Shown: piece by piece, positions 1 through 37,439 of the stretch
Layout: the number at the start of each line of letters is the position of its first letter
How positions within the stretch are numbered: the first letter of the stretch is position 1
Origin: an uncultured Eubacteriales bacterium
GTDB taxonomy: Bacteria; Bacillota; Clostridia; Lachnospirales; Lachnospiraceae
Direction of reading: 5' to 3'
Length of the DNA stretch: 37,439 bases
Assembly: GCA_949292725.1 (NCBI GenBank)
Contig: CASFAQ010000010.1
Location: forward strand, 1-37,439
The notes under the pieces: model-generated
What the model was told of the DNA's origin: nothing
The model's database searches: none
What the model saw: only the letters and a program-made list of their open reading frames with translations
Made by a program: the position numbers and the translations under genes

Positions 1-4
1 ATAT

Positions 5-661
5 ATGCGGGAAGACGATTCGCTGACCGGACTTGGTCAGGTCAAGCTCAATAATAATGATGAGAATGTTAATATCAGACTTGTCTCAATAATCGGAGAA
101 ATTGAAGGGCATGATATATCGCAGGGCAATATTAAAACAACAAAGTATGAACATATATTGCCCGGGCTTGTTGATGCAGCCGACAATAAGGATATTGACG
201 GAATTCTTTTGATTATCAATACGGTAGGCGGCGATGTGTCGGCGGGTCTTGCAATCGCTGAAATGGTTGCCTCAATTACCAAGCCTACTGTTGCGCTGGT
301 GATTGGGGACAGTCATTCAATCGGAGTTCCGCTTGCGGTTTCTGCCGATTATTCTTATATTGTTCCAAGCGGAACCATGATAATTCATCCGGTAAGGCTT
401 AGCGGCACGGTGATAGGCGCACCTCAGACGTATGATTATTTCAAACTGATTGAGGACCGTATCGTCAGTTTTATTTCATCACATTCAGATACTAAAAAAG
501 AACAGATAGTGGATATGATGCAGCAAAAAGGACTGCTTACCAAGGATCTTGGTACGATACTTGTGGGCAGTCAGGCTGTGGAACGGGGGTTGATAAATGA
601 AGTGGGAGGCATAGATGAGGCTCTAAAAAAACTTAAGTCCATGATTTCTTATAAAGAATAA
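5..661 (+). CDS. tepA: ClpP-like serine protease, TepA/YmfB type (probably 5'-partial)
   Basis: This looks like a Clp-protease-fold serine peptidase of the TepA (translocation-enhancing protein) branch. The reading frame shows the ClpP fold order: a Gly-Gly oxyanion-type motif at residues 75-76, the nucleophile in GDSHSIGVP (Ser105) and the catalytic His in MIIHPVR (His128). A later Asp should complete the triad, but I cannot place it confidently. The ATG at position 5 has no visible ribosome-binding site because the window begins there, and the frame stays open to the edge. The family normally has a longer N-terminus, so the true start probably lies outside. The gene sits upstream of uppP and ftsK, as TepA-like genes often sit next to ftsK/spoIIIE in Firmicutes. 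The exact substrate is unknown. Confidence 0.85.
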   Translation: MREDDSLTGLGQVKLNNNDENVNIRLVSIIGEIEGHDISQGNIKTTKYEHILPGLVDAADNKDIDGILLIINTVGGDVSAGLAIAEMVASITKPTVALVIGDSHSIGVPLAVSADYSYIVPSGTMIIHPVRLSGTVIGAPQTYDYFKLIEDRIVSFISSHSDTKKEQIVDMMQQKGLLTKDLGTILVGSQAVERGLINEVGGIDEALKKLKSMISYKE

Positions 662-670
662 AACAAATGT

Positions 671-699
671 TTGCATTTTGTATGGATACAAGTTATAAT
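671..699 (+). promoter_or_regulatory. Sigma-A-like promoter for uppP-ftsK
   Basis: TTGCAT (671-676) and a perfect TATAAT (694-699) are separated by 17 bases. They lie 34 bases upstream of the uppP start and just after the stop of the ClpP-like gene. Nothing else in this gap looks like a terminator or operator. Confidence 0.7.
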
Positions 700-732
700 C
701 AAGAAAGCTAAAGGAAAAGGGGAGGATTTTGT

Positions 733-1608
733 ATGACTTTATTTCATGCAATATTATTAGGACTTGTACAGGGGCTGGCCGAGTTTCTGCCTATAAGCAG
801 TTCAGGACATCTTGCCATAATGGAGCAGGTCCTTCGTGTTGAGAACGCCGGAATGGTATTTGACGTAATGCTTCATTTTGGAACGCTTGTAGCTATTTTT
901 GCCGCATTTTGGGGCGATATTAAAAAAATGGTTGTAGAAGCTGTACTCATAGTAAGGGATGCAGTTGTTAATGTGATAATATTCTTTAAAAATTTCAATA
1001 AACCGGTACGTGATAAAGCTGCTTATAACAAGATTGTTAATTCGTCGTACAGAAAATTTGTTATGCTTATCATTGTATCGACTATACCTACAGGTATTAT
1101 GGGAGTGCTTTTTGAAAAGGCAATAGGAGTCGCGGCTACTTCGCTTATTGCAGTGGGTATATGTCTTCTTATCACCGGTATATTACTGTTATTATCGGAT
1201 AAGGCAGGCAGCGGAAACAAACATCCTAAGCAGGTTACATATCGGGAAGCCGGAATAATAGGCGTTGTACAGGGTTTTGCAACATTTCCGGGGATTTCAA
1301 GATCGGGTTCTACCATTACTGCATGCCTTTTATGCGGATTTGATAAGAGCTTTGCTGTAAGATATTCATTTATCATGTCAATCCCGGCTGTGCTTGGCGC
1401 GGTAATTTTACAGCTTAAAGATATTACATCGTTAAGCATTACCGGTCAGGAGGCACTTTATTATGTGATAGGTACGCTTGTTGCAGCTGTTGTAGGCTAC
1501 ATATGTATTAAGACAATGCTTGTTCTTGTCAGAGGAAAGAAATACAAATATTTTGCGTATTACTGCTTTTTGGTAGGCGCCTTTTCCATCCTTTGGGAGC
1601 TTGCATAG
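733..1608 (+). CDS. uppP: Undecaprenyl-diphosphatase (UppP/BacA)
   Basis: This integral membrane phosphatase turns undecaprenyl diphosphate into the monophosphate lipid carrier, which feeds peptidoglycan and wall polymer synthesis; it is also the classical bacitracin-resistance protein. The 291-residue translation carries both family signatures: EFLPISSSGHL near the N-terminus (around residues 16-27) and GISRSGSTI near residue 195. Several hydrophobic segments lie between and after them. Length is normal for the family. The ATG at 733 is preceded by a strong GGGGAGG at 719-725. The downstream ftsK ribosome-binding site overlaps this gene's stop codon, so the two are probably translationally coupled and transcribed from the promoter at 671-699. 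Confidence 0.97.
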   Translation: MTLFHAILLGLVQGLAEFLPISSSGHLAIMEQVLRVENAGMVFDVMLHFGTLVAIFAAFWGDIKKMVVEAVLIVRDAVVNVIIFFKNFNKPVRDKAAYNKIVNSSYRKFVMLIIVSTIPTGIMGVLFEKAIGVAATSLIAVGICLLITGILLLLSDKAGSGNKHPKQVTYREAGIIGVVQGFATFPGISRSGSTITACLLCGFDKSFAVRYSFIMSIPAVLGAVILQLKDITSLSITGQEALYYVIGTLVAAVVGYICIKTMLVLVRGKKYKYFAYYCFLVGAFSILWELA

Positions 1609-1624
1609 GAGGTTAGGTTTTTTA

Positions 1625-4093
1625 ATGGCTAATAAAAGAGGTACATATGATGACAATGATAATGGATTGTCAAAAGAGCTTATTATATGGATTGTTTTAC
1701 TTGTAAGTATAATTCTTATATTATGCGTGTTTGATCTGTGTGGACCGTTAAGTGATATCTTTGGTGCATTTCTTTTTGGCGTGTTTGGATTTATGGCTTA
1801 TATATTTCCTTTCATGTTGTTTTTCTCTGTTGGATTTCATTTGATGAATGCGAATAATAAAAGAGTGACCGGAAGGATAGTAGCCTCATGGATACTTTAT
1901 ATTATCATTACTGCGCTTCTACAGCTTTTTAAAGCTAATCAGGCGGAAAGTATCTTTGGCTGTTATGTTCAGGGGTATACCGAAAAAATGGGTGGGGGTT
2001 TTATAGGCGGACTTATAAGTACCGGCCTTTTAAACGCTGTGGGAAAACTTGCGGCGGCGCTTATACTTATAATCATTTCACTTATGCTCTTCGTATATAT
2101 AACAGGAAAGCTTATAGCCTCAAGAGCACTTTATAAGAGTGCGGAAAAATATAATGAATACAGAACGCAGCATGTAAGGGAGGATGCGCCGGAGGTGACC
2201 GGTGAGCAAAAAAAGAATAAGCGGTATACTTATACATTCCCAAAGGAAAATGATAATACCGCTGAAAAAAAGACGCAAAAAAAGAAAAACATTAAAGATA
2301 AAGAGGTGCATGATGTTCCTAATGAACATACAGTCATAGTGCACAGAGGGGATGAACAGCAGACTCTTCCGATATACCAGAAGGAAATCGATGAGAAATT
2401 CGGTACGGCACCTCAGTCTAAGGCAGACGATTCGCTTGACAGGATTATTGCAAGGGCAACGGCTCCGGATAATGAGGCAAGCGATATCGATACACTGACC
2501 AATGCAGGGATGGATAAGCCCGTACAGGAGCCTGTTAAGCCTGTGCAGGAGGCTGTCAGTCCCATGCCTGTGGATGAAAATATAGATATTAAACTTCCTC
2601 CTGAGCCTGTCAAATACAAATTTCCTTCTCTTAGCCTTCTTTCGGCTCCGAAAAGGTCGGGAAAGGGTATGTCTGACCGTGAATTAAAGGAGATGGCGAT
2701 AAGGCTTAAGGAATGCCTGAAAAGTTTTAAAGTAGACGTGACAATAACAGATATTATATGCGGTCCGACAGTGACAAGATACGAGCTTATGCCTGCTCTC
2801 GGAACAAGGGTCAAAAAGATTACGGAGCTTGAGAATGACATAAAGCTTAATCTCGCAGTTGCCGATATCAGAATTGAAGCGCCGATTCCCGGCAAATCTG
2901 CCGTGGGTATAGAGGTTCCGAATTCAGGTGATTCACTTATTACGCTACGCGAGATACTTGAGAGCAATGAATTTATTTCGCACAAATCTAATATTGCGTT
3001 TGCAGCCGGAAAGGATATAGGCGGACGTAATATTATAGCTGATATAGCAAGGATGCCGCACCTGCTTATTGCGGGAGCTACGGGCTCCGGTAAATCCGTA
3101 TGTATCAACACGATAGTAATGAGCCTTATATATAAGGCCAATCCGAATGATGTCAAACTGATTATGATAGACCCTAAGGTTGTAGAGCTTAGCGTATATA
3201 ACGGAATACCGTATCTGTGCATACCTGTGGTAACAGATCCAAAGAAGGCTGCGGCTGCGCTCAATTGGGCAGTTGCTGAGATGAATGAGCGTTACAGCAA
3301 ATTTGCCGAGCTTGGTGTAAGGGATATGACAGGCTTCAATAATAAAGTAGAGAAGCTTAAAGATAATCCAAATATGTATACGAAAATGCCGCAGATCGTT
3401 ATCATTGTAGATGAGCTTGCTGACCTTATGATGGTTGCGTCGCATGACGTGGAAACGGCTATCTGCCGGCTTGCACAGATGGCAAGAGCTGCCGGAATCC
3501 ATCTTATAATCGCAACACAAAGACCGTCAGTTGATGTTATAACAGGTCTTATCAAGGCAAATATTCCGTCAAGGATAGCGTTTGCAGTATCATCCTCTAT
3601 CGATTCAAGGACAATACTGGATTCTTCCGGCGCCGAGAAGCTTCTTGGAAAGGGCGATATGCTTTTTGCACCGCAGGATATATCGAAGCCTATACGTGTA
3701 CAGGGTGCATTTGTCTCTGACAGCGAGGTTGCAAGGGTAACTGATTTTATTAAAAAACAGTACGATACCCCTGTGTATGATGAGGTTATAATAGATCAGA
3801 TTGATAATACAGAGATTTCAACCAAATCGGCTGACAAGTCATACGAACAGTCAGGAGAGGATAGTAATGGACGGGATGAGCTTTTTTATGATGCGGGAAA
3901 ATTCATTATAGAAAAGCAGAAAGCTTCGATTGGCACATTGCAGCGTGTGTTCAAAATCGGTTTTAACCGTGGCGCGAGAATTATGGACCAGCTGTGTGAG
4001 GCCGGAGTTGTCGGCGAAGAAGAGGGCAAGAAACCCCGTAACATATTAATGAGCCTTGAAGATTTTGAGCAGATGATATCCGAAGGAAGGTGA
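1625..4093 (+). CDS. ftsK: DNA translocase FtsK/SpoIIIE
   Basis: This is a septum-anchored ATP-driven DNA pump that clears chromosomes from the division or sporulation septum. The 822-residue protein has an N-terminal membrane domain of about four helices (roughly residues 20-175). A charged, low-complexity linker follows (about 180-330), including a short repeat of the KPVQE type. Next is the RecA-like motor with Walker A GATGSGKS at 484-491 and Walker B IVDELADLM near 595. The C-terminal winged-helix gamma domain (about 755-820) contains the expected RVFKIGFNRGARIMDQL segment. I chose ATG 1625 because AGGAGG at 1607-1612 is correctly spaced; a TTG at 1601 lies upstream of that site. Whether it acts as FtsK or SpoIIIE cannot be told from sequence alone. 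Confidence 0.96.
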   Translation: MANKRGTYDDNDNGLSKELIIWIVLLVSIILILCVFDLCGPLSDIFGAFLFGVFGFMAYIFPFMLFFSVGFHLMNANNKRVTGRIVASWILYIIITALLQLFKANQAESIFGCYVQGYTEKMGGGFIGGLISTGLLNAVGKLAAALILIIISLMLFVYITGKLIASRALYKSAEKYNEYRTQHVREDAPEVTGEQKKNKRYTYTFPKENDNTAEKKTQKKKNIKDKEVHDVPNEHTVIVHRGDEQQTLPIYQKEIDEKFGTAPQSKADDSLDRIIARATAPDNEASDIDTLTNAGMDKPVQEPVKPVQEAVSPMPVDENIDIKLPPEPVKYKFPSLSLLSAPKRSGKGMSDRELKEMAIRLKECLKSFKVDVTITDIICGPTVTRYELMPALGTRVKKITELENDIKLNLAVADIRIEAPIPGKSAVGIEVPNSGDSLITLREILESNEFISHKSNIAFAAGKDIGGRNIIADIARMPHLLIAGATGSGKSVCINTIVMSLIYKANPNDVKLIMIDPKVVELSVYNGIPYLCIPVVTDPKKAAAALNWAVAEMNERYSKFAELGVRDMTGFNNKVEKLKDNPNMYTKMPQIVIIVDELADLMMVASHDVETAICRLAQMARAAGIHLIIATQRPSVDVITGLIKANIPSRIAFAVSSSIDSRTILDSSGAEKLLGKGDMLFAPQDISKPIRVQGAFVSDSEVARVTDFIKKQYDTPVYDEVIIDQIDNTEISTKSADKSYEQSGEDSNGRDELFYDAGKFIIEKQKASIGTLQRVFKIGFNRGARIMDQLCEAGVVGEEEGKKPRNILMSLEDFEQMISEGR

Positions 4094-4098
4094 TTGGC

Positions 4099-4989
4099 TT
4101 GAAACTCTGGATTGTTGTCAATCATTTTCTCAGAGCACCTAAGTTTTGTGAATTGGAAGAGAGATTGTCCGATGCCGCTTCATTTTACGGAATCGAATAT
4201 CAGATTGTTACCAATTCAGAATGTCTCATCAGCTGCGATAATAACAGCTTAACCACCGGCGTTATTCCGAATGGAACAGATCCCGTACTTTTCTGGGACA
4301 AGGATATCAGGCTTGGTAATGCGCTTGAAAGATGCGGTCACAGACTATACAATTCTTCTTATGCCGTAAGCGTATGTGATGATAAGACGTTGTCGGCTAT
4401 AGCGCTTGCCGGATGTGGAATCCGAATGCCGCATACAAGTATATCGCCAATGACATATCGTAATGTAGGTTATACGGATTGGAATTTCCTTGAGAAGATT
4501 ATTGAACGCATAGGATTTCCGATGATTGTTAAAGAAGCATATGGTTCATTCGGACAGCAGGTATACAAATGCGAGGATTATAATGAACTTATGCAGCTTG
4601 TGAGCTGTATTGATTCAGAAGCCATACTTTTTCAGCAATATATAAGCTCAAGTTATGCAAGAGATGTTAGGCTGCAGGTGGTAGGAGACAGGGTGACAAC
4701 GGCAATGTATCGCTATTCTGAATCAGGGGATTTTCGTGCCAATATTACGAACGGTGGTAAAATGATTCCCTATGATGCCAATGATGAGGAAAAGAAATTT
4801 GCCTTATCCGTTGCAAAAAGGTTGAAACTTGATTTCTGCGGTATAGACATGCTGTTTGGCGAGAATGACGAACCGGTATTATGTGAAATCAATTCGAATG
4901 CACATTTTGTAAATATTGACAACTGTACCGGTTCGGATACGGCAAAAGACATTATTTCATATATTATTTCAAATCATTCGGGATGGTAA
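4099..4989 (+). CDS. RimK-like ATP-grasp ligase, first of a tandem pair
   Basis: This ATP-grasp carboxylate-amine ligase resembles the RimK/glutathione synthetase group, which join an amino acid or amine to a carboxylate through an acylphosphate. Seen in the 296-residue product: an N-terminal pre-ATP-grasp domain, the ATP-binding loop MIVKEAYGSFGQQV near residue 150, and a RimK-style block (ARDVRLQVVGD, then GDFRANITNGGK). The metal-binding pair CGIDMLF and CEINSN near the C-terminus supplies the Asp, Glu and Asn ligands. Start choice: the TTG at 4099 has GGAAGG at 4085-4090 at good spacing, whereas the GTG at 4090 would abut it. The 3' end overlaps the next gene, a second ATP-grasp protein. 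The substrate is unknown; the pairing suggests a two-step or heteromeric ligation. RimK itself (ribosomal S6 glutamylation) is not assumed. Confidence 0.85.
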   Translation: MKLWIVVNHFLRAPKFCELEERLSDAASFYGIEYQIVTNSECLISCDNNSLTTGVIPNGTDPVLFWDKDIRLGNALERCGHRLYNSSYAVSVCDDKTLSAIALAGCGIRMPHTSISPMTYRNVGYTDWNFLEKIIERIGFPMIVKEAYGSFGQQVYKCEDYNELMQLVSCIDSEAILFQQYISSSYARDVRLQVVGDRVTTAMYRYSESGDFRANITNGGKMIPYDANDEEKKFALSVAKRLKLDFCGIDMLFGENDEPVLCEINSNAHFVNIDNCTGSDTAKDIISYIISNHSGW

Positions 4990-5939
4990 AAATGAAAGAT
5001 ATCTGGCTTATATATTACGACTCATATATCTCTAAGAACAGGTATTTTATTGATGAAATCATAAATGAAGGAAAAAAATCCGGTCTTAATGTCAGGCTTG
5101 TGACGGTCGAGGATTTGGATAATAATATGTATGATAACCTGCCTGATGCGGTCATTATGCGCGCTATTAATCCTGAACTCTCTATGAAGCTTGAAGATAT
5201 GGGAATAAGGTTATTCAATAACGCATCTGTTTCAGTACTGTGTAATAATAAAGCTGAGACGATACGAAGGGTGCATAAGCTTGGAATAATTCATATTCCT
5301 ACCATAACAGTCTCGCTAAAATCATCTGCAAAAGATTTTCAGTTCTCATATGAATATATATGCAGTCCTTTTTTGGAGCATTATAATGACACGCTTACAA
5401 AACTTAATGAGAATATCCTTGATGATATTTTCATGAAAAATAAGTGCGCGGATATTGATTTGTCAAAATATGTCATTAAATCCGTAACGGGGCATGGTGG
5501 ACGCGAGGTTATGCTTTTATCTGATTTTTATTTGGGAAATGGCGAGTTTGGTGCACAGGAACGGGATGCATCGTCTTTCTATAGTGATAAATATATTATT
5601 CAACCGCTTATGTCTGAATATATGTCGGATATACGTGTATATATAATAGATGGAAAGATAATTGGCGCAGTTAAAAGAAGTGCCGGAAATGGCTTTAAAT
5701 CCAACTATTCGCTTGGCGGAAGGGTTTGTCTTTTTACTCCGGAAGGATATATGTATGAATACATCGGCAAAATACTTACGCTATGCGATTTTTCTTATAT
5801 AGGAATAGATTTTTTATATTCGTCTGAGGGCAGACCGGTTTTTAATGAGATAGAAGATGTTGTAGGAGCCAGAATGCTTTCAGAATGTGGCGTTGATGAT
5901 TATGTGAGAAAATATATGGAATATATAAGGATATTATGA
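4983..5939 (+). CDS. ATP-grasp ligase-like protein, second of a tandem pair
   Basis: This 318-residue protein has the same overall fold as its upstream neighbour but is clearly diverged. Visible are a Rossmann-like N-terminus, the loop YVIKSVTGHGGREV that would close over ATP, a RimK-like block (SDIRVYIIDGKIIGAVKR followed by a Gly-Gly segment), and a C-terminal acidic pair. The pair is GIDFLY plus NEIEDVVGARML. The second metal motif reads E-I-E-D instead of the usual E-x-N-x-N, so metal binding or activity may differ. An extra stretch around residues 105-150 precedes the ATP loop. The ATG at 4983 overlaps the previous gene by 7 bases; a second in-frame ATG at 4992 is equally possible and neither has a strong Shine-Dalgarno, which fits translational coupling. 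Its reaction is unknown. Confidence 0.78.
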   Translation: MVKMKDIWLIYYDSYISKNRYFIDEIINEGKKSGLNVRLVTVEDLDNNMYDNLPDAVIMRAINPELSMKLEDMGIRLFNNASVSVLCNNKAETIRRVHKLGIIHIPTITVSLKSSAKDFQFSYEYICSPFLEHYNDTLTKLNENILDDIFMKNKCADIDLSKYVIKSVTGHGGREVMLLSDFYLGNGEFGAQERDASSFYSDKYIIQPLMSEYMSDIRVYIIDGKIIGAVKRSAGNGFKSNYSLGGRVCLFTPEGYMYEYIGKILTLCDFSYIGIDFLYSSEGRPVFNEIEDVVGARMLSECGVDDYVRKYMEYIRIL

Positions 5940-5987
5940 TATTATTCTGGTATATGGTGACAAATTACGCTATGGAGGAATATTTTC

Positions 5988-7658
5988 ATGAAAAGTGATA
6001 TTGAGATTGCACAGGAAGCGGTAATGAAACCTATCGGCGAGGTTGCGGCAGCGCTTGATATTAATTCGGATGAACTGGAATTATACGGCAGATACAAAGC
6101 AAAGCTCTCCGACGAGCTTACGGAGCGCATTAAAGATAATGATGACGGAAAGCTTATTCTTGTTACGGCTATTAATCCTACTCCTGCAGGAGAGGGCAAG
6201 ACTACAACCACCGTGGGACTGGGACAGGCGTTCGGACGTCTTGGTAAAAAGTCCGTTATTGCGCTAAGAGAGCCGTCGCTCGGACCGTGTTTTGGAATCA
6301 AAGGAGGCGCGGCCGGAGGAGGATATGCTCAGGTTGTTCCAATGGAAGAACTTAATCTTCATTTCACGGGAGATTTTCACGCAATTACCTCGGCCAATAA
6401 TCTTCTTGCCGCAATGCTGGATAATCATATAATGCAGGGCAATGCATTAAGAATCGACACTGACCAGATTGTATGGAAGAGATGTGTTGACATCAATGAC
6501 AGAGTTTTGCGTAATATCGTAGTTGGGCTTGGAAGAAAGGCCGACGGTGTAGTGAGGGAGGACCACTTCATCATAACCGTTGCTTCAGAGATAATGGCGA
6601 TTCTCTGTCTTGCTGATGATATGAACGATCTTAAAAAACGTCTCTCGCGTATCATCGTAGCGTATAATTATGATGGAGAGCCTGTTACGGCCGGAGACCT
6701 TCTTGCAACGGGTTCCATGGCGGCGCTGTTAAAGGACGCCATAAAGCCTAATCTTATACAGACCCTTGAGAACACACCGGCTATAGTACATGGAGGTCCG
6801 TTTGCCAATATAGCGCATGGATGTAACAGTGTTCGTGCGACCAAAATAGCGTTAAAGCTTGCAGATTATGTTATCACCGAGGCCGGATTCGGAGCCGATC
6901 TTGGTGCGGAAAAATTCATGGATATCAAGTGCCGTATGGCAAAGCTCAGACCTGACGCAATAGTACTTGTAGCCACAGTACGTGCCCTCAAATACAATGG
7001 CGGTGTACCAAGGGATGAGCTTTCGGAGGAGAATATGGATGCTCTTAGGAAGGGTATTGTTAATCTCGAAAAGCATATAGAAAATATTGCTAAATTTGGC
7101 GTGCCATGTGTTGTTACGCTCAATAGATTTGTTACTGATACGGATAACGAACTTGATTATGTTAAAAAATACTGCGAAGACAGAGGTTGCAGTTTTGCTC
7201 TTTCCGAAGTATGGGAGCACGGCGGTGACGGCGGTATTGAGCTTGCTAATAAGGTTATTGATACTCTTGATAACAAACAAAGTTATTTTCAACCACTGTA
7301 TCCTGATGATATGTCACTTGAAGAGAAGATTGAAACTGTTGCAAAAGAAATATACGGAGCAGATGGAGTTACATTTGATGTATCTGCAAGAAAGTCAATG
7401 GAGAGGCTTACAAAGCTTGGATTTGGACATATGCCGGTATGTATGGCTAAGAACCAGTATTCACTATCGGATGACCCGACAAGACTTGGAAGACCTAAGG
7501 GATTTACTGTTAACATAAGGGATATATATGTATCGGCAGGAGCGGGTTTTGTCGTGGCCATCACAGGAACTGTAATGACAATGCCTGGATTGCCATTACA
7601 TCCTGCGGCTGAAAGAATTGATGTAAATGATGAAGGAAAAATAACCGGATTATTCTAA
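5988..7658 (+). CDS. fhs: Formate-tetrahydrofolate ligase
   Basis: The enzyme makes 10-formyltetrahydrofolate from formate, ATP and tetrahydrofolate, feeding purine and formyl-Met synthesis and, in acetogens, the methyl branch of the Wood-Ljungdahl pathway. The 556-residue length and motifs fit: the P-loop-like [14 protein letters not shown] around residues 64-77, then [19 protein letters not shown] and the [10 protein letters not shown] segment. The conserved C-terminal part ends in the expected [13 protein letters not shown] region. ATG 5988 follows a good GGAGGA at 5975-5980. The gene could be cotranscribed with the ATP-grasp pair, since only 48 bases separate them. It ends convergently with pyrI with its stop codon overlapping pyrI's. 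No other acetogenesis genes are in the window, so fhs alone does not show acetogenesis. Confidence 0.98.
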
Positions 7659-8089
7659 AGATGCCCTTTGAATTTCTGCTCACAATATATACATCTGTAT
7701 ATGCGGTTTGCTGGATCGGTTAATTTAAATGTATGCAAAAGTCCCCGTTCTGTATCTGAAGACGTTACGCAGCGGGGATTTTTACATTCTATAATCCCGG
7801 TAACCACTTTTGGAAGCTTAGGGTGGGTTTTTCTTACTATAACGTCATTCTCGATAAAATTCAGTGTTATATCTCCGTCAAGAACTGCAAGCAGATCAAG
7901 GTCAACAGTTATCGGTCCCTCTATCTTGATTATATCCTTTTTACCCATTTTGCTGCTCTTTGCATTCTTAATAATTGCAACACTTTGTTCAAGCTTTTCA
8001 AGATTCAGATAGTTGTATATCTGCATTGCGCCGCCGGCTTTTATATGGTCGATTACAACTCCCTCATGAAGTCCGCCTATATTTAACAT
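7655..8089 (-). CDS. pyrI: Aspartate carbamoyltransferase regulatory subunit
   Basis: PyrI binds nucleotide effectors and assembles the catalytic PyrB trimers into the allosteric ATCase holoenzyme. The 144-residue product has an N-terminal allosteric domain (about residues 1-95) and a C-terminal zinc domain. Its four cysteines are Cys102 and Cys107 (C-x4-C) and Cys133 and Cys136 (C-x2-C), the pattern known for PyrI zinc binding. The ribosome-binding site AGGAGG overlaps the stop codon of pyrB immediately upstream, so the two subunits are translationally coupled. The last bases overlap the end of the convergent fhs gene by four bases. The product is slightly shorter than the enterobacterial protein but has all core elements. 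Confidence 0.96.
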
Positions 8090-8100
8090 ATTATCGCCTC

Positions 8101-9024
8101 CTAATTTGGTTCAGGTATATCAAGCATGGACATAATAAGAGCCATTCTTATATACACTCCGTATTGCGCCTGTTTAAAATATACCGCGCGGGGATCCTTA
8201 TCAACCTCCGTCGCAATTTCATTAACACGTGGGAGCGGATGTAAAATCAGCATATCGTCCTTAGCCAGTTCAAGTTTTTTATTATCAAGTATAAAGCTGT
8301 CCTTAAGACGTATATAGTCTTCCTCGTTAAAGAATCTTTCTCTCTGGACTCTTGTCATATACAGGATATCAAGGGTGGGAAGAACCTCCTCAAGGTTGGA
8401 CGTTTCGTAATAAGGTGTTTGATTGGCGTCAAGCACATCTTTTCTTAGATAATCAGGTATTTTAAGTTCATCAGGAGATATCATGACGAATTTGGTGTCC
8501 GGATATCTTACCATTGCATTAATGAGCGAGTGGACTGTACGTCCGAATTTGAGATCGCCACATACACCTATTGTAAGTCCGGACAGATTTCCCTTTAATT
8601 CTTTTATGGTGAGAAGGTCTGTATAGGTCTGTGTAGGATGGTTATGGCCGCCGTCTCCCGCATTGATTATGGGAATCCCGGAATACATGGATGCAACAAG
8701 CGGGGCGCCTTCTTTTGGATGCCTCATTGCACATATGTCGGCGTAATATGAAATTACGCGTATGGTATCTGCGATACTTTCTCCTTTTGATACGGAGCTT
8801 GAATCAGCAGAAGAAAAACCGAGAACGCTTCCGCCAAGATTCATCATTGCTGATTCGAAACTTAAACGTGTACGTGTACTCGGTTCATAAAATAAAGAAG
8901 CCAGTTTCCTGCCATCGCATACTTTTGAATATATACTCTGGTTTCTGTATATCCTTCCTGCAAGATCGAGAATATTATTAAGCTCGTCCACGGTAAGGTC
9001 TAAAGGCGTTATAAGATGTCTCAT
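8101..9024 (-). CDS. pyrB: Aspartate carbamoyltransferase catalytic subunit
   Basis: PyrB catalyses carbamoyl phosphate plus L-aspartate to N-carbamoyl-L-aspartate, the committed step of pyrimidine synthesis. The 307-residue sequence has the carbamoyl-phosphate loop [15 protein letters not shown] near residue 50, [15 protein letters not shown] near residue 125, and the HPLPRVNEI aspartate-binding segment near residue 265. The ATG at 9024 follows GGAGGAAGGGA. It is first in a two-gene pyrBI operon read from the promoter at 9062-9090. The leader is short, about 30 bases to the start codon, so there is no room for a PyrR-type attenuator or a UTP-sensing leader peptide. Control is therefore more likely allosteric through PyrI, unless an operator I cannot recognise exists. 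Confidence 0.97.
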
Positions 9025-9061
9025 CTGTAATGCTCCCTTCCTCCGTTATTTATTGAGTTTT

Positions 9062-9090
9062 ATTTTACAACATTTCTCGATTGCATACAA
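9062..9090 (-). promoter_or_regulatory. Promoter of pyrBI
   Basis: On the minus strand TTGTAT (9085-9090) and TAAAAT (9062-9067) are 17 bases apart, placing the start of transcription near 9055, about 30 bases before the pyrB ATG. The rest of the 143-base divergent gap is very AT-rich. Towards the GH30 gene it contains a possible -10 TATGAT (9127-9132) without a convincing -35. Confidence 0.6.
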
Positions 9091-9167
9091 TAAAATTTAT
9101 TAAAATTATAGAATTTTAAAATGATGTATGATATCATTGTGTCAGAAAATAAGAGGGAGGTACATAC

Positions 9168-10679
9168 ATGGGCAAAAGAAGATTTGCGGCGATTATGGTT
9201 TTGTTATCCTGCATTGTCCTGATGTTCGGATGTAAGGAAAAGAAGGAAGGGCGTAAGGATGTACAGGAGGGCGCCTTGCAGATAGAGGTGGATAATACTA
9301 CAACATATCAGGAGATAGAAGGATTTGGCGCAGGGTATACATATTACAGCAACTATGCGTATTATAATCCTTACAAGGAAGAGATATATTCCCTGCTTTT
9401 TAAAGATGCACATCTTAGTGTATTAAGATTCAAGAACAGTTACAAATATGACGAGAGCAAGGAATTTAATCCAAAAGTCGAAAAGGAATATTATGATAAG
9501 GCATATCAGTATCTGTCAGAGATTGGCGTGGAACCCAAGGTGCTCCTCAGTTCATGGTCTCCTGCAGCATACCTTAAGGACAGTGAGACATTATATGGCG
9601 AAGGAACCATAGCAAGGGATGAAGCCGGTAATTACAGATATGAGGATTACGGAAACTACTGGTATGAGACTGTTGACGCATACAATAAAGCAGGAATCCC
9701 GATTGGATATCTTAGTATTCAGAATGAGCCTGACTATACTGCGTCCTATGAAAGCTGTAATCTTGATTTTACCGAAAGTGCCAAGGGCGCTTCGTATCCT
9801 TTGGCATTTGCGGCTACGTATGATGCGGTAAGTAAGCTTGATAACCCTCCAAAGTTACTTGCGCCTGAGACGATGTCATGCGAAAAGGGAACATTGTCAC
9901 TGTATATAGATGAGATTCTTAAGATAAGACCTGAGGGTCTTTACGGAATAGCGCATCATCTGTATGTAGGAGGTGGAGATGAGGAGGATGCAAATTTTGC
10001 CGATACGTTTAATACACATTTCAGATCACTTGCACTTGAATATCCTGATATGCCAAAGTGGCAGACAGAGTACTATATTGGAGATTTCATGTCCACTGCG
10101 CGTATTATTCAGAATTCGATGATTAATGAGAATCTGAACTGTTACATCTTCTGGGGTGGCACATGGATGGCTCCGGAGGGTAAGGATTACGGCAATCTGA
10201 TTGGTGTTGATTCTGGAATTACTGAGGATGAGTTCTATCATGAACATGGTTATGTTATAGGTGAGAAATATTATTCCATGAGACATTTCTCAGAATATAT
10301 TCTGCCGGGATATAAGAGAGTAGGAGCTACGATTACGGATGCTGACGGTAATCCTGACATTGTCGACGGCCTTTCGTGTTCGGCTTATATATCTCCGGAT
10401 AATCAGGACAAGCTTGTGCTTGTCACTATAAATGATTCTGATGAAGCAAGAAAACTTCAGTATCAGTTTGCGGATTATCATATAGATTCAAGTAAGGTTA
10501 TATTATCCGATTATACCAAGGGTGCCGATACGGATATAGAAGAGTTCTATATAGAAAAGGGTAGTCTGGATGAGAATCAGTGCTATGAAATTCCGGCACG
10601 AAGCGTTATGACAATTGTTATTTCGGGAATAAGTGATGCAGAAACCGTAAACGGTATATTTAACAGTGAAGAAGAGTAG
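9168..10679 (+). CDS. GH30-family glycoside hydrolase, surface lipoprotein (glucuronoxylanase-like)
   Basis: This is a secreted retaining beta-glycosidase of family GH30, most like the glucuronoxylanase (XynC) branch. The N-terminus is a lipoprotein signal: Lys-Arg-Arg, a hydrophobic run and the lipobox LMFGC (Cys22), then a charged tether. The barrel starts with EIEGFGAGYTYYS, and LSSWSPAAYLKD is a typical GH30 strand. The acid/base Glu is in IQNEPDY (Glu187) and the nucleophile in WQTEYY (Glu301). The C-terminal part (about 380-490) is the side beta-domain common in GH30. ATG 9168 follows GAGGGAGG. No transporter, regulator or other glycosidase is adjacent, so it stands alone. Xylan is the likely substrate, but GH30 also includes glucosidases, galactanases and fucosidases. 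Confidence 0.88.
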   Translation: MGKRRFAAIMVLLSCIVLMFGCKEKKEGRKDVQEGALQIEVDNTTTYQEIEGFGAGYTYYSNYAYYNPYKEEIYSLLFKDAHLSVLRFKNSYKYDESKEFNPKVEKEYYDKAYQYLSEIGVEPKVLLSSWSPAAYLKDSETLYGEGTIARDEAGNYRYEDYGNYWYETVDAYNKAGIPIGYLSIQNEPDYTASYESCNLDFTESAKGASYPLAFAATYDAVSKLDNPPKLLAPETMSCEKGTLSLYIDEILKIRPEGLYGIAHHLYVGGGDEEDANFADTFNTHFRSLALEYPDMPKWQTEYYIGDFMSTARIIQNSMINENLNCYIFWGGTWMAPEGKDYGNLIGVDSGITEDEFYHEHGYVIGEKYYSMRHFSEYILPGYKRVGATITDADGNPDIVDGLSCSAYISPDNQDKLVLVTINDSDEARKLQYQFADYHIDSSKVILSDYTKGADTDIEEFYIEKGSLDENQCYEIPARSVMTIVISGISDAETVNGIFNSEEE

Positions 10680-10695
10680 CACGGGCTACTCTTCT
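10670..10695. terminator. Bidirectional hairpin spanning two convergent stop codons
   Basis: GAAGAGTAGC (10671-10680) is perfectly complementary to GCTACTCTTC (10685-10694) with an ACGG loop; one more A-T pair (10670/10695) extends the stem to 11 base pairs. The left arm contains the GH30 stop TAG and the right arm the stop of the minus-strand 88-residue gene. Neither side has a good uridine tract, so efficient intrinsic termination is uncertain. Confidence 0.55.
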
Positions 10696-10952
10696 ATAAC
10701 ATGAATTTCGAGGTAATCAAAATCAATATGGTCGATAAAACTGTCAGCGTTGAAACGGGTTTTATCGACCCTTTTAAATTCACTGATATTATTTTCAAGC
10801 CATATTGGAACGGATAAGTCAAACTCCTTGCATATGCTCTCAAGACCGTCAAAAACCTTAGCGGTTCTTGTTATATCAATATCGTCGTTTTCATAGACAT
10901 AATCCGATATAAGCCTGTTGTCTCTAAATATTTTTCCCCACAAACGAAACAT
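10686..10952 (-). CDS. Small conserved-looking protein of unknown function
   Basis: I do not recognise this 88-residue acidic protein. It has no signal peptide or membrane segment. Aromatic and charged residues are spread throughout (MFRLWGKIFRDN at the start, IDFDYLEIHVIEE at the end), suggesting a compact globular cytoplasmic protein. The start is supported by a well-placed GAGGA. It lies 15 bases downstream of the 545-residue membrane protein on the same strand, so the two are probably cotranscribed. Its stop codon lies inside the hairpin shared with the convergent GH30 gene. The clean ribosome-binding site, spacing and non-repetitive composition argue for a real gene. Confidence 0.7.
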   Translation of the reverse strand: MFRLWGKIFRDNRLISDYVYENDDIDITRTAKVFDGLESICKEFDLSVPIWLENNISEFKRVDKTRFNADSFIDHIDFDYLEIHVIEE

Positions 10953-10967
10953 TTTGTGCTCCTCTTG

Positions 10968-12605
10968 TTATTTTATTGCGATAACAGTATTAAGTTCTTT
11001 GCCGGTGTCCGAATATTCGAATGTTATGTTGTCGCCCGGATTTGAAAGGATTATTGATACATTTTTCGATACATCCACGTCATATATCTTATTTCCATCA
11101 TCGAGTACGATATAATAATGTGAATTGCCGTCAACTACAGTCTGTGCAATTCTTGTAATCACTCCGGTGACGGTTTTAACATTGTCATACACGGGCTCAT
11201 CGGATATATCTTCGGTAATGTTATTGCTGACAAGCATATCCATATAGTTCTTTTCGCATTCCTCTACTGTATTGGCAGTGGCTACCAGCGTATATTTTTG
11301 GATATTGACCATTGCATACATTTTAACGAGCCCTGCACTGTCCTTTAAGGACATAAAATATGTCGGTTCTCCGGATATATTCAGAAGGATGGGAAATGTC
11401 GCCTTATATCCGAGATTCTGAACCTTACCTTCTGCGGAGTCCATCGCAGAGTATTCCTTTGCACCGGGAATCTGATAGTATTTGGTGCGCCCAGTACGTT
11501 GGTTCATAAGTACAAATCCCACTATGGACTCATCTCCGCCAACACTCGTAATGCCTGTATATACCCATATATCATCATCAGATGCAATATAGTTGTAACC
11601 CTCTGTTGTGATAAGACAGTCCTTTTGACTTAATATGGAATTAAAATATCCATGTTGCAGCGTTCCATAATAATCATAATGGGATATAAGCAGGTCAGCA
11701 GAGAATACATGATCAACCCATTGTGGAACATCTTCAATATCATAATCTATCGTCTCACCGGTAATAGCATTAACAAGGACAACCCTGCCTATTGTAACGC
11801 CTCCGAACAGTCCGATTGTATAATCTTTAACAGGGCATATCCAATACGGGGTTCCCTGTTCATCGATTTCCATATTGATGGTATCGAACATATACGTCGG
11901 ATATTTGAATCTGATATGCCTGTATATAAGACGTCCAAAATGCTCTGATTTGGAATATTTGATACCTTCCGACAGTTCAACGCATTCGGCATCCTGTGAT
12001 GCCATGTCTATCATGATATAAGCCGGTAAGCCTTCTTTCCTGTTAGTAAACCATTTAAGAAGACTGCCGTACTCTAATGGAGTTACTCTTACCGGCTTGC
12101 CCTGATAGTTGATCTGTGTATAGTCAGAAGCCACTTCAAACTGCGAGACATATTTAACCAGAGTACCCATTTTTCTGGCACCAACTATCTCTGCGGACAT
12201 ACGGTCTAAAAGAGGTATTTCATTATATGATATCTGCTTTATATCCTCAGTAAAATTACCGTCTTCTATACTGATAATTTCCCTGTATTTGCGTGCATTA
12301 AAAACTTCCGATGATAATAACGTACCAATAAGATATATTAAAACCAGAAGAATGGTAATACCTGAAAATATTTTAAACAGGATACTGTTTCCAAACAATA
12401 TCTTTATATGGGTCTTATCAACTGCGTGATTCTTAAGTGTGTAAAGCCCGATTAGCGCAGTAAGAATAAGCGATAGCACTATCACAAAGCCCCAAAATCC
12501 CGGTGAATGGATATTTATCGGCGGAAGAGCTGCATAATAATAGCATCCTCCGGTTATCAAAAATAATAGTATAATTATAATAGTAGCCTTGGTTTTTCCT
12601 CTCAT
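10968..12605 (-). CDS. Membrane-anchored protein with large extracytoplasmic domain, function unknown
   Basis: I cannot assign a family to this 545-residue protein. Three hydrophobic helices lie near the N-terminus (about residues 5-25, 35-55 and 75-98). A soluble region of roughly 440 residues rich in Tyr, Ile and Asp follows, presumably outside the membrane. Recognisable internal features are a Phe/Tyr-rich block (RHIRFKYPTYMF near residue 230) and a segment IGRVVLVNAITGETIDYDI near 280. A C-terminal stretch of about 65 residues (GVITRIAQTVVDG onward) has the alternating pattern of a small beta-barrel, possibly OB-like. ATG 12605 is chosen because AGAAGGA lies six bases upstream; the TTG two codons earlier does not fit the spacing. 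A good promoter (12639-12668) precedes it. Confidence 0.75.
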   Translation of the reverse strand: MRGKTKATIIIILLFLITGGCYYYAALPPINIHSPGFWGFVIVLSLILTALIGLYTLKNHAVDKTHIKILFGNSILFKIFSGITILLVLIYLIGTLLSSEVFNARKYREIISIEDGNFTEDIKQISYNEIPLLDRMSAEIVGARKMGTLVKYVSQFEVASDYTQINYQGKPVRVTPLEYGSLLKWFTNRKEGLPAYIMIDMASQDAECVELSEGIKYSKSEHFGRLIYRHIRFKYPTYMFDTINMEIDEQGTPYWICPVKDYTIGLFGGVTIGRVVLVNAITGETIDYDIEDVPQWVDHVFSADLLISHYDYYGTLQHGYFNSILSQKDCLITTEGYNYIASDDDIWVYTGITSVGGDESIVGFVLMNQRTGRTKYYQIPGAKEYSAMDSAEGKVQNLGYKATFPILLNISGEPTYFMSLKDSAGLVKMYAMVNIQKYTLVATANTVEECEKNYMDMLVSNNITEDISDEPVYDNVKTVTGVITRIAQTVVDGNSHYYIVLDDGNKIYDVDVSKNVSIILSNPGDNITFEYSDTGKELNTVIAIK

Positions 12606-12638
12606 ATGCAATCCTTCTTTTCTTGATTAATACCATAA

Positions 12639-12668
12639 ATATTATCATAGTATATGAAGTATTGTAAA
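12639..12668 (-). promoter_or_regulatory. Promoter for the membrane-protein operon
   Basis: On the minus strand TTTACA (12663-12668) and TAATAT (12639-12644) are separated by 18 bases, about 34 bases before the start codon of the 545-residue protein. It diverges from the rimO promoter with only eight bases between the two -35 boxes. Confidence 0.5.
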
Positions 12669-12676
12669 CCGGTTTG

Positions 12677-12705
12677 TTGACCAAAATACTAAAAACTGTT
12701 AAAAT
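12677..12705 (+). promoter_or_regulatory. Promoter for rimO and downstream genes
   Basis: TTGACC (12677-12682) and TAAAAT (12700-12705) are spaced by exactly 17 bases. The predicted transcript begins near 12712, leaving a leader of about 24 bases before the rimO start. Confidence 0.65.
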
Positions 12706-12735
12706 AACAGCATTATAAAAAAATGGTGGATGAAT

Positions 12736-14061
12736 ATGCGTATTTTACTTATATCTTTGGGATGCGATAAGAATCTTGTTGATTCGGAATTTATTACGGG
12801 GTTAATTCTCGATGAAGGATACGAGCTTACTGATGATGAGGCCAAAGCCGATATAATCATTATTAATTCATGTTGCTTTATCAATGATGCAAAGATGGAA
12901 AGCATCGAGACCATACTTGAAATGGCGGAATACAAGAAGACCGGTTCGCTAAAAGCTCTTATTGTATGCGGTTGTCTTGCACAAAGATATGTCGATGAAA
13001 TTCAAAAGGAGATTCCTGAGGTTGATGCAGTCGTAGGTACTACGGCGTATGAAGATATTGTAGATGTTATAAAAAAGACATTGGCCGGAAAAAAGGATTC
13101 ATTTATTAAGGATATTAACTACATGCCTTCGCAGGCCGGACGCAGAGCTTTTCAATCCGGGACTGCATACTCCTATCTAAAGATTGCAGAGGGATGCGAT
13201 AAGAAGTGCACATACTGTATAATACCTTCATTACGCGGCTCCTACAGAAGCGTTCCGATGAACGAACTTATAAACCAGACCGGACAACTTGCAGACGCAG
13301 GGGTAAAGGAACTTATGATAGTTGCGCAGGAGACTACATTATACGGAACGGATATATATGGGTATAATGCCCTGCCTGAGCTTCTTGAAAATATCAGCAA
13401 AGTAGACGGAATAAAATGGATAAGGCTTTTGTATGCTTATCCTGAGGATATTACGGATGATCTTATAGATATTATGGCTGCGAATCCAAAGATATGCCAC
13501 TATATTGATATGCCCATACAGCATGCAGCTGATAATATACTTAAGAGAATGGGCAGAAGGACTACGGGTGTCGGGCTTGAGCAGATAATAGACAGACTAA
13601 GAAGCAGAATACCCGATATCGCCATAAGGACTACGCTTATAACAGGTTTTCCGGGAGAGACTCAGAAGGAACATGAGATTCTTTTGGATTTTGTAAAGAG
13701 GATGAGATTTGACAGGCTGGGTGTATTTCCTTACTCGCCTGAGGAGGGCACGCCTGCAGCAGGATTTTCTGAGCAGATTGCGGATGACATAAAACAGACA
13801 CGTTTGGATGAAATAATGATGCTTCAGCAGGAAATTTCATTTGAGAGGGCTGCATCCCTTACAGGGGAGAAAATGGATGTAATCATTGATGGCGAGCTGC
13901 CGGATGAGAATGTATACGTTGCAAGAACCATGGCAGATGCACCAAATATAGACGGATGTGTATTTATCCCGATAGTTGACAGATATGTATCCGGGGATAT
14001 TATCAGTGTCTGCATAACAGGAGCATCAGGCTATGATCTTTTGGCCGTGCCTGCATTATAA
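12736..14061 (+). CDS. rimO: Ribosomal protein uS12 methylthiotransferase
   Basis: RimO is a radical-SAM enzyme that adds a methylthio group to an aspartate of ribosomal protein S12. The 441-residue product has the N-terminal MTTase domain starting RILLISLGCDKN, with cluster cysteines at Cys10, Cys46 and Cys80. The radical-SAM motif is EGCDKKCTYC (C-x3-C-x2-C) near residue 145, and a C-terminal TRAM RNA-binding domain covers roughly residues 370-441. The LGCDKNLVDSE opening separates it from MiaB. I prefer ATG 12736: GGTGG at 12725-12729 is six bases upstream, whereas the ATG at 12730 abuts that site. pgsA follows within 25 bases, a common Clostridia order. Confidence 0.96.
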   Translation: MRILLISLGCDKNLVDSEFITGLILDEGYELTDDEAKADIIIINSCCFINDAKMESIETILEMAEYKKTGSLKALIVCGCLAQRYVDEIQKEIPEVDAVVGTTAYEDIVDVIKKTLAGKKDSFIKDINYMPSQAGRRAFQSGTAYSYLKIAEGCDKKCTYCIIPSLRGSYRSVPMNELINQTGQLADAGVKELMIVAQETTLYGTDIYGYNALPELLENISKVDGIKWIRLLYAYPEDITDDLIDIMAANPKICHYIDMPIQHAADNILKRMGRRTTGVGLEQIIDRLRSRIPDIAIRTTLITGFPGETQKEHEILLDFVKRMRFDRLGVFPYSPEEGTPAAGFSEQIADDIKQTRLDEIMMLQQEISFERAASLTGEKMDVIIDGELPDENVYVARTMADAPNIDGCVFIPIVDRYVSGDIISVCITGASGYDLLAVPAL

Positions 14062-14084
14062 AAGTATCTGACGGAGGTTTAACC

Positions 14085-14630
14085 ATGAATACCCCTAATA
14101 AACTTACAATACTCAGGGTTTTACTGATACCGGTGTTTGTCATCGTGTATCTTAATGAGCATATTCCTTATAATGAGATAATTGCAGCTTCCATATTCAT
14201 TATAGCAAGTCTTACAGATTTTTTTGACGGATATCTCGCAAGAAAATATAACCTTATAACTAATTTTGGTAAATTTCTTGACCCTTTGGCAGATAAACTG
14301 CTTGTAAATATTGCCCTTATATGTTTTCTTTCAATACCGGATAATCCCGTGCATGCATGGGTCGTTATGGTTATTATATCGAGAGATTTTATCATAAGCG
14401 GTTTCAGGCTTGTTGCCTCAGACAATGGCATTGTGATTGCTGCTGACTACTGGGGCAAAGTAAAAACCACGGTACAGATGATCATGACAATTCTTGTTAT
14501 TGTGGATTTTGATACGCCGGTTATGAATATTGTCGAAGAAGTACTTATATATGCGGCAGTTATACTGACCATTATATCCCTTATAGTATGTATTGCTTCC
14601 AATAAGAATGTTTTAAAGGATAATAAGTAG
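14085..14630 (+). CDS. pgsA: CDP-diacylglycerol-glycerol-3-phosphate 3-phosphatidyltransferase
   Basis: PgsA is a membrane enzyme making phosphatidylglycerophosphate, the first committed step to phosphatidylglycerol and cardiolipin. The 181-residue protein begins NTPNKLTILRVLLIPVF, the usual opening of the family. It contains the CDP-alcohol phosphotransferase signature D-G-x2-A-R-x8-G-x3-D-x3-D (DGYLARK through LDPLADK, about residues 46-68). About five further hydrophobic helices cover the rest. The start has GGAGG a few bases upstream. It sits directly after rimO and is probably cotranscribed from the same promoter. Confidence 0.96.
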   Translation: MNTPNKLTILRVLLIPVFVIVYLNEHIPYNEIIAASIFIIASLTDFFDGYLARKYNLITNFGKFLDPLADKLLVNIALICFLSIPDNPVHAWVVMVIISRDFIISGFRLVASDNGIVIAADYWGKVKTTVQMIMTILVIVDFDTPVMNIVEEVLIYAAVILTIISLIVCIASNKNVLKDNK

Positions 14631-14641
14631 GGTGAATAATT

Positions 14642-15145
14642 ATGAAAAAAAATATATATCTGTTATTATTAGTAAGTATGATAATTTTTGCAGGATGTAT
14701 GAACGACAGCAATGATATTGACAATAATTTTCCAGATGAAACTGAATATGATGAGCAGACCGGTATAAATGGTTCTACAGAGCTTTCGCTATATACGATA
14801 GATTATGATACATATGAATGCGTGCCTACTGTATCCGTGGTGGAATCAGAATCCGAAATTGACGCGAGTCTTATAGTTGATGAGGTGACAGCCAATTTCA
14901 AGGAAGATGTTGTGATTGAGGATATAATTGAAAATCCGTTTGATGTTGTCATATGCTTTTCTGATAATGCAGCTCCAGTTAAAAACGTGAGTGAAGAGAT
15001 GGAATATTCAATGCTGGACTGTATTGCGTACAGTCTTTTGGATAATCTTGATTACTGCAATGAGGTGTATTTTAGAAGCAACGGAATCACCTATGAAAGC
15101 AATTATATATCCATGCAAAACGACGAACCATATATATCTAAGTAA
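14642..15145 (+). CDS. Small lipoprotein, possibly GerMN-like
   Basis: The product is 167 residues with a clear lipoprotein signal (Lys-Lys-Lys, a hydrophobic core, lipobox FAGC with Cys19) followed by an acidic, Asn/Asp-rich tether. The mature part (about 45-165) alternates short strands with one helix: LSLYTIDYDTYECVP, then ESEIDASLIVDEVTANF, and near the end EVYFRSNGITYES. This resembles the arrangement of the GerMN domain of spore-germination and membrane-associated proteins, but I see no diagnostic motif, so this is a fold-level guess. It starts 11 bases after pgsA and ends 17 bases before the flavoprotein gene, consistent with one operon. Confidence 0.7.
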   Translation: MKKNIYLLLLVSMIIFAGCMNDSNDIDNNFPDETEYDEQTGINGSTELSLYTIDYDTYECVPTVSVVESESEIDASLIVDEVTANFKEDVVIEDIIENPFDVVICFSDNAAPVKNVSEEMEYSMLDCIAYSLLDNLDYCNEVYFRSNGITYESNYISMQNDEPYISK

Positions 15146-15162
15146 CTGTTGGAGGATGTGTT

Positions 15163-16395
15163 TTGAGCAAGGTTATTATTATAGGAGCCGGAGCTTCAGG
15201 TATGATGGCAGCATATGCCGCTAAAAAAGCCGGGCATGATGTTACGGTAATTGAAAAGAATGAAAAATGCGGAAAGAAAATATATATCACAGGTAAAGGA
15301 AGATGTAATCTTACAAATAATTGTGACGCCGGTGATTTTATTGAAAAGGTTGTATCGAATCCCAAATTTCTTTACAGCTCCATATATATGCTGACACCCG
15401 CGCAGACTATAGAACTATTTGCAGACCAATTAAATCTTCCAATAAAGACTGAACGTGGAGACAGAGTTTTTCCTGTATCAGACAAATCCTCAGACGTTAT
15501 AAAGGCTCTTACGTCCGTACTTGAAAGATATAAAACGCATATAATGCTTAACACGACGGTAAAAGATATAATTATTGAGAACCAAAAGGTCAGAGGCGTT
15601 ATAACTGATGCCGGAACAATTTATTCGGATGCGGTGATTATTGCATGCGGAGGACTTGCATATCCTCAGACAGGTTCTACGGGGGACGGGTACAGATTTG
15701 CAAAAAAAGCCGGGCATACGATTACAAAAACATATCCTGCACTGGTACCGTTTGAAACAAAGGAGGAGTGGTCCGGACATCTTATGGGACTTTCTCTTCG
15801 CAATGTTTCCGTGACTTTCAAAAAGAATGACAAAATATTATATAGCGGATTTGGCGAAATGCTGTTCACGCATTTTGGCGTAAGTGGTCCGCTTATACTT
15901 ACCGCAAGCTGTTATCTTATAAATTATATTTCAAAAGATTATATAGATATGTATATAGATTTAAAACCCGCACTTTCAAAATCGGAGCTTGATGCGAGGA
16001 TTATAAGGGATTTTAGTGAAGCAAAAAATGCCCGTTTTTCCAATTCACTAAAGAAGCTTCTGCCACACAGGCTGATTGGTGTGGTTGTAGATCTTTCGGG
16101 AATTGATGAAAACAAACCGGTCAATTCGGTTACGGCAACTGAAAGAAAACAACTTGCCAAAATAATTAAGGCGCTGCCACTAACCATTACAAGAACAAGG
16201 GGATATAACGAGGCTATAATAACCAGAGGAGGAGTAAAAGTCAATGAAATAGATCCTTCTACCATGGAATCAAAGCTTGTGGATAATCTTTATTTTGCGG
16301 GTGAGGTTATAGATGTCGACGCAGTAACAGGGGGATTTAATCTACAGATAGCATGGTCTACCGGATATACAGCCGGAATGAGCATACATAATTAA
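15163..16395 (+). CDS. FAD-dependent oxidoreductase of the HI0933/YhiN (BaiN-like) family
   Basis: This flavoprotein of 410 residues has an N-terminal Rossmann motif VIIIGAGASGMMAAYAA (residues 3-19). An acidic Glu ends the second strand (VIEKNEKCGKK), and the family hallmark TGKGRCNLTNN follows near residue 50. The C-terminal FAD-closing segment YFAGEVIDVDAVTGGFN is also typical. The family is widespread and mostly uncharacterised; one member, BaiN, has been linked to bile-acid dehydroxylation, but sequence alone does not assign that here and no other bai gene is present. The start is TTG 15163 with GGAGGA at 15151-15156; the nearby GTG at 15158 hits a stop at once. Confidence 0.92.
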   Translation: MSKVIIIGAGASGMMAAYAAKKAGHDVTVIEKNEKCGKKIYITGKGRCNLTNNCDAGDFIEKVVSNPKFLYSSIYMLTPAQTIELFADQLNLPIKTERGDRVFPVSDKSSDVIKALTSVLERYKTHIMLNTTVKDIIIENQKVRGVITDAGTIYSDAVIIACGGLAYPQTGSTGDGYRFAKKAGHTITKTYPALVPFETKEEWSGHLMGLSLRNVSVTFKKNDKILYSGFGEMLFTHFGVSGPLILTASCYLINYISKDYIDMYIDLKPALSKSELDARIIRDFSEAKNARFSNSLKKLLPHRLIGVVVDLSGIDENKPVNSVTATERKQLAKIIKALPLTITRTRGYNEAIITRGGVKVNEIDPSTMESKLVDNLYFAGEVIDVDAVTGGFNLQIAWSTGYTAGMSIHN

Positions 16396-16415
16396 GATAA
16401 GAAAGGATGATTTTT

Positions 16416-17084
16416 ATGGGATATGCCATAGCGATAGACGGCCCTGCCGGTGCAGGGAAAAGTACGATTGCAAGGCTTGCAGCTGAAAAACTGGGCCTTA
16501 TCTATATAGATACGGGAGCTATGTACAGGGGAGTGGCGTTATTTTTTATAAGAAATAATATTGATTATACTGATAAGGAGCAGGCACAAAAAGTATGTGA
16601 AGATATTGACATTAACATCATATACGAGGATGGCGCGCAGCAGCTTATACTAAATGGGGAAAATATAACTTCACATATAAGAAATGAACAGATAGGGAAA
16701 GCAGCATCATCTGTTGCAAAGCATATCTGCATAAGGGAGAAGCTTGTAGATATACAGAGAAAGCTTGCCTGCGATAATAATGTCATAATGGACGGAAGGG
16801 ATATAGGAACCAAAGTGCTTCCCGGCGCCAATATTAAGATATATCTTACGGCATCTCCTGCAGTCCGTGCAAAAAGAAGATATGATGAACTTATAAAAAA
16901 AGGAATTGAATGTGATATAAAAGACATAGAAAATGACATAATAGCCCGCGATAATGAGGATATGAACAGGGCCGTATCACCACTAAAAAAGGCAGATGAC
17001 GCATTGCTTCTTGATACCTCGGATATGAGTATAGATGAGGTGGTGGCTTATATTAATAATATTTATAAGGAGAATACGCTGTGA
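16416..17084 (+). CDS. cmk: Cytidylate kinase
   Basis: Cmk phosphorylates CMP and dCMP to the diphosphates with ATP. The 222-residue product opens AIAIDGPAGAGKST, the P-loop typical of the family. It contains YIDTGAMYRG (residues about 30-40), the substrate-binding DGRDIGTKVLPGA block near 125, and LTASPAVRAKRRYDEL in the lid region. The ATG at 16416 has AAAGGA at 16402-16407 with good spacing; the in-frame ATG at 16407 would overlap that site. It overlaps ispH by four bases (GTGA). The cmk-ispH-S1 order is common in Clostridia and suggests one transcript ending at the terminator at 19038. Confidence 0.96.
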   Translation: MGYAIAIDGPAGAGKSTIARLAAEKLGLIYIDTGAMYRGVALFFIRNNIDYTDKEQAQKVCEDIDINIIYEDGAQQLILNGENITSHIRNEQIGKAASSVAKHICIREKLVDIQRKLACDNNVIMDGRDIGTKVLPGANIKIYLTASPAVRAKRRYDELIKKGIECDIKDIENDIIARDNEDMNRAVSPLKKADDALLLDTSDMSIDEVVAYINNIYKENTL

Positions 17085-17944
17085 AAGAAGTTAAACTTGC
17101 AGACAGCGCAGGATTCTGCTTCGGAGTAAGAAGAGCTGTCGATATGGTATACAAAGAGGCGCAAAAGGGCGGCAGAATATACACTTACGGACCCATTATC
17201 CACAATGACGAAGTGGTAAGTGATCTTATGGAAAGAGGAGTATTGGTTATAGACACCGAAAAAGAGCCTGATAATGTATCCGATGCTACGGTCATAATAA
17301 GATCTCATGGTGTTGCAAGGGATATATACACCAGGCTTGAAAAGAATAATATAAGGATAGTAGATGCGACGTGCCCATTTGTAAAGAAAATTCATCGAAT
17401 CGTTGACACGCATTCCCTTAACGGAGAGACGATAGTTATCGTGGGTAATCCCGATCACCCTGAGGTCATTGGCATAAAGGGCTGGTGTAATGGCGATGCA
17501 TATGTAGTTTCCTCTAAGGAAGATTTGGATAAATTAAGCTTTTTTGACGGTGAAAAAGTGTGTATTGTGGCACAGACAACATATAATATTAATAATTTTG
17601 AAGAACTGGTTGAAATTTTAAGAAAAAGAGTGTATGATATTATTGCTGTGAATACTATATGCAATGCTACAGAAGAGCGGCAAACCGAAGCAAAAGCTTT
17701 GGCTTCGGAATCCGATGCTATGATTGTAATCGGAGGGAGACATAGTTCTAACACACAAAAGCTTTATCAGATATGCAAGAACGAATGCGAATGTACAAAG
17801 TATATTCAGACTCTTTCTGATTTGAAACTCGAAGACCTTGAATCTGTCCGTAGCGTGGGAATTACTGCAGGGGCGTCCACCCCTAACAATATCATTGAGG
17901 AGGTTTGGCAGGCATGTCAGAAGAAAATTTCGCAGAATTACTAG
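17081..17944 (+). CDS. ispH: 4-hydroxy-3-methylbut-2-enyl diphosphate reductase
   Basis: IspH is the [4Fe-4S] enzyme for the last step of the MEP isoprenoid pathway, making isopentenyl and dimethylallyl diphosphate. The 287-residue protein has the three conserved cluster cysteines: SAGFCFGVRRA (Cys13), VDATCPFV (Cys98) and NTICNATEERQ near residue 194. The substrate-binding motifs RSHG and ITAGAST are also present. The GTG start at 17081 overlaps the cmk stop and is preceded by AAGGAG. In many Clostridia IspH is fused to a C-terminal S1-domain protein. Here the frame ends at 17944, 31 bases into the S1 gene, and the two are in different frames. Confidence 0.96.
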   Translation: MKEVKLADSAGFCFGVRRAVDMVYKEAQKGGRIYTYGPIIHNDEVVSDLMERGVLVIDTEKEPDNVSDATVIIRSHGVARDIYTRLEKNNIRIVDATCPFVKKIHRIVDTHSLNGETIVIVGNPDHPEVIGIKGWCNGDAYVVSSKEDLDKLSFFDGEKVCIVAQTTYNINNFEELVEILRKRVYDIIAVNTICNATEERQTEAKALASESDAMIVIGGRHSSNTQKLYQICKNECECTKYIQTLSDLKLEDLESVRSVGITAGASTPNNIIEEVWQACQKKISQNY

Positions 17945-19017
17945 AAGAATCATTAGTCACAATCCACAACGGAGAGATTGTAGAAGGGACAGTCATTGGC
18001 GTTAAGGAAGATGAGATCATTCTGAATATCGGTTATAAAGCAGATGGCATTATAACGCGTAACGAGTATAGCAATAACCCTGTTGATCTTACAAGCGCGG
18101 TTAAGATTGGCGACAAGATGCAGGCCAAGGTGCTAAAGGTGAATGATGGCGATGGCCAGGTGCTTCTTACATATAAGAGAATTGCCATTGAACAGAGTAA
18201 CAAGCGCCTTGAAGAAGCTTATAATAACAAAGAAGTTATTAAGGCACGCGTAACCCAAGTGCTTGACGGCGGACTTATAGTTATGATTGATGAGTCAAAA
18301 GTATTCATCCCTGCAAGTCTGATATCGGATACATTTGAGAGAGACCTTACCAAGTTTCAGGATCAGGAGATTGAGTTTGTGATTACTGAATTTAATCCGA
18401 GAAAGAGAAGGATCATAGGCGACAGAAAACAGTTACTTGTTGCAGAGAAGCAGAAGCTTCAGGAAGAACTGTTTGCAAGGATAGCTCCGGGTATGGAAGT
18501 TGACGGAGTTGTTAAGAATATTACGGAATTTGGAGCATTCGTTGACCTTGGCGGTGCGGATGGACTGTTACATATTTCGGAGATGTCATGGGGCAGGGTT
18601 GAGAATCCTAAGAAATTCCTTAAAGTAGGACAGACACTGCATGTACTTATAAAGGATATTAAGGATACCAAGATTGCACTCAGCCTTAAGTTTGACCGTG
18701 ACAACCCATGGAAGGATGCAGCGAGCAAATATTCCGTTGGCAAGATAGTTACCGGAAAAGTTGCAAGAATGACCGGCTTTGGAGCTTTTGTAGAACTTGA
18801 TGCCGGTGTTGACGCACTTCTTCATGTGTCTCAGATTGCCAGAGAGCATATCGAAAAACCTTCGGATGTACTTAATATCGGTGATGAGATAACTGCAATG
18901 GTTGTTGACTTTAATGAAGAATCCAGAAAAATCAGCCTTAGTATCAAACAGCTCCTTATCGCAGAGGAGAAGAATAGTGATGCAGAGGAAGAAGCAGCAG
19001 AGGAAGTTTCAGAATAA
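17914..19017 (+). CDS. rpsA: S1-domain RNA-binding protein, 30S ribosomal protein S1-like
   Basis: This 367-residue protein contains four S1/OB repeats. They cover roughly residues 16-86 (GEIVEGTVIGVKEDEI...), 96-168 (KARVTQVLDGGL...), 185-253 (VDGVVKNITEFGAFVDL...) and 270-342 (VTGKVARMTGFGAFVEL...), followed by an acidic tail. Repeats 3 and 4 match the S1 consensus best, as is usual in Firmicutes. It likely helps mRNA engage the 30S subunit. The ATG at 17914 follows GAGGAGG at 17897-17903; the TTG at 17905 is too close to that site. Both the site and the start lie inside ispH, implying coupled translation. Confidence 0.93.
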   Translation: MSEENFAELLEESLVTIHNGEIVEGTVIGVKEDEIILNIGYKADGIITRNEYSNNPVDLTSAVKIGDKMQAKVLKVNDGDGQVLLTYKRIAIEQSNKRLEEAYNNKEVIKARVTQVLDGGLIVMIDESKVFIPASLISDTFERDLTKFQDQEIEFVITEFNPRKRRIIGDRKQLLVAEKQKLQEELFARIAPGMEVDGVVKNITEFGAFVDLGGADGLLHISEMSWGRVENPKKFLKVGQTLHVLIKDIKDTKIALSLKFDRDNPWKDAASKYSVGKIVTGKVARMTGFGAFVELDAGVDALLHVSQIAREHIEKPSDVLNIGDEITAMVVDFNEESRKISLSIKQLLIAEEKNSDAEEEAAEEVSE

Positions 19018-19037
19018 TTAATAATAAAAACTTAGCT

Positions 19038-19071
19038 TGTGGCGTCTGCATATTATCAGACGCCACATTTT
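19038..19071 (+). terminator. Rho-independent terminator after cmk-ispH-S1
   Basis: TGTGGCGTCTG (19038-19048) pairs perfectly with CAGACGCCACA (19057-19067) around an eight-base loop and is followed by TTTT. It sits 20 bases after the S1 stop and ahead of plsX. This is the clearest intrinsic terminator in the window, although its U tract is short. Confidence 0.85.
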
Positions 19072-19104
19072 ATGCTTATTAAATATATAATCGGGGGAAT
19101 AAAT

Positions 19105-20112
19105 ATGGACTACATAAAGGTTGCCGTAGATGCAATGGGCGGTGATAACGCACCTTACGAAGTTATTAAAGGAAGCGTTATGGCGTTGTCAAAAAATGAG
19201 AAAGTCAGCGTCGTTCTTGTCGGAAAAGAGGAAGAGATATACGCGGGATTGAAGCAATATCAGTATGATGAATCAAGAATATCTGTTGTAAATGCAACGC
19301 AGGTTATCGGATTTAACGAGTCTCCTGCTGTTGCAGTAAGAAAAAAGAGAGATTCATCCATAGTTGTCGCCATGAAGCTTGTAAAGCAAGGCGAGGCAGA
19401 TGCATTTGTATCAGCAGGAAGTACCGGTGCGATACTTGTGGGTGGTCTTGGTTATATCGGACGTATTAAAGGTGTTGAGAGAACTCCTCTTGCAACAGTA
19501 ATTCCGACTGAAAAGGGTGGTTCGCTTCTCATAGACTGTGGAGCCAATGTTGATGCGCGCTCAAGTCATCTGGTACAGTTTGCCAAAATGGGTTCATTAT
19601 ATATGCAGTATTTTTGCGGTGTCAGCAATCCAAAAGTTGGTATCGTTAATATCGGAACAGAAGAAGAGAAGGGCAATGCACTTGTTAAGGAGACGTTTCC
19701 ACTTCTTAAGGAATGTAGGGATATCAATTTCTGCGGCAGTATAGAAGCCAGGGATATACCTAAGGGAAACTTTGATGTAATTGTATGCGAAGGATTTGTT
19801 GGCAATGTTATTCTGAAACTTTACGAGGGACTTGCATTAACACTTCTTAAGAAGATGAAAGAGGGCATGTTGTCCACGAAAATAAGCATGCTTGGAGCGT
19901 TGCTTTCAAAAAGGTCATTGAAAAAAGTGATGAAAACATTTGATGTGTCAGAATACGGTGGGGCACCGCTTTTGGGGCTTAAGAATCTTGCTGTAAAGAC
20001 GCATGGCAGCTCCGAGGCCATAGAGATATGTAATTCAATCATCCAGTGCGTATCTTTTGTAAATAATAATATTAATGATAAGATCAGTGAATGTCTGACA
20101 AAGGAAATATAA
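19105..20112 (+). CDS. plsX: Phosphate acyltransferase PlsX
   Basis: PlsX converts acyl-ACP to acyl-phosphate, the donor used by PlsY for the first acylation of glycerol-3-phosphate; plsY is also in this window, at 35270. The 335-residue product starts YIKVAVDAMGGDNAP, the family signature, with SAGSTGAILVGGL near residue 105. It also has the GNALVKETFPLLK and CEGFVGNVILK segments. ATG 19105 is preceded by GGGGGAA; an in-frame GTG at 19039 would start inside the terminator and is rejected. In many Firmicutes acpP lies between plsX and rnc; here rnc starts one base after the plsX stop. Confidence 0.96.
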   Translation: MDYIKVAVDAMGGDNAPYEVIKGSVMALSKNEKVSVVLVGKEEEIYAGLKQYQYDESRISVVNATQVIGFNESPAVAVRKKRDSSIVVAMKLVKQGEADAFVSAGSTGAILVGGLGYIGRIKGVERTPLATVIPTEKGGSLLIDCGANVDARSSHLVQFAKMGSLYMQYFCGVSNPKVGIVNIGTEEEKGNALVKETFPLLKECRDINFCGSIEARDIPKGNFDVIVCEGFVGNVILKLYEGLALTLLKKMKEGMLSTKISMLGALLSKRSLKKVMKTFDVSEYGGAPLLGLKNLAVKTHGSSEAIEICNSIIQCVSFVNNNINDKISECLTKEI

Positions 20113-20113
20113 T

Positions 20114-20809
20114 ATGAACGATCGTACTGAACTGGAAAGTATAATAGGCTATACATTTAATAATAAAAACAATATGCGACTCGCACTCACGCACAGTTCA
20201 TATGCCAATGAACACGGCATGGGAAAATATGCACATAATGAACGAATGGAGTTCTTAGGAGACGCTGTTTTGGAGCTTGTTGCCAGTGATTTTCTCTTCA
20301 GGGAATATCCTGACATGCAGGAGGGAGATATGACAAAGCTTCGTTCAAAGCTTGTATGCGAGGATGCACTCTCATATTTTGCAAAACAGATAGGGTTGGG
20401 AAAATATCTGTATCTTGGCAAGGGAGAGGAGCATACTAACGGCAGAGAACGTAAATCCATACTCTGCGATGCATTTGAATCAATTATTGGCGCTATATAC
20501 ATCGACGGAGGACTTAAAGCGGCAACTGATTTTATACACAATTTCGTTCTAAGTGATATTGAACAGAAAATGTATTTATTTGATTCAAAGACAACTCTTC
20601 AGGAGATTGTCCAGGCACGCTATGGTGTGGGAGTTGTATATAAGGTGATAGATGAAAGCGGTCCGGAACACAACAAGTCATTCAGAATTGCTGTGTATAT
20701 TAAAGGACAGCTTATGGGAGAGGGCTGCGGACGTAGCAAGAAGGAAGCGGCGAAAGAGGCTGCATATAAGACTATTCTCATGCTTAACAGCACAGATGAC
20801 CGGGGGTAA
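20114..20809 (+). CDS. rnc: Ribonuclease III
   Basis: RNase III cuts double-stranded RNA in rRNA processing and mRNA turnover. The 231-residue protein has the catalytic signature NERMEFLGDAVLEL near residue 40, with its Glu and Asp metal ligands, and the second acidic cluster CDAFESIIGAIYIDGG near 120. A C-terminal double-stranded RNA-binding domain covers about 160-225 (TTLQEIVQARYG through GRSKKEAAKEAAYK). Its ribosome-binding site (AAGGAAA) is inside the end of plsX, indicating coupling. smc follows after three bases, the standard rnc-smc-ftsY order. Confidence 0.97.
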   Translation: MNDRTELESIIGYTFNNKNNMRLALTHSSYANEHGMGKYAHNERMEFLGDAVLELVASDFLFREYPDMQEGDMTKLRSKLVCEDALSYFAKQIGLGKYLYLGKGEEHTNGRERKSILCDAFESIIGAIYIDGGLKAATDFIHNFVLSDIEQKMYLFDSKTTLQEIVQARYGVGVVYKVIDESGPEHNKSFRIAVYIKGQLMGEGCGRSKKEAAKEAAYKTILMLNSTDDRG

Positions 20810-20812
20810 GGA

Positions 20813-23800
20813 ATGTATCTTAAAAGCATAGAAGTAAATGGCTTCAAGTCATTTGCGGACAGACTTATATTCCAATTTAAGGATGGAATTACCGGAATAG
20901 TAGGACCTAACGGAAGTGGTAAAAGTAATGTTGCAGATGCAGTAAGGTGGGTTCTTGGTGAGCAGAGTGCCAAACAGCTCAGAGGCTCCAAAATGGAAGA
21001 TGTCATATTTTCGGGAACAGAGACAAGAAGGGCCATGGGCTCCTCTTATGTTGCAATCACATTTGATAATTCCGATAAAGCGCTGCCGATAGAATATGAT
21101 GAGGTAACCGTTGCAAGACGTGTATACCGTTCCGGAGAAAGCGAATATCTTATAAACGGGAGTACGTGTCTTTTAAAGGACGTTAAGGAACTTTTCTTTG
21201 ATACGGGTATCGGAAAAGAAGGATACTCAATTATCGGCCAGGGTCAGATAGATAAGATACTAAGCGGCAAACCGGAGGACAGAAGAGAGCTTTTTGATGA
21301 AGCGGCAGGAATAGTAAAATACAAAAAAAGAAAACATGAGGCTGTTAAAAATCTTGAATCCGAGCGTCAGAATCTTGTCAGGGTAAATGATATCCTTTCG
21401 GAACTTGAACATTTGATTGAACCTTTAAAAAAACAGGCTGAAAAAGCGCGAACATATCTGGATTTGCGTAATGAACTCAAATCCATGGATATCAGCATGT
21501 TTATAATGGAATATGACAGGCTCAATGAAGCCCTTAACAGCATGAATAATAAGCTTGAAATCGCTGATTCTGAGCTTAAGACTGCGGGGGAATCATACTC
21601 ATTGAGCAGAAAAACACTTGATGAGATAGAAAAGGTTATAGAGGATAATCTTAACGAACTTTCAGACAGTATCAACACTGTTAATAATAACAGATTAAAG
21701 TCTGAAAAGCTTGATGGAGAGATAAGACTTTTTACACAGGAGATAGACTCTTTATCAGGAAACGAACATCAATTTGATGATCGTATAGATGAACTTAAGG
21801 TTAAACTTGAGGAATATGGCGAGGAGAATAAAACCCTCACCGTTCAAAAAGATGAGAACATGAGCCGTCTTGGTGAGTGCGAGGGTAAAAAGGCCCAAAA
21901 AGAAGATGAACTTGACAGTTTGTTTTCCAAAATCAAATCACAGGAAGATGAGACGGATGCGTGTAATCAGACTATAATAAGGCTTATAAACAGTTCGTCT
22001 GAACTTAAGGCCAATCAGAAAAAATATGAAACCATGCTTGAACAGAATTCATTAAAGAAGGCAGAGCATAACCGGAATCTGTTCAGGATAAAAACTGCCG
22101 TAAGCAATGCGCAGGATGAACTTAAAGGCGCAAAGGAAAAGAAAAATGTCTGCGAAGAACGTCTTAATGACATTAAGGACAGACTTAAGACAATCCGCTA
22201 CAGTCTTCATGAAAATGAAAGAAAGACCAGGGAGCAGGAGGCATTATATCAGGAACGGCAAAAGGATTATCTGAAAGCCGAATCAGAACTTGCCTCCCTC
22301 AATAATCTTGCCGAAAGATACGAGGGCTTTGGCTTAAGCGTTAAAAAAATAATGAAAAAAAAGAATTCCGTAAAGGGTATCGCGGGAGTTATATCGGATA
22401 TAATTTCAGTAGATGAAAAATATGAAACTGCTGTTGAGACTGCTCTTGGCGGCAATATACAGAATATAGTAACCGATACCTCAGATACGGCAAAGAAGCT
22501 TATCGGATATCTTAAAGATAACAAGCTTGGGAGGGCTACATTTCTTCCGATATCCGACATTACCGCTGACGCTGATTTTGACAGTTCGCTGAAAAATGAG
22601 CGTGGAGTTCTCGGTCATGTTTCTGATTATGTTAAAACAGATAAAACATATCAGGAGATAATAAAATATCTTGTCGGAAGATTTGTACTTGTTGATGATA
22701 TAGACAATGCGCTTGCACTTGCAAGAAAATACAGGCATACGCTACGTATAGTTACTCTTGAAGGAGAATTTCTTAACGTTGGAGGTTCAATATCGGGAGG
22801 TTCATACAGAAACAAAAGCAATCTTCTTGGGAGAAATCGAGAAATAAAGGAGCTTAAAGAAAAAGTCTCATTGATTAAGCAGGAAATGGATGATATCAGA
22901 TCCATAATATCAGGATATACTGATGAGAATGAAAAAATATCTGATGAGATCAAAAAACTCGATGAGAAACGCGAAGCTCTCATAATCGAATATAATACTA
23001 TAAGTCTTATTTATGAGCAGGCAGAGTCTGCACTTAAAGAGAAAAATGATGAATATAATGAAGCTAAATGCGGCTCTGATGATATAGAGAATGAGAAAAA
23101 AGACATAACAGCATCCCTTGAAGAAGTAAAGGAAATGCTTATACAGAATGAAGCTTCGGCTGATAAGTGTCAGAACAGGATATCAGAATTGTCCGGTGAA
23201 CTTGAGGCAGATAAGGAGTTGCGTAAGGGGCTTCATGACATTATCAACAATCTCAGTCTTGAGCGTACATCGCTTATGCAGACGCTTGGTTTCATTGAGG
23301 AAAAACTTGCAAGGTGCATGCAGATGATCAGTCAGGCAGAGATTGAGATTAGTAATCTGTCCGATCAAAAAATAAGGATCGCATCTGATATTTTAAGAAA
23401 AAAAGAGGATATAGAGGCTGTAAAGGCTTCCATAAAAGGACTTACGGGTGAAAATGAGGCGCTTGAAGCACGTATAAAAGAACTTAAAGAGACACAGACC
23501 ACACTTTCAGATAAAAGAAAGATGATGCAGGAAGAAAGGGAAAGACTTGCTGACAGACGTAATGACCTTGAAAAGGAGCAGATACGACTTGCCAACCAGT
23601 CAGAAAAGCTTAAGGAACAGTTTGATTCCCTGACTCATTATATGTGGAATGAGTACGAGCTTACATACAGAAGTGCAAAAGATAATAATACTGTTACAGA
23701 TATCTCATATAATGAACTTAAGGACAGAACACAGTCGCTTCGCAGAAGGATTAAAGGTCTTGGAGATGTTAATGTTAACGCGATTGAGGAATACACCAGT

Positions 23801-24361
23801 GTCTCCGAGCGTTATAACACAATGAAAAAACAGCACGACGATATTGTAGAGTCCGAGGAAAGACTGCTTTCATTTATTGAAGATCTTGATAAAAAAATGC
23901 GTATAAGATTTACTGAAGAGTTTGATAAGATCAGCAAACAGTATAATGTCGTGTTTAAAGAACTTTTTGGCGGGGGTAAAGGAGTACTTGAGCTTACAGA
24001 TGACGAGGATGTTCTGGATGCCGGAATACGTATAATTGCCCAACCTCCCGGTAAGACCCTTAAAAGTGTATCAATGCTTTCGGGAGGAGAGAAGGCGTTA
24101 TCCGCAATAGCCATCTTATTTGCAATACAGAACCTTAAACCATCACCGTTCTGCCTGCTTGATGAAATTGAAGCGGCGCTTGATGATTCTAATGTAAAAA
24201 GATTTGCAAATTATCTGCATAAATTAAAAAAGGACTCACAGTATATTGTGATAACGCACAGGCAGGGCACAATGGCTGCCGCAGATACATTATATGGTAT
24301 AACGATGCAGGAAAAGGGCGTATCCACACTTGTATCAGTTGATCTGGTAAATAAAACATAA
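20813..24361 (+). CDS. smc: Chromosome segregation protein SMC
   Basis: SMC is the condensin ATPase that compacts and segregates chromosomes with ScpA and ScpB. The 1182-residue product has all expected parts: the N-terminal Walker A GPNGSGKSNVADAVRWVLGE (about residues 32-51), a long coiled coil rich in Glu, Lys and Leu, and a hinge around residues 520-640 (GIAGVISDIISVDEKYETAV onward). A returning coiled coil leads to the C-terminal head with the signature LSGGEKALSAIAILFAI and Walker B PFCLLDEIEAALDD near 1115. Length is normal. It opens MYLKSIEVNGFKSFADR, exactly as expected, which confirms the start. Confidence 0.98.
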   Translation: MYLKSIEVNGFKSFADRLIFQFKDGITGIVGPNGSGKSNVADAVRWVLGEQSAKQLRGSKMEDVIFSGTETRRAMGSSYVAITFDNSDKALPIEYDEVTVARRVYRSGESEYLINGSTCLLKDVKELFFDTGIGKEGYSIIGQGQIDKILSGKPEDRRELFDEAAGIVKYKKRKHEAVKNLESERQNLVRVNDILSELEHLIEPLKKQAEKARTYLDLRNELKSMDISMFIMEYDRLNEALNSMNNKLEIADSELKTAGESYSLSRKTLDEIEKVIEDNLNELSDSINTVNNNRLKSEKLDGEIRLFTQEIDSLSGNEHQFDDRIDELKVKLEEYGEENKTLTVQKDENMSRLGECEGKKAQKEDELDSLFSKIKSQEDETDACNQTIIRLINSSSELKANQKKYETMLEQNSLKKAEHNRNLFRIKTAVSNAQDELKGAKEKKNVCEERLNDIKDRLKTIRYSLHENERKTREQEALYQERQKDYLKAESELASLNNLAERYEGFGLSVKKIMKKKNSVKGIAGVISDIISVDEKYETAVETALGGNIQNIVTDTSDTAKKLIGYLKDNKLGRATFLPISDITADADFDSSLKNERGVLGHVSDYVKTDKTYQEIIKYLVGRFVLVDDIDNALALARKYRHTLRIVTLEGEFLNVGGSISGGSYRNKSNLLGRNREIKELKEKVSLIKQEMDDIRSIISGYTDENEKISDEIKKLDEKREALIIEYNTISLIYEQAESALKEKNDEYNEAKCGSDDIENEKKDITASLEEVKEMLIQNEASADKCQNRISELSGELEADKELRKGLHDIINNLSLERTSLMQTLGFIEEKLARCMQMISQAEIEISNLSDQKIRIASDILRKKEDIEAVKASIKGLTGENEALEARIKELKETQTTLSDKRKMMQEERERLADRRNDLEKEQIRLANQSEKLKEQFDSLTHYMWNEYELTYRSAKDNNTVTDISYNELKDRTQSLRRRIKGLGDVNVNAIEEYTSVSERYNTMKKQHDDIVESEERLLSFIEDLDKKMRIRFTEEFDKISKQYNVVFKELFGGGKGVLELTDDEDVLDAGIRIIAQPPGKTLKSVSMLSGGEKALSAIAILFAIQNLKPSPFCLLDEIEAALDDSNVKRFANYLHKLKKDSQYIVITHRQGTMAAADTLYGITMQEKGVSTLVSVDLVNKT

Positions 24362-24393
24362 TATAGTTAACAATGAAAGGGGAGCATTATCAT

Positions 24394-25323
24394 ATGGCAG
24401 AAAAAAAGGGATTTTTCAGCCGCTTAAGAGGAGGTCTTACAAAGACCAGAGAGAACCTCGTTAAAGGAATTGATTCCTTATTTAACGGTTTTTCGGAAAT
24501 TGATGATGATTTCTATGAAGAGCTTGAAGAAACATTTATAATGGCTGATCTTGGAATTAATGTAACAAATGAAATAACAAAGGGACTTAAAGCTAAGGTT
24601 AAGGAAAATAAGATAAAAGAAACAAAAGAATGCAAACAGCTTCTTATCGACACTATAAAAGAACAGATGAAAGTCGATGAGAACGCATATGAATTCGAGG
24701 AAAGAAAGTCTGTTGTACTTATGATTGGTGTTAACGGCGTTGGAAAGACAACCACCGCCGGAAAGCTTGCGGGACAGCTTAAGGACCGCGGAAAGAAGGT
24801 TATGGTTGCTGCGGCAGATACATTCAGGGCTGCCGCCATAGAACAGCTGACTGAATGGGCACACCGCGCCAATGTGGATATAATTGCGGGAAGCGAGGGC
24901 TCAGATCCTGCAGCAGTTGTATTTGACGCCGTAAATGCCGCAAAAGCAAGAGATGTGGATGTACTCATATGCGATACTGCAGGAAGGCTTCACAATAAAA
25001 AAAATCTGATGGAAGAGCTAAGAAAGATAAGCCGTATCATCAATAAGGAATATCCTGAGGCACTTGTTGAAACACTGATAGTCCTTGACGGAACAACCGG
25101 CCAGAACGCTCTGATGCAGGCAAGGCAGTTTAGTGAAGTGGCTGATATATCAGGAATAGTACTTACGAAGCTTGACGGTACGGCAAAGGGTGGAATAGCC
25201 ATAGCCATACAGTCGGAGATGGATATTCCGGTAAAATATATCGGCATTGGCGAAACAATAGATGATTTACAGAAATTTGACCCTGAATCCTTTGTAAATG
25301 CGTTGTTTGAAGCGCCAAGATAG
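24394..25323 (+). CDS. ftsY: Signal recognition particle receptor FtsY
   Basis: FtsY is the SRP receptor GTPase that docks ribosome-nascent-chain complexes at the Sec translocon. The 309-residue protein has a short basic N-terminus ([19 protein letters not shown]) in place of the long acidic A domain of enterobacteria. The helical N domain and G domain follow: G1 [15 protein letters not shown] near residue 112, ADTFRAAA, G3 DTAGRLHNK near 198, and G4 [10 protein letters not shown] near 255. ATG 24394 is supported by AAAGGGGAG nine bases upstream; an ATG at 24373 precedes that site and is rejected. Confidence 0.97.
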
Positions 25324-25357
25324 ATTAAAATGACATATAAATAAGGACGTAGATAAT

Positions 25358-26647
25358 ATGAATAATAATTTTTATCATCCGGAGCTTCTTCAAACGCCGG
25401 AGGGAGTAAGGGATATATATGGTGAGGAATGTGCTGCAAAGGAAAATATCAGACGCAGTATACAGGATATAATCAACAAATACGGATTTGAAAGCATACA
25501 AACTCCTGCATTTGAGTATTTTGACATATTTAATAAGGAGCGCGGGAGTGTTGCATCCAATGTTATGTTCAAATTCTTTGACAGAGATAATAATACACTG
25601 GTTTTAAGACCTGACATCACTCCGTCAATTGCAAGAAGCGTTGCAAAATACTATGAAGACGAAGATATGCCTATAAGACTATGTTATACAGGCAATACAT
25701 ATACTAACAGCTATAGTCATCAAGGCAAATTAAAGGAGACTACACAGGTGGGTGCAGAGCTCATTAATGACGACACATCGGATGCCGATGCTGAAATGAT
25801 CGTTATCATAATTGAGTGTCTGTTAAAGGCCGGTCTTACTGAATTTCAGATAGATGTGGGACATGCCGATTTCTTTAACGGAATTGTTCATAATGCAGGG
25901 TTAAATCCCAAACAGATTCAGGATTTAAAAGATATGCTTATGAATAAAAATGTATTTGCAATAAAACAGTATCTTGATGATATAGATATTCCGGATAGTA
26001 CAAAAGAGCTTCTTGTAAAAATGCCGGAGATGTTTGGCAATAATTCGTACATAGAATATGCACGCGCACATGTAGATAATGAGCAGTCAATTAAGGCAAT
26101 CGAGCGCCTTGAAAAATTATATAATATTATCGAAAGCTATGGGTGCTGCCAGTATGTTAACCTTGATTTTGGAATGTTAAGCTCATATACCTACTATACC
26201 GGAATCATATTCCGGGCATACACTTACGGAACCGGAGAACCTGTGGCAACAGGAGGAAGATATGACAGTCTTCTGTCACAGTTTGGTCATCCCGGAGCTG
26301 CAATCGGCGCTGTTATATGTATTGACCAGCTTATGCTTGCCATGCAGCGTCAGAAAATTGCGATATCAGGTGCTGCGCCTGCCACAATAATGCTATATGA
26401 GTCCGCAGACAGGAATCTTGCGATTACTACTGCATCAAGGCTCAGAGGCGAGGGCATGAGGATAAGTATGCTAAGAAAAAGCGGACAAAATGACATAGAA
26501 ACTTATCTGGATTATGCAAAACGTATCAGAGCGGCGTACATTATATATATTGCAGATTCAGAAAACACATATATCATTGATACTGCAACCGGTAAACAGA
26601 TAAAAACAGATATAGATAAGCTTACCAAAAAGGAGGTTCATATATGA
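25358..26647 (+). CDS. hisZ: ATP phosphoribosyltransferase regulatory subunit HisZ
   Basis: HisZ is a catalytically inactive histidyl-tRNA-synthetase paralogue that pairs with short-form HisG to make histidine-regulated ATP phosphoribosyltransferase. The 429-residue product opens [12 protein letters not shown], as in the HisRS-like family. It retains the class II core: motif 2-like RLCYTGNTY, then the [19 protein letters not shown] and [13 protein letters not shown] segments. A C-terminal domain of about 100 residues follows (from about 330). The immediately following short-form HisG supports HisZ over a true HisRS. AAGGA lies ten bases before the ATG. It opens the his cluster; I see no T-box or histidine leader in the 34 bases before it. 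Confidence 0.93.
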
Positions 26648-27291
26648 GATATATCACATTTGCGCTTGCAAAAGGCAGACTTGCCAAAAAAACAATGAAC
26701 CTTCTTGAACAGATGGGTATATTCTGTGAGGAAATGAAGGACGAAAATACCAGGAAGCTTATATTTGTAAATGAAGAATTAAAGCTTAAGTTCTTCCTCG
26801 CAAAGGCGTCCGATGTACCTACATATGTGGAATATGGCGCAGCAGATATAGGCGTCGTGGGAAAGGATACTATCCTTGAAGAAGGAAGGAAACTTTATGA
26901 GGTGTTAGATCTGGGTTTTGGCAGATGCAGGATGTGCGTTTGCGGACCGAAGGAGGCCAGAGAGCTTCTTAATCATAAGCAGCTTATCCGCGTAGGAAGC
27001 AAATATCCTTCCATCGCAAAAGATTATTTCTATCATAAAAAACATCAGACGGTTGAAATCATAAAGCTTAACGGTTCGGTTGAACTGGCTCCCATAGTGG
27101 GATTGTCAGAGGTTATAGTGGATATTGTTGAGACAGGCTCCACTCTTAAGGAGAACGGACTGTGCGTGCTTGAAGAGATATGTGAATGTTCTGCACGCAT
27201 GGTTGTCAACGAAGTCAGCATGAAGATGGAGCAGGAGCGTATACTTGAAATCATTAACGGTCTTAAAAGCATTACTGAGGCCGGATTGTAA
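26644..27291 (+). CDS. hisG: ATP phosphoribosyltransferase, short form
   Basis: HisG starts histidine synthesis, making phosphoribosyl-ATP from ATP and PRPP. At 215 residues it is the short form lacking the C-terminal ACT-like regulatory domain, which explains why HisZ is encoded just upstream. Seen: [15 protein letters not shown] at the start, [14 protein letters not shown] near residue 70, and the PRPP-binding segment [15 protein letters not shown] near 160. Its ATG overlaps the hisZ stop (ATGA) and is preceded by AAAGGAGG within hisZ, so the two subunits should be made in a coupled way. Confidence 0.96.
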
Positions 27292-27306
27292 AAGGAAGGT
27301 ACTATA

Positions 27307-28602
27307 ATGAAGATTGTCAGACTAAATGAAGATGAAAAAAAGAAGATATTGGATGAGCTGCAGAAGAGAAGTCATTCTGGCAATGACGAGATTACAAAAT
27401 CCGTAGCAGACATAATAGAGACTGTCAGAGCTAATGGTGATAGTGCTATTTTTGATTATACTAAAAGATTCGACGGTGCATCTGTTGACAAGAGTAACTT
27501 TGTAGTATCAGAGAATGAGATAAAGGAAGCATATTCCCTTGTCCCTGACAGACTATGTGAGATAATCAGAAAGTCCATAGCCAACATAAGAAGTTTTCAC
27601 GAAAAGCAGCTTAGACAGAGCTGGTTTGAGGCTGATAACGGTATAATACTTGGTCAGCGCGTGCTTCCTCTTGAGACTGTCGGTCTGTATGTTCCGGGCG
27701 GCAAAGCTGCATATCCTTCGTCGGTCCTGATGAATGTTATACCGGCTAAGGTTGCGGGAGTTAAGAATATACAGATAGCAACTCCTGTTGGCAGGGATGG
27801 AAGGATTTCTCCCAATACACTTGTGGCAGCAAATGAAGCAGGAGCGGATATTATATACAAGATGGGTGGAGCTCAGGCTATAGCCGCATTTGCATATGGA
27901 ACGGAATCTGTAAAAAAAGTGGATAAAATATGTGGTCCCGGCAATATATACGTTGCCCTTGCCAAGAAGGCAGTATACGGAAGCGTAAGTATCGATTCTA
28001 TTGCAGGACCAAGTGAGATACTTGTGCTGGCAGATGATACGGCAAAACCTTCCTATGTTGCGGCAGACCTTTTGTCCCAGGCAGAACATGATGAAATGGC
28101 GTCTGCAATACTTGTTACTACAAGTAAAAAGCTGGCAGACGAAGTTGTCAGTGAGATAGAGAATTTTATGAAAAAGCTTGAACGAAAAGATATTATATCG
28201 CGTTCAATAGAAGATTACTGCTACATAATCATCGCCGATGATATGAAGGATGCTGTGGATATTACCAATGAAATAGCTTCGGAGCATCTTGAGATAATTA
28301 CAAAGGATCCATTTGATACTATGACATATATTAAAAATGCCGGCGCTATATTCCTGGGAGAATACAGCAGTGAACCGCTTGGCGACTATTATGCGGGACC
28401 TAATCATGTGCTTCCAACCAATGGAACGGCAAGATTTTTCTCGCCTCTTAGCGTGGATGATTTCATTAAAAAATCAAGCATAATTTCATACTCTAAGGAC
28501 GCCCTTCATTCCGTATACGGGGATATTGCGTATTTTGCAACGGCTGAGGGACTTACGGCGCATGCCAATTCAATTAATGTAAGATTTGAAGAAGATAAGT
28601 AA
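27307..28602 (+). CDS. hisD: Histidinol dehydrogenase
   Basis: HisD performs the last two steps of histidine synthesis, oxidising L-histidinol to L-histidine with two NAD+ and a zinc ion. The 431-residue protein has ETVGLYVPGGKAAYPSSVLMN near residue 120. It also has the DSIAGPSEILVLAD block near 235, LLSQAEHDEMASAI near 258 and the C-terminal GPNHVLPTNGTARF. These contain the expected zinc and catalytic His/Glu residues. Length is typical. AAGGAAGG precedes the ATG, and the gene is 15 bases after hisG. Confidence 0.97.
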   Translation: MKIVRLNEDEKKKILDELQKRSHSGNDEITKSVADIIETVRANGDSAIFDYTKRFDGASVDKSNFVVSENEIKEAYSLVPDRLCEIIRKSIANIRSFHEKQLRQSWFEADNGIILGQRVLPLETVGLYVPGGKAAYPSSVLMNVIPAKVAGVKNIQIATPVGRDGRISPNTLVAANEAGADIIYKMGGAQAIAAFAYGTESVKKVDKICGPGNIYVALAKKAVYGSVSIDSIAGPSEILVLADDTAKPSYVAADLLSQAEHDEMASAILVTTSKKLADEVVSEIENFMKKLERKDIISRSIEDYCYIIIADDMKDAVDITNEIASEHLEIITKDPFDTMTYIKNAGAIFLGEYSSEPLGDYYAGPNHVLPTNGTARFFSPLSVDDFIKKSSIISYSKDALHSVYGDIAYFATAEGLTAHANSINVRFEEDK

Positions 28603-28604
28603 TA

Positions 28605-28633
28605 TTGCTTTTTTTATGATACTATTATATACT
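28605..28633 (+). promoter_or_regulatory. Possible internal promoter upstream of hisB
   Basis: TTGCTT (28605-28610) and TATACT (28628-28633), 17 bases apart, occupy the AT-rich 60-base gap between hisD and hisB, the widest gap in the his cluster. The match is moderate and AT-rich gaps give chance hits. Confidence 0.35.
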
Positions 28634-28662
28634 TAAAAAAAAGATTGTGTGAGGACCGCTAC

Positions 28663-29250
28663 ATGGAAAGAACAGCTCAGGTAAGAAGAACAACTAATGA
28701 AACGGATATCGTATGCACTCTTAATCTCGACGGGAGTGGTATAAGTGATATACAGACCGGCATAGGCTTTTTTGACCATATGCTTTCAGGCTTTGCAAGA
28801 CACGGATTATTTGATATAACGCTTAAAGCATCGGGTGATCTTAATGTTGACGGCCATCATACGGTAGAGGATTCGGGAATCGTTCTTGGACATGCTTTTT
28901 ATAAGGCAGTTGGAGACAAGGCCGGTATCAGAAGATTTGGAGACTGTATTCTTCCCATGGATGACGCCCTTGTAATGTCCGCTGTTGATATTTCAGGAAG
29001 AAATTATCTGTCCTATGCGCTGTCGCTTCCTGTTTCCATGATAGGAGATATGGATACCCAGCTTGTTCACGAATTTTTCTATGCGTTTGCAGATGCGGCG
29101 CGTATTAATCTTCATATTAAGCAAATCAACGGAGAGAACCTGCATCATATTGTTGAAGCGGCTTTTAAGTCTGTTGCCAGGGCTCTTGATGAGGCGCTTA
29201 CCATAGATACACGCATTGATGGGGTACAGTCTACAAAGGGTGTGCTGTAA
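28663..29250 (+). CDS. hisB: Imidazoleglycerol-phosphate dehydratase
   Basis: This monofunctional HisB dehydrates imidazoleglycerol phosphate to imidazole-acetol phosphate. The 195-residue product has the repeated metal-binding motifs: [13 protein letters not shown] and [14 protein letters not shown] in the first half, and their counterparts (ending [17 protein letters not shown]) in the second. There is no N-terminal histidinol-phosphatase domain, so histidinol phosphatase must be encoded elsewhere. ATG 28663 has GTGAGGA eight bases upstream; the TTG at 28645 lies before that site and is rejected. Confidence 0.96.
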
Positions 29251-29263
29251 AGGAGGGTTTACA

Positions 29264-30202
29264 ATGGGATATAAAAAACTCATACCATTTATTAATACGG
29301 AAAGCGAATCGTCGTCACATATGGTTGCAAGGGCTGAAAAGTATGTTGAGCATGGTGCGGATGCGCTTTTTGTATTCCGTTATTCATCTAATGATATTGA
29401 ACGCGAAGAATTTTTGAGCATGCTTAAGGAACTTGTTGAAATTATAGAAGTTCCTATAATAGCCGGCATATATTTCGAACATCCTGATGACGCCAAGAAG
29501 GCTTTCAACACCGGGGTTTCGAGTATTGCCGTTCAGAATAAGAAGCTTAGGGATTATGATTCGTTTGATAAAGCAGTGCAGATGTTTGGAGCTGATAAGG
29601 TATATCTGGAAATGGATGAGGCAGAATTTATAGAATCAGAATATAAGACTTATTCTTATATCGTAAAGCACCTGTCACTATGCGATAAATTTATCAATAA
29701 GGCAGCCTCGGAGGATTGTCAGATAATGCTTCGTGACAGCCTGAGAAAGAATGACATGGTAGGCCTTTTAAGCATAGAACATGTTATAGCGCTCTCTACC
29801 AACGCATGGGTCAATAATGATCTGACATTCATAAAAAATGAGCTGTCCAAATCCGGACTTAATATGAATGTTATTATGAATAAGCTTTCGTTTAAGGATT
29901 TTAAAACAAATTCCTGCGGACTTATTCCGGTTATTGCCCAGGATTATAAGACCAATGAGGTACTTATGCTGGCTTATATGAATGAAGAGGCTTTCAGACA
30001 TACAATTGAGACCGGTAAGATGACTTATTACAGCCGCAGCCGCAACCAGTTGTGGTGCAAGGGTGAAACATCAGGACACTTTCAGTATGTTAAAAAGCTT
30101 TATATAGACTGCGATAATGACACGATTCTGGCGAAAGTAAACCAGATTGGAGCAGCGTGTCACACCGGCAACAGAACATGTTTTTTCACTGATTTAACTT
30201 AA
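29264..30202 (+). CDS. hisI: Phosphoribosyl-AMP cyclohydrolase with N-terminal HisF-like domain
   Basis: HisI opens the purine ring of phosphoribosyl-AMP. The cyclohydrolase domain is the C-terminal third of this 312-residue protein (about 205-312). It shows [20 protein letters not shown], then [29 protein letters not shown] and [11 protein letters not shown], with the zinc-binding Cys and metal-binding Asp residues. The first ~200 residues resemble a degenerate HisF/HisA barrel ([10 protein letters not shown] opening, [29 protein letters not shown]), but the phosphate-binding Gly motifs are eroded. The protein stops right after HisI, with no HisE pyrophosphohydrolase domain. ATG 29264 follows AAGGAGG overlapping the hisB stop. 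Confidence 0.9.
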
Positions 30203-30223
30203 TTATACAGGAGGAATATTATA

Positions 30224-30376
30224 ATGATAACCATTTTATCTGATATTTCAATGAACCTTGGAACTGCATACATGAATCATATAATAAAGATGATTATGTA
30301 CATCGGCGTAGCCGCTGCCGGTATTTATATTGGAATAAGACTAAGAAAGAGTAAGAATGCCAAGAATGAACAGTAA
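30224..30376 (+). CDS. 50-residue single-pass membrane protein, unknown function
   Basis: This small open frame has a strong CAGGAGGAAT ribosome-binding site seven bases before its ATG. The product has an N-terminal segment with several Met residues, then one hydrophobic helix (about residues 20-40, [18 protein letters not shown]), then a basic tail ([10 protein letters not shown]). The positive tail predicts an N-outside, C-inside orientation. Its end overlaps the rnhB start by 20 bases, so it is well placed for coupled translation. I do not recognise a family. The ribosome-binding site and membrane-protein-like composition argue against chance. Confidence 0.65.
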
Positions 30377-30998
30377 AAAAGAACAGAAAAGGGAAGCAGA
30401 ATACGCTCGTCTGTCTGAAATGATGGAATACGAGCGTATTTATAGTGAATTTGACTATATATGCGGTATTGACGAGGCGGGGAGAGGCCCGCTTGCAGGA
30501 CCTGTTGTAGCAGGGGCTGTCATTCTGCCAAAAGAGTGTTATATCGAATATCTTAATGATTCAAAAAAAATATCCGAAAAAAGAAGAGAAGCTTTATTTG
30601 ATGAAATAAACGAACGTGCAATTGCAGTAGGGATAGGTATTGTTTCCCCACAGGTTATTGACGACATTAATATACTTAATGCAACCTATGAGGCAATGAG
30701 ACAGGCAGTGCATAATCTTAACACCACGCCGCAGATGCTTCTGTGCGACGCAGTGCATATACCTGATATCAATATTCCACAGGTGGGTATCGTCAAAGGT
30801 GATGCAAAAAGCGTATCGATAGCTGCGGCAAGTATAATTGCCAAGGTAACAAGAGACCGGATGATGTATGATTATGATAAAATGTATCCTGAATACGGAT
30901 TTGCAAAGCATAAGGGTTACGGAACCAAGGCGCATATGGATGCTTTGCGAGCTCACGGCACATGTCCCATACACAGGATGACATTTGTACATTTTTAA
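30357..30998 (+). CDS. rnhB: Ribonuclease HII
   Basis: RNase HII removes ribonucleotides and RNA from RNA-DNA duplexes. The 213-residue protein has the active-site opening [20 protein letters not shown] (first Asp and Glu, about residues 35-54), [17 protein letters not shown], the LCDAV aspartate and [21 protein letters not shown]. The C-terminal HKGYGTKAH segment is also typical. It lacks the N-terminal substrate-binding domain of RNase HIII, fixing it as HII. ATG 30357 is assumed; an in-frame ATG at 30366 is also possible and would leave the domain intact. Confidence 0.95.
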
Positions 30999-31010
30999 AA
31001 GGGTATTTGT

Positions 31011-31367
31011 ATGAATAATAGAAAAACCGGAACTGAATTTGAGGATATGGCTGCAGGATATATAATAAAATATGGTTATACGATACTTGAGAGGAATTAC
31101 AGCAGCCGTTTCGGAGAGATAGATATAATTGCATATAAGGATTCGACTCTTATTTTTTTTGAAGTCAAATATCGCAGCTCAATCCGCTACGGAGAACCTG
31201 CCGAAGCGGTGGATGTAAGAAAGCAGAGGAAAATATGCCATACGGCGCTTATATATTGTACGTATCACGGATATAGCGAGGAAACACCCTGCAGATTCGA
31301 TGTGATTGCGATATATCCCGATAAATCCATACGGCATATTAAAAATGCATTTGAATATATTCAGTAG
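31011..31367 (+). CDS. yraN: YraN family (UPF0102) nuclease-fold protein
   Basis: This small protein of 118 residues has the restriction-endonuclease-like fold. Key residues are visible: GTEFEDMAAGYIIKYGY at the start, NYSSRFGEIDIIAYKD (Asp of the metal site) near residue 38, and FFEVKYRSS (the E-x-K catalytic-type motif) near 50. It usually neighbours rnhB, as here, 12 bases downstream. Its biological role remains poorly defined; a DNA-processing function is likely. The stop codon is one base from the stop of the convergent prs gene. Confidence 0.92.
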   Translation: MNNRKTGTEFEDMAAGYIIKYGYTILERNYSSRFGEIDIIAYKDSTLIFFEVKYRSSIRYGEPAEAVDVRKQRKICHTALIYCTYHGYSEETPCRFDVIAIYPDKSIRHIKNAFEYIQ

Positions 31368-31368
31368 A

Positions 31369-32502
31369 TTATCTGCCAAGCAACTCATTAATAAGACCTG
31401 ACTGGTCTGTAAGCTCCTTGACCGGGGCGTCGTGGTTAACAGCCATCATGATTTCAGCAATCTGATTACTCATATTAACCATTTTGTAATACTCTCTATT
31501 CTTTAGTTCGTCAGAGCAGTATGTAAGATTCGTCACATATATTCTCTGGAACAGTCCCTCGTCATAGGCTTTATCAAATTCCTCAAGCCCTCCGGTAAAC
31601 AGACCAAATGTTACTGCGGCGATTACGCGTCCGGCGCCTCTTTTTTTGAGCTCGCGCGCCGTACTTATAAGACTTGCACCTGACTCGATAATATCGTCAA
31701 CGATAATAACGTCCTTTCCTGCAATGTCACCGCCAAGAAACTCTACGGCAACCACGGGATGCTCACCATTAACGGTTGTAGAATAATCCTTTCTTATGTA
31801 GAACATTCCCATATCAACCCCGAGTATGGAAGAGTAGAACACGACTCGTCCCATACCTCCTATATCAGGACTTACTATACGTAGCATGTCTTTATTGAAT
31901 GAAATACCTTCATTGCCGTTAATGATAGCTTCGATAAACTGAAATGAGGTAGGAAAATTATCTATACCCTGAATAGGTATGGCGTTTTGAATGCGGGGTT
32001 CATGTGCGTCAAACGTTATTATATTATTTATACCCATGCTTATTATATGTTTGAGTGCAATTGCGCAGTCAAGCGATTCAAGATTCCTGCGACTGGTAAA
32101 CCGGCCCTGATAAAGATACGGCATAATAAGATTAATGCGCTTTGCACTGCCATGGCAGGCGCTTATTATCCTTTTAAGATCCTGAAAATGCTCGTCAGGC
32201 GACACACCGGCAGTACTGCGGTTGACAACGTCAGTAATTATGAACAGGTCGGTACCTCTTATGGATTCTTCAATAACTGCCTGACGTTCGCCGGTAAGAA
32301 TTGCATCCATATGATAGCCTGCCTTATAGCTGTCGCATACGTATCCGGATATATCCCGGAGCATGGTGTTCTTTTTGGCAAATTGTTTTCTAAAATCAGA
32401 AATTGCAGTGTCAATCTGATGGCCAAGTTCAGTGCAGTTATCCATGGCTATGATCTTAAGAGGGGCAACAGGTAAAGCTTCCAAATATTGTTCTTTTAGC
32501 AT
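31369..32502 (-). CDS. prs: Ribose-phosphate pyrophosphokinase, long divergent form
   Basis: PRPP synthetase makes the activated ribose used by HisG, nucleotide and tryptophan synthesis. The 377-residue product is longer than the ~315-residue classical enzyme, with an extended N-terminus. Recognisable parts are LIMPYLYQGR (near 140), the DAHEPRIQNAIPI segment near 180, VSPDIGGMGRVVFYS, and the PRPP-binding loop VIIVDDIIESGASLIS near 285. The classical loop reads DDMIDTAGT, so this is a diverged but intact member, as seen in other clostridial-type genomes. It has its own minus-strand promoter and an AGGAGG-like site (TGGAGG). Confidence 0.9.
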   Translation of the reverse strand: MLKEQYLEALPVAPLKIIAMDNCTELGHQIDTAISDFRKQFAKKNTMLRDISGYVCDSYKAGYHMDAILTGERQAVIEESIRGTDLFIITDVVNRSTAGVSPDEHFQDLKRIISACHGSAKRINLIMPYLYQGRFTSRRNLESLDCAIALKHIISMGINNIITFDAHEPRIQNAIPIQGIDNFPTSFQFIEAIINGNEGISFNKDMLRIVSPDIGGMGRVVFYSSILGVDMGMFYIRKDYSTTVNGEHPVVAVEFLGGDIAGKDVIIVDDIIESGASLISTARELKKRGAGRVIAAVTFGLFTGGLEEFDKAYDEGLFQRIYVTNLTYCSDELKNREYYKMVNMSNQIAEIMMAVNHDAPVKELTDQSGLINELLGR

Positions 32503-32536
32503 AATAATAGGCCTCCATATGGATTTTCATGAAGAA

Positions 32537-32565
32537 AGTATATCATAGTCGGATAATTACGTCAA
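32537..32565 (-). promoter_or_regulatory. Promoter of prs
   Basis: On the minus strand TTGACG (32560-32565) and TATACT (32537-32542) are exactly 17 bases apart, with a TGA just before the -10 (extended -10). Its -35 box is nine bases from that of the divergent promoter for the DUF512 gene, so one regulator or supercoiling could affect both. Confidence 0.7.
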
Positions 32566-32574
32566 AACTTTGTA

Positions 32575-32603
32575 TTTCATTTTGCATATATTTGTGCTAT
32601 ACT
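32575..32603 (+). promoter_or_regulatory. Promoter for DUF512-der-plsY-gpsA
   Basis: TATACT (32598-32603) is preceded by TGC (extended -10) and lies 17 bases from a weak -35, TTTCAT (32575-32580). The predicted start near 32610 gives a leader of about 33 bases to the GTG start codon. Confidence 0.5.
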
Positions 32604-32642
32604 ACGTTAGTTATTATTTATTCATTATCAGGAGCTGGTTGT

Positions 32643-34001
32643 GTGAAGAAGCATACTCACAGAATAACAGGTATAGTGGCTGGCAGTATCGCGGAAGAAC
32701 TTGACATAGAATCCGGCGATACCCTTATTAAGGTGAATGGCAGATACGTTTCGGATGTTTTTGACTATCGTTTCAGTATTAATGATGAATATGTGGAACT
32801 ACTTATAAAGAAATCAAACGGGGAAGAATGGGAGCTTTCAATTGAAAAGGAATACAATGAGGATTTGGGAATTATATTCGAAGAGCCTTTGATGGATGAA
32901 TACGCCTCATGCTGTAATAAATGCATCTTCTGTTTTATAGATCAGATGCCGCCCGGAATGCGGGAAACCCTGTATTTTAAGGATGATGATGCGCGTTTGT
33001 CTTTTTTGCAGGGGAATTATATAACGCTTACCAATATGAAAGATGAGGATTTTGAAAGGATAATTAATTATCATCTATCCCCGGTTAATATTTCCGTACA
33101 CACTACCAATTCTGCACTCAGATGTAAGATGTTAAATAACCGGTTTGCAGGAAATATCATAAAGCGTCTTGACGGTCTGTATGACGCCGGCATTACCATG
33201 AATAGCCAGATTGTTTTATGTAAAGGTTATAATGACGGGGACGAGCTTGAAAGTACGATACATGACCTTACAAAATATATTCCTCATATGGAGAGCCTTT
33301 CTGTTGTGCCGGTCGGACTTACTGATTACAGGGATAATCTAAAAAAGCTCTTACCTTTTGAAAAAGAAGACGCATTAAAAGTCTTGTCTTCAATCCACAA
33401 ATGGCAGGAAATATGTCTTAAGCATTTTGGCACACGATTTGTATATGCTTCTGACGAGTGGTATGTGCTGGCAGATATGCCTGTTCCCGATTCGGAAGAT
33501 TATGAGGGTTACGGACAGCTTGAGAATGGCGTCGGCATGATACGTTCGTTCACGGACGATTTTTATGCAGAATTAAGTAAAGGCGATGGTTCAGATAATA
33601 CATTAAGTTTATCCGGAAGTAAACCTTCATTTACATTTGTAACCGGCGTGCTTTTTTCGGACTTTCTTGCGGATTGCCTTAGCGATTTCAGGGAAGCATT
33701 TCCATACTTTGACTATGAGGTAATTCCTGTTATTAATGATTTTTTTGGACACAGAATAACCGTTGCGGGACTTCTTACGGGCAGGGATATAATTGCACAG
33801 TTAAAGGACAGAAAGCTTATGGAGCATATTGTTCTGCCCGATTCGCTGCTGCGCTCGGGAGAAGATGTGCTGCTTGATGATATTCGGGTGGTAGATATAG
33901 AGAAAGCTTTACAAAAGGAAATCCATATTGTAAAATCTAATGGAGAATCTTTGGTAAGACTTGTAAAAAACATAGTTTTTAACATACAGAATGAGGTATA
34001 A
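32643..34001 (+). CDS. DUF512 protein: PDZ domain plus radical-SAM-like iron-sulphur protein
   Basis: The 452-residue product has an N-terminal PDZ-like domain (HRITGIVAGSIAEELDIESGDTL, about residues 3-70). A radical-SAM-type cluster motif, C-x3-C-x2-C, follows in the ASCCNKCIFCFIDQMP stretch near residue 90. The C-terminal DUF512 region (about 240-440) includes FVYASDEWYVLA and TFVTGVLFSDFL. It is a conserved clostridial neighbour of der; its reaction is unknown. The start is GTG 32643 with AGGAG at 32630-32634. The frame is open further upstream, but that part contains the promoter and lacks a ribosome-binding site. Confidence 0.9.
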   Translation: MKKHTHRITGIVAGSIAEELDIESGDTLIKVNGRYVSDVFDYRFSINDEYVELLIKKSNGEEWELSIEKEYNEDLGIIFEEPLMDEYASCCNKCIFCFIDQMPPGMRETLYFKDDDARLSFLQGNYITLTNMKDEDFERIINYHLSPVNISVHTTNSALRCKMLNNRFAGNIIKRLDGLYDAGITMNSQIVLCKGYNDGDELESTIHDLTKYIPHMESLSVVPVGLTDYRDNLKKLLPFEKEDALKVLSSIHKWQEICLKHFGTRFVYASDEWYVLADMPVPDSEDYEGYGQLENGVGMIRSFTDDFYAELSKGDGSDNTLSLSGSKPSFTFVTGVLFSDFLADCLSDFREAFPYFDYEVIPVINDFFGHRITVAGLLTGRDIIAQLKDRKLMEHIVLPDSLLRSGEDVLLDDIRVVDIEKALQKEIHIVKSNGESLVRLVKNIVFNIQNEV

Positions 34002-34004
34002 TAT

Positions 34005-35273
34005 ATGAGTAAACCGATTGTTGCTATCGTTGGACGGCCTAATGTCGGCAAATCCACGCTGTTTAATGCACTTTTGGGCGAAAAGATAGCAATTGTAGAA
34101 GATACCCCGGGGGTAACAAGAGACAGGATATATGGCGAGATAACATGGCTTGACAGGCAGTTTGCGCTTATTGATACAGGCGGAATTGAGCCTAATACAA
34201 GCGACCTTATGCTTTCGCAGATGAGGGAGCAGGCAGAGATTGCAATAGATACTGTTGCAGATATGCTCCGCAAATCAGGCAAGCCTGTTGTTCTTGTTGT
34301 AAATAAAGTAGATAATTTTGAGAAATTCAGTAATGATGTTTACGAATTTTATAATTTGGGTATGGGAGATCCGATTCCCATTTCAGCTGTCTCAAAGCTT
34401 GGTATAGGAGATATGCTGGATGTTATTCTTATGAATCTTGATACGGTTCATGATAACGGAGAGGAAGATGAGAGACCGAAGATTGCCATAATCGGTAAAC
34501 CTAATGTGGGCAAATCTTCCCTTATTAACAGAATCGTGGGAGAAGAGCGCGTTATAGTGTCGGACATAGCGGGCACTACAAGAGATGCAATTGACACTGA
34601 CGTCATATGGAATGGAAAAGAGTATGTGTTCATAGATACCGCAGGTCTCAGACGTAAGAATAAGGTCAGCGAAGATCTGGAAAAATACAGTATTATAAGA
34701 ACGGTTGCGGCTATAGAGCGTTCGGATGTAGTAATCCTTATGATTGACGCAACATGCGGGGTTACGGAACAGGATGCCAAGATTGCGGGAATTGCACATG
34801 AACGTGGTAAGGGTATGATCATCGCCGTCAACAAATGGGATGCAGTAGAAAAGGATACTTACACTGCTAATGAATATACGGACAGAATAAGACAGGTGCT
34901 TTCGTTTGTTCCGTATGCTGAGCTTGTATATATATCAGCCAGGACGGCGCTCAGGATTAACAGGCTCTTTCTCCTTTTGGAGTCGGTTATACAGAACCAT
35001 TGCCTGCGTGTAGGAACAGGCGTACTCAATGAGATTCTTGCAGAGGCAGTTGCCATGAAACAGCCGCCATCTGATAAGGGAAGAAGACTTAGATTGTATT
35101 ATATTACTCAGGTTGCCGTAAAGCCACCTACATTTGTAATATTTATTAATGATAAAAAGCTGCTTCATTTTTCGTATGAGCGTTATATTGAAAATAAGAT
35201 CCGAGAAACCTTTGGTTTTTCAGGAACTCCGATTAAAATATTTTTCAGGGAAAGAAAGGGAAAAGACTCATGA
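34005..35273 (+). CDS. der: Ribosome-assembly GTPase Der (EngA) with an internal deletion in the first G domain
   Basis: Der is a tandem-GTPase factor for 50S ribosome assembly. Both domains start normally (GRPNVGKSTLF near residue 9; GKPNVGKSSLINR near 164), and the C-terminal KH-like domain is intact (TQVAVKPPTFVIF, HFSYERYIENKIR). In domain 1, after DTGGIE and MREQAEIAI, the sequence jumps at residues 82-85 straight to VADMLRKSGKPVVLVVNKVDN. The usual ADVIIF-VD-GLT-AD segment, about 20 residues holding a core beta strand, is absent. The equivalent part of domain 2 (SDVVILMIDATCGVTEQDA) is present. The reading frame is preserved, giving 422 rather than about 440 residues. The gene overlaps plsY by four bases. 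Confidence 0.95.
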   Translation: MSKPIVAIVGRPNVGKSTLFNALLGEKIAIVEDTPGVTRDRIYGEITWLDRQFALIDTGGIEPNTSDLMLSQMREQAEIAIDTVADMLRKSGKPVVLVVNKVDNFEKFSNDVYEFYNLGMGDPIPISAVSKLGIGDMLDVILMNLDTVHDNGEEDERPKIAIIGKPNVGKSSLINRIVGEERVIVSDIAGTTRDAIDTDVIWNGKEYVFIDTAGLRRKNKVSEDLEKYSIIRTVAAIERSDVVILMIDATCGVTEQDAKIAGIAHERGKGMIIAVNKWDAVEKDTYTANEYTDRIRQVLSFVPYAELVYISARTALRINRLFLLLESVIQNHCLRVGTGVLNEILAEAVAMKQPPSDKGRRLRLYYITQVAVKPPTFVIFINDKKLLHFSYERYIENKIRETFGFSGTPIKIFFRERKGKDS

Positions 35274-35953
35274 GTTACGAGATTGTCTTATACGTTATAT
35301 TCTGGATTATAGTCGGTTACCTTCTTGGAAATGTATCCTTTGGCTATATAATAGGAAAAGATAAGGGAATCGATATACGGGACAGCGGAAGCGGCAATAC
35401 CGGGACAACCAATGCTTTAAGAACCATGGGTATTAAGGCCGGTTTATTAACATTTCTTGGGGATTTGATGAAAGCTGTCATTCCGGTATTCTTATCGGGT
35501 TGCTGCGCAGCGCATTTTATGAAGGCCGGCGATGATGCCGTTTACATCATAAGTCTTATTACGGGACTTGCAGTTACGCTGGGTCATAATTTTCCAATGT
35601 GGATGCATTTTAAAGGGGGCAAGGGTATTGCGGTTACTGCCGGCGTCACCTTAGCCATAGCATATGATCAGTGGTTGTATATAGTTATAGCATTATTACT
35701 GTTCGTGGTAATTGTAATCATAACAAAATATGTTTCTGTAGGTTCGTTATGTGTTCCGGCATGGGCTTTGCCGGTATATGCATTGATTTTCAAAAGAGAC
35801 AGCAGGTTGTTTGTTTTGATAATGATTCTGAGTCTTTTGTTTACAATACTAGCGTTTGTAATGCACAGGGAGAACATTAAAAGACTTTTTATGGGAACGG
35901 AAAACAAACTATTTTCAAAAAAACCAATGGAGGCGCATCAAAATGAGAATTAG
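35270..35953 (+). CDS. plsY: Glycerol-3-phosphate acyltransferase PlsY
   Basis: PlsY is a membrane enzyme that moves the acyl group of acyl-phosphate (made by PlsX, also in this window) onto glycerol-3-phosphate. The 227-residue protein has the three family motifs on loops between about five helices: DIRDSGSGNTGTTNALRT near residue 37, LGHNFPMWMHFKGGKGIAVTAG near 105, and a third region near 195-205 (MHRENIKRL). The start ATG overlaps the der stop (ATGA). The last 11 bases overlap gpsA, which supplies glycerol-3-phosphate, so the pair forms a functional module. Confidence 0.96.
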   Translation: MSYEIVLYVIFWIIVGYLLGNVSFGYIIGKDKGIDIRDSGSGNTGTTNALRTMGIKAGLLTFLGDLMKAVIPVFLSGCCAAHFMKAGDDAVYIISLITGLAVTLGHNFPMWMHFKGGKGIAVTAGVTLAIAYDQWLYIVIALLLFVVIVIITKYVSVGSLCVPAWALPVYALIFKRDSRLFVLIMILSLLFTILAFVMHRENIKRLFMGTENKLFSKKPMEAHQNEN

Positions 35954-36947
35954 TTTTTTAGGAGCAGGAAGCTGGGGAACGGCGTTATCGGTACTTGTTG
36001 CCAATAACGGGCATGATGTCTTTTTATGGTCGGCGGTTGAATCCGAACTTTCATTATTAAGTACGAAAAGGGAGCATACAGAAAGACTTCCGGGTATTAT
36101 ACTCCCTGACAACATATATATCGAGGGAGATTTGGAAAAAGCATGTACGGATATGGATCTTATCGTATTTTCCGTTGCTTCGCCATATGTACGTTCAGTA
36201 GCCACACAGGCTGCCGCTTATATTAAGGATGGTCAGAAGATTGTAAATGTAGGAAAGGGAATTGAGGAAAAAACCCTCTATACACTGTCACAGGTTCTTA
36301 ATGACGTTCTTCCGAAATGTGATATTGCAGTTCTTTCAGGCCCAAGTCATGCGGAAGAGGTAGTAAAGGGAATACCTACAACGGTTGTTGTAGGAGCTGC
36401 CACGAAGGAGACGGCGTCTTATGTTCAGGATATCTTTATGAGTGAAACATTCAGAGTGTACATTAATCCTGATATAAAGGGTATCGAGCTTGGGGGCGCC
36501 ATAAAAAATGTTATTGCTCTTGCGGCAGGTATCATAGATGGTCTTGGACTTGGAGATAATACTAAGGCTGCACTTATGACAAGAGGACTTGCCGAGATAA
36601 GCAGACTGGGAGTTGCCATGGGTTGTAAGGCTGAAACATTCTCAGGGCTGTCCGGAATAGGAGATCTGATTGTTACATGTACGAGCTCGCACAGCAGAAA
36701 TCATTCGGCAGGATATCTTATGGGCAAGGGAATGACTGCAAAGGAAGCAATGAAGGAAGTAAAGCAGGTTGTCGAAGGCGTATATTCTGCGAAAGCGGCT
36801 TATGACCTTGCTAAGAAATATAATACGGACATGCCTATTGTAGAGCAGATCAATGAGGTCCTGTTTAATGATAAAACAGCTAAACAGGCGCTTAGTGAAC
36901 TTTTAGAAAGAGACAGGAAGATGGAATATTCTTTTACGGAATGGTAA
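35943..36947 (+). CDS. gpsA: Glycerol-3-phosphate dehydrogenase [NAD(P)+]
   Basis: GpsA reduces dihydroxyacetone phosphate to sn-glycerol-3-phosphate, the backbone for phospholipids. The 334-residue product opens [23 protein letters not shown], with the NAD(P)-binding GAGSWG. It contains [23 protein letters not shown] near residue 130, the catalytic-lysine segment [23 protein letters not shown] near 185, and [10 protein letters not shown] near 240. GGAGG at 35929-35933 inside plsY supports the ATG. It ends the DUF512-der-plsY-gpsA run; no strong terminator follows before the rplU promoter. Confidence 0.97.
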
Positions 36948-36955
36948 AATATCTG

Positions 36956-36985
36956 TTGACAGAAATTTGTTTTCTGTGATATTAT
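36956..36985 (+). promoter_or_regulatory. Promoter of rplU
   Basis: A consensus TTGACA (36956-36961) and TATTAT (36980-36985) are 18 bases apart. An inverted repeat, ACAGAAA (36959-36965) and TTTCTGT (36971-36977), overlaps the -35 and fills the spacer. It could be an operator or simply an AT-rich coincidence. Confidence 0.7.
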
Positions 36986-36990
36986 CTTTT

Positions 36991-37080
36991 GGTGAGTGTT
37001 TTTATATACTTACGGTGCCGCTCAGCGAGGTACAAGTTCCGCAAGGACACCAAAGCTGGCGAGTAATGATTATAGGAGGT
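36991..37080 (+). ncRNA. Structured ribosomal protein L21 leader
   Basis: The leader has a small closed structure consistent with the L21 autoregulatory leader family of Firmicutes. GGTG (36991-36994) pairs with CACC (37048-37051). GTGCC (37015-37019) pairs with GGTAC (37029-37033). TCC-GCAA-GGA (37038-37047) forms a GNRA tetraloop hairpin. The rplU ribosome-binding site AGGAGGT (37074-37080) closes the leader. Assignment is from position, fold and general resemblance; I could not run a covariance model. Confidence 0.65.
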
Positions 37081-37086
37081 GCTTGT

Positions 37087-37395
37087 ATGTACGCAATTAT
37101 TGCAACAGGTGGTAAGCAGTACAAGGTATCCGAGGGCGATGTTATCAAGGTTGAAAAGCTTGATGCAAAAGCCGGAGAATCATTTACATTTGACCAGGTT
37201 CTTATTGTAAACGACGGTGAAATGAAGATTGGTAATCCTACTGTTTTAGGTGCAACAGTTGAGGCTTCTGTAGTATCAGAAGGCAGAGGTAAGAAGGTTA
37301 TTGTATATCGTTACAAGAGAAAAACCGGTTACCATAAGAAGAATGGTCACAGACAGTCTTATACAGAAGTTAAGATTGACAAGATTAATGCTTAA
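37087..37395 (+). CDS. rplU: 50S ribosomal protein L21
   Basis: This 102-residue ribosomal protein binds 23S rRNA in the large subunit. It opens [20 protein letters not shown], the family signature, and ends with the basic [14 protein letters not shown] segment typical of L21. ATG 37087 is seven bases after AGGAGGT. The frame is open upstream to 36967, but that part is the structured leader. Expression is probably controlled by L21 binding to that leader. prp follows after two bases. Confidence 0.97.
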
Positions 37396-37397
37396 TT

Positions 37398-37439
37398 ATG
37401 ATTAATGTGGAATTTATGTACGATTCATCGGGCAGGATT
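37398..37439 (+). CDS. prp: Ribosomal-processing cysteine protease Prp, 5' fragment
   Basis: Only 14 codons are inside the window (MINVEFMYDSSGRI). Both the position directly after rplU and the short strand followed by D-S-x-G-R-I match the start of Prp (YsxB), which trims the N-terminal extension of L27 in Firmicutes. In the usual order rpmA follows, outside this window. No ribosome-binding site is seen, so translation is probably coupled to rplU. Confidence 0.7.
   Translation, partial: MINVEFMYDSSGRI

Follow-up and report, generated by a model that had tools for sequence, protein, structure and literature searches.

Which product is made by two RimK-like ATP-grasp ligases that are encoded back to back, with overlapping ends, between ftsK and the folate-dependent gene fhs in a Lachnospiraceae genome? 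Both open reading frames were located in the window (the whole stretch of 37,439 nucleotides analysed) as an earlier reading, made from the sequence only, had described them. That reading held that the product could not be guessed. The proteins, designated A and B, were compared with characterised families, and their distribution and gene context were examined in Lachnospiraceae and beyond.

The A-B locus and its two proteins

The features of the locus are as follows.

1601..4093, + strand: ftsK, found upstream of the pair in most Lachnospiraceae carriers (PF01580, 1e-68; conserved order)
4083..4090, + strand: ribosome-binding-like AAGGAAGG, upstream of gene A and inside the end of ftsK (read from the sequence)
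4099..4989, + strand: gene A, RimK-type ATP-grasp ligase, 296 aa (PF08443, TIGR00768, AF2 model)
4983..5939, + strand: gene B, diverged RimK-fold ATP-grasp protein, 318 aa (PF08443, invariant columns, AF2 model)
5331..5462, + strand: insertion within B ahead of the ATP loop, characteristic chiefly of the window's genus (B homologues from other genera are mostly gapped here)
5988..7658, + strand: fhs, formate--tetrahydrofolate ligase, folate-dependent, downstream neighbour of the pair (PF01268, 9e-279; conserved order)

Gene A starts with TTG at 4099, in agreement with the N-termini of its homologues (MKLWIVVN), and gene B starts with ATG at 4983, giving an overlap of 7 bases; an alternative in-frame ATG at 4992 would abolish this overlap. 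Elsewhere in the window, positions 10968-12611 encode a 547-aa protein with hydrophobic N-terminal stretches and no Pfam match, which occupies the same place in congeners.

Protein A scored 143 bits against the Pfam RimK domain (PF08443, cut-off 21) and is a member of the RimK family of alpha-L-glutamate ligases (TIGR00768; 193.6 bits, subfamily cut-off 143.4). The full metal-ligand set noticed earlier was confirmed (D250, E263, and N265 in the motifs CGIDMLF and CEINSN), and 38 columns were invariant across 20 homologues. The AF2 model (pLDDT 92) had RimK (5zct) as its top PDB match, with a TM-score of about 0.8 and 25% identity. The scores of A were under the cut-offs of the models for the S6 glutamate ligase equivalog (NF007764; 77 bits, cut-off 331), MptN (NF040720; 91 bits, cut-off 350), and CofF (TIGR04443; 57 bits, cut-off 300).

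Protein B is 19% identical to A, and both have the ATP-grasp fold by their predicted models. It scored 31 bits against PF08443 (cut-off 21) and 79.6 bits against TIGR00768, which makes it a non-member by that model (subfamily cut-off 143.4). It was under the cut-offs for MptN (NF040720; 42.5 bits vs. 350) and CofF (TIGR04443; 20 bits vs. 300) and was not among the matches to NF007764. The best PDB match of its AF2 model (pLDDT 89.7) was ArgX (3vpb, Z 24.4), and the model was also close to LysX (5k2m, Z 22.7) and RimK. In the profile search, neither protein strongly matched a characterised family whose substrate is known, and one of the two outcomes that the sequence-only reading had named as refuting did not occur: A passes the RimK subfamily model only, and no equivalog cut-off is reached by either protein.

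In B, 33 columns were invariant across 19 homologues, including K166, G170-H171-G172-G173, D216, R218, N241, D276, and N288-E289-I290-E291-D292. The near-invariant motifs of the family are NEIEDxxGxRML, the ATP loop KSxxGHGGxxV, DxRxY, and R..F[KR]SN..LGG. With GIDFLY and NEIED, the metal Asp and Glu are retained, and Glu takes the place of the third-ligand Asn in every homologue, a change that could alter or abolish metal binding. The insertion (about residues 117-160) is largest in the window's genus, is variable there, and is mostly absent elsewhere. Both peculiarities reported from the sequence, the altered NEIED motif and the insertion ahead of the ATP loop, are therefore real; the motif is a signature of the B family and not a sign of decay. 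A decaying duplicate lacking conservation, the other refuting outcome named earlier, is excluded by the invariant columns and motifs of B and by its conservation in 18 genera and beyond.

Distribution and gene neighbourhoods of the pair

In a sample of 150 Lachnospiraceae genera, each represented by one genome, both A and B were present in 18 and A alone in two (G007 and G052). Within the window's genus, B was found in nine of ten genomes. A pattern search of 84,980 genomes added carriers from Bacillaceae, Oscillospiraceae, and Clostridia, with A and B nearly always adjacent; A was intact in L137 and L148 according to tblastn. A and B formed two clades, one for each protein, whose topologies ran parallel, and one Lachnospiraceae MAG encodes A and B as a clean natural fusion, 574 aa long (L151:7089-8813). 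Conservation of the pair, the fusion, and the parallel gene trees agree with the earlier view that the two are coupled, that one partner is altered, and that a heteromer or sequential addition is the natural reading. The phylum-wide matches outside the family (E<=1e-25) were set aside as single RimK-like genes, for which the A profile scored higher than the B profile.

The neighbourhood comparison bore out the association with ftsK and fhs: the order ftsK-A-B-fhs was kept in most Lachnospiraceae carriers, with few insertions. Several Anaerocolumna-like genomes have a gene for a non-discriminating AspRS-type synthetase between B and fhs (L124:9705-11027 and similar, cluster c20), and in one congener a gene encoding 1966 aa is inserted at this place (L082:9938-15838). 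The link of the pair to AspRS-like and HAD genes, which lie near it in some genomes, looked incidental, and ftsK, uppP, clpP, and pyrBI were regarded as stable neighbours on the chromosome rather than functional partners. As the sequence-only reading had remarked for this locus, no peptide precursor, transporter, or modifying enzyme was conserved beside the pair across the compared loci, and a RiPP or other natural-product cluster was rejected on this ground. No gene for the carrier protein LysW was seen beside the pair.

In Bacillaceae, the pair mostly sits in the gap between valS and folC. Three Bacillaceae loci have A-B followed on the same strand by a FolC paralogue (L159:9034-10368, TIGR01499 248 bits; L186:8861-10195; L189:8858-10192), and at two Lachnospiraceae loci (L104:6572-7882 and L105:8733-10355), a member of the same paralogue subfamily adjoins a sister RimK-like gene. 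This distinct subfamily, with the motif G[RK]GxxYDDxN, thus lies next to RimK-like ATP-grasp genes in two phylogenetic contexts. Folate genes were absent near the pair in several contexts (L134, L164, L171, L172, and L182).

FolC content of pair-bearing genomes

FolC was counted using TIGR01499 and HPPK using PF01288 across the same 150 Lachnospiraceae genomes, 87 of which were HPPK-positive. In co-absence statistics that compare the pair with FolC only and that use metagenome-derived genomes, two or more FolC were found in 0 of 15 pair-bearing vs. 64 of 72 pair-less HPPK-positive genomes (Fisher p=1.9e-11). Among genomes at least 90% complete, the corresponding counts were 0/14 and 58/63. On a genome tree of 80 genomes built from FolB-HPPK, DHPS, and FolE, i.e., from the folate genes themselves, the pair was scattered, and parsimony gave 13 changes for each trait. 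The dependent model of the Pagel test was superior to the independent one (LR 48.2, p=8.5e-10), the contexts and tests having been picked after the first FolC-count pattern emerged, so that all p-values describe the strength of the association and not a pre-registered test. Simulation under the fitted model produced an association as extreme as that observed in 0 of 20,000 cases.

The FolC proteins of Lachnospiraceae form two clades, a fol-cluster type and a valS-linked type; in pair-less genomes, a FolC next to valS is usually accompanied by a second one in a folate cluster. The single FolC of pair-bearing genomes belonged to the fol-cluster type in all 15 cases typed, the window's own included, and lies in the folE-folP-folBK cluster. 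In the window's genome, folC-folE-folP-folBK is located on contig C57, and a second FolC is absent. A 573-aa frame on the same contig joins FolB and HPPK with prephenate dehydratase and an ACT domain (L239:4184-5905). By genome content, then, the pair stands in for the valS-linked FolC type in folate-making Lachnospiraceae. Of the 20 folate auxotrophs (HPPK absent) with one FolC, 16 had the valS type; since auxotrophs usually keep this type, it is, judging from genome content, most likely the folylpolyglutamate synthase. In L. reuteri, disruption of folC removes only the polyglutamate tail, and folC2, which belongs to a different family (COG1478), is needed for folate itself (PMC5061717).

Eight of the 72 pair-less genomes were exceptions in not having two or more FolC. 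Two of them carry A alone (G007 and G052), and as both also lack a second FolC, this suggests that A is the active ligase. Six HPPK-positive genomes, two of them assemblies less than 90% complete, had one FolC and neither A nor B, which indicates that one FolC can suffice. No FolC was detected in 11 of 44 further pair-bearing genomes; in two of these, L127 and L146, fhs adjoins the pair or lies close to it. Bacillaceae have the valS-linked FolC as well as the pair, which is therefore not always a replacement. Apart from these, some Lachnospiraceae genomes more than 95% complete (G043, G117, and others) have neither FolC, HPPK, nor the A-B pair.

Putative function and comparison with known systems

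The adjoining fhs gene and the phylogenetic profile against FolC make the product of the pair guessable after all, and they point to the polyglutamate tail of folate. A and B together probably constitute an ATP-grasp folylpolyglutamate ligase, a non-orthologous replacement for the folylpolyglutamate synthase FolC; phylogenetic profile and gene context support this activity (EC 6.3.2.17), and from them we infer folate as the substrate and glutamate as the donor. According to the proposed mechanism, FolC of the folE-folP-folBK cluster would make dihydrofolate by adding the first glutamate. After reduction, A, probably as an A-B complex, would phosphorylate the folate glutamate at its terminal carboxylate using ATP, and further glutamates would be attached by A or A-B. 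The resulting polyglutamate tail would enable Fhs and other enzymes of one-carbon metabolism to keep hold of the cofactor. Because RimK, MptN, and CofF attach glutamate by an alpha linkage, any tails made by A-B are possibly alpha-linked as well, going by homology to these ligases. Tentatively, and with more doubt than conviction, A-B may be envisaged as a heteromer making alpha-linked or mixed-linkage tails, which would give many gut Lachnospiraceae a chemically different folate pool without a polyglutamate synthase of the FolC type.

Within the folate explanation, B may be a second ligase or a regulatory subunit. A catalytically dead B with a regulatory role falls only a little short of an even chance; as a sub-question of the folate explanation, its confidence overlaps that of the explanation as a whole. 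The loss of the third metal ligand (Asn to Glu) in every B homologue, the occurrence of A without B in G007 and G052, and the natural A-B fusion are consistent with a dead subunit, but B keeps the Lys and Gly residues of the ATP loop, the metal Asp and Glu, and R..F[KR]SN, which goes beyond the needs of a pure scaffold.

Three explanations other than FolC replacement were weighed. The pair might cap or branch the folate tails made by a bifunctional fol-cluster FolC, as CofF caps F420, with no replacement of FolC. CofF and MptN are indeed capping alpha-glutamate ligases of the same family, although their homology to A is weak, and Bacillaceae have both FolC and the pair; however, the pair is kept in genomes without any FolC, and capping alone leaves the loss of the valS-linked FolC unexplained, so this role appears unlikely. 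Still less probable is a peptide-like metabolite or cofactor unrelated to folate (e.g., an amino-acid ligase product). The contexts without folate genes and the failure of both proteins to reach an equivalog model would fit such a product, but it accounts neither for the loss of exactly one FolC type, nor for the carriers without FolC, nor for the run of A-B and FolC paralogue in Bacillaceae. Least probable of all is protein modification in the manner of RimK (glutamates on a C terminus, as in ribosomal protein S6), with an indirect FolC pattern, for although A passes the RimK subfamily model and has RimK as its top structural match, its score is far under the S6 ligase cut-off, and this activity predicts neither the anti-correlation with the valS-linked FolC nor folate neighbours.

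To our knowledge, the polyglutamylation of folate is nearly universal and is ascribed to FolC. A literature search on ATP-grasp or RimK proteins and folate polyglutamylation, with subscription literature outside its scope, returned only MyfA/MyfB and unrelated papers, and no earlier proposal of an ATP-grasp folylpolyglutamate ligase was found in it. The pair is a concrete candidate for a folate tail ligase in place of FolC and comes with genomes in which to test it. A FolC-only rule has been applied to gut genomes in predicting folate status (PMC6593275). Such a rule would misjudge pair-bearing genomes, so if replacement of FolC by A-B is true, folate-status prediction for Lachnospiraceae would change. 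Should the tails be alpha-linked, the folate of the gut would comprise a form that may resist trimming by ordinary gamma-glutamyl hydrolases.

Among the known systems, RimK (S6--L-glutamate ligase/poly-alpha-glutamate synthetase, TIGR00768, 5zct) shares its fold, metal ligands, and ATP loop with A and its fold with B. In contrast to RimK, to which A is only 25% identical, A and B are nearly always paired and have a folate gene context, B is without the E-x-N motif, and neither protein passes the S6-ligase equivalog. The closest solved structures to B are ArgX and LysX (3vpb and 5k2m), and NEIEDV of B corresponds to NELNDV in ArgX; B is 20% identical, and the substrate of ArgX/LysX is the carrier protein LysW. 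The alpha-L-glutamate ligases MptN (tetrahydromethanopterin) and CofF (F420) are RimK-family enzymes that glutamylate cofactors, as proposed for the pair, but they are single genes acting on other cofactors. MyfA and MyfB, likened to the pair by function only, are two ATP-grasp ligases that act in turn to build the polyglutamate tail of the one-carbon cofactor methylofuran (PMC8141765); they are proteobacterial, and the cofactor is different. FolC (TIGR01499) catalyses the same reaction as proposed for the pair, which in folate-making Lachnospiraceae is present only where the valS-linked type is missing; FolC has the Mur-ligase fold, whereas A and B are ATP-grasp proteins with no homology to it and no match to the FolC model. 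Recruitment of a cofactor glutamate ligase in place of FolC has a parallel in chlamydial CT611, a CofE-type protein (COG1478, not ATP-grasp) that complemented an E. coli folC mutant (PMC1971073).
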